A stretch of DNA of 64,000 nt from the NCBI RefSeq assembly GCF_024170465.1, contig NZ_JALJYF010000001.1, positions 992,001-1,056,000 on the forward strand, written 5' to 3'. The notes under the pieces were generated by a model. The model worked only from the letters and a program-made list of their open reading frames with translations, did no database searches and was not told the origin of the DNA. The translations under genes were made by a program, and so were the position numbers. Shown here piece after piece: positions 1-64,000 of this stretch (within the stretch, counting starts at the first letter, position 1; each line of letters begins with the position of its first letter). This stretch comes from Natronospira proteinivora (GTDB lineage Bacteria > Pseudomonadota > Gammaproteobacteria > Natronospirales > Natronospiraceae).

Positions 1-656
1 TTGTACTTCTCGGCGGTTCGGGCTTGGCGGTCCAGGTGGTTGAGCTGTTTTTCCACCTCTTCGCGCAGATCGCTCAGCCGCTCCAGATTTTCCCGGGTAT
101 GACGGATACGGTTCTCGGTTTCCCGACGCCGCTCCTTGTATTTGGAAATCCCGGCTGCCTCTTCCAGGAAAACCCGCAATTCTTCGGGCTTGGCCTCGAT
201 CAGGCGGCTGATCATGCCCTGCTCGATGATGGCATAACTGCGCGGCCCCAGGCCGGTCCCCAGGAAGATGTCCTGAATATCCCGGCGACGGCAGCGAGCG
301 CCATTCAGGTAGTAACTGGAAGTACCGTCACGAGCCACTTGGCGACGCACGGAAATTTCATTGTAGCCAGCATACTGCCCGCCAACGGATCCATCGGAAT
401 TATCAAAGACCAGCTCAATGGAGGCCGTGCTCACCGGCTTGCGGCTGCTGGAGCCATTGAAAATCACATCCGCCATGGAATCGCCCCGCAGGTGCTTGGC
501 AGAGCTTTCCCCCATAACCCAGCGGACCGCATCGATGACATTGGATTTCCCGCAGCCATTGGGACCGATAATCCCGGTCATGGCGGTGGGAAAGCTGATG
601 GTGGTCGGATCCACAAAGGACTTGAAGCCAGCCAGTTTGATCTTGCTCAGTCGCAT
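1..656 (-). CDS. smc: Chromosome partition protein SMC, N-terminal part (cut by window edge)
   Basis: This is the first 218 residues of an SMC ATPase, which folds and segregates the chromosome. The reading frame opens at ATG 656-654 with [19 protein letters not shown], a typical SMC start. A Walker A loop (GPNGCGKSN) follows near residue 32. The head domain continues through a Q-loop region ([15 protein letters not shown]) and then enters the coiled coil ([12 protein letters not shown]) before the window ends. The rest of the coiled coil, the hinge and the Walker B half lie outside the window. A different frame opening at 660 is a shadow. The gene is divergent from queF across 185 bp. SMC rather than RecN or MukB is clear from the N-terminal motif. 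Confidence 0.95.
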
Positions 657-841
657 GCATGTTCCATTTTCATGTGGTGGGCCGGGAGGCCTCGCTGCCG
701 CCAGCGATTCCAGCCCCCAGGACTGACGGCCGGCGAGCGGCCGGAGACAATCCCGCCATTGTAATGTAATCCCAGCTTCGGTTTAATCCCGGTTTCACCG
801 CAACGCTCATTCGGCAACTGCCATTCATACCGAGGATGACC

Positions 842-1231
842 ATGATCGCGCAACCCAGCAAGAATCTGGAAACCTTTCCCAATCCCCGCCCTGGCCGGGA
901 TTTCACCATCCGCATGGAAATCCCCGAATTCACCTGCCTCTGTCCCAAGACCGGGCAACCGGATTTCGCTACCATCCACCTGGCCTATGTGCCGGATGCC
1001 CTCTGTGTGGAACTCAAGGCCCTGAAACTCTATATCTGGTCCTTCCGGGACGAGGGCGCCTTCCACGAGGATATTACCAATCGCATCCTGGATGACATTG
1101 TTGCCGCCATTCAGCCGAAATTTCTGCAGGTCACCGGTGAATTCAATGTGCGCGGCGGTATCTGGACCAATGTGATCGCCGAATACCGCCAGCCGGACTG
1201 GCAGGCACCGAGCCTGGTTGACTTGCCTTGA
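842..1231 (+). CDS. queF: NADPH-dependent 7-cyano-7-deazaguanine reductase (preQ1 synthase)
   Basis: QueF reduces the nitrile preQ0 to the amine preQ1 in queuosine biosynthesis for tRNA. The protein is 129 residues, the short single-domain YkvM type rather than the two-domain E. coli form. The catalytic stretch [13 protein letters not shown] carries the expected nucleophilic Cys (residue 34) and proton-donating Asp (residue 41), seven residues apart as in Bacillus QueF. I chose the second ATG (842) because a GAGG at 832-835 sits six bases upstream of it. The ATG at 836 would leave no space to that site. It stands alone between divergent smc and downstream dksA. Confidence 0.95.
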
Positions 1232-1296
1232 AGCCTACGGCAATTAGTCGGGACAAGGGCAATACGCATCGCTTAAGCGGTAAGTTTTGCATCAGC

Positions 1297-1325
1297 TTGC
1301 GCCCACTGAGTCCTTTCTGTATAAC
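1297..1325 (+). promoter_or_regulatory. Predicted sigma-70 promoter for dksA
   Basis: A -35 box TTGCGC (1297-1302) and a -10 box TATAAC (1320-1325) are separated by 17 bp, about 80 bp ahead of dksA. The spacing is ideal and the -10 is close to consensus. This is a prediction from sequence only. Confidence 0.5.
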
Positions 1326-1405
1326 CTGCCTCTGATCAGCATCCACGACTCTAGCCGTGGAGCAACGCCAAAGGCAGTAACCCACGGGAGATAGGGGGAA
1401 GGGCC

Positions 1406-1987
1406 ATGGCCAAGAAGAAGCAGAGCAAGAAGACCACCAAAACCCGGAAGAAGGCCGCGAAGAAGACCGTGACCAAAAAAACTGCGAGCAAGAAGACCGC
1501 TGCCAAGAAGGCCAGCAAGAAAAAGACTGCCGGCAAAAAGACCAGCAACAAAAAAGTCTCGGCAGGCACTGTGGCCACGGATGCGGGGATCAAGCCCTAT
1601 GAGCCTCGCAAGGGCGAGGAATACATGAACGAGGATCAGCGGGAGCATTTCCGACAGATCCTGATGGCCTGGAAACGGGACCTGATGGAAGAAGTGGACC
1701 GCACCGTCCACCACATGCAGGACGAGGCCGCCAACTTCCCGGATCCCAGCGACCGCGCCACCCAGGAATCCGAGTTCAGTCTGGAGCTGCGCGCCCGGGA
1801 CCGGGAACGGAAACTCATCAAGAAAATCGATGAATCTCTTCAGGCCCTGAAGGAAGACGATTACGGTTTTTGCCATTCCTGTGGCATTGAGATCGGCATC
1901 CGTCGATTGGAAGCCCGTCCCACGGCCACCTTGTGCATTGACTGCAAGACGCTGGATGAAATTCGCGAGAAGCAGATGATCGGTTAG
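1406..1987 (+). CDS. dksA: RNA polymerase-binding transcription factor DksA with long lysine-rich N-terminal tail
   Basis: DksA enters the RNA polymerase secondary channel and, with ppGpp, adjusts rRNA and amino-acid gene transcription. The core matches the family: a coiled-coil hairpin with tip aspartates D113 and D116 in DPSDRATQ, then a four-Cys zinc finger at C156, C159, C177 and C180 with the same spacing as E. coli (114, 117, 135, 138). The protein is 193 residues, about 42 longer than E. coli DksA. The extra N-terminus is a run of KKTA/KKAS-like motifs with 23 lysines in the first 50 residues, resembling histone H1-like bacterial tails. A purine-rich ribosome site (GGGGGAAGGG) precedes the ATG, so the tail is probably translated. 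It is followed by gluQ, as in E. coli. Confidence 0.95.
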
Positions 1988-1997
1988 TCAGGCCATC

Positions 1998-2026
1998 GCC
2001 CGGACCACGCATGAAACGGTCCGGGC
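1998..2026 (+). terminator. Hairpin after dksA, no U-tract
   Basis: Nine-base perfect arms (GCCCGGACC at 1998-2006 and GGTCCGGGC at 2018-2026) flank an 11-base loop just after the dksA stop. No T-run follows, so it is more likely an RNA 3'-end stabiliser or a weak terminator between dksA and gluQ than a full intrinsic terminator. Confidence 0.4.
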
Positions 2027-2068
2027 GGGGTCACTCGCTTACCGCTCCGGCCCAGGCCAAGCTGTCGC

Positions 2069-3013
2069 ATGAATAGCGCTGACCCCCACACCGATGAACG
2101 TCCCCATGTAGGTCGCTTCGCACCCTCGCCCACCGGCCCGCTGCACTTCGGCTCCCTGCTCGCCGCCACCGCCAGTTATCTCCAAGCCCACCGGGCCGGC
2201 GGCCAATGGCGTCTGCGCATCGAGGATATCGACCCGCCTCGGGAACAGCCCGGCGCCCGGGAAGCCATACCCGCTGTTTTGTCCCGCTTCGGTTTTGCAT
2301 GGGACGGGCCCATCCAGTACCAGTCGGATCACCTGCCCTGTTATCAAAAAGCCCTGGAACAACTGCTGGAATCGGGATGGGCCTATCCCTGCGCCTGTAC
2401 CCGTCGCGAGGTCCGGGAGGCAGGCCGGCAGGGGCCGGATGGGCCTATCTACCCCGGCACCTGCCGACAGGGACTGCCACCGGGGCGTCAAGGCCGTTCC
2501 ATCCGCCTATCCACCCAAGACAGCGAGGCGAGCTTCCAGGACAGCCTCCAGGGCCGAATCCAGCTTGATCTGGAGCGGGACATGGGCGATTTCGTCATTC
2601 GCCGTGCCGATGGTTTAATCGCCTATCACCTGGCCGCCGCGGTGGATGACGGCGACCCGGAGATTACCCATGTGGTGCGGGGCATCGACCTGCTCTACAG
2701 CACGCCGCGACAAATCTGGCTGATGCAATGCCTGGGCCTGACCCCGCCCCGCTATGCCCACATCCCCGTGGCGCTGAGCCTGGATGGCCAGAAACTCAGC
2801 AAACAAACCGGCGCCCAGGCCCTGGACCCGGAGCGGCCCTCACCATCGCTGCATCAGGCCCTGCAGGCCCTGGGACAAGCCATCCCGCCCGAGCTCCAGA
2901 CCGCTCCGCTGGACGAAATTTGGGACTGGGCGCATGCCAACTGGGACCCCGCGCCCCTCAAGGGGCGAAAAGAGATTGACTATCCGGTTTGGGAAAAGGG
3001 CTCAGTGCGCTAA
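2069..3013 (+). CDS. gluQ: Glutamyl-Q tRNA(Asp) synthetase
   Basis: GluQRS is a truncated glutamyl-tRNA synthetase paralogue that attaches glutamate to the queuosine base in the anticodon of tRNA(Asp). The protein has 314 residues, the expected size for a catalytic domain without the anticodon-binding part. Visible signatures are the HIGH-like [13 protein letters not shown] near residue 17, a zinc-binding set (CAC, then YPGTC) typical of this subgroup, and a KMSKS-like KLSKQ in the C-terminal half. It follows dksA directly, the usual gammaproteobacterial arrangement. QueF, an enzyme of queuosine synthesis, lies just upstream, so both ends of queuosine metabolism are close together here. Confidence 0.95.
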
Positions 3014-3069
3014 GCTCAAACGTAGTACGGTATCGATTCCGCCCCTTCATTCAGGCAGACGGAGGTTCC

Positions 3070-5016
<1,947 letters not shown>

Positions 5017-5024
5017 AACTTGTA

Positions 5025-6017
5025 ATGATCACGGCCAGTCGATTTCGGCCCGCCTGGTGGGCCAGGAGCCGGCATGCGCAAACCATCTATCAGAACCTGC
5101 TGCGGCGCCGACCCCGCCCGAGCACCCGCTCAGAGCGACTGGAACTGCCGGATGGGGACTTTCTGGACTTGCACTGGGCCCAGGCTCAGGATGCGGCCGA
5201 ATCTCAAGGAGAGCGGCCCATTGTGCTTCTGCTCCATGGTCTGGAAGGCTCCATCCAATCCAAGTACGCTGTCGGCCAAATGCAGGCCCTATCCAAGGCG
5301 GGCCTGACCTCGGTGCTGGTCCATTTCCGCGGCTGCGGCGGCGAGCCCAATCGCCTGCGGCGGGGCTATCACTCCGGGGTCAGCGACGATGTGGCCCTAG
5401 TGGTTCGCCATATCCGAGCCCACTTCCCTGATTCACCCCTGGCTGCCGTGGGCTATAGCCTGGGGGGCAATGTCCTGCTCAAATGGCTGGGTGAAACCGG
5501 CGCCAACAATCCCCTGACAACGGCCGTGGCCGTATCCGTCCCCTTCCGGCTGGGGCATTGTGCCAAGGCCATCAACAAGGGGGTATCCAGACTCTACAAT
5601 CGCTTCCTGATGCGGCGCATGAAAGCCAGCTATGCCCGCAAGTTCCGGCAACGTTCGGATCCGCCCTTCCCCCTGGACGCCCTGGATGGTTTGAAAAGCT
5701 TTCATGATTTTGACAATGCCATCACTGCCCCCCTGCACGGATTCGACAACGCTTCGGACTACTACCAGCAAGCCAGCAGCATTCATTACCTCCCCAATAT
5801 CCGGGTCCCCACCCTGATCCTGCACGCCCTGGACGACCCCTTCATGACCCCGGACACGGCCCCCTCGGAGTCGGAAATCTCCGATCAGGTCCAACTGGAG
5901 CTTAGCCCCCGGGGCGGGCACGTGGGATTCGTGGCCGGCCGCTGGCCCTGGAAACCCCGCTGGTGGCTGGAAGAACGCATTACCGCCCACCTTATCGAGC
6001 AATTTCAGTCAGTGTGA
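5025..6017 (+). CDS. yheT: YheT-type alpha/beta hydrolase
   Basis: This is a 330-residue alpha/beta hydrolase of the YheT/UPF0017 family. A nucleophile elbow GYSLGG puts the catalytic serine at residue 145. Candidate acid residues are Asp270/271 in LHALDDPF, and the histidine is His299 in GGHVGF. The oxyanion region HGLEGS lies near residue 70, and a PAWWARSRHAQTI start is typical of the family. The natural substrate is unknown; members are annotated as esterases or lipases without firm physiology. The start lies eight bases after acs, implying one transcript. Confidence 0.88.
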   Translation: MITASRFRPAWWARSRHAQTIYQNLLRRRPRPSTRSERLELPDGDFLDLHWAQAQDAAESQGERPIVLLLHGLEGSIQSKYAVGQMQALSKAGLTSVLVHFRGCGGEPNRLRRGYHSGVSDDVALVVRHIRAHFPDSPLAAVGYSLGGNVLLKWLGETGANNPLTTAVAVSVPFRLGHCAKAINKGVSRLYNRFLMRRMKASYARKFRQRSDPPFPLDALDGLKSFHDFDNAITAPLHGFDNASDYYQQASSIHYLPNIRVPTLILHALDDPFMTPDTAPSESEISDQVQLELSPRGGHVGFVAGRWPWKPRWWLEERITAHLIEQFQSV

Positions 6018-6091
6018 AGTCGCTCCCACAATGGGGGGAGTCAAAGCGGTTCATCCATCACTCCTAAGGCCTGAAACACGATGCTGGCCCC

Positions 6092-6125
6092 TTGATAAAC
6101 ATACCGTCCATACGGTATGTTTATC
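6092..6125 (+). promoter_or_regulatory. Promoter overlapped by a perfect 14-bp inverted repeat (TetR-type operator)
   Basis: The arms GATAAACATACCGT (6094-6107) and ACGGTATGTTTATC (6112-6125) are perfect inverted repeats around a 4-bp spacer CCAT. A promoter can be read through it: TTGATA (6092-6097), an 18-bp spacer, and TATGTT (6116-6121). The site is 23 bp ahead of the exporter start, and a TetR-family gene lies downstream in the same orientation. TetR-family operators are commonly dyads of this size, so repression by promoter occlusion with autoregulation is the natural reading. The protein-site pairing is inferred, not shown. Confidence 0.75.
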
Positions 6126-6147
6126 ACAGAAATCACGGGGGTTCCAT

Positions 6148-6633
6148 ATGACTGAGTTGATGCTTTACTTAGGCGTATTCATTGGCTCCGCCACCCCGGC
6201 TTTTGAGGTATGGGTAGCCGTGCCCCTGGGCGTATTAGCCGGTCTACCGTGGTTAGCGGCTGCCCTGGTTGGATTCGTCGGAAACTTTATCACCTTACTG
6301 CCGGTGGTTTATGCAGGAGAGAAAATACGGTTTTGGCTTAACCGTTGGCGCAAGCAACCTTTAATGGAAGGTGCTGACGGTATCGATGCAAAAGCCTCTC
6401 GCAAGCAAAAGATATTGGATTGCTTCGGTATACCGGGCCTCGCTTTTCTTGGCCCCTTCTTGATTGGTGTTCACGCCGCTTCCGCTTTTGCGATCGCTTC
6501 AGGGGCAAGCAAGCGAGATGTGATCATCTGGTTTACGGTTTCCATCCTGATCTGCTCACTTTTCTTTGCCATTCTGGCTGAGATCGGAGCAGCAAGTTTT
6601 GTCGAGGGTCGCTCATTACCGTTCTCCACTTAG
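6148..6633 (+). CDS. Small multidrug-export family membrane protein (COG2426-like)
   Basis: A 161-residue, strongly hydrophobic protein with about four to five predicted membrane segments. It begins TELMLYLGVFIGSATPAFEVWVAVPLG and contains the family-like stretches VGNFITLLPVVY and FGIPGLAFLGPFLIGV. It resembles the putative small multidrug export proteins (PF06695), whose transport role is poorly tested. I use ATG 6148, preceded by GGGGG at a suitable distance; the frame is open back to 6031, but that would include the operator. It shares its direction, and probably its transcript, with the TetR gene 59 bp downstream. Codon use is AT-richer (TTA, ATA) than in its neighbours, suggesting later acquisition. 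Confidence 0.75.
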   Translation: MTELMLYLGVFIGSATPAFEVWVAVPLGVLAGLPWLAAALVGFVGNFITLLPVVYAGEKIRFWLNRWRKQPLMEGADGIDAKASRKQKILDCFGIPGLAFLGPFLIGVHAASAFAIASGASKRDVIIWFTVSILICSLFFAILAEIGAASFVEGRSLPFST

Positions 6634-6692
6634 AGCAATGTCCTCAATGCGCTGAAACCTGATGCCCAGTAAATAATATAGGTTACATACCA

Positions 6693-7241
6693 ATGGAATC
6701 ACAGCGTCGCAAAAAACAGCCGGACCTTGTGAGAAGACGCCTTATCGAAGCGGGGATTTCCATTGCTGTTGAACATGGCTTGGCTGCAGCAACCGTTCAA
6801 GCCGTATCTGATAAGGCCGGCGTCACAAAGGGCGGCTTTTTGCATCATTTCCCCAGCAAACGCGCGCTTATCACAGCCATAATCAAAGATCTCATTACCT
6901 CGGCTGAAAGGGAGATAAATGAACACATGGCCGAGGACCCAGATAAGTACGGCTCCTTTACCCGCGCATACATCGAATTCTCATTAAATTCTGCTTGGGA
7001 AGGCCTCTATGACAGACCGACGGCAATCGCAATACTCGCCATAAGTGATTCCGAGCTCCGCTCCATTTGGGCTGATTGGTACAACGAGATGCAAAGAAAA
7101 CATCGCCAAACAGACGGAGATGAGCATTTAGCAATCATTCGATTGACTGCCGATGGATTGTGGCTGGCGGCATTATCCGATTTGGATATTCCCAATCTTG
7201 CGAAAATTCGGGAAAGGCTGCTCGATCGGACGCGCAACTGA
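6693..7241 (+). CDS. TetR-family transcriptional regulator
   Basis: A 182-residue repressor-type protein. The N-terminal helix-turn-helix is clear: RRRLIEAGISIAVEHGL, then VQAVSDKAGVTKGGFLHHFPSKRALI at about residues 37-62, the standard TetR DNA-binding fold. The remaining 120 residues form the variable ligand-binding and dimer domain. It lies after the exporter gene and downstream of a perfect dyad that overlaps their shared promoter, so it probably represses itself and the exporter until an inducer binds. The inducer cannot be predicted. Base composition is AT-richer than the surrounding housekeeping genes. It is not convincingly a named regulator such as BetI or NemR. Confidence 0.85.
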   Translation: MESQRRKKQPDLVRRRLIEAGISIAVEHGLAAATVQAVSDKAGVTKGGFLHHFPSKRALITAIIKDLITSAEREINEHMAEDPDKYGSFTRAYIEFSLNSAWEGLYDRPTAIAILAISDSELRSIWADWYNEMQRKHRQTDGDEHLAIIRLTADGLWLAALSDLDIPNLAKIRERLLDRTRN

Positions 7242-7300
7242 TCGATTGCTGCCCACGTATCCAGCCCAATCGGTCCACAAAGGAATCGGTCAGACTAGCC

Positions 7301-7333
7301 AAAAAAAGCCGCCCCGGCGAACCGGGGCGGCTT
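7301..7333 (-). terminator. Intrinsic terminator of the rpsO-pnp unit
   Basis: Read on the minus strand, 12-base perfect arms (7322-7333 and 7306-7317) enclose a four-base loop and are followed by seven T (7307-7301). It starts 26 bases after the pnp stop. It also sits between pnp and the convergent TetR gene and could stop transcripts from both sides. Confidence 0.9.
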
Positions 7334-7359
7334 GATGGATCGATCCTTGGAAACAGGGA

Positions 7360-9453
7360 TCAGGCCGCGTCGACAGCCTTCATGCTCAGGCGAACCTTGC
7401 CGGAGCGATCCACTTCCAGAACCTTGACCTTCACCACATCACCTTCCTGAACCACGTCGCTCACTTTCTCGACGCGCTCATCGGCGAGCTGGGAGATGTG
7501 AACCAGGCCGTCCTTGCCGGGCAGGATGGTGACAAAGGCGCCGAAGTCCATGAGGCGGGCTACTTTGCCTTCGTAAATCTTGCCCACTTCCACATCGGCG
7601 GTGATGTCTTCGATCATCTTCTTGGCCGCTTCACCCGCGGCGCGATCCACCGAGGCAATCTTGATGAGGCCGTCATCATTGATATCCACATTAGCCCCGG
7701 TTTCCTCGGTGATGCTGCGGATGGTAGCGCCACCCTTGCCGATCACGTCCCGGATCTTGTCCGAGGCCACCTTCATGGTGAGAATTCGCGGCGCCCAGTC
7801 GGACATTTCCTCACGGGGCTTGTCGATGACCTTGTTCATCTCATCCAGGATGTGGAAACGTCCATCCTTGGCCTGGGCCAGGGCGTCTTCCATGATGGCG
7901 CGGTTAATGCCCTCGATCTTGATGTCCATCTGCAGGGCGGTGACACCGTCTTTCGTGCCGGCGACCTTGAAGTCCATGTCCCCCAGGTGATCTTCATCAC
8001 CCAGAATGTCGGTCAACACGGCATGATCGTCACCTTCCTTGATCAGGCCCATGGCCACACCGGCCACCGGGGCCTTGATGGGCACACCGGCGTCCATCAG
8101 GGACAGGCTGGTGCCGCACACCGTGGCCATGGAGGAGGAACCGTTGGATTCGGTGATCTCGGAGACCACGCGAATCACATAGGGGTATTCCTCCATGTCC
8201 GGCATCACGGCCTGCACGCCGCGCTTGGCCAGCTTGCCATGGCCGATTTCCCGGCGCTTGGGCCCGCCCATGAAACCGGTCTCGCCCACACAGTAAGGCG
8301 GGAAGTTGTAATGCAGCATGAAGGGTTGCTTGTGCTCCCCCTCAATGGCATCAATGATCTGGGCATCACGGCCGGTACCCAGGGTGGTGACCACCATGGC
8401 CTGGGTCTCGCCACGAGTGAACACGGCAGAGCCATGGGTCCGGGGCAAATCGCCCACAGTGACGTCGATGGGGCGAACCGTTTTGGTGTCACGGCCATCA
8501 ATACGCTTCTCACCCTTGAGAATACGGCCACGGACCAGCTCTTTTTCCAGCTTTCCCACCGCTGCCTTGACTTCGCCGGCGGACCAGCGAGGCGCTTCTT
8601 CCTCTTCCGGCACCAGGGCTTCAACCACCGATTTCCGGATTTCGCTCAGGCGATTGCTGCGCTCCTGCTTGTCCGCGATCTGATAGGCCGCTTCCACATC
8701 GGAAAGGGCCTTGTCACGCACCGTGGTATCCAGATCTGCGTCCGCTTCCGCCGGTTCCCACTCCCAGCGGGGATTACCGGCCTCCTCGGCCAGTTCCTTG
8801 ATGGCATTGATAGCGGTCTGCATCTGCTCATGGCCGTGGAGCACAGCACCCAGCATGGCCTCTTCCGGCAGTTCCTTGGCTTCGGATTCCACCATGAGGA
8901 CCGCGTTCTCGGTCCCGGCCACCACCAAATCCAACTGGGATTGTTCCAGTTCACTGGCACTGGGGTTGAGCAGGTACTCGCCATCCCGGTAACCAACGCG
9001 CGCCGCGCCGATGGGCCCGTTAAAGGGAATGCCAGACAGCATCAGCGCCGCAGAGGTGCCGAGCAGGGCCGGGATATCGGGGTCCACCTCCGGGTTCACC
9101 GAGATCACGGTGGCAATCACCTGGACCTCGTTCATGAACCCTTTGGGGAACAGGGGCCGAATGGGCCGGTCGATCAGGCGGCAGGTGAGGGTCTCCTTCT
9201 CGGAGGGACGACCTTCACGCTTGAAGAAGCCACCCGGGATACGCCCGGCTGCATAGGTGCGTTCCTGATAGTTGACGGTGAGGGGGAAGAAAGGCCGCCC
9301 CGGATCCGCCTCGCGCTGGCCCACCGCGGTGACCAGCACCACGGTTTCGTCCATGTTCACGAGCACGGCACCATCTGCCTGCCGAGCAATCCGCCCGGTC
9401 TCCAGGGTCACCGCATGACCCCCGTATTGGAATGTTTTGCTGACTGCTTTCAC
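7360..9453 (-). CDS. pnp: Polyribonucleotide nucleotidyltransferase (PNPase)
   Basis: PNPase degrades RNA 3' to 5' by phosphorolysis and works with RNase E in the degradosome. The protein has 697 residues: two RNase PH-like domains, with FTRGETQAM marking the second, joined by a helical linker. A KH domain ([16 protein letters not shown]) and a C-terminal S1 domain ([18 protein letters not shown]) follow. The tail ends soon after the S1 domain, making it slightly shorter than E. coli PNPase (711). The gene follows rpsO after only 25 bases, leaving little room for the RNase III-cleaved stem-loop that controls pnp in E. coli. An intrinsic terminator ends the unit. Confidence 0.98.
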
Positions 9454-9478
9454 GATATTTTGACCTATTGCCAGTGGT

Positions 9479-9748
9479 TCAGCGACGCAGACCGAGTCGT
9501 TTGATCAGATCCTGATAACGGCTGCGATCCTTGCGCTTGAGATAATCCAGCAGCTTACGGCGCTGGTTGACCATCTTCAGCAGACCACGACGGGAATGAT
9601 GATCGTGCTTGTGCTCAGCGAAGTGGTCCGTCAATTCGGTAATTCGGGTGGTGAGAAGTGCCACCTGCACTTCCGGGGAACCGGTGTCGTTTTCTTCGCG
9701 GGCGTACTCGCGGATCACCGCTTCCTTCTTTTCTGCGTTGAGAGACAT
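9479..9748 (-). CDS. rpsO: 30S ribosomal protein S15
   Basis: An 89-residue S15, which binds the central domain of 16S rRNA early in 30S assembly. Typical segments are [36 protein letters not shown] and [12 protein letters not shown]. The ATG is preceded by a good AGGAG site. A 214-base space separates it from truB and contains a candidate promoter and a strongly structured leader, consistent with the autogenous translational control known for S15 in several bacteria. Confidence 0.98.
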
Positions 9749-9772
9749 GACTCTGATTTTCTCCTAAAGTTA

Positions 9773-9877
9773 CTTTGCATCGTTGCAAAGGGTTTCTGAA
9801 TACCGGCCGGGCCTTTGCACGACCGAACTCACTACCCGGACCCCACAGTGAAGCCGACCAGCTTTCGCCTGTCGGCT
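9773..9877 (-). promoter_or_regulatory. Structured rpsO leader with mutually exclusive hairpins
   Basis: On the minus strand the leader first forms a hairpin with arms AGCCGAC (9877-9871) and GTCGGCT (9858-9852), capped by a GAAA loop. Next come three related segments: A, TGCAAAGG (9819-9812); B, CCTTTGCA (9791-9784); C, TGCAAAG (9779-9773). B can pair with A (8 bp) or with C (7 bp, four-base loop ACGA), but not with both. C lies just ahead of the AGGAG ribosome site. This is the layout expected of a translational switch, possibly sensing S15. The pairing is seen in sequence; the function is inferred. Confidence 0.55.
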
Positions 9878-9903
9878 ACCGTATGGGCCGTCCCAAGCCC
9901 CCT

Positions 9904-9933
9904 ATTGTACGCTTGCCGGGCTTTCGCCCACAA
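9904..9933 (-). promoter_or_regulatory. Candidate sigma-70 promoter for rpsO-pnp
   Basis: On the minus strand TTGTGG (9933-9928) and TACAAT (9909-9904) are 18 bp apart. The -10 is good and the -35 poor. It would give a leader of about 150 bases before rpsO, containing the alternative hairpins. Confidence 0.4.
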
Positions 9934-9962
9934 GCAAGAGGCCCCAGTGGGCCAAAAGCCCG

Positions 9963-10880
9963 CTAGTCCAAATTCAGAAGACGGCGGGGGGCGACCCGGC
10001 CGTCTTCCAGAATTTCTCCAATTCCCAAAAAGCGATGGGCCTCTCCATAGACCTTGACCCGGCCTTCCGGCGGGGCCCCCGGGCTCATTACCGGGTTGCC
10101 GCGACCAAAATACCAGGCCGCATCGCCGCTCAGTTGCACGGATGACCACTCCGGCAATGCCGTATCCAGGGGCTGAAGCAGGCTGTCCAGGGCCTCTGTC
10201 CCAGACTCGGCGGCCTGCTCCAGCTGCGCCAGCGTCACCAGGTCCTTCTCGGTGTAGGGCCCGGCGGCGATTCGTCGCAAATAGCTCACATGGCCCACGG
10301 TGCCCAATTCACGGGCAATATCCTCGGCCAGGACCCTGACGTAGGTACCCTTGCTGCAACAGACCCGCAATTGCAGCGCCAAACCATCCACCGCCAACAG
10401 CTCCAGGGACAAAATCCGGACCGGGCGTGGATCCCGCTCCACCTCCCGGCCTTCCCGGGCCAAGCGGTAAAGCCGTTCACCCTGGTGCTTGATGGCGGAA
10501 TACATGGGCGGAATCTGCTGGATATCTCCACGGAAGGCGGCTAGTGCCGATTCCACCACAGCTTCATCCAGAGCCGGCACCGGGGCCTCCTCCAGGACCT
10601 CGCCCTCAGTATCGCCGGTGGCGGTCCGTTGACCCAGTCGACAATGGAAATCGTAGTGCTTGTCCGAATCGAGTAGATGGGCGGAAAGCTTGGTGGCTTC
10701 ACCGAAGCACAGCGGCAGGACACCGCTGGCCAGGGGGTCCAGGCTACCGGTATGGCCCGCCTTCCTGGCCTGGTACAGCCGTTTCACCCGCTGCAAGGCG
10801 TGGTTGGAGCTTTCTCCCAATGGCTTGTCCAGGGGCAGAATGCCGTGGACATCCCTGCCCCGCTTTCCGCGCCTAGCCAT
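9963..10880 (-). CDS. truB: tRNA pseudouridine(55) synthase
   Basis: TruB makes pseudouridine 55 in the T-arm of nearly all elongator tRNAs. The protein is 305 residues from ATG 10880 (MARRGKRGRDVHGILPLDKP). The catalytic motif GHTGSLDPLASGVLP places the nucleophilic aspartate at residue 48, the same number as in E. coli. A C-terminal PUA-like segment ends in LGIGEILEDGRVAPRRLL. The frame is open to 10958, but the chosen start gives the normal N-terminus and overlaps the rbfA stop by eight bases, indicating translational coupling. Confidence 0.97.
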   Translation of the reverse strand: MARRGKRGRDVHGILPLDKPLGESSNHALQRVKRLYQARKAGHTGSLDPLASGVLPLCFGEATKLSAHLLDSDKHYDFHCRLGQRTATGDTEGEVLEEAPVPALDEAVVESALAAFRGDIQQIPPMYSAIKHQGERLYRLAREGREVERDPRPVRILSLELLAVDGLALQLRVCCSKGTYVRVLAEDIARELGTVGHVSYLRRIAAGPYTEKDLVTLAQLEQAAESGTEALDSLLQPLDTALPEWSSVQLSGDAAWYFGRGNPVMSPGAPPEGRVKVYGEAHRFLGIGEILEDGRVAPRRLLNLD

Positions 10881-11283
10881 CCTTGGGTGGGTCCCCGTCG
10901 TTCTCCGGCTCACCGTCATTTCCCTGACGACGACGATCATCGGATACCGCCTGATCAATCAGGGAACTCAGGTGGGAGCCGCGCTCCAGGCTGTCATCAT
11001 GCATGAAGACAAGCTCCGGGGCCCGTCGGATATACATGGTCCGGCCCAGCCGGGCCCTCAAGGGGCGGCCAGCGGCTTTCAGGCTGTCCATCAGGTCCTC
11101 TGGCGGATCCCCCAGAAAATCCACCCAGACATTGGCCCGGGAGAGATCCTTGGCGACTTCCACCGCCGTGACCGTGACCTGCCAGGCTGCGTCATGATCC
11201 ACCTCTTCCCGGATAATCAGGCTGAGGCGACGTTTCATTTCCTCCGCCAGCTTCCGCTGGCGGGCTGTTTGGGGTTCTTTCAT
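10873..11283 (-). CDS. rbfA: 30S ribosome-binding factor RbfA
   Basis: RbfA is a cold-shock 30S maturation factor that helps process the 5' end of 16S rRNA. The protein is 136 residues with the KH-like core (RRLSLIIREEVDHD, VTAVEVAKDLSRANVWVDF) and the conserved C-terminal RRAPELVFMHDDSLERG. A charged tail of about 25 residues (DDRRRQGNDGEPENDGDPPKDG) follows. It starts 13 bases after infB and overlaps truB, so it belongs to the infB operon. Confidence 0.97.
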   Translation of the reverse strand: MKEPQTARQRKLAEEMKRRLSLIIREEVDHDAAWQVTVTAVEVAKDLSRANVWVDFLGDPPEDLMDSLKAAGRPLRARLGRTMYIRRAPELVFMHDDSLERGSHLSSLIDQAVSDDRRRQGNDGEPENDGDPPKDG

Positions 11284-11296
11284 GATTCAGCTCCAG

Positions 11297-13921
11297 TTAG
11301 AGGGTCCGTTCCACTTCCTGGCGCTCGTAACACTCAATCTGATCACCGGGCTTGACGTCGTTGTAATCACGCACACCAATGCCGCATTCGGTACCGGCCC
11401 GGACTTCATTGACGTCGTCCTTGTAGCGTCTCAGTGACTCCAATTCCCCTTCGTAGATCACCACATTGTCCCGCAGCACGCGTATGGGGTTGGCACGCTT
11501 CACACTGCCGTCCACCACAAGGCAACCGGCAATGTTGCCAAACTTGGGCGAACGGAAGACATCCTTGACCTCGGCCAGACCCACGATCTCTTCCCGCAGC
11601 TCCGGCGACAACATGCCGGACAGGGCGGCCTTGACGTCATCAATGGCTTCATAGATCACGCTGTAATAGCGAAGATCCACACCTGATTCGGCTACCTGGC
11701 GCTTGGCTGCGGAATCAGCACGAACGTTAAAGCCAATGATAACGGCGTCGGACGCCGAAGCCAGGTTCACATCGGACTCGGTGATGCCACCCACACCGTT
11801 GGTAATAATCTTGACCTTCACCTCGTCGGTGGAGATCTTTTGCAAAGACTCGGCCAAGGCCTCGGAACTGCCCTGCACGTCAGCCTTGATAAGCACATTG
11901 AGAATACCTACATCGGCACCCTCGCCCATCTGCTGGAACATATCCTCCAGTTTCGCGGCCTGCTGCTTGGCTAGCTTGGTATCCCGTTCCTTGCTCTGAC
12001 GGAACTCCGCCACTTCACGGGCCTTGCGCTCGTTCTCGACCACCACAACATCATCACCAGCTTGCGGGGTGCCGGACAGACCCAACACCTCCACCGGGAT
12101 TGACGGACCGGCTTCCTTCACCGGTTTGCCCGCCTCATCGAACATGGCACGTACGCGACCGAATTCCCGGCCGGCCAGCAACATTTCACCCTGACGCAGG
12201 GTGCCATGCTGGACCAGAACCGTAGCCACGGGACCACGCCCCTTCTCCAGCTTGGATTCGATCACGATGCCGTGGGCCACGTCACTGTCCACAGCCTTGA
12301 GCTCCATGACTTCAGCCTGCAACAACAGAGAGTCCAGCAGGTTATCGATGCCGTCCCCGGAATGAGCGGAAACAGGCACAAACTGGGTGTCACCGCCCCA
12401 GTCTTCCGGAATAACCTCGTGCTGGGCCAGCTCATTCTTGACCCGGTCCGGGTCTGCTTCCGGCTTATCCATCTTGTTCACGGCCACCACGATGGGCGTA
12501 CCCGCAGCCTTGGCGTGCTTGATGGCTTCAACGGTCTGGGGCATCACACCGTCATCGGCTGCCACCACCAGAATGACGATATCGGTCAGTTGAGCACCAC
12601 GGGCCCGCATGGCCGTAAAGGCCGCATGCCCGGGTGTATCCAGAAAGGTGACCATGCCGTTATCCGTTTTCACGTGGTAGGCACCGATATGCTGGGTAAT
12701 GCCCCCCGCCTCACCGGAGGCCACTTTGGCCTTGCGGATGTAATCCAGCAAAGAGGTCTTGCCGTGGTCCACATGGCCCATCACGGTCACCACCGGAGCC
12801 CGGGAGACTTCCTCGCCCTCGGTGGGCACTTCCATGACTTTCTCTTCCAGCTCATTCTCCTTCTGGAGCTTGACCTTGTGCCCCATTTCTTCCACCACCA
12901 GGGCGGCGGTTTCCTGATCGATGGACTGGTTAATGGTAGCCATCACGCCCATCTTCATCATCGCCTTGATGACTTCATTGGCCTTGATGGCCATCCGTTG
13001 AGCCAAGTCCGTCACCGTAATCGTCTCAGGCACGATGACTTCGCGGACCACTGGTCCTGCGGGGCGCTCGAAACCGTGCTTGCCACCGCCACTGGGTGCA
13101 CCACGGGTGGGACGATCTCCCCGCTTGCGGCGCCCCTGTTTGCCACGGGCCACATGCAGTTCCTGGCGACCTTTCTGAGCCTTCTTGCCCTTGCCACCAC
13201 TGCGGGCTCGCTGCCGTTTCTCGTCTTCTTCTTCCTGCCGGCGAGCTTCCCGCTCGGCCTTAAGCCGCTCTTCCTCGGCGGCTCGTGCCCGTTCAGCTTC
13301 CTCGCGGGCCTTTTCATCTTCCTTGCTGTTCTGTTCGCTGCGCGCTTCTTCTTCGGCCACCTCCCCGATGGCGGCTTCAACCGCCGCTTCCTCAGGGGTT
13401 TCAGCCACTTGGGCTTCTTCAGCTTGAGGCTCTTCGGCGGTCTTGGCAGCCGCTTCCTCGGCTTCCTTGGCCTTGCGTGCCTCTTCCTCGGCCTGTTCCC
13501 GGTCTTCACGCTCCTTGCGTTCGGCTTCCTCTCGGGCACGCTGCTCGGCTTCCTGGCGCTCCAGCTCTTCTTCCCGCTTCTTGCGTTCCTGCTCGACGAT
13601 ATCGCTACGCTTGACGTAGGTCCGCTTGCGACGGACTTCCACGTTCACGGTCTTGGTCCGTCCCTGTGACCCTGAGGTTCGCAGTTCACTCCGAGAACGG
13701 CGGCGCAGGGTGATCTTGCTGGGCCCCGATTCCTCACTGGATTCAGTGCTGGCCGCACCCTTGCCTCGACGAAGATAAGCCAGGAGCTCCAGCTTCTGGT
13801 CATCGTCAATAGTACCGTCCGGATCCGTGATATCGATGCCGGCTTCACTCAATTGAGTCAGCAGGCGTTCAACCGGAACACCCACTGTTTTCGCAAACTC
13901 TTTAACGGTCACTTCCGCCAT
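11297..13921 (-). CDS. infB: Translation initiation factor IF-2
   Basis: IF-2 is the GTPase that brings fMet-tRNA to the 30S P site and promotes subunit joining. The protein is 874 residues. The N-terminal IF2-N domain ([21 protein letters not shown]) is followed by a long, low-complexity Glu/Lys/Ala/Arg-rich region, roughly residues 60-270. The G domain has G1 GHVDHGKT, G3 DTPGHAAF and G4 NKMDKP, and domains II-IV end with the fMet-binding C-terminus. It lies between nusA (92-base gap) and rbfA, the normal arrangement. Confidence 0.98.
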
Positions 13922-14013
13922 ACGGCAAAGCTCCTCGTTCCAAATTCTGACCGGTTAACCCGGTACGAGTACCCGTCGCGCACGCCACGGGATGAGTCAG
14001 TCTCCGCTTCTGC

Positions 14014-15528
14014 TTATTGAGCGGACTGTTCCTCGTCACCCTCCTGTTCTTCAAACCAGGGCGCACGGGCCTCCATAATGAGTTCCGCGGCTCGCTTTTC
14101 ATCAAGGCCTTCCACATCGGCGATGTCATCCACGGCCTGTTCGGCAAGGTCATCCATCGTGCGGATGCCTTTTTCCAACAGCTTGGCCGCCAACTCATCA
14201 TCCATACCTTTCATGTTCAGAAGGTCATCGGCTGGCCGGCTGCTGTCATCACCTCCGGCAATGGCCTGGGTCAACAAGACATCCCGGGCGCGACCACGCA
14301 GTTCATCGACCACGCCTTCATCGAACTCTTCTACTTCCAGCAGCTCGCTGGCCGGCACATAGGCCAGCTCCTCGATGCTGGAAAAACCTTCCTGGACCAG
14401 GATCATAGCGACTTCCTCATCCACATCCAGTTGTTCCATAAAGCTTTCCTGGATCTTCCGAGCCTCGGACTCGCTTTTCTCGGTGGCCTGGGTCTCGGTC
14501 ATGACGTTCAGCTCCCAGCCACTGAGCTGACTGGCAAGACGTACGTTCTGCCCGCCCCGGCCAATAGCCTGGGAAAGCTGATCCTCTTCCACGGCAATAT
14601 CCATGGTGCCGGTGTCCTCATCCATTACGATAGAGAGAACCTCTGCCGGTGACATGGCGTTGACCACGAACTGGGCCGGGTTATCGTCCCATATGATAAT
14701 ATCGATCCGTTCACCGGCCAGCTCATTGGAAACTGCCTGGACACGGGAACCCCGCATACCCACACAGGCACCCACTGGATCAATCCGGTCATCATTGCTA
14801 CGCACCGCAATCTTGGCCCGCAGACCCGGATCCCGGGCTGCGCCCATGATATCGATCAGACCCTGGCCCACTTCCGGCACTTCAAGCTCAAACAGCTTAA
14901 CCAGAAATTCCGGGGCACTGCGGCTGATAAACAGCTGTGGTCCACGTTGCTCGGAACGCACTTCCTTGAGGTAGCCACGTACTCGGTCACCGGGGCGAAC
15001 CGCTTCCCGGGGAATCATTTCCTCCCGGGGAATGAAGCCTTCCGCATTTCCGCCCAGATCAAGCCAGACATTACCTCGCTCCACCCGCTTCACCTGACCG
15101 GTGAGCAGTTCGCCCACCCGGTCCTGATAAGCGTCCACCACCTGGGAGCGCTCGGCCTCGCGCACTTTCTGCACGATCACTTGCTTGGCGGTCTGGGCTG
15201 CGATTCGCCCGAACTCCACATTATCCAGCGGCTCTTCCACATGAGAACCAGGTTCCACATCATCGCCATAATAAGCGCGAGCCGCCTCCAGGCTGATCTC
15301 TTTCTCCGGGTGCTCAATGTCTTCCTGATCTTCCACCACCAGCCAGCGACGGAAGGTCTCATAGGAACCATCTTCCCGGTTGATGCTCACCCGGGCTTCA
15401 ACATCACCACCATGCCGCTTGCGGGTGGCTGATGCCAATGCCGCTTCGATGGCTTCAAAGATGATTTCCTTGCCTACGCCTTTCTCATTGGATACGGCCT
15501 CGGCAACCAACAGGACTTCTTTATTCAT
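14014..15528 (-). CDS. nusA: Transcription termination/antitermination protein NusA
   Basis: NusA binds RNA polymerase, prolongs pausing, and promotes termination or antitermination. The 504-residue protein has the N-terminal polymerase-binding domain ([18 protein letters not shown]), an S1 domain ([23 protein letters not shown]), KH1 and KH2 ([28 protein letters not shown]), and two C-terminal acidic repeats with helix-hairpin-helix character ([34 protein letters not shown]). The presence of both repeats is the gammaproteobacterial form. It may feed back on the terminators before rimP, as NusA does on its own operon in some bacteria. Confidence 0.98.
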
Positions 15529-15558
15529 TGTCCCAGTCTCCAGTTCGTGACTTCCGAC

Positions 15559-15999
15559 TCACTGCTTGGGTGCAAGTCGTGCTTTCTCGATACGCTCAAA
15601 GGGCAGCTCAAAGATGTTGTCATCCACCTGAACCTGCACCATCTCATCTTCCACACCGAGCAAATGCCCCTTGAAGCGACGGCGCCCCTCGAAGGGGCCA
15701 TCAAGCTGAATACGGACCCGCTCACCGGAAAAGTGCCGAAAATGCTCCAGGGTCCTCAGGGGGCGATCCACACCCGGTGAAGAAACTTCCAGGGTATAGC
15801 GGCCTGGTATGGGATCTTCCACATCTAGGATGCCGCTGATCTGGCGGCTAACGGCTTCGCAGTCATCCACCGTAACGCCTCGTTCCACATCAATGAACAC
15901 GCGCAGCAAATTACCGCCGGCACTGTACTCCAGCTCGATCAAGTCGAAGCCCATGCCTTTAATGGCAGGTTCCAGCAAATCAATCAGTTCATCTTTCAT
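15559..15999 (-). CDS. rimP: Ribosome maturation factor RimP
   Basis: RimP assists 30S subunit assembly, particularly the S19 and S12 regions. The protein is 146 residues with the two-domain pattern MKDELIDLLEPAIKGMGFDLIELEY, VSRQISGILDVEDPIPGRYTLEVSSPGVDRPL and a C-terminal Sm-like fold (IQLDGPFEGRRRFKGHLLGVEDE). It heads the rimP-nusA-infB operon. Its start codon lies only 21 bases after an intrinsic terminator, so the operon is probably reached by read-through. Confidence 0.97.
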   Translation of the reverse strand: MKDELIDLLEPAIKGMGFDLIELEYSAGGNLLRVFIDVERGVTVDDCEAVSRQISGILDVEDPIPGRYTLEVSSPGVDRPLRTLEHFRHFSGERVRIQLDGPFEGRRRFKGHLLGVEDEMVQVQVDDNIFELPFERIEKARLAPKQ

Positions 16000-16020
16000 C
16001 GCGTGTCATGCAATCCATAT

Positions 16021-16065
16021 AAAAAAAGGGCCGCACGGCCCTTTCAGTATCGACCCCTCAGGGCC
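16021..16065 (-). terminator. Intrinsic terminator / candidate attenuator immediately upstream of rimP
   Basis: On the minus strand, arms AAAGGGCC (16044-16037) and GGCCCTTT (16032-16025) enclose a GTGC loop and run into seven or more T (16027-16021), a strong intrinsic terminator only 21 bases before the rimP ATG. The segment GGCCCT (16065-16060) just upstream can pair instead with the terminator's left arm AGGGCC. That gives a possible antiterminator. Conditional read-through into rimP is an inference. Confidence 0.7.
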
Positions 16066-16074
16066 CCGACTGTT

Positions 16075-16093
16075 CGGGATGGCATCCATCCCG
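16075..16093 (-). promoter_or_regulatory. Stable hairpin in the rimP leader
   Basis: Perfect eight-base arms (CGGGATGG and CCATCCCG) enclose a three-base loop, between the two terminators that separate tRNA-fMet from rimP. There is no T-run. It may act as an RNA-processing or pausing element in the leader. Confidence 0.5.
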
Positions 16094-16128
16094 GGCCGTG
16101 GCACGAAGCCCTGGCCGAGCCGCTAACG

Positions 16129-16151
16129 AAAAAGGCCCCAAAGGGGCCTTT
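16129..16151 (-). terminator. Intrinsic terminator after tRNA-fMet
   Basis: Read on the minus strand, nine-base arms AAAGGCCCC (16151-16143) and GGGGCCTTT (16139-16131) surround a three-base loop and end in five T (16133-16129). It begins 11 bases after the tRNA 3' end. Confidence 0.8.
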
Positions 16152-16162
16152 CACGTAGAAAG

Positions 16163-16239
16163 TGGTAGCGGGGGCAGGATTTGAACCTGCGACCTTCGGG
16201 TTATGAGCCCGACGAGCTGCCAGACTGCTCCACCCCGCA
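16163..16239 (-). tRNA. Initiator tRNA-fMet (anticodon CAU), CCA encoded
   Basis: The 77-base cloverleaf folds completely. The anticodon loop CTCATAA carries CAT, and the anticodon stem has the three consecutive G:C pairs (GGG/CCC) that mark initiators. The T-arm is GCAGG-TTCAAAT-CCTGC. The first base is U and base 72 is also U, so position 1:72 is unpaired, as formylation requires, although the common bacterial pair is C1 with A72. It occupies the place of metY ahead of rimP-nusA in E. coli. Confidence 0.96.
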
Positions 16240-16253
16240 TCCGGCAAGACGCC

Positions 16254-16282
16254 ATTGTAGGGACAAGGCGCTGCGTTTGCAA
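16254..16282 (-). promoter_or_regulatory. Sigma-70 promoter for tRNA-fMet
   Basis: On the minus strand TTGCAA (16282-16277) and TACAAT (16259-16254) are 17 bp apart, close to consensus. The predicted start is about seven bases before the tRNA 5' end. It probably also feeds the rimP-nusA-infB operon by read-through. Confidence 0.75.
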
Positions 16283-16382
16283 GTCCAATCAAGGGGTTCG
16301 CGTAAAAAGAAGCCCCTTCTGATCCGCCTGCATTGCCCCTCCCGGTCCAAAGGGGCCAGAAAGGTATTACTTGAGAGTGAAA

Positions 16383-16409
16383 GCCCGGAAAGAAGTTTCC
16401 CTTCCGGGC
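16383..16409 (-). terminator. Hairpin closing the nuo operon
   Basis: Eight-base perfect arms (GCCCGGAA at 16409-16402 and TTCCGGGC at 16390-16383) lie seven bases after the nuoN stop, followed by only three T. It is likely the end of the nuo transcript, ahead of the tRNA-fMet promoter, though the weak T-run suggests incomplete termination. Confidence 0.5.
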
Positions 16410-16415
16410 GAAAAA

Positions 16416-17858
16416 TCACATAAAGGCTTGGGCACATACCGCCATAAGGGCGCCCGGGAAAATCCCCAGAGCCAGCACCGCCAAGGCGTTGGTGCTCAAC
16501 AGTGCCCTGAAACCCAGGCTGGACTCGGTCACCGGGGGCTGCTCCCCTTCCGGCTGATCGAAGTACATGACTTTCACCACCCGCAGATAGTAGAAGGCAC
16601 TGATGATCGCGAAAATCACGGCTGCCACCGCCATCCAGATCCAGCCGGCATCAATGGCCGCATTGATCACCTGAAGCTTGGCATGGAAGCCGGCCAAGGG
16701 CGGCACCCCTGCCATGCCGAACATGAGCATGGCCATGCAGGCCGCGAACCAGGGGCTACGCTCGTTCAAACCCTGGAAATCGGCAATATTTTCAGCCTCA
16801 TGGCCCTTGCGGCTCAGCAGAATGATCATGCCAAAGGCGCCGGAAGCCATGAGGACATAAATCAGGGTATAAAACATAGCGGACTGATACCCCAGGGTGG
16901 TACCCGCCATCACTCCCATGAGGATGAAGCCCATATGGGTAATGGTGGAATACGCCAGCATTCGCTTGATGTTGGTCTGGGCGATGGCCAGGAAACTACC
17001 CACGGCCATGGACAGTACGGCCAGCACAATCAGCATGCCCTGCCAGGCCTCATGGAAGCCACCGAAACCATCCGCCAGCAAACGCATGAACAGGGCAAAA
17101 GCCGCGATCTTGGGTGCGGCCCCTACAAACAAGGTAACTGCCGTGGGTGCCCCCTGATAAACATCGGGAATCCACATGTGGAATGGCACCGCACCGATCT
17201 TGAACGCCAGACCCACCAGAATGAAGGACAGCGCCAACGCCAGACCAATATGGGAGATCTCGGCCTCTTCCACATAAGCGGCAATATCGGTCAGATCCAA
17301 AGAGCCGGTCACCCCATAGAGAATGGACATGCCGTAAAGCAGCACCCCCGAGGCAATGGCACCCAGGACAAAATACTTCATGGCCGCTTCCGAGGAATTC
17401 GAAGACTCCCGATTGAAGGCCACCATGGTGTAGAGGGAAAGGGACAGCAGCTCCAGCCCCAGGTAAACCACCAGCAAGTTGTGGGCAGACACCATGATCA
17501 TCATGCCCAGCAACGAGGTCAGGCTGAGCAGGTAGTACTCCCCCTTGAACATGCCACGATCCATCAGGTACTGGCGTGAGTAAGCCAACACCACGGCCAG
17601 GGTGCCATACAGGAAGAATTTCAGGGTGTGGGCCAACTGGTCTCCGATGAACATGCCACCAAAGGTAAAGGTGGCCGCATCACCCATGATTCGCCAGGTC
17701 AACAAGGCCCCGCCAGCCAACGTGGCCATGGTGAGCCAATGGGTGATGAAACGGTTCCTTTCTGACAGGAACAGATCCACCAGCAGAACCAGACAGGCCA
17801 TCCCGGCGACAAACATCTCCGGAATGACGGGCGTAAACTGAGGCATTTCAAAGTTCAT
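16416..17858 (-). CDS. nuoN: NADH-quinone oxidoreductase subunit N
   Basis: NuoN is one of the three antiporter-like proton-pumping subunits in the membrane arm of complex I. The protein is 480 residues with about 14 predicted helices. Conserved features are the charged helix GLELLSLSLYTMVAF (Glu in helix 5), FKIGAVPFHMWIPDVYQGAPT (the transmembrane lysine and broken helix) and KRMLAYSTITHMGF. It is the last gene of the operon. Confidence 0.97.
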   Translation of the reverse strand: MNFEMPQFTPVIPEMFVAGMACLVLLVDLFLSERNRFITHWLTMATLAGGALLTWRIMGDAATFTFGGMFIGDQLAHTLKFFLYGTLAVVLAYSRQYLMDRGMFKGEYYLLSLTSLLGMMIMVSAHNLLVVYLGLELLSLSLYTMVAFNRESSNSSEAAMKYFVLGAIASGVLLYGMSILYGVTGSLDLTDIAAYVEEAEISHIGLALALSFILVGLAFKIGAVPFHMWIPDVYQGAPTAVTLFVGAAPKIAAFALFMRLLADGFGGFHEAWQGMLIVLAVLSMAVGSFLAIAQTNIKRMLAYSTITHMGFILMGVMAGTTLGYQSAMFYTLIYVLMASGAFGMIILLSRKGHEAENIADFQGLNERSPWFAACMAMLMFGMAGVPPLAGFHAKLQVINAAIDAGWIWMAVAAVIFAIISAFYYLRVVKVMYFDQPEGEQPPVTESSLGFRALLSTNALAVLALGIFPGALMAVCAQAFM

Positions 17859-17888
17859 GATCCCTGGGGACTCCTAGACTGGGACGCC

Positions 17889-19403
17889 TTAAAGCTTGCT
17901 CTGCATCATATGTTCCACAAGTGCTTCCACACTTGGAGCGATGACATCAATCAACGGCGAAGGCCACACCCCAAGCACAAGAGTGGGCACGGCCAATGCC
18001 GTCAAGAACAGAATTTCTCGTCCATTGATATCGCTAAGGGAGGCCACCTTCTCATTGGCCACTTCGCCAAACATGACCCGCTTGACCATCCATAAGGTAT
18101 AGGCTGCGCCCAGAATCAGGGTCAGGGCAGCCACGAAGGCGATCCAGAAATCGGCCCGGAAACTGGCCAGGATCACCATGAATTCACCCACGAAGCCGGA
18201 GGTGCCGGGCAAGCCCGCATTGGCCATGGCAAACAGGACCATGAAGGCGGCAAAAATGGGCATCTTGTTGATCACGCCACCATAGTCCGAAATCTCGCGG
18301 CTATGAATCCGGTCATACATGACCCCCACACAGAGGAACATGGCGCCAGAGATGAAACCATGGGAAATCATCTGCACGATGCCGCCCTGAATGGCGAAGG
18401 CCGAACCGTCCGCACTGCCGGTACTGGCGAGAATCAAAAAGCCCACGAAAAAGCCCAGGGTCGCAAAGCCCATATGGGCAATGGAGGAATAGGCAATGAG
18501 CTTCTTCATGTCCGATTGGACCAACGCCACAAGACCGATATAGGCCACCGCCACAAGGGAGAGAATAACGATAAACCAAGCCAACTCGGCGCTGGCATCC
18601 GGCGTAATGGGCAGGCTGAAGCGCAGGAAACCATAGGCACCCAACTTCAGCAGAATGGCCGCCAGGATCACCGAGCCACCCGTGGGTGCCTGAACGTGAG
18701 CGTCAGGCAGCCAGGTATGCACCGGCCACATGGGGACCTTGACGGCGAAAGCCAGCAGGAAGGCCACGAAGATCAGCTTTTGTTCGATCATGCTTAACGG
18801 CGCCAGATGGAAATCCAGCACCGAGGTACTGCCGGTCTGCCCGTAAAGGTAAATAAAGGAGACCAGCATGAACACCGAACCGAAGAAGGTGTACAGGAAG
18901 AACTTGATGGTGGCGTACACCCGATCCGCCCCGCCCCATATGCCGATGACGATGAACATGGGAATCAGCAGAGCTTCCCAGAAGACGTAGAATAGAACCA
19001 CGTCCAGGGAGGAAAACACGCCGATGGTAAAACCTTCCAGGAATAGGAAGGCGGCAAAATACTGGGCAGGCCGATACTGAATCACCACCCAGCCGGCAAT
19101 CACAACCAGCACGGTCATGAAGGTGGTCAGCAGGATCATGGGCATGGACAAGCCGTCCACGCCCAGGTGGTAATAAGCACCCAGGGTCTCAATCCAGGGC
19201 AGCCGTTCCTCGAATTGCATCGCCGCCGTGGTGGTATCGAATCCAGTCCACAGGGGGATGCTCAGAATAAAGACCACGGAGGAAATGCCCAGGGCCCACC
19301 AGCGGACATCGCCCAATCCCAGGCGGTCCACGACAAGCACTGCGATCCCGCCGAAGATCGGCAGCCAGATCAGGAGACTGAGCAGTGGCAGGGTTTCAAA
19401 CAT
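17889..19403 (-). CDS. nuoM: NADH-quinone oxidoreductase subunit M
   Basis: NuoM is an antiporter-like proton-pumping subunit. It has 504 residues from ATG 19403 (MFETLPLLSLLIWLPIFG); an in-frame TTG three codons upstream is possible but less likely. Family hallmarks are YVFWEALLIPMFIVIG (pump Glu), FAVKVPMWPVHTWLPDAHVQAPT (central Lys) and KKLIAYSSIAHMGF. It lies 24 bases after nuoL and 30 before nuoN. Confidence 0.97.
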   Translation of the reverse strand: MFETLPLLSLLIWLPIFGGIAVLVVDRLGLGDVRWWALGISSVVFILSIPLWTGFDTTTAAMQFEERLPWIETLGAYYHLGVDGLSMPMILLTTFMTVLVVIAGWVVIQYRPAQYFAAFLFLEGFTIGVFSSLDVVLFYVFWEALLIPMFIVIGIWGGADRVYATIKFFLYTFFGSVFMLVSFIYLYGQTGSTSVLDFHLAPLSMIEQKLIFVAFLLAFAVKVPMWPVHTWLPDAHVQAPTGGSVILAAILLKLGAYGFLRFSLPITPDASAELAWFIVILSLVAVAYIGLVALVQSDMKKLIAYSSIAHMGFATLGFFVGFLILASTGSADGSAFAIQGGIVQMISHGFISGAMFLCVGVMYDRIHSREISDYGGVINKMPIFAAFMVLFAMANAGLPGTSGFVGEFMVILASFRADFWIAFVAALTLILGAAYTLWMVKRVMFGEVANEKVASLSDINGREILFLTALAVPTLVLGVWPSPLIDVIAPSVEALVEHMMQSKL

Positions 19404-19427
19404 TGCGTGCAATCCCTTTTCGTCCGA

Positions 19428-21380
19428 TCAACGGAGGATGAGCCAGGCCAACAGGGCCGCAAGGCCGATGACCATGGCAAATGCGTAGTGATACAGGAAG
19501 CCGGTCTGGGCACGACGGGCCGCGCCCGCAATCCAGCCAACCAGGCGAGCGGAACCGTTGACGATAAGCCCGTCAATCAAGCGAACATCGCCCACCTGCC
19601 AGAACAGCCGGCCAAGGCCACGGCTGGCAGGTGCGATCACCTTCTCGTTGAAGGCATCGAAGTAATACTTGTTTTCCAGCAGGCGATGGACCGGCCCAAG
19701 GGCCGTGGCCAGTTTCCCGGGAAGATCAGGCCGCTTGAGATAGAGGAACCAGGCCACCACCACACCGGCCAAGGCCAGATAGACCGGCGCGGCCACCAAA
19801 CCATGGCTCAGAAGCGCCATGGCCCCGTCATACTTTTCGCCCAACATGCCCAGCACATCCCGCTCGGGCGCCACATGAATGCTGTTGGTGAAGAAGTCTC
19901 CCAGTAGCATGGAGCTGACAAACGGGGCTCCAATGATGACCGAGGGAATCGCCAGCAGGATAAGGGGGGCGGTGACCACCCAGGGGCTTTCCTTGAGGTC
20001 ATGCTTGGTATGTTCGTCCATGCGCTCCTTGCCGTGGAAGACCAGGAAGAACATCCGGAAGGTATACAGTGCGGTGACAAAGACACCGATCAGAACGGCC
20101 CAATAGGCAAAACCGGCCCCGGGGATCTCGGACAGGGCCACCGCCTCGATGATCCCGTCCTTGGAAAAGAAGCCGGAGAAACCCGGGAAGCCGATCAGCG
20201 CCAGCGCCCCCACTAGGCAGGTGACGTAGGTGATGGGCATGTATTTTCTCAACCCGCCCATCTGGCGCATATCCTGAATATGATGCATGCCGATAATGAC
20301 CGAGCCGGCCGCCAGGAACAGCAACGCCTTGAAAAAGGCGTGGGTCATGAGATGGAAAATACTCGCCGCGTAGGCCGACGCCCCCAGGGCAACGGTCATA
20401 TAGCCCAGCTGAGACAAGGTGGAATATGCCACCACCCGTTTGATGTCATGCTGCACCAGGCCCAGAAGTCCCATGAACAGGGCGGTAATGGCACCGATGG
20501 TGATCACCACGCTCAAGGCCGTCACGGAAAGCTCGAACAGCGGCGACATGCGGGCCACCATGTATATACCCGCAGTCACCATGGTGGCGGCATGGATCAA
20601 GGCCGAGATAGGCGTGGGGCCTTCCATGGAATCCGGCAACCAGACATGCAATGGCACCTGGGCCGACTTACCCATGGCACCAATAAACAGCAGGATGCAG
20701 ATCACGGTGAGCACTGACCATTCCAGGCCGCCAAATATGGACATGGTCTCGCCGGAGACATCCGGTGCCGCGCCGAAGACCTCCATGTAATCCATACTGT
20801 TGAAATAGAGAAAAATGGCGGCAATCCCCAGCAGGAAACCGAAGTCACCCACCCGGTTCACCAAAAAGGCCTTGAGATTGGCATGGATGGCGGAGGGTCG
20901 CTTGTGCCAGAAACCAATCAGCAGATAGGACACCAGGCCAACCGCTTCCCAGCCGAAGAACAGCTGGAGAAAGTTGTTGGACATCACCAGCATCAGCATG
21001 GCGAAGGTAAACAGGGAAATATAGGCAAAGAAGCGCTGGTAGCCCGGATCATCCTTCATATAGCCGATGGTGTAGATGTGAACCATCAGGGAGACGAAGG
21101 TCACCACCACCATCATCATCGCCGAGAGGCGATCGATTAGAAAGCCCACCTCAAAACGGACACCTTCACTGACCATCCAGGTGTAGACAGAGCCGTTGAA
21201 TACGGCGGCATCACCGACCCACTGCTGCCAAAACACCCAAAGCGACAGCAAAAAGGCGATGCCCACAGCAATGATGGTGGCCCAGTGCGCACCGGCCCGG
21301 CCCACCTTGTGACCAAAGAAACCGGCGATAATGGCGGCCACCAGGGGTGCCAGCACAATTGTCAGATAGACGTTTTCCAT
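19428..21380 (-). CDS. nuoL: NADH-quinone oxidoreductase subunit L
   Basis: NuoL is the distal proton-pumping subunit, with a long amphipathic C-terminal helix running along the membrane arm. The protein has 650 residues. Conserved stretches are LFFGWEAVGLVSYLLIGFW, GKSAQVPLHVWLPDSMEGPTPISALIHAATMV and KRVVAYSTLSQLGYM. The C-terminal part has the expected long lateral helix and a final membrane anchor. Size and motifs match complex I rather than an Mrp antiporter. Confidence 0.98.
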   Translation of the reverse strand: MENVYLTIVLAPLVAAIIAGFFGHKVGRAGAHWATIIAVGIAFLLSLWVFWQQWVGDAAVFNGSVYTWMVSEGVRFEVGFLIDRLSAMMMVVVTFVSLMVHIYTIGYMKDDPGYQRFFAYISLFTFAMLMLVMSNNFLQLFFGWEAVGLVSYLLIGFWHKRPSAIHANLKAFLVNRVGDFGFLLGIAAIFLYFNSMDYMEVFGAAPDVSGETMSIFGGLEWSVLTVICILLFIGAMGKSAQVPLHVWLPDSMEGPTPISALIHAATMVTAGIYMVARMSPLFELSVTALSVVITIGAITALFMGLLGLVQHDIKRVVAYSTLSQLGYMTVALGASAYAASIFHLMTHAFFKALLFLAAGSVIIGMHHIQDMRQMGGLRKYMPITYVTCLVGALALIGFPGFSGFFSKDGIIEAVALSEIPGAGFAYWAVLIGVFVTALYTFRMFFLVFHGKERMDEHTKHDLKESPWVVTAPLILLAIPSVIIGAPFVSSMLLGDFFTNSIHVAPERDVLGMLGEKYDGAMALLSHGLVAAPVYLALAGVVVAWFLYLKRPDLPGKLATALGPVHRLLENKYYFDAFNEKVIAPASRGLGRLFWQVGDVRLIDGLIVNGSARLVGWIAGAARRAQTGFLYHYAFAMVIGLAALLAWLILR

Positions 21381-21442
21381 CCCAGACTTCCCAATCGAAG
21401 TAAGAATTGCCTTGTGTCCAAGCCCGTATCAGCCTGCGGACA

Positions 21443-21748
21443 TCAACCGCGCATGGTATTCAAATCTTCCACATTGATGCTGTTCTTGTTTCTGAACAGA
21501 ACCACGAGTATGGCCAGCCCGATGGCGGCTTCCGCCGCGGCCACCGTCAGAATGAAGAAGACGAATATCTGCCCGGCCAGATCCTGTAGAAAATAGGAAA
21601 AGGCGATGAAATTCGTATTCACTGCCAGCAGCATCAGTTCGATACACATCAGCAGCAGCAGAACATTTTTTCTGTTAATAAAGATTCCGGCCACGCTCAA
21701 GCTGAACAGAACGCCGCTCAGAATCAAATAGTGATAAAGCGTAATCAT
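21443..21748 (-). CDS. nuoK: NADH-quinone oxidoreductase subunit K
   Basis: A 101-residue subunit with three membrane helices. It has the two conserved membrane glutamates of the E-channel: one in [14 protein letters not shown], the other in [13 protein letters not shown]. It lies between nuoJ (33-base gap) and nuoL (62-base gap). NuoK resembles MrpC but is fixed here by context. Confidence 0.97.
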
Positions 21749-21781
21749 CAGACCCCCTGAAAGTCTGTTAAATGCTGCTGA

Positions 21782-22381
21782 TCAATCTTTCTTTTCCGTC
21801 GGCATATCCACCAGCCGAACCCGATCTTCACGACGTGCCTGAACCTGTTTGGCCGGGTCCTGGTGCTTGGTTCCTTCCCGACGACGCATGGTCAGCCCGA
21901 TGGCCGCCACAATGCCCAGCAGCAGAATCATGCCGGCAATCTCAAAGGGATAGACATATTCGGTGTACATCAGCTGGCCCAGGGCGCCGGTATTATCGTA
22001 ATCCGCCGGTGCCCGTTCGGGCCGCTCCATCATTTCGATGCCCAAATCCCGAACCCAGATCACATAGACCATCATGCCCACCAGTGCGGCCGCCACCACG
22101 GCACCCAGCGGTGCATTACGGGCGAAGCTCCCCTTGAGAGACGCCAGATTGATATCCAGCATCATGACAACAAAGAGGAACAGCACCATCACCGCACCCA
22201 CGTAAACCAGAATCAGGGCGATACCCAGAAACTCCGCTTCCAGCAAGATCCAAAGCCCGGCGCTGAACACAAAGGACATGATCAAAAAGAGCACCGAATG
22301 GACCGGGTTCCGCGACAGGATCACCCCGAACGCGGCCCCGACCACCAGGGCGGCAAATACATAAAAGACCACTAATTCCAT
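21782..22381 (-). CDS. nuoJ: NADH-quinone oxidoreductase subunit J
   Basis: A 199-residue membrane subunit with five predicted helices, including the conserved FLGIALILVYVGAVMVLFLFVVMML, which holds the pi-bulge helix linking quinone reduction to pumping. The last 30 residues are charged (MRRREGTKHQDPAKQVQARREDR) and probably cytoplasmic. Context in the operon fixes the assignment. Confidence 0.96.
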   Translation of the reverse strand: MELVVFYVFAALVVGAAFGVILSRNPVHSVLFLIMSFVFSAGLWILLEAEFLGIALILVYVGAVMVLFLFVVMMLDINLASLKGSFARNAPLGAVVAAALVGMMVYVIWVRDLGIEMMERPERAPADYDNTGALGQLMYTEYVYPFEIAGMILLLGIVAAIGLTMRRREGTKHQDPAKQVQARREDRVRLVDMPTEKKD

Positions 22382-22433
22382 GCCTAGATTTCTCCGCTGG
22401 GTTCTTTCGCGCCTCCGATAGGCGCCCCTTCAA

Positions 22434-22922
22434 TCAGCGATACTGGTTTTCCACAGCCCGGTCAGCGGCGATTTGCGGTTCCAGCTTGTCACCAATCGCG
22501 AGCAGCTTGTCCTTGTTCAGGATCTGCTGGCCCCGCTCCTCGAAATGAAATTCCGTGAAACTCGTTTCCACAATGGCATCCACCGGGCAGGCTTCTTCAC
22601 AGAAGCCGCAATAGATGCACTTGAACATGTCGATGTCGTAGCGGGTGGTGCGACGGGTACCGTCATCACGCATCTCCGAATCAATGGTGATGGCCAAGGC
22701 CGGGCACACCGCTTCGCAGAGTTTGCAGGCAATGCAGCGCTCTTCGCCATTGGGATACCGCCGCAGGGCATGCAGTCCGCGATAGCGCGGCGACTTGGGG
22801 GTCTTTTCCTCGGGATAGTGGATCGTGGTCTTCGCGCTGAAGAAATGCTTCAACGTCAGTCGTAGACCAGCCAGCAGCTCCAGCAGGAAAAGGCTCTTGA
22901 TGTAGTTGCCAATAACTTTCAT
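22434..22922 (-). CDS. nuoI: NADH-quinone oxidoreductase subunit I (2 x 4Fe-4S)
   Basis: NuoI carries clusters N6a and N6b, passing electrons towards N2. The 162-residue protein contains two ferredoxin motifs, [12 protein letters not shown] and [12 protein letters not shown], and the typical start [18 protein letters not shown] use ATG 22922, which has GAGG five bases upstream; an open frame to 22955 would run into nuoH. The gene begins seven bases after the nuoH stop. Confidence 0.97.
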
Positions 22923-22929
22923 CTCAGCC

Positions 22930-23988
22930 TCAATTGAACCAGGGTCCGACTTCACCCATGATCAGGCCACCCAGCACCACGATCCAGACGATGGTGATGG
23001 GAATGAACACCTTCCAGCCCAAGCGCATGATCTGGTCATAGCGGTAGCGGGGGAAGGTGGCCCGGAACCACAGGAAGACAAACATAAAGAAGAAGGTCTT
23101 CACAGCGAACCAGAGAATACTGCTTTCACCCAGGAAGGTATCCCCGATCACTGGAACACCCTGGATGGGACTCAACCAGCCGCCAAAGAAGAACAGGGCC
23201 GTCAGCGCCGAGATCAGGATCATGTTGGCGTATTCGGCCAGGAAGAAGATCGCAAAACCGGTACCCGAGTATTCCACGTGGAAACCGGCCACGATTTCCG
23301 ACTCCCCTTCCGGCACATCAAACGGCGCGCGGTTGGTCTCGGCCACGCCAGAGATGAAATAAACCAGGAAAAGCGGGAACAGGGGCAGCCAGAACCAGGT
23401 AAAGATATTACCTTCCTGGCGAAGTACGATGTCATTGAGGTTCAAGCTCCCCGAAGCCATCAACACCCCCACCAAGGCAAAACCCATGGCGATCTCATAG
23501 GCCACAATCTGGGCCGCCGAACGCATGGAACCCAAAAAGGCGTACTTGGAGTTGGAGGCCCAGCCGGCCAGGATCACCCCATAGACACTCAGGGAAGTGA
23601 GCGCCAAGAGGTAAAGCAGACCGGCATTGATGTCGGCAATCACCATGCCGTCATCGAAGGGAATCACGGCCCAGGCGGCAAAGGCCGGCGCCAGCGACAG
23701 CAAGGGGGCGATCAGAAACAGGAAGCGGCTGGAATTGCTGGGAATCACCACTTCCTTGAGCACCAGCTTGATGACGTCGGCGAAACACTGCAGCAGGCCC
23801 TTGTAGCCTACCCGGTCCGGCCCGATACGACCCTGCATGGCCCCAATCACCCGCCGCTCGGCATAGGTGTAATAAGCCACCAGCAGGATCAGCACCCCAA
23901 GGAGAAGGCCGATCTGCCCCGTCGCTACCATTACCGTCTGCAAGGCAGGCGGCAAGGCTTCCCACTGATTAATGAAAAAATCCGTCAT
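22930..23988 (-). CDS. nuoH: NADH-quinone oxidoreductase subunit H
   Basis: NuoH forms the quinone chamber and the link between the peripheral and membrane arms. From ATG 23988 it is 352 residues with about eight helices. Conserved segments are [29 protein letters not shown]-like [19 protein letters not shown], and [19 protein letters not shown] near the C-terminus. The frame is open to 24036 through a GTG, but the shorter start fits family length. Confidence 0.96.
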
Positions 23989-24079
23989 CGCGTTCGTGAT
24001 TCCTGTGTACTTCCGAACGGTTCCGGCTTCCGCCACATGGGCGGTGCCCCGACTGGGCCCGTGGGCCCCGATTCAGCAA

Positions 24080-26458
24080 CTAAAGTCTTTCAACCTCGAT
24101 CGCACCGTGGCGCGGGCCGAGTCCGGCCGTCACCGGTGTGCCCTGGGGCACCACCACGCTGCCGACGGGGACGCCCTCATCCACGCTCACCGGCAAGGCG
24201 ACCCGGTGGCCATTGTGCCCCACCTGGGCCTGGCCCTCGTCTTCCAGACCGAGCTTTTGCGCATCCTTGGGATTGAGGCGGATCATGGCACGCCCGTCCA
24301 CGGTGTTTTGCAGCGGGCGAGCCCGGCGAATCAATGCGTCCACTGCATACAACGGGACCTCGCCCACTCGCCAGAGTCCCTTGCCGACACGACCCTTCTC
24401 CAAGGTGACCTCGCCGCGACTGCGGGTGTTGCTATCCACCTCGCCGATTGCCTGGTGGGCATCCGCCAGAACGGCTTCGGCATCCATCTGCTCGAAGCCA
24501 TCCAGATCAAACAGCTCGCCCAGGACACGCAGTACCTTCCAGGCGGGCCGGGATTCACCCACCGGATTGATCACACCACCACTACTCTGCCAACGGCCTT
24601 CGGCATTCACCAGGGTGCCGAAGCTTTCCGCATAGCTACCCACCGGCAGCACCACGTCGGCGTATTCTTCCAGGCCGGGGCTGCGGAAGGTGGACAGAGA
24701 CACCACCATTTCCGCCTCATTCAGGGCCTTCATGGCCTGCCCGCCGTCCCAGGCTTCCCGTTCGGGCTCCACGCCCATCAGCAGATAGGCATGACGCGGC
24801 TGTTCCAGCATGGCACGGGCATGGAGACCGGCCGAGTCACTGGCCTTGGCGCCGGCCTGGCGATGGGGCAAGACCCCCGACAGCCAGGCGCCGACGGCAT
24901 TGCCGCCTTCCGGCAGATGACCCAGGGTGGCACCGGACAACTCGGCCATGGCATTGGCCAGGGCTTCCAGCTCCGCCCACTGGGGATGGGAGCGAGCCAG
25001 CGGGCCCAGCAGCAGCAGCGATTTATCACCGTCAAGCAGGGCTTCGGCCAGGGAATGCGCCGTCTCGTCGGCCTTCACCCCTTCGGTCAAGCCGGCAACC
25101 GCTTTCGGCAAATCCTGCTTGGCGCGCTCAGCCAGGGCAACGGCCACTTCCGCCAGACCCTGGACCAGTTCCGCACCATGGCAGTTCTTGTACCCCGCCT
25201 GAGGGAAGAGGAATTCATATTCCGCCGGATTGACGAAACCCACCCGTGCGCCATTGAGGACCGCCTTGCGGATGCGGTGGGCCAACATGGGGGCTTCCTT
25301 GCGGGTGTTGGAACCCACCACCAGGGCGCTGTCCAGATCTTCCACTTCACTGATCTTCATTCCCAGGCCGGGGAAGGCCGGTGCGATATCGTCACTGCGG
25401 AAATCTCCCTGACCCAGGCGATGGTCGATATTGTGACTGCCCAGACCGCGAACCAGGCGTTGGAAGAGGAACAACTCTTCCAGGCTGGAACCCGGGGCTG
25501 CCAGGGCGCCCAACTGCTCGGCACCGTGCCGGTCAATGGTTTCTTTCAAGCCATTGGCCGCCGCCTCCAGAGCTTCTTCCCAGCTGGCTTCCTCCAGCAC
25601 GCCATTGCGACGAAGCAATGGCTTCTTAATTCGTTCGGGGCTATAGATCCCTTCACAACTGAAACGGTCGCGATCGGCGATCCAGGTCTCGTTGATCCCC
25701 TCGTTCTCCCGGGGCACGGCCCGCAGGAAATCGCCGCGTAGGGTGTGCGCCCAGATATTGGTACCCACCGGATCATGGGGCGTCACGGTGGCATGCTGGG
25801 TCATTTCCCAAGAGCGGCCACGCATGCGGAAGGGCTTGTTGTTCAGTGCGCCCACCGGGCACAGGTCAATCACATTGCCGGAAAGCTCGTGATCCACCGT
25901 GCGCTGGATATAGGTACCGATACGCATGTGCTCGCCGCGACCGGTGGCCCCCAGTTCCTTGAAGCCACCTACTTCCTCGGTGAAGCGGACACAGCGGGTG
26001 CAGTGGATGCAACGGGTCATGTCGGTGGAGATCAGGGGACCCAGGTTCGGGTCGGAAACCACGCGCTTACCCTCGTTATAGCGGGAAATATCCCGCCCGA
26101 AACCCAATGCCAGATCCTGCAGCTCACACTCCCCACCCTGGTCACAGACCGGGCAGTCCAGGGGATGATTAATGAGCAAGAACTCCATGGTGTTCTTCTG
26201 GGCGGACAAGGCCTTGGCGGAATGGGTATAGACCTTCATGCCCTCCCCTACCGGAGTGGCACAGGCAGGCAACGGCTTGGGCGCCTTTTCCACTTCCACC
26301 AGACACATACGGCAGTTGGCGGCCACGGACAGCTTACGGTGATAGCAGAAGCGGGGAATACGCTCGCCGTATTCATCCGCCACTTCGATCAGCATCTGAC
26401 CCTTGCGGCCTTCCACCGGCTTGTCATTGATTTCAAACTTGACGGTTTCGTCGCTCAT
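24080..26458 (-). CDS. nuoG: NADH-quinone oxidoreductase subunit G
   Basis: NuoG is the large iron-sulfur subunit (clusters N1b, N4 and N5) with a molybdopterin oxidoreductase-like fold that carries no cofactor. It is 792 residues from ATG 26458; ATG 26470, four codons earlier, is also possible. The N-terminal part shows a 2Fe-2S ferredoxin domain (CYHRKLSVAANCRMC), HPLDCPVCDQGGECELQDLA, and the 4Fe-4S motif CIHCTRCVRF. The C-terminal half is the degenerate catalytic-like domain. It lies 45 bases after nuoF. Confidence 0.96.
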   Translation of the reverse strand: MSDETVKFEINDKPVEGRKGQMLIEVADEYGERIPRFCYHRKLSVAANCRMCLVEVEKAPKPLPACATPVGEGMKVYTHSAKALSAQKNTMEFLLINHPLDCPVCDQGGECELQDLALGFGRDISRYNEGKRVVSDPNLGPLISTDMTRCIHCTRCVRFTEEVGGFKELGATGRGEHMRIGTYIQRTVDHELSGNVIDLCPVGALNNKPFRMRGRSWEMTQHATVTPHDPVGTNIWAHTLRGDFLRAVPRENEGINETWIADRDRFSCEGIYSPERIKKPLLRRNGVLEEASWEEALEAAANGLKETIDRHGAEQLGALAAPGSSLEELFLFQRLVRGLGSHNIDHRLGQGDFRSDDIAPAFPGLGMKISEVEDLDSALVVGSNTRKEAPMLAHRIRKAVLNGARVGFVNPAEYEFLFPQAGYKNCHGAELVQGLAEVAVALAERAKQDLPKAVAGLTEGVKADETAHSLAEALLDGDKSLLLLGPLARSHPQWAELEALANAMAELSGATLGHLPEGGNAVGAWLSGVLPHRQAGAKASDSAGLHARAMLEQPRHAYLLMGVEPEREAWDGGQAMKALNEAEMVVSLSTFRSPGLEEYADVVLPVGSYAESFGTLVNAEGRWQSSGGVINPVGESRPAWKVLRVLGELFDLDGFEQMDAEAVLADAHQAIGEVDSNTRSRGEVTLEKGRVGKGLWRVGEVPLYAVDALIRRARPLQNTVDGRAMIRLNPKDAQKLGLEDEGQAQVGHNGHRVALPVSVDEGVPVGSVVVPQGTPVTAGLGPRHGAIEVERL

Positions 26459-26515
26459 ATCCGCTTGCATCTATAAGGGGACCGGACATCCGCCCGGTCG
26501 AAACCATTGGCTGCC

Positions 26516-27844
26516 TCAAACGGCAAAACCCAGATTATGGGGACCGGCCTGGGGCAGCGCCGGACGGGCCGGACCCACCATGGGTCGACCATTCTCAATC
26601 AGGTATTCAAACTCTTCCGGGAACTGTTCCAGGAAACTCTTCACCGGCATGGCCGCGGCATCCCCCAGGGCGCAAATGGTATGCCCCATGATCCCGTTGG
26701 AAGCGCTAACCAGCAGCTCCAGATCCGAGGAGCGTCCCTGGCCCGCCAGCATGCGGCGCAGCACCCGGTTCAGCCAGCCGGTGCCTTCCCGGCAAGGGGT
26801 ACACTGGCCGCAGGATTCGGCGAAATAGAAGCGGGAAATGCATTCCAGGGCGCGAACCATGCAGGTGGAGTCGTCCATAATGATCACAGCACCCGAACCC
26901 AGCATGGAGCCGTGTTCCTGAACGGACTCATAGTCCATATTGGCCTTGAGCATGTTCTCACCCCGCACCACGGGCACCGAAGACCCACCCGGAATCACGG
27001 CCTTAAGCTTGCGACCTTCACGGATGCCGCCGGCCATCTCCAATAGATCCTTGAAGGGCGTACCCAGGGGGATTTCAAAGTTACCTGGATTTTGAACATG
27101 CCCGCTGACGGAGAAGCATTTGAGGCCGCCGCTCTTCTCGGTACCGAAGGCCTTAAACCAGTCCGCGCCATTTCGAATGATATCCGGTACCTGGGCGAAG
27201 GACTCGGTGTTGTTCACCGTGGTGGGCTGGCCATACAAACCCTTCTGGGCCGGGAACGGCGGCTTGTAGCGCGGCAGACCCTTCTTGCCTTCCAGGGAAT
27301 CCAGCAGTGCGGTTTCCTCACCACAGATATAGGCACCGGCACCCAGGTGATCGTAAAGATCGAAATCCACACCGGAGCCCAGGATATTCTTGCCCAGCAA
27401 GCCGGCTTCATAGGCTTCTTTCAGGGCCTCCATGAAGCGCTGATAGGGTTCGTGCTCGAATTCGCCACGGATATAGTTGTAACCGATGGTCGCACCCATG
27501 GCGTAACCGCCGATGGCCATGCCTTCAATCACGGCATGGGGGTTGTAGCGGAGGATATCCCGGTCCTTGCAGGTGCCCGGCTCACTTTCATCCGAGTTGC
27601 AAACCACGAACTTCTGCCCCTGGAAATCCTTGGGCATGAAGCTCCACTTCAGGCCGGTGGGAAAGCCGGCACCACCCCGGCCGCGCAGGCCGGACGCCTT
27701 GACTTCTTCAACCACGTCCCCCGGCGAAATCTTTTCCTTCAGGATCTTTTTCCAGGCCTCATAGCCACCCAGCTTGAGATAGGTCTCAAGGGTATGGGGC
27801 TTATCCTGACCCAGCGTCTTGTAGCAGATGGAAGTATCCTGCAT
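26516..27844 (-). CDS. nuoF: NADH-quinone oxidoreductase subunit F (NADH and FMN site)
   Basis: NuoF binds NADH and FMN and holds cluster N3, so it is the entry point for electrons. The protein has 442 residues. Signatures are [16 protein letters not shown] (NADH site), [19 protein letters not shown] (FMN site) and the cluster motif [12 protein letters not shown] near residue 350. It starts five bases after the nuoE stop. Confidence 0.98.
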
Positions 27845-27849
27845 CCCGA

Positions 27850-28350
27850 TTACTCCAGGCCGTCGAGAATCTGATCCACTTTTTCCAGAGTCAGATTCTC
27901 ATGGTATTCGTGATTGACCATCATCATGGGCGCCCCTTTACAGGCGGCCAGGCACTCTTCCTCGCACTTGAGGAAAATCCGATCATCTTCAGTGGTCTGG
28001 CCCACCTTCACACCCAACTTCTTCTCCACGTGCTCGACGATTTCATCGGAGCCATTGAGCATGCAGCTGATGTTGGTGCAGATGGAAATCTTGTTGCGAC
28101 CCACCGGCTTGGTTTCAAGCATGGAATAGAAGGTGGCCACCTCATAGACATCAATGGGCGGCAGCCCCAGATGATGGGCCACCGCGTCCATCCACTCTTC
28201 AGTGAGATAGCCGCCGTTGTGATGCTGGGCTTCCCGCAGGGCATCCAGCACCGCGGAGCGCTGCTGCCCTTCCGGATACTTGCCGATGCAGCGATCGATA
28301 TAGGCCCGCATGTCCTCGGGCAGGAATTCTTTCGTGGCCTTGTACTTCAC
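27850..28350 (-). CDS. nuoE: NADH-quinone oxidoreductase subunit E (2Fe-2S)
   Basis: NuoE carries cluster N1a beside the FMN. The 166-residue protein has the thioredoxin-like domain with cluster ligands in [10 protein letters not shown] and [13 protein letters not shown]. It begins with GTG at 28350, which overlaps the nuoD stop by four bases (GTGA), indicating coupled translation. Confidence 0.97.
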
Positions 28351-29600
28351 CGGTCAATCTCCCCGAACACGATATCCTGAGTACCAATCACCGCCACCAG
28401 GTCGGCCAACATATGGCCACGACACATTTCATCCATGGCGGACAGATGGGCAAAACCGGGGGCGCGGATCTTCACGCGGTAGGGTTTATTCGCCCCGTCG
28501 GAGACCAGGAAAATACCGAACTCGCCCTTGGGTGCTTCTACTGCGGCATAGGTCTCGCCTTCCGGCAGCACATAACCTTCCGTGAACAGCTTGAAGTGGT
28601 GAATCAGGGCTTCCATGCTGTCTTTCATTTCCCAGCGACGCGGCGGCACCACCTTGTGATCGTCCCCCATCACCGGGCCGGGATTCTCCCGCAGCCACTT
28701 GATGCACTGCTTGGCGATCTTGGCGGATTGACGCATCTCTTCAATGCGGACCAGGTAACGGTCGTAGCAATCGCCGTTGGTACCCACCGGAATCTGGAAA
28801 TTCAGCTTGTCGTAGACTTCATAGGGCTGCTTCTTGCGCAGATCCCACTCCACGCCGGAACCGCGCAGCATGGGCCCGGTAAAGCCCAGCTGCAGGGCCC
28901 GTTCCGGACTCACCTGGGCGATACCCACGGTACGCTGCTTCCAGATCCGGTTGTCGGTGAGCAGGGTTTCGTACTGATCCACACAGCCGGGGAAGCGGTC
29001 CACGAAGTGCTCAATGAAATCCAGCAGACTGCCTTCCCGAGCCTCATTGAGGCGGTCCACATCCTTCTTGCTACGCCATTTGGAGTAGTCGTACTTGGGC
29101 ATGGCATCGGGAAGGTCCCGATAGACGCCGCCCGGCCGATAATACGTGGCGTGCATCCGGGCACCGGATACGGCCTCGTACATATCCATGATGTCTTCAC
29201 GTTCCCGGAAGGCATACAGGAATACCGTCATGGCACCGATATCCAGGCCGTGGGCACCGATCCAGAGCAGATGGTTAGCAATGCGAGTCAGCTCGTCGTA
29301 CAGGGTCCGGATATAGCGGGCCCGAATGGGCGGTTCCACCCCCATGAGCTTTTCGATGGCCATCACATAGGCGTGCTCATTGCACATCATGGACACGTAA
29401 TCGAGACGGTCCATATAACCGATACTGTGGTTATAGGGCTTGTTCTCCGCCAGTTTCTCCGTAGCCCGGTGCAATAAACCGATATGCGGATCAACCCGAC
29501 GAATCACCTCCCCTTCCATTTCCAGGATCAGGCGAAGCACGCCGTGGGCCGCCGGATGCTGCGGCCCGAAGTTCATGGTGTAACTTTGAATCTCAGGCAT
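28347..29600 (-). CDS. nuoD: NADH-quinone oxidoreductase subunit D
   Basis: NuoD lines the quinone site together with NuoB. The 417-residue protein begins [23 protein letters not shown] and contains HRGTEK-like [11 protein letters not shown] and [20 protein letters not shown] 29600 overlaps the nuoC stop by eight bases; an upstream GTG-type opening at 29630 lies inside nuoC. NuoC and NuoD are separate here, whereas E. coli has them fused. Confidence 0.98.
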
Positions 29601-30306
29601 CGCGGGAGGACTCCTTGAAGCCTTCCACATGTTGGTGATCGTGACGGATCACCTTGGGAACGGTGGTACGGGGCTCAATGGAAACCGGCTGATAAACCAC
29701 GCGACCCTTCTCCGGGTCATAGCGCACTTCCACATTGCCGATCAGTGGGAAGTCCTTGCGGAAGGGATGCCCCACGAAACCGTAGTCTGTGAGGATCCGC
29801 CTCAGGTCCGGGTGGCCACTGAAAAGAATACCGAAGAGATCGAAGGCTTCGCGCTCGAACCAGTTGGCGCCGGCCCAGATGTCCACCACGGAATCGATGA
29901 CAGGCGGATCCTGGGGAGGACACCAGCAGCGCAGGCGCAGGCGCTGGTTCTGGGAAATCGACATCAGGTGATAAACCACCGCAAAGCGCTTCTCCATGTC
30001 CGCCGCCTCATCGGGCGTGGCAAAGGCATGGGATTCAGTTCGATCCACCCCCCGGCTGTAACCCAGGGAGGTGCTTTTATCGGTGGCCCACTGGCTCTTG
30101 CCGTAGGCGAGATAATCCACACCGCCGATATCAATCAACTGTTCAAAGTTGAATGGCTTCTCGTCTCGCAGCGCCTGGCAGACGGATTTCAGATCCTCCG
30201 GTGCCACCTCATAGGTGAGCTCTCCCACGTGGTTTTCCACGCGCTGGAGCTTGTCACCGAAGCGTTCGGAAACCGCCTCGTTCAGGGATTCAATCCACTT
30301 AGTCAT
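29593..30306 (-). CDS. nuoC: NADH-quinone oxidoreductase subunit C
   Basis: NuoC is a 30-kDa-type structural subunit of the peripheral arm. The 237-residue protein has the signature [40 protein letters not shown] short extra C-terminus ([16 protein letters not shown]) follows the family core. It lies 12 bases after nuoB and overlaps nuoD by eight. Confidence 0.97.
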
Positions 30307-30318
30307 GTCGCGACCTGA

Positions 30319-30798
30319 TCAACGGGCAATAGTGTTGGTGCGGCGAATCTTATTTTGAAGCTGCATGATGCCGTAGAGCAGCTGTTCTGCAGACGGCGGG
30401 CAGCCGGGGACGTAAATATCCACCGGGACCACCCGGTCACAACCGCGTGTCACCGAATAGGAATAGTGATAGTAGCCACCACCATTGGCACAGGACCCCA
30501 TGGAAATGACCCAGCGGGGCTCGGCCATCTGGTCATAGACCTTGCGCAGCGCCGGGGCCATCTTGTTGCAGAGGGTGCCGGCCACAATCATCACATCGGA
30601 CTGACGCGGGCTGGGACGAAAAATCACGCCGAAGCGGTCCATGTCATAGCGAGCGGCACCACAGTGCATCATTTCCACCGCACAGCAGGCCAAGCCAAAT
30701 GTCATGGGCCACATGGAACCGGTTCGGGCCCAGTTGTAGAGCTTGTCCACGCTGGTGGTGACAAAGCCCTTCTCAACAACGCCGTTTTCTACTCCCAT
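30319..30798 (-). CDS. nuoB: NADH-quinone oxidoreductase subunit B (cluster N2)
   Basis: NuoB carries cluster N2, the direct electron donor to quinone. The 159-residue protein has the tandem cysteines [10 protein letters not shown] plus cysteines in [16 protein letters not shown] and [11 protein letters not shown] use ATG 30798, which overlaps the nuoA stop by 10 bases; the longer frame to 30819 lies within nuoA. Confidence 0.98.
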
Positions 30799-31145
30799 TC
30801 CAGAGCACCTTTCTTCCATTCGTAGATAAAGCCGACTACGAGAACGGCCAGGAAGACCATCATGGCCCAGAAGCCGAAGAGCCCGATATCCGTCAAGGCA
30901 ACTGCCCAGGGAAAGAGAAAGGCAATCTCCAGGTCGAAGATAATGAACAGGATGGCCACCAGATAATAGCGGACATCAAACTTCATCCGGGTATCTTCGA
31001 AGGCTTCAAAACCGCATTCATAGGGGGAATTCTTCTCCGCATCCGGGTTTTGCGGGCCCAGGATGAACCCCACCAGGAGCAGGACAATGCCCAGACCGGT
31101 GGCGATACCAAGAAAAATCAGGATGGGGATGTAATTTTCCAGCAT
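30789..31145 (-). CDS. nuoA: NADH-quinone oxidoreductase subunit A
   Basis: First gene of the complex I operon. A 118-residue protein with three predicted membrane helices and the signature [39 protein letters not shown]. It overlaps nuoB by 10 bases. All 14 subunits from A to N follow in standard order. Confidence 0.97.
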
Positions 31146-31192
31146 ATTACCCGTGTCCCAGTGTCACTGTAAGGACCTGGCCGGCAAGCTCA

Positions 31193-31214
31193 CAACATCC
31201 GCCTGTGGATGTTG
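31193..31214 (-). promoter_or_regulatory. Hairpin in the leader of the nuo operon
   Basis: The space between tRNA-Leu and nuoA (31146-31377) contains a perfect eight-base stem (CAACATCC and GGATGTTG, six-base loop) 48 bases before nuoA. A short palindrome CAGTG-T-CACTG lies at 31160-31170. I see no confident promoter, but the first 100 bases after the tRNA hold several weak -35/-10 pairs. Function unknown. Confidence 0.4.
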
Positions 31215-31377
31215 GGGCCTGGGACCCAGCGTCCGCGCGAGCGGCATCCCGGGTCACACCTCCGGCAGGCAACCGGACGACCTGACGGTCGAGATTGGCA
31301 GGCAATACGTCAAATACACCCGCCGTACAACCTGCTCAATTGGAAACCGCCCGGCTTAGCGGGCGAGCTTCTGGTGT

Positions 31378-31464
31378 TGGTGCCGAAGGCCGGACTCGAA
31401 CCGGCACGGCCGTAAGGCCACTGCCCCCTCAAGACAGCGTGTCTACCAATTCCACCACTTCGGC
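31378..31464 (-). tRNA. tRNA-Leu (anticodon GAG), CCA encoded
   Basis: An 87-base class II tRNA with acceptor GCCGAAG/CTTCGGC, D-loop TTGGTAGAC, anticodon loop TTGAGGG (anticodon GAG), a variable arm GTGGCC-TTAC-GGCCGT region, T-loop TTCGAGT and an encoded CCA. It corresponds to leuU, which follows secG in E. coli. Confidence 0.97.
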
Positions 31465-31566
31465 TTGGCTTGCTCCTGCTGGCCCGGAATTGCGCATCCC
31501 GGAGGCCGGCATATTACCATGAACGGGCACGCTTAGGCACCCCAAAACCACAATGAAAGCGGGACT

Positions 31567-31938
31567 TTAACGACCGTCCGGGGGCGGCAGATCCAGCCCG
31601 TCATCGTCTTCTTCCTCTTCATCTTCATCCGCCGGCGGCGCCAATTCTTCCTCCAGGGCGGGAACCGGCTCAATGCGCTCCAGCAAGGAACCCGGCTCGG
31701 CCACATCCCTGGCCGCGATCCAGGCCAATGCCGCGCTATTGAGCATGAAGACCGTCGCCAGAACCGCCGTCATGCGACTCAGGAAGCTGGCTGCACCCCG
31801 GGCACCGAACACCGTGCCGGAGGAGCCGCTGCCGAAAGCCGCGCCGGCATTGGCGCCCTGCCCCTGCTGAAGAAGAACCGAGACAACAATAACGATGGCT
31901 ACAACGACGTGTAGTACGAGCAAAATGCTGATGAGCAT
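31567..31938 (-). CDS. secG: Protein-export membrane protein SecG
   Basis: SecG is the third core component of the SecYEG translocon and aids SecA cycling. The 123-residue protein has two membrane helices (LISILLVLHVVVAIVIVVSVLL and AVLATVFMLNSAALAWIA) around the conserved loop GQGANAGAAFGSGSSGTVFGARGAASFL. The last 40 residues are very acidic (DEDEEEEDDDGLDLPP), a lineage-specific tail. It starts 14 bases after tpiA, the usual partner. Confidence 0.95.
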   Translation of the reverse strand: MLISILLVLHVVVAIVIVVSVLLQQGQGANAGAAFGSGSSGTVFGARGAASFLSRMTAVLATVFMLNSAALAWIAARDVAEPGSLLERIEPVPALEEELAPPADEDEEEEDDDGLDLPPPDGR

Positions 31939-31952
31939 GTCAAATTCCAGAT

Positions 31953-32717
31953 TTATTGAGTGCTGGCCGAATTGGCCGATTCACAGATACTCAGAAAGCT
32001 GTCCGCGTCCAGGGATGCCCCACCGATCAAGCCCCCGTCAATATCGGGCCTGGCAAACAACTCGGCGGCATTCCCGGCCTTGACGCTTCCCCCGTAAATA
32101 ATTCTCAGGCGGTCGGCAATTGTATCATCGGCCTCCGCCACGCGAGCGCGGATCATGGCATGCACGGCCTGGGCTTGCTCCGGAGACGCGGTCTGGCCGG
32201 TACCGATGGCCCAGACAGGCTCATAGGCCACCACCGCCTCCACAAAGGCATGCACGCCCGCGGCGTTCAGTACCGCATCCAGCTGGCGGCGAATAACCTG
32301 CTCGGTCACATCCTGCTCGCGCTCCTCCAGGGTTTCCCCCACGCAGAGGATGGGCCGAAGGCCCTGACGAGCGGCCGCCATGAACTTGCGCGCCACAGTT
32401 TCATCACTTTCACCAAAAAGCCCGCGACGTTCGGAATGGCCGACAATCACATAACGGCAATCGAAATCCTGCAGCATGGACGCCGACACTTCGCCAGTGA
32501 AGGCACCCGACTCTTCCTCGGAGACGTTTTGGGCACCTAAAACCAATTCCGACCCCTTGGCAATCCGCAAACCATCCGCCAAATAGACATAAGGTGGGCA
32601 AACGGCCGCTTCACAGTGTGAAGAAACCAGACCCTGCACCACATCTTCCAGCAACTCGGTCGCCGTTTCACGGCTGCCGTTCATCTTCCAGTTGCCGGCG
32701 ACAAAGGGCTGTCGCAT
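31953..32717 (-). CDS. tpiA: Triosephosphate isomerase
   Basis: TpiA interconverts dihydroxyacetone phosphate and glyceraldehyde-3-phosphate. The 254-residue protein shows the substrate lysine in GNWKMNG, the catalytic His in VIVGHSERR, the catalytic Glu in AYEPVWAIGTG, and the phosphate-binding IIYGGSVKAGN. A likely promoter lies about 110 bases upstream, and secG follows in the same transcript. Confidence 0.98.
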   Translation of the reverse strand: MRQPFVAGNWKMNGSRETATELLEDVVQGLVSSHCEAAVCPPYVYLADGLRIAKGSELVLGAQNVSEEESGAFTGEVSASMLQDFDCRYVIVGHSERRGLFGESDETVARKFMAAARQGLRPILCVGETLEEREQDVTEQVIRRQLDAVLNAAGVHAFVEAVVAYEPVWAIGTGQTASPEQAQAVHAMIRARVAEADDTIADRLRIIYGGSVKAGNAAELFARPDIDGGLIGGASLDADSFLSICESANSASTQ

Positions 32718-32827
32718 GCTGCCTCCAGTCTATTTCGGATCAGAGCCGCACCCGGTAGCAGCCGGGACTCGCGGATGGCTAAAAGGAAAAAGCCGTCGAA
32801 CTCGGGCCTCTTGGCTAACGGCGCGAG

Positions 32828-32856
32828 ACTTTACCCGGTGTCGGCCAACAAATCAA
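32828..32856 (-). promoter_or_regulatory. Candidate sigma-70 promoter for tpiA-secG
   Basis: On the minus strand TTGATT (32856-32851) and TAAAGT (32833-32828) are 17 bp apart, in the 176-base gap between glmM and tpiA. Spacing is ideal and both boxes are fair matches. Confidence 0.5.
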
Positions 32857-32893
32857 TTTGACAAGCATGAAAAAGCGCTTTCCATGATCCCGA

Positions 32894-34234
32894 TCAAGCC
32901 CCGGCATCCTGGCGAACCGCGTTCGCCAGCGTATCCACCCAATGGCTGACCAATTCGTCATCCTGCCCTTCCACCATTACCCGCACCAAGGGCTCGGTAC
33001 CGGAGGCGCGAACCAGAATTCGGCCGCGATCCCCCAGAGCCTGCTGCGCCGCCTCACTGGCCAGCCCCAGCTGAGCACCCGACAGGGCGGCGGCACGATC
33101 GATCACTCGCACATTCACCAATCGCTGGGGGTACTTGCTGACCGGCTTCACCAGTTCGGCCAGGCCCTGCTCACGCCGCTGAAGCTCGGCCAGGACCTCC
33201 AGCGCGGCGATCAAGCCATCCCCGGTAGTGGTCCGGTCCAAACAGATCAGGTGACCGGAAGATTCGCCTCCAATTATTCCGTCATTGGCATCCAGGCATT
33301 CCATGACATGACGATCACCCACCTTGGCACGCTGAAAATCGATCCCCAGAGCCTGCAGAGCGTGCTCCAGACCGAGATTACTCATCACCGTGCCCACCAC
33401 CGGCCCTCGCAACATTCCGGCAGCCTGACGGGCTCTGGCGATGATATAGAGCAATTCATCACCATCCCGGAGGGTCCCCTGCTGATCCGCCATGATCACC
33501 CGGTCGGCGTCCCCGTCCAGAGAGATCCCAAGATCCGCCTGATGGGTCAGCACGGCGCGCTGCATGGCCTCAGGGGCGGTGGAGCCACAATCCTGATTGA
33601 TATTAAAGCCATCTGGATCGCAAGCCAGCGTCACCACTTGCGCACCCAGTTCCTGAAGCACCGCAGGTGCAACATGGGCAGCCGCGCCATTGGCACCATC
33701 CAACACCACCCGAAGCCCGTCCAGACGCAGGCCGGAGGGGGCCGCATTCTTGCAAAACTCTACATAGCGCCCGCCCGCGTCCTCAATCCGGCGGGCCTTG
33801 CCAAGCGCATGGGGCTCCACGGTGGCAAAATCCGTATCCATCTGGTTTTCGATGGCCGCTTCACGGTCATCATCCAGCTTGCGGCCATCGGCGCCGAAGA
33901 ACTTGATGCCGTTGTCCTGGAAAGGATTATGGGAGGCGCTGATCACAATACCAGCCTGGGCCCCCAGGGTTCGAGTGAGATAGGCAATACCCGGGGTGGG
34001 CAATACACCCAACAACTCCACATCCACACCGGCGCTCACCAGCCCCGCTTCCAGGGCTGACTCCAGCATATCGCCGGAAATCCGGGTATCCCGACCAATC
34101 AGTACCTTGCCCCGGCCCTCGCGGCAAAAAACGCGGCCAGCGGCCCAGCCCAGCTTGACCACCTGATCCGCCGACATCAGCCCCTCGCCCACCGGGCCCC
34201 GAATGCCGTCGGTTCCGAAATAACGTCGACTCAT
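32894..34234 (-). CDS. glmM: Phosphoglucosamine mutase
   Basis: GlmM converts glucosamine-6-phosphate to glucosamine-1-phosphate for peptidoglycan and LPS precursors. The 446-residue protein has the phosphoserine motif GIVISASHNPFQDNGIKFF, the metal loop SLDGDADRVIMAD, the sugar-binding GGESSGHLI and the C-terminal phosphate site VRASGTEPLVRVMVEG. It overlaps folP by four bases (ATGA), as in many gammaproteobacteria. Confidence 0.98.
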   Translation of the reverse strand: MSRRYFGTDGIRGPVGEGLMSADQVVKLGWAAGRVFCREGRGKVLIGRDTRISGDMLESALEAGLVSAGVDVELLGVLPTPGIAYLTRTLGAQAGIVISASHNPFQDNGIKFFGADGRKLDDDREAAIENQMDTDFATVEPHALGKARRIEDAGGRYVEFCKNAAPSGLRLDGLRVVLDGANGAAAHVAPAVLQELGAQVVTLACDPDGFNINQDCGSTAPEAMQRAVLTHQADLGISLDGDADRVIMADQQGTLRDGDELLYIIARARQAAGMLRGPVVGTVMSNLGLEHALQALGIDFQRAKVGDRHVMECLDANDGIIGGESSGHLICLDRTTTGDGLIAALEVLAELQRREQGLAELVKPVSKYPQRLVNVRVIDRAAALSGAQLGLASEAAQQALGDRGRILVRASGTEPLVRVMVEGQDDELVSHWVDTLANAVRQDAGA

Positions 34235-35076
34235 CCTCGCTCTCCCTGACCTGAAGCCTTCACGGCCGCCATCATCTTCAAGGCATCCCGGGTAGCCGCC
34301 ACATCATGGACTCGCACCACACTGGCCCCCAGCCAGGCAGCCAGTGTGGCTACCGACAGGCTGCCATACAGCCGTTCATCCACTGGCCGGTCTATCACAT
34401 GGCCGATCATGGACTTGCGTGACATGCCCACCAACACCGGATAGCCGCTGGCGCTAAAAGCACCCAGTTCTCTAAGCAGAGTCAGATTATGATTCAGGGT
34501 CTTGCCGAAACCGAAGCCCGGGTCCACCAGGATTCGTCGACGCGACACCCCCGCCGCCTCCAGGGTCTCGGCCTGGGCCATTAAAAAACCCCTGACTTCA
34601 CGAACCACTTCCCGGTACTGCGGGTTGGCCTGCATATTCCGCGGCTCGCCCTGCATATGCATGACGCAAACCGCCACATCGCTGTCCTTCACCGCCTCGA
34701 TGGAGGCCGGGTCCTTAAACCCCCGCACATCGTTGATCAAATCCACACCCGCCTCGAGGGCAGCCCGCATCACGGCCGGCTTGGTAGTGTCCACTGACAG
34801 GATGGCATCGGTTTCGGGGCGCAGACGTTCGAGCACCGGGATAACCCGATCAATCTCTTCCTGCTCCGATACCCCCCGAGAGCCCGGCCGGGTGGATTCG
34901 CCACCGATATCGATAATATCGGCACCAGCCTCCACCATGGCCTGGGCATGGGCCAGGGCCTTGTCTCTGTCAATATAATCGCCGCCATCGGAAAAGGAAT
35001 CCGGTGTGCGATTCAGTACACCCATGATCCGCGCCTGCGACAGGTCCAGTTCACGGTGACCACATTGCAATCTCAT
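34231..35076 (-). CDS. folP: Dihydropteroate synthase
   Basis: FolP condenses p-aminobenzoate with the pterin pyrophosphate in folate synthesis and is the sulfonamide target. The 281-residue protein has MGVLNRTPDSFSDGG near the N-terminus, GADIIDIGGESTRPGS, the DVRGFKDPA loop, DPGFGFGKTLNHN and a C-terminal RVHDVAATRDAL. It follows ftsH after a strong terminator, so it probably has its own promoter in the 40 bases between. Confidence 0.98.
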   Translation of the reverse strand: MRLQCGHRELDLSQARIMGVLNRTPDSFSDGGDYIDRDKALAHAQAMVEAGADIIDIGGESTRPGSRGVSEQEEIDRVIPVLERLRPETDAILSVDTTKPAVMRAALEAGVDLINDVRGFKDPASIEAVKDSDVAVCVMHMQGEPRNMQANPQYREVVREVRGFLMAQAETLEAAGVSRRRILVDPGFGFGKTLNHNLTLLRELGAFSASGYPVLVGMSRKSMIGHVIDRPVDERLYGSLSVATLAAWLGASVVRVHDVAATRDALKMMAAVKASGQGERG

Positions 35077-35117
35077 GTTGCTTAAACTCCCTTGAAATCG
35101 CCCCTGCAGCCAGATAG

Positions 35118-35146
35118 AAAAAAGGCCGGCGGTGTACCCGCCGGCC
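35118..35146 (-). terminator. Intrinsic terminator after ftsH
   Basis: On the minus strand, perfect nine-base arms (35146-35138 and 35132-35124, GGCCGGCGG/CCGCCGGCC) enclose a five-base loop and end in six T (35123-35118). It lies 30 bases after the ftsH stop. Confidence 0.9.
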
Positions 35147-35175
35147 GTATCGAGTCCTTGCAGTCAGGCTCGCCC

Positions 35176-37113
35176 TTAATGCTGGCGGGCCGGATCTCCT
35201 ATCGGATCCTCACCTTCATCAGGCTTGCGATCATCGTCAGCAGCCGCCGATTGGCCGCCATCATCATCACTGGGATCGATCCAGCCCTTGGGCGGACCGG
35301 GTTCACGCCCAGCCATGATGTCATCGATCTGCTTGGCATCGATGGTTTCATACTGCATCAGGGCTTCCGCCATCACATGCAGCTTGTCTTCATGCTCACG
35401 CAGCAGACGTTCGGCCCGCTCGTAATTCTGATCAATAATGGCGCGTATCTCTGCATCGATCGCACGAGCAGTCTCGTCCGACATATGACTGGAGCGCTGC
35501 TGCATCTCACGCCCCAGGAAGGGTTGACCATCATCTTCCTCGTAAGCCAGGGGCCCCAGCTTGTCGGACAGACCCCACTTGGTCACCATCTTGCGGGCAA
35601 TACCCGTAGCGACCTCGATATCATTGGACGCACCCGTAGTGACTTTATGCTTGCCATAGATCTGCTCTTCCGCGATCCGTCCACCAAAGAGACTGGAAAT
35701 CCGGCTTTCCAGCTTCTGCCGACTCTGACTGTACTCATCCTGTTCCGGCAGGAACATGGTCACACCCAGGGCACGGCCACGGGGGATGATGGACACCTTG
35801 TAAACCGGATCATGGTCAGGCACCAGGCGACCGATAATGGCATGGCCGGCTTCGTGATAGGCGGTAAGGCGCTTGTCTTCCTCGCTCATGACCATGGAGC
35901 GGCGCTCGGCGCCCATCATGATCTTGTCCTTGGCCTGCTCCAAGTGGTTCATGGTGACGTACTTGTCATTGCCACGAGCCGCAAACAGGGCCGCCTCATT
36001 CACCAGGTTGGCCAGATCGGCCCCCGAGAAACCAGGTGTCCCGCGGGCAATTAGACGGGGCTCGATACCGTCTGCCGCCGGCACCTTGCGCAGATGGACC
36101 TTGAGAATCTGTTCCCGGCCGCGCACATCCGGCAGCGGCACCACCACCTGGCGGTCAAAACGGCCGGGGCGAAGCAGCGCTGGGTCCAACACATCGGGCC
36201 GGTTGGTGGCGGCGATCACGATCACGCCCTCATGGCCTTCAAAGCCATCCATTTCCACCAGCATCTGGTTCAGGGTCTGCTCACGCTCATCATGGCCACC
36301 GCCCATGCCGGCACCACGATGACGCCCCACCGCATCCAGCTCATCAATAAAGATGATGCAGGGTGCATGCTTCTTGGCCTGCTCGAACATATCCCGGACC
36401 CGGGAAGCGCCCACGCCCACGAACATTTCCACGAAATCGGAACCGGAAATGGTGAAAAACGGGACACTGGCTTCACCAGCAATGGCACGGGCCAACAGGG
36501 TCTTACCCGTCCCCGGCGGCCCCACCATCAGCACGCCCTTCGGAATCTTGCCGCCAAGACGCTGGAACTTGGACGGGTCCTTGAGGAAGTCCACCAACTC
36601 GGTCACTTCCTCCTTGGCCTCGTCGCAGCCGGCCACATCCGGAAAACGGACACTGACCTGCTCGTCGCTAAGCATCCTGGCCTTGCTCTTGCCGAAGGAC
36701 ATGGCGCCCTTGCCGCCAGCACCACCGCCCTGCATCTGGCGCATGAAATAAATCCAGAGGGCAATCAAGAGCAGAAACGGTGTCCAGGAAATGAAGATCT
36801 GACCAAGCAATGAGCCCTGATCCTCTTCCTTGGCCACGATTTCCACCCGGTTGTCTTCCAGCTCGCCGATCAATGCGGTGTTGTCCGTCTCCGGATTGAC
36901 GACCTCAAAGCGGTCTCCACCGGATCGCATTCCCTCAATCCGGTTTCCCTGGAGCACCACCTCATCCACATTCCCGCCACGAACTTCACGCAGGAACTCG
37001 GAATAGGACAGCTCCTCCCGGGTTTCTTCGGTGGGCCCGAAGCTGTTGAATACCGACAGGAGGATGACCGCGATGACGATCCAGATAATGAGATTCTTGG
37101 CCAATTCGCTCAA
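35176..37113 (-). CDS. ftsH: ATP-dependent zinc metalloprotease FtsH
   Basis: FtsH is the membrane-bound AAA+ protease that degrades sigma-32, LpxC and damaged membrane proteins. The 645-residue protein has two membrane helices (about residues 6-24 and 108-127) around a periplasmic domain. A Walker A GPPGTGKT, Walker [12 protein letters not shown] and second region of homology follow. The zinc site HEAGH is in the protease domain near residue 415. The tail ends in an acidic low-complexity stretch. Its partner rlmE lies directly upstream. Confidence 0.98.
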
Positions 37114-37206
37114 GATTTACTCCACGCGCCTTCAGGACGCATTCGACAGAATGTATTTCGCACCCGCAAGGCCAGCCAAAAGCCCCGTCAGGCACAGGTT
37201 TAGACA

Positions 37207-37836
37207 CTACACTACCCGGTAGTTCCGGGCCAACAAATAGACCTCCGGGGAGCGGTCCCGGGACGCCTTGGGTTTGCGCACTTGCACTTTCGCAAATGCC
37301 TTTCTCAGCTCCGCCAGAAACTCATCAAAACCTTCACCCTGGAAGGTTTTGACCAGCAGATTGCCGCCTTCAGACAAGACCTGGCGCCCCAGATCCAGGC
37401 TCAGCTCGGCCAGATACATGGTTGCCGGCTGATCCACGGCCTTCATACCACTCATGTTGGGGGCCATATCCGACATTACAAGGTCCACCCGGCGACCCCC
37501 AAGGGTCTCCAGCAAGGCCTTCAGCACCGATTGCTCGGTAAAATCCCCCTGGATGAAATCCACATCCGGCAATGAGGGCATCTCCAGGCGGTCCAATGCC
37601 ACAATCCGGCCCTGCCCCTGCAATCGATGGGCAGCATACTGACTCCAGCTCCCCGGTGCCGCCCCCAGATCCACCACGATCATGCCGGGGCGGAAAAGGC
37701 GATCTTTCTTATCGATTTCTTCCAGCTTGAACACCGCCCGCGAACGCCAGCCCTCCTTTCGGGCCCGGAGCACATGCTCATCCCGGTGATGCTCTTTCAG
37801 CCAACGATGGCTGCTGCCCTTCTTGCCCATGTCCAC
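37207..37836 (-). CDS. rlmE: 23S rRNA 2'-O-ribose U2552 methyltransferase
   Basis: RlmE (FtsJ/RrmJ) methylates U2552 in the A-loop at a late step of 50S assembly and is heat-shock induced in E. coli. The 209-residue protein has the SAM motif [15 protein letters not shown] and the catalytic K-D-K-E set, visible as [33 protein letters not shown] and [15 protein letters not shown]. It precedes ftsH by 93 bases on the same strand. Confidence 0.97.
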
Positions 37837-37937
37837 ATGCCCTGCATTTACCGTTCATACCGGCGTTTCCGGCCAATCATTGCCAAAGCCGTTCACGGGC
37901 CTCAGAATACGAACTTCGTTCTCACCAGAGGAGATCA

Positions 37938-38324
37938 GTGAGCACCGTGAGCGAGACCATTGCCCAACTGAATGAAGCCCAGAAGAAGCATCTCAAGCGC
38001 CTGGCCCATCACCGCAAGCCCATTGTGCAAACGGGTGCCAATGGCCTCAGCGATGCAGTTCTGGCCGAGGTGGAACGCGCCCTGCATGATCATGAATTGA
38101 TCAAGGTACGCCTGGTGGCCGGTGATCGAACCGAACGCTCCGCCATGATCGGCGAGGTCTGCGAACGGACCCGCTCTGCTCTGGTTCAGCGCATCGGCCA
38201 CGTGGCCGTCCTGTTCCGGGCCAACCCCGACAAACCTGTCATTGAACTACCCGGCAGCAACCGGGGCAAGGCAGACAAGGCCCGGCCCGGCAAGCGCACC
38301 GGGCGCAAGACCGCTCACTCGTAG
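37938..38324 (+). CDS. yhbY: YhbY-family ribosome-associated RNA-binding protein
   Basis: YhbY is a CRM-domain protein that associates with pre-50S particles. The 128-residue protein carries the CRM core: [49 protein letters not shown], then a GKxGG-like site degenerated to GDRTERS, then [13 protein letters not shown] basic tail ([17 protein letters not shown]) extends beyond the normal 97 residues. GTG is the start, with AGAGGAG upstream. It is divergent from rlmE, as in E. coli, and its 3' end overlaps greA by 10 bases. Confidence 0.93.
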
Positions 38325-38791
38325 CGCACTTCCACGATTTCGTAGTGGCGGACCCCACCCGGGGTCTCCACTTCGCACTCATCGCCCTCTTCCTTGCCAA
38401 TCAGGCCACGGGCAATGGGGGAATTCACCGATAGCAGACCTTGCTTGATATCGGCCTCGTCCTCACCCACGATCTGGTAGGTGGCCTCCCGGTCATCCTC
38501 TTCCACATAGACATCCACAGTGGCGCCAAAGACTACCTTGCCCTTGGCATCCACTTTGGTCACGTCAATGACTTCCGCCGTGGAAAGCTTGCCTTCAATG
38601 TCTTTAATGCGGGCCTCGATCAAGCCCTGCTCTTCTCGGGCCGCATGGTATTCCGCGTTTTCTTTGAGATCACCATGCTCACGGGCCTCTGCAATGGCTT
38701 CCACAACCCGCGGCCGATCCTTTGATTTAAGTTTTTTCAGTTCAGCCTTGAGGCGTTCGGCGCCTCGAACAGTCAACGGTGTTCTTTTCAT
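38315..38791 (-). CDS. greA: Transcription elongation factor GreA
   Basis: GreA rescues backtracked RNA polymerase by stimulating transcript cleavage. The 158-residue protein has the N-terminal coiled coil with the acidic tip ([19 protein letters not shown]) and a globular C-terminus ([24 protein letters not shown]). The ATG overlaps the carB stop by four bases, and the end overlaps convergent yhbY by 10. Confidence 0.98.
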
Positions 38792-41700
38792 TGGGTGTAC
38801 TCCCGATGCAGATCCTGAAGCCGATTCACATCGGCAACGTCCATATGGTCCATGGCCAGGCAGGTCGCTTTGCCCGCGGCAATGGTGGTGTAGTAAGCCA
38901 CCTTGTGATGGACCGCTTCACTGCGAATAGAATGAGATTCACGAATGGCCTTCTTGCCTTCCGTGGTATTGACGATGAGGGTGATCTCATCGTTTTTGAT
39001 CATGTCCACGATATGAGGCCGACCTTCACGCACCTTATTTACCGGCGTCACGCTCAGACCAGCTGCCTCCAGGGCTTTGGCCGTACCCCGGGTGGCCACC
39101 AGCTCAAAGCCCCGCTCCTGAAGCAGGCCGGCCAGCTCCACCGCCGCATCCTTGTCCGGGTCCCGAACGCTGAGAAAGGCTCGTCCGCCCCGGGGCAACA
39201 CCATGCCGGCACCCAGTTGGGCCTTGGCGTAGGCCTCGCCAAAGCTGCGTCCCACGCCCATCACTTCCCCTGTGGACTTCATCTCCGGTCCCAGGATGGG
39301 GTCGGCACCCGGGAACTTGGCAAAGGGAAAGACCGATTCCTTCACGGAATAGTACAGAGGCAGGCGCTCCTCGGTCAGACCCTGATCCGGCAAGCTGCGC
39401 CCGGCCATGCAGCGGGCGGCGATCTTGGCCAAGGGCACACCCACTGCCTTGGAGACAAAGGGCACGGTACGGGACGCACGAGGATTCACTTCCAACAGGT
39501 AGATTTCTTCCCCGCGCACGGCAAACTGGGCATTCATCAACCCCACCACATGCAGCTCCCGGGCAATGGCAGCCATCTGGGCACGAATTTCCGCCTGAAC
39601 CGTGTCCGACAGACTGTTGGGCGGCAGGGAACAACCGGAATCACCGGAATGCACCCCGGCCTGCTCCACGTGCTCCATGACCCCACCGATGACCACGGTC
39701 TCGCCATCGGAAACCGCATCCACGTCCACTTCCACCGCCTCTTCCAGGAAGCGATCCAGCAATACCGGCGAATCATTGGAAACCCGCACGGCATTTTCAA
39801 TGTATTCGATCAGATCGTTCTCGTTGAAGACCACTTCCATGGCGCGCCCACCCAGCACATAGGACGGACGCACCACCAGCGGATAGCCGATTTCCTCGGC
39901 CAGGCGAATCGCTTCCCCCCCAGCACGCGCCGTGCGATTGGGCGGCTGCTTGAGGTTCAAGCGATTCACCAGCTGCTGGAAACGCTCCCGGTCCTCGGCC
40001 AGATCGATGGAGTCCGGCGTGGTACCGATAATAGGCACGCCGGCCGCTTCCAGATCCCGGGCCAGCTTGAGCGGCGTCTGGCCGCCAAACTGGACAATCA
40101 CCCCGACCGGCTTCTCGGTTTCCACCACTTCGAGCACATCCTCGAGCGTCAAAGGCTCGAAATACAGGCGGTCGGAGGTGTCATAGTCAGTGGAGACGGT
40201 TTCCGGGTTGCAGTTGACCATGATGGTCTCAAAGCCGTCTTCACGCAGCGCCAGTGAGGCGTGGACACAGCAATAATCAAACTCAATCCCCTGGCCGATG
40301 CGGTTGGGCCCGCCCCCCAGGATCATAATCTTGCGGCGATCGGATGGCCGCGCCTCGCATTCCTCTTCATAGCTGGAATACATGTATGCGGTGGTGGCCT
40401 CGAATTCGGCGGCACAGGAATCCACCCGCTTGTAAACCGGCCGTACACCCAGCTCATGGCGCCGGGCGCGAAGGGCCCCTTCATCGCAACCCAGTAATTT
40501 CGCCAGGCGGCTGTCGGCAAAGCCCTTGCGCTTGAGGCGGCGCAGGTGATCGGCATCCAGGGCCGCCAAACCCAAGCCTCGCACTGCATCTTCCTCGCCA
40601 ACCAGATCCTGTATCTGAACCAGGAACCAGGGATCGATGCCGGTCAGCGAGTAGATATCCTCCATGGCCAGGCCGGCCCGGAAGGCATCCCCCAGGTACC
40701 AGAGACGGTCGGGGCCGGGGTCCTGCAGCTCCTGACGCAGCCGGTCCATAGCATCCTCGCCGTGGTCCAACAGCTTCTCATTGAGACCATCGGCGTCGAT
40801 TTCCAGGCTTCGGAGAGCCTTCTGGAAGGACTCCTGAAAGGTCCGACCCACGGCCATGGCCTCGCCCACCGATTTCATCTGGGTGGTCAAACGCGGCTTG
40901 GCCTGGGGAAATTTCTCGAAGGTAAAACGGGGTAGCTTGGTGACCACATAATCAATGCTGGGCTCAAAGGAAGCCGGCGTCACCCCGCCGGTGATCTCAT
41001 TCTGCAGCTCATCCAGGGTATAACCCACCGCCAGCTTGGCGGCCACCTTGGCAATGGGGAAACCGGTGGCCTTGGAAGCCAGCGCCGAGGAACGGGACAC
41101 CCGCGGGTTCATCTCGATGATGATCAGACGACCGTCTTCCGGATTCACGGCAAATTGCACATTGGAACCGCCAGTCTCCACGCCGATCTTGCGCAGCACC
41201 GCCAGGGAGGCGTCGCGCATCACTTGATATTCGCGATCGGTCAGGGTCTGGGCCGGTGCCACGGTGGCGGAATCGCCGGTATGGACGCCCATGGCATCGA
41301 TATTTTCAATGGAACAGATGATGATGCAGTTATCCGCCTTGTCGCGGACCACTTCCATCTCGAATTCCTTCCAACCCAGCACCGATTCCTCGATCTGAAC
41401 CTCATTGGTGGGGGACAATTCCAGCCCCCGGCCACAGATTTCCTCGAACTCTTCCCGGTTATAGGCGATGCCGCCGCCGCTGCCACCCATGGTGAAGGAC
41501 GGACGGATAATGGCGGGGAAACCGATGTCGTCCTGCGCCTCCCAGGCTTCGGCCATATTGTGGGCGAGCCTGGCGCGCGGTGACTCCAGGCCGATCTCAT
41601 CCATGGCCCGACGAAAGCGATCCCGATCCTCGGCCATATCGATGGCGTCCCGGCTGGCACCGATCATCTCCACGTTGAAACGCTCGAGGATGCCTTCCCG

Positions 41701-42009
41701 GTAAAGGTCCAGGGCACAATTCAGCGCCGTCTGTCCGCCCATGGTGGGCAGCAGGGCCTGGGGCCGTTCCTTTTCGATAATCCCGGCCACGGTACGCCAG
41801 TGGATGGGCTCGATATAGATGGCATCGGCCATTTCCGGGTCGGTCATGATGGTGGCCGGATTGGAATTCACCAGCACCACCCGGTAGCCCTCCTCCCGCA
41901 ATGCCTTACAGGCCTGGGCACCAGAATAATCAAACTCGCAGGCCTGCCCGATGACGATGGGGCCGGCACCGATGATCAGAATCGTTTCTATGTCTGTACG
42001 TTTTGGCAT
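38788..42009 (-). CDS. carB: Carbamoyl-phosphate synthase large subunit
   Basis: CarB makes carbamoyl phosphate from bicarbonate, ammonia and two ATP for pyrimidines and arginine. The 1073-residue protein contains two homologous ATP-grasp halves ([18 protein letters not shown] in the first, [13 protein letters not shown] in the second). A C-terminal MGS-like allosteric domain ([31 protein letters not shown]) follows. It follows carA after 90 bases and overlaps greA by four. Confidence 0.99.
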
Positions 42010-42099
42010 CGTTTTACTCGACTCTCAGCCCCGTCCAATGACGGGACCCATGGTGCATATCAATCGTGAACGAAGCGGGCCGGAACCCGGCTGTCCGGC

Positions 42100-43245
42100 T
42101 CAGGCTTGCTGCCCGGCACCCGCCCTGACCTGCTCCATCAGACGGATGAAATGCTGGAATAACGGCTTGGCGTCATGGGGACCCGGACTGGCCTCCGGAT
42201 GCCCCTGAAAACTGAAAGCCGGCTTGTCCCGGTGCGCCATCCCCTGCAGGGTCTGATCAAACAGCGAACGATGGGTCACCCGGATATTGTCGGGCAGGGA
42301 ATCTTCTTCGATGGCAAAGCCATGGTTCTGGCTGGTGATCAGCACCTGGCCGCTTTCCACATCCAGCACCGGATGGTTGGCTCCATGGTGGCCGAATTTC
42401 ATTTTCACTGATTGCCCGCCACTGGCCAGGCCCAGTAGCTGGTGCCCCAGACAGATGCCGAACAGCGGCACACCGGCGGCCAAAAACGCCTGGGTGGCCT
42501 CGATGGCGTAATCACAAGGCTCCGGATCACCGGGGCCGTTGGAGAGAAACACCCCATCGGGCGACAGGGACATAACCTCGGAGGCCGGGGTACGGGCCGG
42601 AACCACCGTCACACGGCAACCCGCATCCACCAACAAGCGCAGAATATTGCGCTTGACTCCAAAATCGTAGGCCACCACATGAAAATCCTGGCGCTGTGCC
42701 GGACGGAATTCATTGCCTTCCAGCTGCCAGCTGCCTTCATTCCATTCGTAACCAGTCTCGGTGCTGACCGCCTGGGCCAGGTCCATCCCCTTGAGACCGG
42801 GAAATGACCGGGCCTGCTCGATGGCCTCCGCCTCATCCAGCTCGCTGGTGATACAGCCAGACTGGGCCCCCTGATCGCGAATCAGGCGGGTCAGGCGACG
42901 GGTATCCACTCCGGCAATGGCCACGGTTCCTTGGGCACGCAGATAAGCGTCCAGAGACTCATGAGAGCGCCAGTTACTGGCCAGCAAGGGTAAATCCCGG
43001 ATGATCAGACCGGCGGCCTGAACCCGATCGGATTCAGCATCCTGGGGGTTGGTGCCCACATTGCCGATATGGGGATAGGTCAAAGTCACCAGCTGACGCG
43101 CATAGGAAGGATCCGTAAGGATTTCCTGATAGCCGGTCATGGCGGTATTGAAAACCACCTCCCCGGTGGTGGTGCCATCCGCACCCGCCAATTCTCCCCG
43201 GAAGATCGAGCCGTCCGCCAATGCCAAAAGGGCTTTCTTTCGCAC
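42100..43245 (-). CDS. carA: Carbamoyl-phosphate synthase small subunit (glutaminase)
   Basis: CarA releases ammonia from glutamine for CarB. The protein has 381 residues, almost the length of E. coli CarA (382). The class I glutaminase nucleophile is in [13 protein letters not shown], and the C-terminal His-Glu pair is in [11 protein letters not shown] chose GTG 43245 because AGGAGGAAG lies just upstream and the protein then begins [17 protein letters not shown] like its relatives. The open frame to 43395 lacks homology. Confidence 0.97.
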
Positions 43246-43303
43246 ACCTTCCTCCTGATCGGCCCGCCGCTGGCTCACCGCCACCGGACTCCGCATACAC
43301 AAA

Positions 43304-43334
43304 GCGGGAAAGATTCCATCGGAACCCTTCCCGC
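43304..43334 (-). promoter_or_regulatory. Leader hairpin upstream of carA
   Basis: Outer arms GCGGGAA/TTCCCGC (43334-43328 with 43310-43304) and an inner TTCC/GGAA stem with a three-base loop form a 31-base hairpin. It lies between the predicted promoter and carA, and is followed by TTTG rather than a T-run. It could be a pyrimidine- or arginine-responsive attenuator or a terminator of dapB, but nothing in the sequence decides. Confidence 0.4.
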
Positions 43335-43364
43335 CTGTTCGAGAACTCACTGTCTGTGGCGCTG

Positions 43365-43394
43365 ATTTTACTGCAACAGGCTGCGCGCTGTCCA
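43365..43394 (-). promoter_or_regulatory. Candidate sigma-70 promoter for carAB
   Basis: On the minus strand TGGACA (43394-43389) and TAAAAT (43370-43365) are 18 bp apart, in the 183-base gap between dapB and carA. Both boxes match five of six consensus bases. Confidence 0.6.
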
Positions 43395-43428
43395 TGCACC
43401 GCCTGGCGCCAGACCAGCTTGCCAGTAA

Positions 43429-44214
43429 CTAAAACCCAAGCACGTCCCGCATCTCATACAAACCGGCCCGACGACCCGCCAACCATCGAGCGGCATCCAG
43501 CGCCCCATGAGCAAAGGTATCGCGGCTGGAGGCCCGATGGGTCAACTCAAGTCGCTCCCCAGGCCCGGCCAGATAAACCGTGTGTTCCCCGGCGATATCT
43601 CCGCCACGAACCACGGAAAAACCGATATCCCCGCCCCGCCGGGGGCCGGTCTGCCCCTTGCGGTGATGAACCGAAACCGCATCCAGTCTTTTGTGACGCG
43701 CCTCAGCCGCTTCCTCGCCCAACCGCAGCGCCGTACCGGAAGGCGCATCATTCTTGCGTCCGTGGTGGGCCTCAAGGATCTCGATATCGTAATCCTCATC
43801 CAAGGCCGCCGCCGCCCGGTGGACCAGTTCCAGCAGAATATTGACACCCTTGCTGGTATTCGGGGCAATCAGTACCGGAATCTTTTTCGCGGCCTGCTCC
43901 AATACCTGTCGGGTGGAGGCTTCCAGGCCGGTGGTGCCCACCAGCAGGGGCAGACCATAGTCCACACAATGCCGCACCAGCCCGATTTCATCACTGGCGG
44001 CGGCGAAATCCAACACCACTTCCGCCTCGGCCAAGCCGGCACCCCGGTCGCTCGTGTAGCAGATATGGGGCCAGTCTGGCACTTCCTTGTCCTCGGCGGG
44101 GCTGCCCGGCCGGACCAGCGCCCCCACCACGGCCACATTACCCATGGATTTAGCCAGCCTGAGAATGGACTGACCCATACGCCCGGAAGCGCCTACCACT
44201 GCGATTTTCAACAT
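43429..44214 (-). CDS. dapB: 4-hydroxy-tetrahydrodipicolinate reductase
   Basis: DapB reduces the product of DapA on the way to diaminopimelate and lysine. The 261-residue protein has the nucleotide-binding VVGASGRMGQSI, the substrate site EILEAHHGRKNDAPSGTAL with catalytic His and Lys, and the FAHGALDAARWLAGR end. It begins 26 bases after dnaJ, the usual order dnaJ-dapB-carA. Confidence 0.98.
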   Translation of the reverse strand: MLKIAVVGASGRMGQSILRLAKSMGNVAVVGALVRPGSPAEDKEVPDWPHICYTSDRGAGLAEAEVVLDFAAASDEIGLVRHCVDYGLPLLVGTTGLEASTRQVLEQAAKKIPVLIAPNTSKGVNILLELVHRAAAALDEDYDIEILEAHHGRKNDAPSGTALRLGEEAAEARHKRLDAVSVHHRKGQTGPRRGGDIGFSVVRGGDIAGEHTVYLAGPGERLELTHRASSRDTFAHGALDAARWLAGRRAGLYEMRDVLGF

Positions 44215-44240
44215 GGCTTTACCCCCTGCGGGCCCACCGG

Positions 44241-45392
44241 TCAGCCCAGATTTTCGAAGAAGCGCTTCACGCCATCCAGCCAGGAGTCAGAGCGGGGATT
44301 ATGCCGTTTACCCCCCTCATCCAGACTGGCCTCAAACTCCTCCAATAGTTCTTTTTGGTGCTTATTGAGCTTCACCGGCGTTTCCACGGTCACCCGGCAT
44401 AGCAGATCACCCCGAGGCCCGCCCCGAACCGGCTTTACGCCCTTGCCACGCAGTCGGAACAACTTGTTGCTCTGGGTTTCCGCCGGAATCTTGAGATTCA
44501 CCCGCCCATCCAGGGTCGGCACTTCCACTTCGCCGCCCAGCACGGCGGTGCCGAAGCTGATGGGCACCTCACAGAGCAGATCATTGCCATCCCGCTGAAA
44601 AATGGGATGAGGCCGGACGTGGACCTCCACATACAGGTCCCCAGGCGGGCCGCCGTTCTCACCGGCCTCGCCTTCACCAGCCAGGCGAATGCGGTCGCCG
44701 GTATCCACTCCTTCGGGGATACGCACGGACAGCTTTTTCTCTTCCCGCACCCGGCCACGACCATGGCAAGCCTTGCAGGGGTCCTTGATGATCTTGCCAT
44801 CACCCCCGCAACTGGGGCAGGTCTGCTGCACCGAGAAGAAACCCTGCTGCATGCGCACCTGGCCCATGCCGCCACAGGTATCACAGGTTTCCGGCTGACT
44901 GCCGGGCTCGGCACCGGAGCCGTCACAGACCTCACACTCCCGGGTGCCGGGCACTGTGATCTGAATGGTGTCGCCCTGGACCGCCTGCTCCAGGTCCACC
45001 TTCAGGCGATAGCGTAGATCCGCGCCCCGAAAGACCCGGCTCCGGCCACCCCGGCGGCCCGCACCGCCGAAGATATCGCCGAACACATCACCGAAGATAT
45101 CGGAAAAGGCATCGGCACCGCCGCCACCAAAACCGCCACCGGGACCACCGCCACCACCAAAACCGGCCTCGGCACCGGCATGGCCGAATTGGTCGTAAGC
45201 GGCCCGTTTCTGGGGATCCGACAAGGCCTCATAGGCCTCCTTGACTTCCTTAAAGCGGGCTTCGGTGTCCTGATCACCGGGATTGCGGTCCGGGTGGAAT
45301 TTCATGGCCATCCGCCGGTAGGCCTTTTTGATATCGGCCTCCGAGGCGTCCTTTTCCACGCCGAGCACTTCGTAATAATCCCGTTTCGACAT
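44241..45392 (-). CDS. dnaJ: Chaperone protein DnaJ
   Basis: DnaJ delivers substrates to DnaK and stimulates its ATPase. The 383-residue protein has the J domain with HPD ([11 protein letters not shown]), a Gly/Phe-rich linker, and four zinc repeats of the CxxCxGxG type ([32 protein letters not shown]), then the C-terminal substrate domains. It follows dnaK after 137 bases. Confidence 0.98.
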
Positions 45393-45529
45393 TGTCGATC
45401 CCCGTTCACTTGATCTATGGCTTTAGTGCGTAACCCAATCTTCTCCAGCTCCCACACAGGACCGGGGGCATCCCATCCGGCCACCTTCACCCGAATGCGA
45501 TACCCCCGCCCTGCTGAAGCCGCAATCGA

Positions 45530-47467
<1,938 letters not shown>

Positions 47468-47529
47468 AATCAATTCTCCAGATAAATGCTTGCTGATTCG
47501 TAAACCGCTGAAATTCGTCTCTGCTCTGT

Positions 47530-47557
47530 AGATGGGGATGCACCGCGCGCTTTCAAG
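47530..47557 (-). promoter_or_regulatory. Heat-shock sigma-32 (RpoH) promoter before dnaK
   Basis: On the minus strand CTTGAAA (47557-47551), a 13-bp spacer and CCCCATCT (47537-47530) match the RpoH consensus (CTTGAAA, 11-16 bp, CCCCATNT) almost perfectly. It lies in the grpE-dnaK gap, so dnaK-dnaJ can be induced separately from hrcA-grpE. Confidence 0.85.
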
Positions 47558-47574
47558 CGCCGCGCGCCAATCCC

Positions 47575-48138
47575 TTAGCTGTCATTTTCGGGGGCTTTGG
47601 CGACAATGACCCGTGCCGGGCGCAACAGGCGCCCCTTGAGCAGATAGCCCTTCTGGATCACCGTCACGACGGTATCCGGGTCCTGCTCGCTGGTTTCCTG
47701 CATGGTCATGGCCTCGTGGAACTCGGGGTTAAAGGGTTCACCCTGGGGGTCGAGCTCGGCCACGCCGGCCCGCTCCATCACACCGCTCAGCTGGCGCAGG
47801 GTCATTTCCTTGCCTTCCTTGAGCTGCTCCACATTGGGCTCTTCGTCCTCGGCGGCTTTGAGCCCCATTTCCAGGCTGTCCTTGACCATCAAAAGCTCCT
47901 CGGCCAGCTTCTCCACCGCGAACTTGTGGGCATTCTCCACATCCCGGCGAGCCCGCTTGCGGACGTTCTCCATCTCGGCCAGGATCCGCAATTGCTCGGC
48001 CTTGGCCGCTTCCAGCTCCTCGCGCAACTGCTCAACCTCATCCTGGTCCTTGTCCTCAGACTCGGCGGATTGATTGGTTTCTTGTTCATTGACGTCCTGC
48101 TCGGCGTGTTCACGAGCTTGAGTGTCTTGCTCAGACAT
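47575..48138 (-). CDS. grpE: Nucleotide exchange factor GrpE
   Basis: GrpE releases ADP from DnaK. The 187-residue protein has a charged N-terminal stretch ([26 protein letters not shown]), the long helix with [32 protein letters not shown], and the beta domain with the signature FNPEFHEAM and [18 protein letters not shown]. It is transcribed between hrcA and dnaK. Confidence 0.98.
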
Positions 48139-48218
48139 TGGCTGTAACCCCTTGATACAAATAGATTCTGTCCCCGCAAAAGCTGCGAGGATCCAAGCGT
48201 CTGACAGGTATTTGGGCC

Positions 48219-49262
48219 CTATTGGCGAGAATTCAAGGCGTGACCCAGCAATCGGGCTGTCATATCCACTACCGGAATGACCCGCTCATAAGCCATGCGT
48301 GTGGGACCGATTACCCCGAGGACCCCCACCACCTGGTCATCGGCGGCATAGGGGGCGGTGACCACGCTGCAATCATCCAGCACCTGATAACCGGATTCTT
48401 CCCCGATGAAGATCTGCACTCCATCGGCGGCCACTGCCTGATCCAGCAGGTGGAGGATGTCGCGTTTCTGGTTGAAGGCACCGAAGAGACGGCGCAACTT
48501 CTCAACATCCGACAGCTCGGCGAATTCCATCAGATTGGTCTCGCCGGCCATTACATAACCGTCATCATCGGAATCTTCGTCAGTGAATACTTCCTCTGCC
48601 ATGTTGATGGCGGTGAGCATCAGCTCATTCATGCTCTCCCGAGCCTGCTGCATTTCATCCAGCAGCGCCCGCCGAACTTCGGTGAGATCTCGGCCTGAAA
48701 ACTGGGCATTGAGGTAATTGGCAGCCTTCTGAAGCTGATCCCGGTCATAGCCACCTTCCAGGTGGAGAATGCGGTTTTGCACATCCTGATCGCTGAACAC
48801 CACCACGGCCAACACCCGGGTCTCGGAGAGGGGCAAAAATTCAATCTGCTGCCAAGAAGAACGCTCCCGGCGCGGCAGGGTCACCACGCCGGCCAGACGG
48901 GTGACACCGGAGAGCAGGTTGCTGGCAGAGCTGATCAGACTCTGGTAATCGCCGTCTTCATTACGAAGGCCCAACTCCAGACGGCTGACCTCCCGCCGAT
49001 TGAGCTTTTTCACCGTCAGCAAAGTATCCACGAAGAAACGATAGCCCTTGACCGTGGGAATCCGGCCGGCCGAGGTGTGGGGCGATTGCACGAAGCCCAT
49101 CTCCTCCAGGTCCGCCATTACATTGCGAACACTGGCCGGGCTCAGGGAGAGACCGGACTGACGCGACAGGGAGCGGGAACCCACAGGCTGCCCCTCATGG
49201 ATATAACGCTCCACCAGAGTCTTGAGCAGGTGTTGGGCTCGATTGGAGAGCGGATTATCCAT
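48219..49262 (-). CDS. hrcA: Heat-inducible transcription repressor HrcA
   Basis: HrcA represses chaperone genes by binding CIRCE and is kept active by chaperonins. The 347-residue protein has a winged-helix N-terminus (LSNRAQHLLKTLVERYIHEGQPVGSRSL, SPASVRNVMADLEEMGFVQSPHTSAGRIPT) and the GAF-like C-terminal part ending GVLGVIGPTRMAYERVIPVVDMTARLL. HrcA is absent from enterics, so its presence with RpoH-type control is a lineage marker. A CIRCE element lies 29 bases before the ATG. The ribosome site is weak. Confidence 0.97.
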   Translation of the reverse strand: MDNPLSNRAQHLLKTLVERYIHEGQPVGSRSLSRQSGLSLSPASVRNVMADLEEMGFVQSPHTSAGRIPTVKGYRFFVDTLLTVKKLNRREVSRLELGLRNEDGDYQSLISSASNLLSGVTRLAGVVTLPRRERSSWQQIEFLPLSETRVLAVVVFSDQDVQNRILHLEGGYDRDQLQKAANYLNAQFSGRDLTEVRRALLDEMQQARESMNELMLTAINMAEEVFTDEDSDDDGYVMAGETNLMEFAELSDVEKLRRLFGAFNQKRDILHLLDQAVAADGVQIFIGEESGYQVLDDCSVVTAPYAADDQVVGVLGVIGPTRMAYERVIPVVDMTARLLGHALNSRQ

Positions 49263-49290
49263 GGAAGATTATACTCATCGGTGAACGGGA

Positions 49291-49317
49291 TTAGCACTCT
49301 TATGACAAGAGTGCCAG
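49291..49317 (-). promoter_or_regulatory. CIRCE operator for HrcA
   Basis: The plus strand reads TTAGCACTC, nine bases, then GAGTGCCAG. The first half is a perfect CIRCE arm and the second matches seven of nine bases. It sits just upstream of hrcA and downstream of the predicted promoter, the normal place for autorepression of hrcA-grpE. Confidence 0.92.
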
Positions 49318-49326
49318 ACTGGCGAA

Positions 49327-49356
49327 AAGCTAGCAGCGGCGTCACAATACTGTCAA
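49327..49356 (-). promoter_or_regulatory. Sigma-70 promoter for hrcA-grpE
   Basis: On the minus strand TTGACA (49356-49351), an 18-bp spacer and TAGCTT (49332-49327) precede CIRCE by about 10 bases. The -35 is perfect and the -10 is fair. CIRCE would overlap the transcription start. Confidence 0.6.
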
Positions 49357-49404
49357 GCTACTCTTCACAAAAAGTTTCCCGCAGACAGAGACTTGGACCA
49401 AGAA

Positions 49405-50301
49405 ATGAAAGAAGCATTCCAGCGTGTGGGCCTGATTGCCAAAAGTGGCGACGAACGGGTCATCCGCGTGCTCAAGGAACTGGCCGGACTCCTGGACGGG
49501 CTAGGCATGGAAGCGGTGCTGGATAAGCGCCTGGCCGAAGCCCTGCCCAACTGGCAGAGCCAAATCAGCGACGCCGAAGTCATGGCCGAGAATGTGGACC
49601 TGATCATCGTGGTAGGCGGCGACGGCACGCTGCTGAACGCCGCCCGCCTGCTGGCACCCCGGCCCGTACCCCTGGCCGGCATCAACCTGGGGCGGCTGGG
49701 CTTTCTCACCGACATGGCTGCAGACCGGGCCGTGGAAGAAATGACTGCGGTTCTCCAGGGCCGATACACTCGCGATCATCGCCATATGCTCCATGCCCGA
49801 ATTCGCGAAGGCGATTCAGTGGTGGCCGAGGATCTGGCCCTGAATGATGTGGTTATCCAGAAGGCCGATGGCGGGCGAATGATTGAATTCGAGACCTGGG
49901 TGGATGACCGATTTGTCTCCCTGCACCGTGCCGACGGCATGATCGCCGCCACGGCCACCGGCTCCACGGCCTATGCCCTGTCAGGCGGCGGCCCCATTCT
50001 GCACCCGGACGTGGATGCCCTGGCGCTGGTCCCCATTTGCCCCCACACCCTGAGTGACCGCCCCCTGGTCATCCCTGGAAAGAGCCGGGTGCATTTCATT
50101 CTGCGGGGTGAACGAAGCAATCAGGCCCAGATCAACTGGGACGGACAACAGACCAGCCCGGTGGCCCCGGGCCAGACCGTGGAGTTGCAGCGTTCAGAAC
50201 AGACCACCACCCTGCTGCATCCGCCCTCCTATGACTATTTCGCCCTGCTGCGTTCAAAACTGCACTGGGGACGGTCTCAGGATGGCAATGTGCCCCGTTG
50301 A
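49405..50301 (+). CDS. nadK: NAD kinase
   Basis: NadK phosphorylates NAD to NADP. The 298-residue protein has the GGDGTLL motif with its catalytic Asp, the NE/D-type binding segment LALNDVVIQKADGGRMIEFE, and TATGSTAYALSGGGPIL. I use ATG 49405; TTG at 49393 is in frame, but the ribosome site is weak for either. It is divergent from hrcA and followed by recN, as in E. coli. Confidence 0.96.
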   Translation: MKEAFQRVGLIAKSGDERVIRVLKELAGLLDGLGMEAVLDKRLAEALPNWQSQISDAEVMAENVDLIIVVGGDGTLLNAARLLAPRPVPLAGINLGRLGFLTDMAADRAVEEMTAVLQGRYTRDHRHMLHARIREGDSVVAEDLALNDVVIQKADGGRMIEFETWVDDRFVSLHRADGMIAATATGSTAYALSGGGPILHPDVDALALVPICPHTLSDRPLVIPGKSRVHFILRGERSNQAQINWDGQQTSPVAPGQTVELQRSEQTTTLLHPPSYDYFALLRSKLHWGRSQDGNVPR

Positions 50302-50359
50302 AGGGGTTTGATATGCTCTTGGGATTAATCACACACCGATTATTGGGGACAGGGGCCGC

Positions 50360-52027
50360 ATGCTCACTCACCTGCGAATCAAGGACTTTGCCCTGATCCA
50401 GGAATTGGATCTGGAACTCACCGGCGGACTCAACGTGCTCACCGGCGAAACCGGTGCCGGCAAATCCATCCTGGTGGACGCCATCGGACTGGTACTGGGG
50501 GACCGGGCCGATGCCGCCGTTGTCCGCCACGGCAAGGAGCGCGCCGAGATCAGTGTGGAATTTGACCTGGAAGACGACCCCGACACCCGCGCCTGGCTAC
50601 AGGAAGAAGAACTGGACGACGAGGACCAATGCCTGTTGCGGCGCACCATCAGCCGCCAGGGCCGCTCCCGGGCCTATGTCAACGGCCACAAGGTCCCGGT
50701 ACAGCAACTCAAGCGCCTGGGCGAGCAGCTCATGGACATCCATGGCCAGCATGAACACCAATCCCTGCTCCGCGGCAAAACCCAGTTGGCCCTGGTGGAC
50801 CAGTACGGGGACCACCAGACGGCCATCGAGGCGGCCGACCAGGCCTGGCGGCAATGGCAGCAGGCCCGCAAGCAGCTGGCGCAGTTGGAAGAGGATGCCG
50901 GGGGTGGAGAAAGCGGCGCGGAATTCCTGCGCCACCAGGTCCGGGAACTGGAAGCCCTGGAACTGGCCGAAGGCGAACTGGAGTCACTGGAAAACGAACA
51001 CGAGCGCCTGCGCCATGGTGGCCGCCTGCTGGAAGAAGGCCAGCAGGCCCTGGGCCTGGCCTTCGAGGGGGAAAGCGCATCGGCCTCGGAACTTCTGAGC
51101 CAGGCCCTGCATCGCGTGGAGGCGCTGGTGACCCTGGATTCACGCCTGGAACCCATTCGCGCCGGTTTCGAGCAGGCCGGCATCCATCTCGACGAGGCAG
51201 CCGAATCCCTGCAACGCTACCTGAGCGATCTGGACCTGGACCCGGCCCGACTGGACTGGGTGGCCGACCGAATCGGCACCGCCCACGAACTGGCCCGCAA
51301 GCACCGCGTGGAACCCGCCGAACTACCCGCTACCCTGAGCCGCATGCAGGAACGCCTGGATGCCATCGAACACGCCGGTGAGCGCCTGAATGAAGCTCGA
51401 GAGGCCGTGGCCGCGGCAGAGAAGGCGTGGTGGAGCCAGGCCGACAAACTCAACGGCCTGCGCCAGAAAACGGCCAAGACCCTGTCGGACAAGGTCACCC
51501 AGGTCATGCAGGGGCTGGGCCTGGATGGCGGCAAGCTGTCCATCCAGGTGGAAGCGGAAGCGGAGTCCCCCCGCCGGGGCGGTGCTGATTCGGCCCAGTT
51601 CCAGGTCTCGATGAATGCCGGACAACCCCTGCGCAGCCTGGCCCGGGTAGCCTCCGGCGGCGAACTATCCCGAATTGGCCTGGCCATACAGGTGGTGGCC
51701 GCACGCCGGGCCAGCATACCGGCCATGATCTTCGATGAAGTGGATGCCGGGATTGGCGGCGGGGTGGCGGAAATCGTCGGCCGCGAACTGCGCCGGCTGG
51801 GCAGCCGATGCCAGGTTTTCTGTGTGACCCACCTGCCCCAGGTAGCCTCCCAGGGACACCATCATTTCAAGATTGCCAAATCCATCCGCCAGGGCGAGAC
51901 CTTCACTCAGGTCACCCCCCTGGCCGACGGCGAACGGGTGGAAGAACTGGCGCGCATGCTGGGGGGCACGGAAATCACCGACACCAGCCGCGATCACGCC
52001 CGGGAAATGATGGAAAAAGCCGGCTGA
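50360..52027 (+). CDS. recN: DNA repair protein RecN
   Basis: RecN is an SMC-like ATPase acting in double-strand break repair. The 555-residue protein has Walker A GETGAGKS at residues 29-36, a coiled-coil arm (roughly 150-360), the signature RVASGGELSRIGLAI and Walker B PAMIFDEVDAGIGG. It lies 58 bases after nadK. In E. coli recN is SOS-regulated, but I see no clear LexA box here. Confidence 0.98.
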   Translation: MLTHLRIKDFALIQELDLELTGGLNVLTGETGAGKSILVDAIGLVLGDRADAAVVRHGKERAEISVEFDLEDDPDTRAWLQEEELDDEDQCLLRRTISRQGRSRAYVNGHKVPVQQLKRLGEQLMDIHGQHEHQSLLRGKTQLALVDQYGDHQTAIEAADQAWRQWQQARKQLAQLEEDAGGGESGAEFLRHQVRELEALELAEGELESLENEHERLRHGGRLLEEGQQALGLAFEGESASASELLSQALHRVEALVTLDSRLEPIRAGFEQAGIHLDEAAESLQRYLSDLDLDPARLDWVADRIGTAHELARKHRVEPAELPATLSRMQERLDAIEHAGERLNEAREAVAAAEKAWWSQADKLNGLRQKTAKTLSDKVTQVMQGLGLDGGKLSIQVEAEAESPRRGGADSAQFQVSMNAGQPLRSLARVASGGELSRIGLAIQVVAARRASIPAMIFDEVDAGIGGGVAEIVGRELRRLGSRCQVFCVTHLPQVASQGHHHFKIAKSIRQGETFTQVTPLADGERVEELARMLGGTEITDTSRDHAREMMEKAG

Positions 52028-52080
52028 CGAGCCTGCGGGGTGGCCTCACCCCAAGGGGCCTAGGTCCGACGCCAATAACT

Positions 52081-52235
52081 GCTGTAACACGAAGGACACG
52101 AAGGAACGAGAGTGCTGCTCCGAAGAGGATCATGGCGATCAGCAGGCAAAGCGCTCAACAAATGGTGCCCGCCAAGCCCCAACCCCTAATTCCTTCGTGC
52201 CCTTCCCTTTCCCTTCGTGCCCTTCGTGCTTATGC
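52081..52235. repeat. Imperfect inverted repeat with CACGAAGG units between recN and fur
   Basis: On the left, CACGAAGGACACGAAGGA (52087-52104). On the right, the complementary TCCCTTCGTGCCCTTCGTG (52210-52228) plus another TCCTTCGTGC at 52191-52200. The arms differ at one or two bases and are about 105 bases apart. Each arm is itself a tandem of a nine-base unit. It lies between the convergent recN and fur genes and encodes no protein. It resembles small dispersed intergenic repeats; mobility is not shown. Confidence 0.6.
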
Positions 52236-52276
52236 CTTTTGGATAAACGGCCAATTCCGTACGCTTGGTTCAGGAG

Positions 52277-52705
52277 TCAGCTTTCCTCGCTGCCCTTGCC
52301 CTGGCATTCGGGGCAGATGCCATAGATGTAGAGGGAGTGGTCGGTCATCTTGTAGCCACGGCTCTCGGCAATGTGGACCTGGCGCTCCTCGATCACATCG
52401 TCCACGAACTCATCTACCCGGCCGCATTTGACGCAGAGAATATGGTCGTGGTGCTCGCCCTCGTCCAACTCGAACACCGACTGACCGCTTTCGAAATGAT
52501 GGCGCGTAACCAGTCCGGCGCTCTCGAATTGGGTCAAGACCCGATAAACGGTGGCCAGGCCAATCTCTTCGCCAGCTTCCAGCAACGCCTTGTAGAGATC
52601 TTCGGCGCTCATGTGGCGCTTCTCGCTGCCAGCCAGGGTGTCCAGAATCTTCATCCTGGGCACCGTCACTTTCAGTCCAGCCTTGCGCAGATCCTGACTT
52701 TCCAT
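52277..52705 (-). CDS. fur: Ferric uptake regulator Fur
   Basis: Fur is the iron-dependent repressor of iron uptake genes. The 142-residue protein starts MESQDLRKAGLKVTVPRMKIL from ATG 52705, which has GGAGG five bases upstream; the frame is open to 53026 but the extension overlaps bamE. Metal-site residues are in EGEHHDHILCVKCGRVDEF and the C-terminal CPEC. Fur lies between recN and bamE, a common gammaproteobacterial position. A GATAAT/ATTATC dyad lies 24 bases upstream. Confidence 0.97.
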   Translation of the reverse strand: MESQDLRKAGLKVTVPRMKILDTLAGSEKRHMSAEDLYKALLEAGEEIGLATVYRVLTQFESAGLVTRHHFESGQSVFELDEGEHHDHILCVKCGRVDEFVDDVIEERQVHIAESRGYKMTDHSLYIYGICPECQGKGSEES

Positions 52706-52729
52706 CTGACCTCCACTGGTCATAGGTAT

Positions 52730-52747
52730 GATAATTCCCGTATTATC
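52730..52747. promoter_or_regulatory. Candidate Fur box between fur and bamE
   Basis: GATAAT and ATTATC form a perfect inverted repeat with a six-base spacer (TCCCGT). The classical 19-bp Fur box has the same outer arms with seven bases between, so this is one base short. It could be an autoregulatory site or simply overlapping -10 boxes of two divergent promoters. Confidence 0.45.
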
Positions 52748-52783
52748 CCCTAACTGTCCGCAACAACCAAAGACATTGACACC

Positions 52784-53098
52784 ATGCACATGATTCGCAC
52801 ACTGCTCAGCCTGACACTGGTCCTTTTCCTGGCTGCCTGCGTCTATCGTCAGGACATCCCCCAGGGCAACTACCTGGACGACGAGGATATCGAGGCCGTG
52901 GAAGTCGGCATGACCCAGTCCCAGGTGCGCTTCCTGCTGGGCACCCCCATGCTCAAGACCCCCTTCCACGGGGATCGTTGGCTTTACCATTACTATCTCG
53001 ACAGCCGGCGGGAGCATCGCAGCCATCGCCGCGATCTGACCGTTTTCTTCGATGAAAACGGGGTGGTGCGGGAAATTCGCGACAGCGCAGATAGCTAA
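52784..53098 (+). CDS. bamE: Outer membrane protein assembly factor BamE
   Basis: BamE is a small lipoprotein of the BAM complex that inserts outer membrane barrels. The 104-residue protein has a lipoprotein signal (MIRTLLSLTLVLFLAAC) with the lipidated Cys at residue 19. The SmpA/OmlA domain follows with VEVGMTQSQVRFLLGTPMLKTPFHGDRWLYHYYLDS. ATG 52790 is an alternative start. The stop directly abuts the stop of convergent rnfH, with no base between. Confidence 0.95.
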   Translation: MHMIRTLLSLTLVLFLAACVYRQDIPQGNYLDDEDIEAVEVGMTQSQVRFLLGTPMLKTPFHGDRWLYHYYLDSRREHRSHRRDLTVFFDENGVVREIRDSADS

Positions 53099-53425
53099 TC
53101 AGTCGCCCTTGCGCATGGTGCGCCCTTCCCGGGCGCGCTGGCGCCGGACCTCCTTGGGATCCGCCTTCAGGGGCCGGTAAACCTCCACCCGGTCCCCTTC
53201 CCGCAGAACCTGGTCCGCCTTCACCAGGCGGCCAAATATCCCTACACGGCTTTCCTTCAGATCGATCTCGGGAAATAGCTTGGCGATGCCGGAACGGTTA
53301 ACCGCCTCCTCCGCCGTGGTGCCCACCTCCACCTCCAGGACAAGAATCTCCTGGCGTTCCGGGCGAGCGTAGGCCACTTCCACCGAAATTCGCGGTGATT
53401 GGTCCCCGTGGTTCGACTCAGCCAT
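53099..53425 (-). CDS. rnfH: RnfH-family ubiquitin-like protein
   Basis: A 108-residue protein of the RnfH family, with a ubiquitin-like fold (ISVEVAYARPERQEILVLEVEVGTTAEEAVNRSGIAKLFPEIDL, then VGIFGRLVKADQVLREGDRVEVYRPL). Its role is uncertain; it is conserved next to ratA. ATG 53425 overlaps the ratA stop by eight bases. The final residues are very basic (KEVRRQRAREGRTMRKG). Confidence 0.9.
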   Translation of the reverse strand: MAESNHGDQSPRISVEVAYARPERQEILVLEVEVGTTAEEAVNRSGIAKLFPEIDLKESRVGIFGRLVKADQVLREGDRVEVYRPLKADPKEVRRQRAREGRTMRKGD

Positions 53426-53846
53426 GCCGATCCTGAGCGCGGCGCACGAAAGCATCCACCAGGGAATTGGCGATCTGGTGAAAAACCGGCCCCAGCACCG
53501 CATCCAGCAGGCCAGCCACCTCAAAGCGCATATCCAATTTCACCTTGCTGGCGTCATCGCGCAGTGGCTCAAAGCGCCACTCCCCTTCCAGATGCCGGAA
53601 AGGCCCATCCACCAGCTGAATATCGATCAGGCGCCCCGGCTCCATGCGATTGCGGGTGGTAAAAGAGCGGCGCAGCCCACCCTTGATCAGGGTCAGGCTG
53701 GCAGTCAGCTCAGTGTCGGCGGATTCCAGCACCCGAGCCTCCCGGCACCAGGGCAGAAAATCCGGATACCGCTCAATGTCATTCACCAAGTCATACATGG
53801 CCTCGGCCGAATATGGCACCAGGGCTTCACGTTGTACACTCCGCAT
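53418..53846 (-). CDS. ratA: RatA/PasT-family START-domain protein (ubiquinone-binding)
   Basis: A 142-residue member of the RatA/PasT/Coq10-like family: VQREALVPYSAEAMYDLVNDIERYPDFLPWCREARVL, ending in AGLLDAVLGPVFHQIANSLVDAFVRRA. E. coli RatA was reported to inhibit 70S assembly, while homologues bind ubiquinone, so the true role is debated. It follows a sodium transporter gene by nine bases and overlaps rnfH by eight. Confidence 0.92.
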   Translation of the reverse strand: MRSVQREALVPYSAEAMYDLVNDIERYPDFLPWCREARVLESADTELTASLTLIKGGLRRSFTTRNRMEPGRLIDIQLVDGPFRHLEGEWRFEPLRDDASKVKLDMRFEVAGLLDAVLGPVFHQIANSLVDAFVRRAQDRHG

Positions 53847-53855
53847 GGAAACCCC

Positions 53856-55298
53856 TTATGCCGGATGCTGTTCTGATTCGATGACCATGGCGGTCTCTTC
53901 CCCGTTACCGTTCTCATCCTCCACGCCCAGAATGCCGTCAAAGACCCCCAGGGCATGAAGGAAGGCGATAATCACCGCCAAGGGCGCCACAAAGCGAATG
54001 AAGAACAGCCAGAGCTTGTAGCCAAGCCCCACACCCATGCCCAGTTCTTCCGCCGTGGAAGCCCGAGACATGACCCAGCCGGCGAAAATCGCAATCAACA
54101 GGCCGCCCAGGGGTAGCAGAATGTTATCCGCCAGGGACTCCACATTGTCGAAGACGGTCCCCGCCAGGAAAGTGATCTCGGACCAGAGGTTGAAACTGAG
54201 GACGGTCCCGATCCCCAAAAACCAGATAATGCCGCCCACGGAGGCCGCAGCCGCAACCCGGCTCAAGCCCATGTTCTCCACCACCCAGGCCACGGCGGGC
54301 TCCATGAGACTGATGGAAGACGTCCAGGCGGCAAACACCAGCAACAGGAAGAACAGGGTGCCGAAGAGAATCCCCCCGGGCATCTGTCCAAAAGCAATGG
54401 GCAGGGACTGGAACACCAAACCAGGCCCAGCGCCGGGGGAGACCCCTTCAAAGGCGAACACAATGGGGAAGATGGCCAGGCCGGCCAACAGGGCCACAAA
54501 GGTATCGGCCACCACCACACCGCCGGCGGTACGGCCAATGGAGACGTTCTCCGGCAGATAGGCGCCATAGGCCATGATGGCACCCATGCCGAGACTCAGG
54601 GTAAAAAAGGCCTGCCCCACCGCAATCAGGACCGCGTTAGCACTGAGCGCCGAGAAATCCGGACGGAAAAGATAGCTGAAGGCCTCGGCGAAATTGGCCT
54701 GGGCAATGCCATAGCCGACCATGGCCAACAACAGAATCAGGAGCATGGGCATCAGCAGGCGCACCAGGCGTTCCAGGCCGCGTTGCACACCTCGGCCCAC
54801 CACATAAACGGTCAAGCTCAGAAAGGCCGTGTGCCAGAACAGCATCCACTGCCAGCTCCCGGTAAACCGCTCCCAGATGGCGGTGGCCTCTGCACTGTCG
54901 ATGCCCGAAAAGCCCGCCTGGATGGACAACGAAGTGTAATGCAGGGAAGCCCCGGCAATGACACTGTAGAAGGACAGAATCAAAAAGCCGGCGATCACGC
55001 CCATCCAGCCCACCAGCTGCCAATAACGGCTGCCCGATTCCTCCTCGGACAAAAGGCGCATGGTGTTAATCGGGCTGCGGCGCCCCCGGCGGCCCAGCAT
55101 GATTTCCGACATCATGATGGGCAGACCAATGGCCACCACACAGATGAGATAGACCAGGACAAAGGCCCCACCCCCGTTATCACCCACAATGTAGGGAAAG
55201 CGCCAGATATTGCCCAGACCCACTGCGGACCCGGCAGCGGCAAGGATAAAAGCCAGTCGCGTGGACCAGAAACCATGGACCGAAGTGCGTTTGGCCAT
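53856..55298 (-). CDS. Sodium:neurotransmitter symporter (NSS) family transporter
   Basis: A 480-residue transporter with 11-12 predicted helices. The family start FWSTRLAFILAAAGSAVGLGNIWRFPYIVGDNGGGAFVLVYL, with the sodium-binding helix 1, is unmistakable. Bacterial members such as LeuT, MhsT and Tyt1 co-transport amino acids with Na+. The substrate cannot be read from sequence. It lies between ratA and smpB, which are normally adjacent in E. coli, and is probably co-transcribed with ratA-rnfH. Confidence 0.93.
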   Translation of the reverse strand: MAKRTSVHGFWSTRLAFILAAAGSAVGLGNIWRFPYIVGDNGGGAFVLVYLICVVAIGLPIMMSEIMLGRRGRRSPINTMRLLSEEESGSRYWQLVGWMGVIAGFLILSFYSVIAGASLHYTSLSIQAGFSGIDSAEATAIWERFTGSWQWMLFWHTAFLSLTVYVVGRGVQRGLERLVRLLMPMLLILLLAMVGYGIAQANFAEAFSYLFRPDFSALSANAVLIAVGQAFFTLSLGMGAIMAYGAYLPENVSIGRTAGGVVVADTFVALLAGLAIFPIVFAFEGVSPGAGPGLVFQSLPIAFGQMPGGILFGTLFFLLLVFAAWTSSISLMEPAVAWVVENMGLSRVAAAASVGGIIWFLGIGTVLSFNLWSEITFLAGTVFDNVESLADNILLPLGGLLIAIFAGWVMSRASTAEELGMGVGLGYKLWLFFIRFVAPLAVIIAFLHALGVFDGILGVEDENGNGEETAMVIESEQHPA

Positions 55299-55358
55299 TG
55301 CTCAGAACCCCTGAATTGGAATGAAATCGTCGATACCAGGCCCGCACGGGCCAGGGCT

Positions 55359-55378
55359 AAAAATCCGCCAAAGGCGGG
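55359..55378 (-). terminator. Small terminator-like hairpin in the leader of the sodium transporter gene
   Basis: On the minus strand CCGCC-TTT-GGCGG, preceded by a possible G:U pair, is followed by ATTTTT (55363-55359), 61 bases before the transporter ATG. No minus-strand gene ends upstream, so it could act as a leader attenuator. The stem is only five or six base pairs. Confidence 0.35.
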
Positions 55379-55490
55379 AATTCTGGTGGAATTTGCGCCG
55401 ATTCACAAGGTGCAAGCCCCGATTTCAGCCTATATCACCCCATAAGCACCCCGGGAACGGTGCAGGGCATGATGTTGCGCCCGTATTCGT

Positions 55491-55496
55491 TATAAT
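55491..55496 (+). promoter_or_regulatory. Candidate -10 box for smpB
   Basis: A perfect TATAAT lies 50 bases ahead of smpB within the 248-base divergent space. No convincing -35 is found at 16-18 bp, so confidence is low. Confidence 0.35.
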
Positions 55497-55546
55497 GCTC
55501 TGTTCGCCAGCAACATTCAGTCCAAGTCCGGGCCCAAGGGAGCAGC

Positions 55547-56029
55547 ATGGCAGGCAAGAAGAAGCAAAAAGCGCCGAGCAACACCATCGCCCTCAACCGC
55601 AAGGCACGCCATGACTTCGGCATTGAAGAAGACATGGAAGCCGGTCTGGTGCTGGAAGGCTGGGAAGTGAAAAGCCTGCGGGCCGGACGGGCCAGCCTGC
55701 AGGAAGCCTATTGCATCATCCGCAACGGCGAAGCCTGGCTGCTGGGCGCCAACTTCACCCCCGCCCCCGGCACCTCCACTCATGTGAACCCAGACCCTCG
55801 CCGTACCCGCAAGCTGCTCCTGCACGCCCGGGAGCTGAGCCGACTGATCGGTCTGGTGGACCAGCGAGGCTACACCCTGATCCCGCTCGCCATGTACTGG
55901 AAACGGGGCCGAGCCAAGCTCAAGGTGGGCGTGGCCAAGGGCAAGAAGAAGCAGGACAAGCGAGCCGACCAGAAGAAAAAGGATTGGGATCGCCAGAAGG
56001 CCCGCATCATGAAAAGCCAAAACATGTGA
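55547..56029 (+). CDS. smpB: SsrA-binding protein SmpB
   Basis: SmpB binds tmRNA and takes it to stalled ribosomes for trans-translation. The 160-residue protein has [42 protein letters not shown] and [36 protein letters not shown], followed by the C-terminal basic tail needed for decoding-site contact. The tmRNA gene lies 116 bases downstream. Confidence 0.98.
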
Positions 56030-56038
56030 AGGGCGAGC

Positions 56039-56066
56039 TTCAAGCCTCAAGCTACAAGCTTCAAGC
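56039..56066. repeat. Four tandem heptamers (NNCAAGC) between smpB and ssrA
   Basis: TTCAAGC, CTCAAGC, TACAAGC and TTCAAGC follow each other without gaps, starting nine bases after the smpB stop. Only the first two bases of each unit vary. Similar AAGCTTCAAGC-type tracts occur between genes in several gammaproteobacteria, which I recall but cannot check here. Confidence 0.6.
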
Positions 56067-56145
56067 GGCTCGGTGCCACTCCCCAACAGGGAACAAATCC
56101 CCTAGCCGCCAGTCTCACTACAGTGATACGATGGAGTTTACCAAA

Positions 56146-56516
56146 GGGGGCGACCTGGCTTCGACGCAGGTGGCGAAACCCAAGGTGCATGCCGAGGTTC
56201 AGTCCACCTCGTAAAACAGACTGACCAATGATAGTTGCCAACGACGACAACTACGCTCTGGCGGCCTAAAACGCCTGCCAGCTCTTCACCGGGACTCGCC
56301 CATGGGTCCCGGAAAAGCCTTCGGGCTTGAAGAGTCACCTTACATGGGCTCGCGGTGATGGGCGTCCGGCCCTGATCCGTTAAAACCTTACCGGACTAGC
56401 CGTAAGCGTTCCCTGCCTGGCGGGAAGCTTGCGGCGAATCTCAAAGTCAGGCTAAGCATGTAGAGCCGAGGGCGGAGTGCCTGCGGACGGGGGTTCGATT
56501 CCCCCCGCCTCCACCA
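56146..56516 (+). ncRNA. ssrA: tmRNA
   Basis: Transfer-messenger RNA, 371 bases. The 5' end GGGGGCG pairs with CGCCTCC near the 3' end to form the tRNA-like acceptor stem, with one G:U pair. The T-arm is GGGGG-TTCGATT-CCCCC and CCA is encoded. The mRNA-like part begins at GCC 56237 after a TAGTT and reads (A)ANDDNYALAA to TAA 56267-56269. Compared with E. coli (AANDENYALAA), one Glu has become Asp, and the ALAA end for ClpXP is kept. Pseudoknot regions lie between but I did not resolve them. Confidence 0.97.
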
Positions 56517-56616
56517 TTTAAGCAACATAATCAGTCGCTTACAGTCTGACTAGTCAGAAGCCCCACAACCCGCCCCCCAAAAAGGGATCGGTTGCAAAGG
56601 GGCCGACAGATCAAAG

Positions 56617-56649
56617 CGGGTTCGCATTTCAGCGAACCCGTTTTTTTTT
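56617..56649 (+). terminator. Strong intrinsic terminator after ssrA
   Basis: Perfect nine-base arms CGGGTTCGC (56617-56625) and GCGAACCCG (56632-56640) enclose a six-base loop and are followed by nine T (56641-56649). It lies 100 bases after the tmRNA CCA. The rest of 56517-56844 shows no gene, only short unremarkable stems such as GAGTGGG/CCCACTC near 56733-56753. Confidence 0.92.
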
Positions 56650-56844
56650 GCTCCCACGCTCCAGCCGCCCCAGATCGCCCTGCAGTTGACCCTCCCGCGA
56701 ATACCCGATGTCTATTTGTTCATACCAGTGAGTGGGGTTCCAGCCCACTCTCCCAAAGAGTGATGAGATCGGGCCATATCAATTGCTGGATGGTGCACGC
56801 CGATGGAGAAAATGCCACCGTGCCTAGGTCGGAGAAATTTCCAC

Positions 56845-57318
56845 TCAACTATCGACGTTCAGCTTCATCTCCAGGAGGGAGCCCCGAAAGCCAAATTTCT
56901 CATAGGCTCGAACAGCGGATTCATTTCCCGCATAGACGTCCAGATGGAAGTTGGTGACGCCTTGTTGGCGGCCCCAACTGACCAGGTCCCGTAAAATCAC
57001 CTTGTTCAGGCCTAGCCCTCTGTACTCCTCAGTCACATACATGAAACCCAAATAGCCATGGCTATCGTGATTCAAGGCAGGCTTTGACCGACGCACTTGG
57101 ACATATCCTGTGGCGATTATGGAACCAGAAACCTCTCCCACCACCAACCTGGCATTCTGGTCGGAGATCAGCTTTTCGATATCGTAGTAGTAAGCGCCAT
57201 TCTCTTTCAGAGATTCATCATAAGGACGCTCGGCGTCGATCACCTTTTGTTCCAATCCCACAAGGCAATCATAATCTTCACCCCGAGCTTCTCGCACTAC
57301 TAACCCATCCAACTTCAT
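56845..57318 (-). CDS. GNAT-family N-acetyltransferase
   Basis: A 157-residue GCN5-like acetyltransferase. The acetyl-CoA binding motif is in MYVTEEYRGLGLNKVILRDLVSW (R-G-x-G-x), followed by FHLDVYAGNESAVRAYEKFGFRGSLLEMKL, the usual C-terminal half. The acceptor is unknown. I place the start at ATG 57318 (MKLDGLVVREARGEDYDCL); the open frame to 57663 lies over the next gene and lacks homology. Base composition is lower in GC than most of the window. Confidence 0.85.
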   Translation of the reverse strand: MKLDGLVVREARGEDYDCLVGLEQKVIDAERPYDESLKENGAYYYDIEKLISDQNARLVVGEVSGSIIATGYVQVRRSKPALNHDSHGYLGFMYVTEEYRGLGLNKVILRDLVSWGRQQGVTNFHLDVYAGNESAVRAYEKFGFRGSLLEMKLNVDS

Positions 57319-57359
57319 CACTATTCCAGCCTCAGAACACAAGCAACAAAATGACTTTC

Positions 57360-57863
57360 TTAGGTGTGGATTGGCAATACAAAGCTCACTACCAGCGCGG
57401 CAACATAAAGCCCCACGCCAAAAGATGCATGAGCCATAAGGCTCCTGACCCGGGCTTGCTTCGGGTTTGGCGTCTTCGATGCGGCCATCCCCAATCCAAA
57501 TGATGGTTGCATAAGGAAAAACGGAACAACCACGGTCACCAAGCCAAAAATTAAAGGCGGAATCATCGTGGGCTCTTTTAACCATGCGGGCGACATGATG
57601 GCGATCAGAATCGCCGCGAAAACCACACCAATCACATAGTGAGCAATCCAACCAACCTGGCACTCCAGAAACTTGGGCTCAGATTGCCCGATGTTCTTAT
57701 GGGTGAAACGTCCATCAAGCATATGCTCAAGCCAGCGACCTACCAGGCAGTAGTTTAGTGATGGAATTGCGAAAGCCTTTTTTAGGAAAAAGGCCCAAAT
57801 ATCCATTACCAGAGTCGCCCCAATCCCAACGGATACGACGCTTAAGAACAAACTGACTTCCAT
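57360..57863 (-). CDS. DUF2938-family membrane protein
   Basis: A 167-residue protein with about four or five predicted helices. The recognisable features of DUF2938 are TLVMDIWAFFLKKAFAIPSLNYCLVGRWLEHMLDGRF, GWIAHYVIGVVFAAILIAIM, VPFFLMQPSFGLGMAASKTPNPKQARVRSLMAHASFGVGLY. No function is established for the family. The GNAT gene follows after 41 bases on the same strand, and the ABC permease ends 64 bases upstream. GC content is lower than in the neighbours. Confidence 0.8.
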   Translation of the reverse strand: MEVSLFLSVVSVGIGATLVMDIWAFFLKKAFAIPSLNYCLVGRWLEHMLDGRFTHKNIGQSEPKFLECQVGWIAHYVIGVVFAAILIAIMSPAWLKEPTMIPPLIFGLVTVVVPFFLMQPSFGLGMAASKTPNPKQARVRSLMAHASFGVGLYVAALVVSFVLPIHT

Positions 57864-57927
57864 GAGGCCTCCTGACGCCTATTATTGACTAACACCTAAC
57901 AGCTGAGCTGGTCTTGTGGTCCCTTTT

Positions 57928-58716
57928 TTAGTTGGCCAGGCGGCGGTCCAGTGACCACAGGGCTAGGGGAGCGAAGACTACGATCAAACCCAGGGCCCAT
58001 AACAAAGACCAGACCACGGGCTCCATGACGGCTTCGCCGGCCAGCAGGCCGCGGGAGGCATCGGAGAGTTGCGAGACCGGGTTTGCGCTGACCACGACTT
58101 GCAGCCATTCCGGCATGGTTTCGGTGGGCACAAAGACATTGCTGACGAAGGTCACCGGAAACAGGGCGGTGAAACCGAACAGCTGCACATGCTCCGGATC
58201 GCGGGCGATGACACCCACCCATACCATGATCCAGGAGAATGCCAGGGCAAAGACCAGCAATAGACCCGACATGGCCAGCAACCCGCCGATACCGGCTTCC
58301 AGGCGAAAACCCAGCAGGAAGCCGAGGCTGAACAGGAGCAGGATGGACCAGGCCTGTTTAACCATATCCGCCAGAATCCGGCCGGCCAGAGGTGACCAGC
58401 GGGTAATGGGCAGGGAACGGAAACGGTCGAATACGCCCTTGCTCAGATCGGTATTGAGGCCATGCCCCACATACACTGTGACGAAGACCATATTCATCAC
58501 AATGATGCCGGGCAGCATGAATCGCAGATACTCGTCAGTGGAGCCGGCGATGGCATTACCGAATACATAGAGAAACAGCAGCAGGAAGAGAATGGGCTGG
58601 ATGCTGAAATCCAACAGCTCCCAGGGATTGCGCCGAATCTGGAGCAGGGTCCGCCACGCCAATGTCAGGGTCTGCTGAAGGCCCTGGCCGAGCCCATTAC
58701 CGCTCGCCATGCGCAT
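57928..58716 (-). CDS. ABC-2 type transporter permease
   Basis: A 262-residue ABC-2 permease with six predicted helices, of the DrrB kind: WELLDFSIQPILFLLLFLYVFGNAIAG near the N-terminus and NPVSQLSDASRGLLAGE near the C-terminus. From ATG 58716, with GGAGG six bases upstream, it overlaps the ATPase end by 20 bases. The pair likely exports a hydrophobic compound or a lipid-linked product. The substrate is unknown. Confidence 0.9.
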   Translation of the reverse strand: MRMASGNGLGQGLQQTLTLAWRTLLQIRRNPWELLDFSIQPILFLLLFLYVFGNAIAGSTDEYLRFMLPGIIVMNMVFVTVYVGHGLNTDLSKGVFDRFRSLPITRWSPLAGRILADMVKQAWSILLLFSLGFLLGFRLEAGIGGLLAMSGLLLVFALAFSWIMVWVGVIARDPEHVQLFGFTALFPVTFVSNVFVPTETMPEWLQVVVSANPVSQLSDASRGLLAGEAVMEPVVWSLLWALGLIVVFAPLALWSLDRRLAN

Positions 58717-59668
58717 GCTCGCCCTCCCCTTTGCCGTCATTGAGGGCCGGGTGGCCGGTCAAGGACAGGAATACATCGTCCAGGCTGGCACCCCGGAGGT
58801 TGAAGTCGCTCAAGGCAATACCTTCGGCATCCAGACGCATGACTACCTCAGTAAGTCGAGCGGTATCAGAAACCGCGATACTAGCCTGCTTACCATCCAT
58901 ATCCGCTTCCCGGCCCATCAGGGTATTGAGGATCTCCGCCACCTGGCCCAATTGTTCCCGCTGGCTGGGGCGGATGGTGAGCACTTGCTCACCCACCCGG
59001 CGCTTGAGAGATTCGGGGCTGCCCCTAGCAATCACCCGGCCATGGTCAATGACCGCGATGTCATCAGCCAAGGCATCAGCTTCTTCCAGGTACTGGGTGG
59101 TCAAAAGCACCGTGGTGCCGGCCGATACCAGGCGGCGGATAAGTTGCCAGAGCTCCATGCGGGCCCGCGGGTCCAGGCCCGTGGTGGGTTCATCCAGAAA
59201 CAGGATATTCGGCTCACCCACCAGACTGGCGGCCAGATCCAACCGTCGCCGCATGCCACCGGAATAGGTCTGTACCGCCCGATGCCCGGCTGCTTCCAGA
59301 CTGAAGTCCTGCAAAAGCTGTCGGGCCTGGCTGCGTGCAGCCTGGCGGGGCTTGCCCAGAAGCCGGGCGATCAGCACCAGGTTCTCCATGCCAGTAAGCT
59401 TTTCATCCACGGAGGCGTACTGGCCGGTCAAGCCGATCTGCTGGCGCACGGCATGAGCGTCGCTCATGACATCATGGCCATTGATGGTGACCTGACCCGA
59501 GTCTGGCGAGATCAGTGTCGCCAGAATCCGAATCATGGTGGTCTTGCCGGCTCCGTTGGGGCCCAGTAGCCCCAGAACCGTTCCCCGGGGAACGGAAAGA
59601 TCGACCCCCTCCAGTGCTCGGGTGGCGCCGAAATGCTTGCAAACGCCCTGGGCGTGAATCGCATCCAT
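58697..59668 (-). CDS. ABC transporter ATP-binding protein, daunorubicin-resistance (DrrA) type
   Basis: A 323-residue ATPase with Walker A GPNGAGKTT, signature YSGGMRRRLDLAASLVG, Walker B ILFLDEPTTGLDP and the H-loop LTTQYLEEAD. The extra C-terminal 90 residues (LTIRPSQREQLGQVAEILN to LSDFNLRGASLDDVFLSLTG) are typical of DrrA-like exporters. ATG 59668 is preferred to an in-frame TTG at 59692. It is divergent from the kinase-like gene. Confidence 0.92.
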   Translation of the reverse strand: MDAIHAQGVCKHFGATRALEGVDLSVPRGTVLGLLGPNGAGKTTMIRILATLISPDSGQVTINGHDVMSDAHAVRQQIGLTGQYASVDEKLTGMENLVLIARLLGKPRQAARSQARQLLQDFSLEAAGHRAVQTYSGGMRRRLDLAASLVGEPNILFLDEPTTGLDPRARMELWQLIRRLVSAGTTVLLTTQYLEEADALADDIAVIDHGRVIARGSPESLKRRVGEQVLTIRPSQREQLGQVAEILNTLMGREADMDGKQASIAVSDTARLTEVVMRLDAEGIALSDFNLRGASLDDVFLSLTGHPALNDGKGEGEHAHGER

Positions 59669-59775
59669 TTTTTGACCCTGTTCGATAATCAAGCGGTATG
59701 CTAGCCCAGAGTTTCAATAACAACCACATCAAGCGCGATTGAGGTCCGATTTCAGGCCGACCAAAGCCGGGCACA

Positions 59776-59803
59776 CTTGTCAGGAAAGGCGGAATATGAC
59801 AAG
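59776..59803. promoter_or_regulatory. Inverted repeat between the ABC exporter and the kinase-like gene
   Basis: CTTGTCA (59776-59782) and TGACAAG (59797-59803) are perfect arms with 14 bases between, so the half-sites are 21 bp apart, two helical turns. It lies in the 183-base divergent region. A regulator site is possible, but seven-base arms could arise by chance. Confidence 0.3.
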
Positions 59804-59851
59804 AATCGTTGCCAAGACATATTCCTGCCACATTAGGTGTAAAGGGCAACG

Positions 59852-62626
59852 ATGCTGATTGACGACATTCTGGAAGATCTCCGGGCCGAGGAGCGCACCA
59901 TCGATGACGCCTTGAGCGAAATCCGCCGGCGTGCTTCCGAAGAAAGCGAGGCCTTGGACCTTCCCACGCTTCATGAAAGGGTCAACCAGTCCCAACAGAA
60001 GGGACTGCTCCCTGCCCATGCCCGCCAAATTCGACATTGCCTGGACGGGGCCATGTCGGCCATGGAACACCGGTTCCAGGAAAAGCCCCAGGAGAATTTC
60101 GATGACTGGGGTGACTATGAGCTGGAACTTACGCTGGAACCCATTGATGAGCCCGTCCCCAAAGACGAGCGGAGCGAGACCGGCGAAGAGGAGACGGGCA
60201 GCGAGGATGAGGAAGAGGAGAAGGATGGGCTGGAGCTCCCGCCCCTCAATCGCCCCTCAGCTGACAGCGGACGGCCGGCCGAGGCCCCATCCACCCCGGC
60301 CGCACAAAACCCTTCGGAAGACGATTCAGGTCCCCACAATTCTGGGGATGAACATCCGGGAGAGAATGGGGCGGCGGAGGGGCTGCCGTCGGTGGAAGAT
60401 GATCCCGATGCGGACCATGAAGTCATCCTCGAGACCGGAAAAGATCATCACTCGGAACGTTTCGAGTCCGAAGAGGAAGAACAGGCGTTCTATACCACCA
60501 TGGTGGGAGCCCTACTGGGGGGGCGGTTTGAGCTGCTGAACCGGATCAGCCAGGACCCCTACGGCACCGTCTATCGGGCCCGGGACCATGAACGGGATGT
60601 GGATGATGCCGAAGCCCAGCTCTGTGCCGTTCGGGTGCTGCCCTCGGCGCTCTCCAAGCAGAGCAAGGTGGTGGATCGTGTGGAAGCCGTGGTCCGGCGC
60701 ATGCAGCGCTTACAACACCGCAATCTGCTGACCCAGCGGGAACTGTACCGGGACGGGGATCAGGCCTGGCTGGTTTCCCCGCTGCCTCCCGGCGGGACCC
60801 TGGCGCGATTCATTCGCCGGGAATGCGTCAAGGGATTGCCCCTGGATCGGGTCCTGAAAATTGTGCGCGAGATTGCCGAAGCCCTGCACGCAGCCCATGC
60901 TCAGGATGTGGCACACGGGGATCTCAAGCCGGCCAGCATCTATATTGGCGAGAATGACGAAATCAAGGTCGGGGATTTCGGCCTCAGAATGGCTCTATTC
61001 GGCAAGCAATCACCCGCCGGGCAAGCCGGTTCCACGGAAATGGAACAGATGGAACCCATTGATGCCTACCGCAGCATGGAAGCCATGGAAGGCTCGCCGC
61101 CCCAACCCTCAGACGATATCTACGCCCTGGCCTGTATCGCCGCCACCCTGCTGACGGGCAGTCACCCATTTAATGGCCAATCCGGTCTCCGGCGAATGGA
61201 GAGAAACACCTCCCTGCCCCGCATACGGGGCCTGAGTGGTAATCAGAACCGGGTGCTGAAACGGGCCGCAGCCATTCAACGCGAGGACCGTCCGGATTCG
61301 GTGATGGCCTTCCTAGCGGATCTGGAAAGCCGACACGGGGAACTGCCCAAGAAGCAGATCGGCGTCGGGGTGGCAGCGGTGATCGCACTGGCCGCGGCCT
61401 GGTTCCCCCTTCAAATATGGCTGGATCACCGAGACCAGCAATCCCAGATCAACGAAATTCTGGATGCGGATTGGAATGAGACCCGCGGCATTCTGAACCT
61501 TCTGGATGACGACGAGCTGGCTTCCATGCGGGATGATCTGGGTAATTCCCTGGTGCCGCAGTATGCCAGCCGGGTGCGGGATCATCTGGCGGATGAAGAA
61601 CCTCTGGATGCCGCCGATCTGCTGGCGGAAGGACGTCGCTACTTCCCGGAATCCGAGACACTGCTGACCCTGCAAGGCGAAGTGGAAGAGAGTCGCGAAC
61701 AGCTTAGCCAGGAGACCGCCACGCAACTGCGCAACCGCCTGGACGCCGGCGATCTGGTGGCCCGGGATGATGAGATGGATGCGCCCGAACTGGTGGGCCG
61801 CCTGGAACGGCTTGCTCCGAACCATGAACTGGTGGATTCGGATTTCCTCAAACAGCAGTATCGGCAAGCCGCCATCCGGGCGGTGGAAGCGGCAGATATG
61901 GACCAGGTGGAGGGCCTATTGGACGCCGCGCAAGCCCTCTTTGATGACAAGACCCTGGAACAGGCACTCCGGGAAGCTCAGGCCGAGGCGGAAACCCGGC
62001 GATCAGAACAGGCGCTGGAAACCCTGGCACCCCGTCTCGCGGATCAGCTCCCACCAGAGAATCTGGCCGACATTGAAGCACTGTCCGAAAACTGGCAGGC
62101 GCTACAGCGCATGAGTGGCCATCACCCCCTGTTCGCAGAGCACAATGAGGCCGTAATGAGCATTCTCAGCGCCTCCATCAATGAATTGATTGCGGCTGGT
62201 CACTGGTCCCAGGCCAATGATGAGCTACGGGAATACGCGCCCTTGTGGGTGTCGGATGAATTGCGCGCCCAACGACGGGAGCTGACCCGTTTGCAACTGG
62301 CCGCCAACTACCGCCCGGCCTCCCTCAGGGCCGAACGCCAGGGACTCAATGAACGCCGGGCCCGGGTGGAAGCCTTGATCGAAGAACCGCGAATGACACC
62401 GGTCTGGAGCGGGGAGCTGGTCATCGCCTGGCGGGATATGCTGGCCTGGATGCGGCCGGGCCGGGACTGGCTGACGGATCTGCGGGATGAAATCGAAACC
62501 CTTTATGTGACGGCCATCGAAGCACAGATCGAGGACGGTGATCTGGAGCGGGCCGAGCAGCTGGCCCGGGAAGGCCTGGCCGTGACCGCCGAGCTGCGTG
62601 AACTGAACCGCTACGTTTCGCCCTAG
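59852..62626 (+). CDS. Membrane protein with degenerate Hanks-type Ser/Thr kinase domain
   Basis: A 924-residue protein. Residues 1-80 are a helical N-terminal segment, and about 85-215 an acidic, low-complexity linker. Residues 223-495 resemble a protein kinase: HGDLKPAS has Asp357 and Lys359, DFG has Asp375, and SDDIYALACIAATLLTGSHPF marks the F helix. Several key residues are altered: the glycine loop is ISQDPYGTVY, the beta-3 lysine is Arg261 (CAVRVLP), and the metal-binding Asn is Ser362. One membrane helix follows (503-524), then about 400 helical, charged residues predicted to be periplasmic. I do not recognise the whole architecture. It may be a pseudokinase or an atypical kinase. The ATG has AAAGGG five bases upstream. 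Confidence 0.75.
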   Translation: MLIDDILEDLRAEERTIDDALSEIRRRASEESEALDLPTLHERVNQSQQKGLLPAHARQIRHCLDGAMSAMEHRFQEKPQENFDDWGDYELELTLEPIDEPVPKDERSETGEEETGSEDEEEEKDGLELPPLNRPSADSGRPAEAPSTPAAQNPSEDDSGPHNSGDEHPGENGAAEGLPSVEDDPDADHEVILETGKDHHSERFESEEEEQAFYTTMVGALLGGRFELLNRISQDPYGTVYRARDHERDVDDAEAQLCAVRVLPSALSKQSKVVDRVEAVVRRMQRLQHRNLLTQRELYRDGDQAWLVSPLPPGGTLARFIRRECVKGLPLDRVLKIVREIAEALHAAHAQDVAHGDLKPASIYIGENDEIKVGDFGLRMALFGKQSPAGQAGSTEMEQMEPIDAYRSMEAMEGSPPQPSDDIYALACIAATLLTGSHPFNGQSGLRRMERNTSLPRIRGLSGNQNRVLKRAAAIQREDRPDSVMAFLADLESRHGELPKKQIGVGVAAVIALAAAWFPLQIWLDHRDQQSQINEILDADWNETRGILNLLDDDELASMRDDLGNSLVPQYASRVRDHLADEEPLDAADLLAEGRRYFPESETLLTLQGEVEESREQLSQETATQLRNRLDAGDLVARDDEMDAPELVGRLERLAPNHELVDSDFLKQQYRQAAIRAVEAADMDQVEGLLDAAQALFDDKTLEQALREAQAEAETRRSEQALETLAPRLADQLPPENLADIEALSENWQALQRMSGHHPLFAEHNEAVMSILSASINELIAAGHWSQANDELREYAPLWVSDELRAQRRELTRLQLAANYRPASLRAERQGLNERRARVEALIEEPRMTPVWSGELVIAWRDMLAWMRPGRDWLTDLRDEIETLYVTAIEAQIEDGDLERAEQLAREGLAVTAELRELNRYVSP

Positions 62627-62640
62627 TCAGGATCAATCAT

Positions 62641-62685
62641 GGTCCCGGCCCAATCATGATCGGCCGGGACCTTTGATTTATTTTT
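62641..62685 (+). terminator. Terminator after the kinase-like gene
   Basis: Perfect ten-base arms GGTCCCGGCC (62641-62650) and GGCCGGGACC (62662-62671) enclose an 11-base loop and are followed by TTTGATTTATTTTT. It lies between convergent genes. On the minus strand the methyltransferase would enter it too, but no T-run follows on that side. Confidence 0.75.
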
Positions 62686-63502
62686 CAGCCACTACGTAGC
62701 AGATCCAGCCGGCGTCGGCCTCGCCATGGGCCGCCGGGGTAAACTCACCATCCCCCTCGCCGCTTTCTTCATCGGTGCCTTCCCAATACACCGTCACCCG
62801 GGCAAACCCGGCTTCCTCCAACAACTCTTGGATTTCCGGCAGGGTCCACATGCGCCAGTGATAGGTGAAGGCCTTCTTGAGCTCCGAACCATCCGGAAAG
62901 GCAAAGTGGATGTGGCAGGTCATCTCGCCAGTGATGGGATCGTAGTGCGCCTGGTCCCAGATATAATCAAAACCGTCGCACTCCCGCTCTTCTTCCAGTT
63001 CCCGAAAGGCGTCATAGCCACCGAAGGCATCCAGGAACAGGACCCCGTCTTCGGCCAGATTGGTGCGGGCCTTCTCGAAATAGGTCCTGAGCGCCTTGCG
63101 GGTCTTGAACAGGTAGTAGCTGAAGTTCATGGCCAACAAGGCATCTACCGGCTCAGTCTTGGCGGTCATCACATCGCCTTCGATTAGCTGGATGCGGGCC
63201 TGCTGTTCCTTCTCAAGACGCCCCACGTGGTGTTCACGCCCCCAGGCTAGCACCTCGCCGTCCAGGTCCACGCCCACTGCGGTGTGCTCCTCATGACGCC
63301 GCACCCACTCCGCGGAGGAGTTACCCGTTCCGCAGAAGTCTTCTCTCAGGGTGATGGGTTCCCGGCCGCGGATTTCCTCGAAAACCGATTCCACGAAATC
63401 CATTTCTGCTTCCGGTTCCTGCACCGATTGCTCATAGAGGATATGCCGGTCCGCCTGACTGGCCATGCTGTTTTTCTTTGACCCACGCTTGCTCTTTGCC
63501 AT
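62678..63502 (-). CDS. Class I SAM-dependent methyltransferase
   Basis: A 274-residue methyltransferase. Motif I is LREDFCGTGNSSAEWVRRHEEHTAVGVDLDGEVL with the SAM-binding glycines and acidic Asp. VDALLAMNFSYYLFKTRKALRTYFEKARTNLAEDGVLFLDAFGG forms motifs II and III. The substrate is unknown. ATG 63502 starts MAKSKRGSKKNSM, a basic N-terminus; an in-frame TTG at 63508 is less likely. It is divergent from the peptidase gene across 179 bases. Confidence 0.85.
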   Translation of the reverse strand: MAKSKRGSKKNSMASQADRHILYEQSVQEPEAEMDFVESVFEEIRGREPITLREDFCGTGNSSAEWVRRHEEHTAVGVDLDGEVLAWGREHHVGRLEKEQQARIQLIEGDVMTAKTEPVDALLAMNFSYYLFKTRKALRTYFEKARTNLAEDGVLFLDAFGGYDAFRELEEERECDGFDYIWDQAHYDPITGEMTCHIHFAFPDGSELKKAFTYHWRMWTLPEIQELLEEAGFARVTVYWEGTDEESGEGDGEFTPAAHGEADAGWICYVVAEK

Positions 63503-63681
63503 TTCCAACCCTTTAACGATTCAAGACGAACACACGATGGATGATTTTCCCGTGCTCAACTGAGATAATCCAAGCCGTTTGGCCGGTATTCAAAGGGCGC
63601 ATTGTACGCAGAAATGCGCCGTGACGCCCTACCCCCTTTGGCCGGCCCCGGTATCCAAGACAACCCTTCGGAGTGCAATCG

Positions 63682-64000
63682 ATGAATTCTGTTCGAATCA
63701 CCAGCCTCATCGCCCTGCTGTTTCTGGCTACTGTCCTGTGGTCAATTCCCGCTCAGGCCGAGGAGGAAGAGATCTCGGAACTGGACGCCGAACTGGTGGA
63801 TACCGCCAATACACTCAAGACCGCGGGCCTTGAGAGTGACCTGGCCTGGAATCTGACCGAAGACTTGCTGACCAAGGTGGGGCCGCGCTTTGCCGGTACC
63901 GAGGGTGACCGGGCAGCGGTGAGCTGGGCCTTGACCCAGATGCGTGAGCTGGGGTTCGAGAACATTCAGGCCGAAGAAGTGGAAGTGCCCCGCTGGGTGC
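63682..64000 (+). CDS. Secreted M28-type peptidase, N-terminal part (cut by window edge)
   Basis: The first 106 residues of a secreted protein. A signal peptide (MNSVRITSLIALLFLATVLWSIPAQA, cleaved before EEEE) is followed by LAWNLTEDLLTKVGPRFAGTEGDRAAVSWALTQMRELGFENIQAEEVEVPRWV. This is the usual N-terminal part of M28 family aminopeptidases, before the metal-binding catalytic domain, which lies outside the window. GGAG is eight bases before the ATG. The family call rests only on this region. Confidence 0.75.
   Translation, partial: MNSVRITSLIALLFLATVLWSIPAQAEEEEISELDAELVDTANTLKTAGLESDLAWNLTEDLLTKVGPRFAGTEGDRAAVSWALTQMRELGFENIQAEEVEVPRWV

Follow-up and report, generated by a model that had tools for sequence, protein, structure and literature searches.

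What becomes of a receptor-type protein kinase when the residues for catalysis have gone while the gene is retained? This question is raised by a gene of Natronospira proteinivora, a member of a genus of soda-lake bacteria, that lies near the end of the window, that is, the whole stretch of 64,000 nucleotides that was analysed (contig NZ_JALJYF010000001.1, positions 992,001 to 1,056,000, forward strand), in a genome of 2.93 Mb (G000). The original prediction, made from the letters of the DNA, described the product as a single-pass membrane protein with a degenerate kinase-like domain and a long outer domain, and suggested a sensor or a scaffold.

Coding frame and domain architecture

The predicted reading frame is confirmed, and its features are collected in Table 1 by their positions in the window. 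The gene is alone in its orientation, being divergent with respect to the ABC-transporter genes and convergent with the methyltransferase gene. A chance reading frame is excluded because a stop-free frame is found in three Natronospira species at 48–50% identity. Just 3' of the stop codon, a perfect 10-bp GC-rich dyad was spotted by eye (62641–62671); with a loop of more than 8 it falls outside the list of the terminator scan.

Table 1. Features of the pseudokinase locus (positions in the window)
Feature	Position	Strand	Basis
Pseudokinase gene, 924 aa, ATG start	59852..62626	+	ORF call, translation
N-terminal helical domain, residues 2–75	59855..60076	+	pLDDT about 90–97 to residue 70; alignable across lineage
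Acidic disordered linker, residues 78–213	60083..60490	+	pLDDT < 50; composition
Kinase-like domain, residues 216–497	60497..61342	+	Pfam PF00069; PknA fold match Z 29.5
Degenerate glycine loop SQDPYG (vs GxGxxG), residues 233–238	60548..60565	+	motif comparison
Arg261 replacing β3 Lys (AVRV)	60632..60634	+	motif comparison
Val280 replacing αC Glu	60689..60691	+	alignment column Glu in ≥ 90% of rows
HGDLKPAS, residues 355–362: Asp357 kept, Asn to Ser362	60914..60937	+	motif comparison
DFG, residues 375–377, intact	60974..60982	+	motif comparison
Membrane helix, residues about 502–524	61355..61423	+	hydropathy scan; helix in model
Outer all-helical, probably TPR-like domain, residues 526–924	61427..62623	+	model pLDDT 92.9 (526–918); tail alignment
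SAM-dependent methyltransferase gene, syntenic anchor in most relatives of the order	62678..63508	-	neighbour comparison

In Pfam, residues 236–454 of the 924-aa protein match Pkinase (90.8 bits, E 1.3e-25), and a scan of the whole protein to E 1 returned Pkinase and PK_Tyr_Ser-Thr only. The profile search of residues 525–924 that had been proposed gave no significant Pfam match, and neither did residues 1–216. A known-family label was sought and rejected, since the Pfam matches are generic kinase models and the NCBIfam matches all lie far under their cut-offs.

The structure of the full protein was modelled with 44 homologues as input, and the model has a mean pLDDT of 82.9, with confident regions at residues 1–70, about 220–390, 410–490, and 530–920. 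In this model the kinase-like domain has a complete fold, which superposes on PknA over 265 residues (Z 29.5, rmsd 3.0). The acidic linker of the original prediction is disordered in the model and has 47 Asp and Glu among the 137 residues from 77 to 213, and the single membrane helix agrees with a hydropathy scan of the whole protein, which found no second hydrophobic segment comparable to 502–524. The well-modelled helical domain at residues 2–75 had been overlooked. The outer tail, modelled alone, is all helical as anticipated (pLDDT 92.9 for 526–918). In profile and fold searches of solved structures it gave weak matches to TPR and designed-repeat proteins, and its VIA-align Z scores (at most 8.0) are uninformative for helical repeats; the tail is probably a TPR-like helical domain. 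The protein is also very poor in lysine (17 Lys and 83 Arg), with 2 Lys in the 399-residue outer tail.

Catalytic residues and selective constraint

The HGDLKPAS and DFG motifs are present as predicted, and Arg261, Ser362, and the degenerate glycine loop, which reads SQDPYG or SHDPYG in the genus, are common to all three Natronospira species. The description as pseudokinase-like is strengthened by a further loss that had escaped the original prediction, that of the αC Glu, in whose position the source protein has Val280 and the two sister species Val or Ile. Hence four elements, the GxG, the β3 Lys, the αC Glu, and the catalytic-loop Asn, are missing in each of the three species, whereas Asp357, Lys359, and DFG (Asp375) are invariant among them. 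Outside Natronospira, Lys, Glu, and Asn are kept in every one of the 41 readable homologues, two of which have the same kinase-region sequence, and GxGGM in all 40 that have the loop present.

The original prediction had reasoned that homologues with intact Lys and Asn would mean local drift. Such homologues are indeed found in 41 of 41 cases outside the genus. Within Natronospira, however, the changes are fixed, and no long domain is better conserved than the kinase-like one, at 63–65% identity between the source protein and the two other species, so that this is a lineage-wide conversion instead. Lysine-poor composition was considered as a cause of Arg261 and rejected, because four other kinase-like reading frames of the same genome keep the β3 Lys, two of them being similarly poor in lysine (6–8 Lys vs 25 Arg). 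The alignment of the three species contains no invariant N-lobe Lys, so no WNK-like substitute is evident. Judged by these residues, catalysis has presumably been lost in the Natronospira protein, and the intact Asp357, Lys359, and DFG would be compatible with residual nucleotide binding or an atypical activity.

The protein as a whole is 48–50% identical among the Natronospira species, whereas the neighbouring genes reach 70–89%. Between the source protein and its two congeners, the linker is 33–39% identical, most of the tail 37–39%, and the tail end (816–924) 58–59%. In the codons of the kinase-like domain, positions 1 and 2 agree in 71–81% of cases and position 3 in 42–45%. The codon pattern and the domain identities together indicate fast evolution, yet under purifying selection on the protein, with the pseudokinase domain and the tail end under the strongest constraint.

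Origin of the gene and the ancestral module

The original prediction could not assign the protein to a described family. This holds only in part, as the protein belongs to a gammaproteobacterial lineage of STK-TM-repeat-FGE kinases, which lie in PpkA/PppA-like type VI loci or have two-partner-secretion (TPS) genes as neighbours. It is a shortened orthologue of this ~1450-aa lineage. The full-length relatives in Natronospirales (1444–1513 aa) consist of the N-terminal domain, an intact kinase, the membrane helix, a longer helical tail, and a C-terminal FGE-sulfatase domain. Natronospira shares with the lineage the N-terminal domain, the kinase fold, the membrane helix, and the first ~390 residues of the tail. 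In the full-length relatives, unlike in Natronospira, the catalytic residues are complete, the protein continues for ~500 residues to end in FGE, and a PP2C is adjacent.

Homology to the relatives spans the kinase, the membrane helix, and the tail, and the syntenic place within the order also matches: the methyltransferase gene adjoins the kinase gene in the source window and in the relatives, and genes for an M28 peptidase, tRNA-dihydrouridine synthase, and TypA lie nearby in congeners and relatives. Orthology is firm because of this synteny and not because of the kinase tree, in which Natronospira has a very long stem and is not placed inside its order; a clade of Natronospira with its order is not rejected (p-AU 0.34). 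In the tail tree the genus groups with its closest relative outside the genus (G003, g2), and the position of this group within the order is not given. The g2 relative also ends without an FGE domain, and its kinase status is unreadable because its contig starts inside the tail.

The locus of the relatives comprises a methyltransferase gene, in some a cyclase-FHA gene, a SHOCT-like gene, the kinase gene, and genes for PP2C, TpsB, and TpsA. Of this region Natronospira keeps the kinase-derived gene and, as its neighbours, the genes for the methyltransferase and an M28-type peptidase; the remaining module genes are gone from the locus. By Pfam and alignment, its protein ends before the FGE domain, which is also missing, or cut at a contig end, in some other members of the lineage. 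There is no adjacent PP2C in the source window or in L038 and L039; the two PP2C genes of the source genome are both far from the locus. Nowhere in the genomes G000–G003 are ShlB, the TPS domain, or the SHOCT partner found, IcmF-related matches are absent in G000–G002, and only G004 and G006–G008 have orthologues close to the L040 cyclase.

In the wider family, 71 of the 369 gammaproteobacterial genomes give a match to the tail profile, and about 30 of these matches are strong. PP2C adjacency at the homologue loci was scored with a six-frame scan, and PP2C adjoins the kinase in 37 of 41. Four loci are without it: L046, which lies at a contig edge, L125, L050, and L052. L125 (299-4402) is the exception to the pairing: its kinase is intact, and the 13 kb of sequence read on its upstream side contain no PP2C. 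At L050 (8517-10316, G017) and L052 (9142-10917, G010) the orthologue is cut to 591–599 aa with a short tail and DFS in place of DFG, and no PP2C, SHOCT, or TPS genes are nearby; L052 is also without 8 residues just ahead of the αC Glu. DFS alone is no proof of inactivity. At L132 (9326-11623) a tail reading frame starts inside the kinase C-lobe and is accompanied by a separate FGE reading frame and a SHOCT gene, with no PP2C; the kinase domain and the phosphatase may have been lost together there, or the gene may be in decay. Missing PP2C thus coincides with kinase damage in two further lineages (L050/L052 and L132).

Beside the lineage kinases lie further genes, for SHOCT proteins, for TpsB/TpsA, for a class III cyclase that carries an FHA domain, or for type VI secretion. 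STK-TM-repeat-FGE kinases stand beside PP2C at L040–L047 and L133–L139, many adjoining two-partner-secretion genes, and no name was found for them. A module of STK-TM-repeat(-FGE) and PP2C, often with cyclase-FHA and SHOCT(-FGE) genes and TpsB/TpsA, recurs at L040–L045, L047, L049, L051, L133–L136, L138, and L139, and it resembles a pathway of threonine phosphorylation coupled to two-partner secretion. In part of these loci the SHOCT-like partner is itself fused to FGE (L139:12491-14329, PF03781, 164 bits; L134:9668-11953; L135:6452-8713), which places a second FGE protein beside the kinase gene. A search of plasmids gave kinase-domain matches only, among the matches listed. No description of a module combining two-partner secretion with a kinase and a phosphatase was found in the literature, as far as the portions of text available to us extend. 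A kinase-FGE fusion had earlier been noted in chlamydiae as NirV/DUF323 (PMC1262709).

Likeness to known systems and probable function

Type VI secretion: This export system is controlled by PpkA, PppA, and Fha (PMC10482370). Related kinase and PP2C pairs, the kinases carrying FGE, lie inside type VI loci with IcmF and TagF at L061–L064 and L141, and with DotU at L061. The Natronospira locus differs from PpkA/PppA in having no IcmF match in the genomes named above, no adjacent PP2C, and an incomplete catalytic set. In Acidovorax, PpkA without catalytic activity continues to form foci and to bind TssW, but catalysis is required for type VI function (PMC12607579), so retained binding alone is insufficient there.

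EssB/YukC: These proteins of type VIIb secretion have the same order of parts, namely a pseudokinase, one membrane helix, and an all-helical outer domain, and YukC is a central T7SSb component that does not bind ATP (PMC9600267). In contrast, the Natronospira protein has no EssB/YukC Pfam match, comes from a Gram-negative host, and carries an outer domain of ~400 residues as against ~140. More kinase motifs are lost in EssB than in the Natronospira protein (PMC12599244), whose gene is outside any type VII locus.

Pseudokinase families: DYD pseudokinases share with Natronospira the replacement of the β3 Lys by Arg, the absence of the αC Glu, and membrane association, but they come from actinobacteria and firmicutes and differ in having the catalytic-loop Asn and the DYD motif (PMC12599244). 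GLW pseudokinases are likewise proteobacterial and have a membrane helix C-terminal to the kinase-like domain; they carry GLW for HRD and Leu or Trp for Lys (PMC12599244), whereas Natronospira keeps HGD at 355–357 and has Arg for Lys. The Natronospira protein fits none of the bacterial pseudokinase families compared, DYD being the nearest in motif (PMC12599244).

The most satisfactory explanation is that the protein is probably a catalytically dead membrane scaffold or sensor descended from a receptor Ser/Thr kinase. The signalling order of the ancestor can be sketched from the neighbour genes, by likeness to PpkA/PppA/Fha. Its outer helical-repeat and FGE domain would have sensed or bound something at the envelope, upon which the cytoplasmic kinase would have phosphorylated a target, probably an FHA-domain partner. 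The adjacent PP2C would have reversed the phosphorylation, and the output would have been control of two-partner secretion. In the lineage of Natronospira, the FGE domain was lost along with the genes for secretion, for PP2C, and for the SHOCT partner, and the kinase lost its glycine loop, β3 Lys, αC Glu, and catalytic Asn. A kinase that stays active after the loss of its counter-enzyme is a liability, and the joint loss fits this expectation. The protein itself was kept and probably acts by binding, the outer helical domain to a partner at the envelope and the intact kinase fold, together with the N-terminal helical domain, to partners in the cytoplasm, like YukC/EssB in type VIIb secretion. 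The same part order in YukC/EssB and the continued binding by inactive PpkA make a binding role, as scaffold or sensor, the most likely function. Against this reading, the gene stands alone with no linked partner, and L125 is intact without PP2C.

It is unlikely that the protein is an atypical active kinase or another nucleotide-using enzyme, in which Arg261 stands in for Lys and phosphotransfer or, for example, AMPylation proceeds via Asp357, Lys359, and DFG. The invariance of these residues in the genus speaks for such an enzyme, as do DYD pseudokinases, which with the same Lys to Arg change and lost αC Glu were modelled with ATP (PMC12599244). However, the catalytic-loop Asn of the DYD members is missing as well in Natronospira, the glycine loop and the αC Glu have gone together, the N-lobe offers no invariant Lys as a substitute, and the counteracting PP2C has left the locus. 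We consider it quite improbable that the gene is a functionless remnant on its way out, the module having become purposeless after the secretion genes were lost. The gene changes faster than its neighbours on a very long stem branch, its tail is shortened, it has no linked partner, and other lineages that lost the module have cut or damaged kinase genes. Yet the frames are intact in three species at 48–50% identity, the predicted fold is of high confidence, and the identities of the kinase-like domain (63–65%) and the tail end (58–59%), with the codon positions, reveal purifying selection.

Pseudokinases commonly regulate active kinases. The protein might accordingly act on another kinase or on a PP2C encoded elsewhere in the genome, as a decoy or a regulator, for example in a dimer with an active Hanks-type kinase, and the genome does retain two PP2C genes and several Hanks kinases that look active; however, no genomic linkage to any of them was found, and this role is very improbable. 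Under the preferred reading of a dead scaffold or sensor, the fuller history is tentative, though a real possibility: the receptor kinase of an apparently undescribed two-partner-secretion phosphorylation module would have lost its phosphatase, its partners, and its catalysis while its membrane-spanning body stayed on in the role of scaffold or sensor, and a similar coupling of PP2C loss with kinase damage would have arisen independently in at least one other lineage.

Little work has been done on pseudokinases of bacteria, and for few of them is there an active ancestor to compare. Here synteny shows the active and the dead protein to be orthologues in neighbouring families, and the purpose of a dead kinase is thereby directly testable via domain swaps. 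Moreover, the kinase-phosphatase-FHA module next to two-partner-secretion genes, if real, would extend the type VI threonine phosphorylation pathway to another export system.
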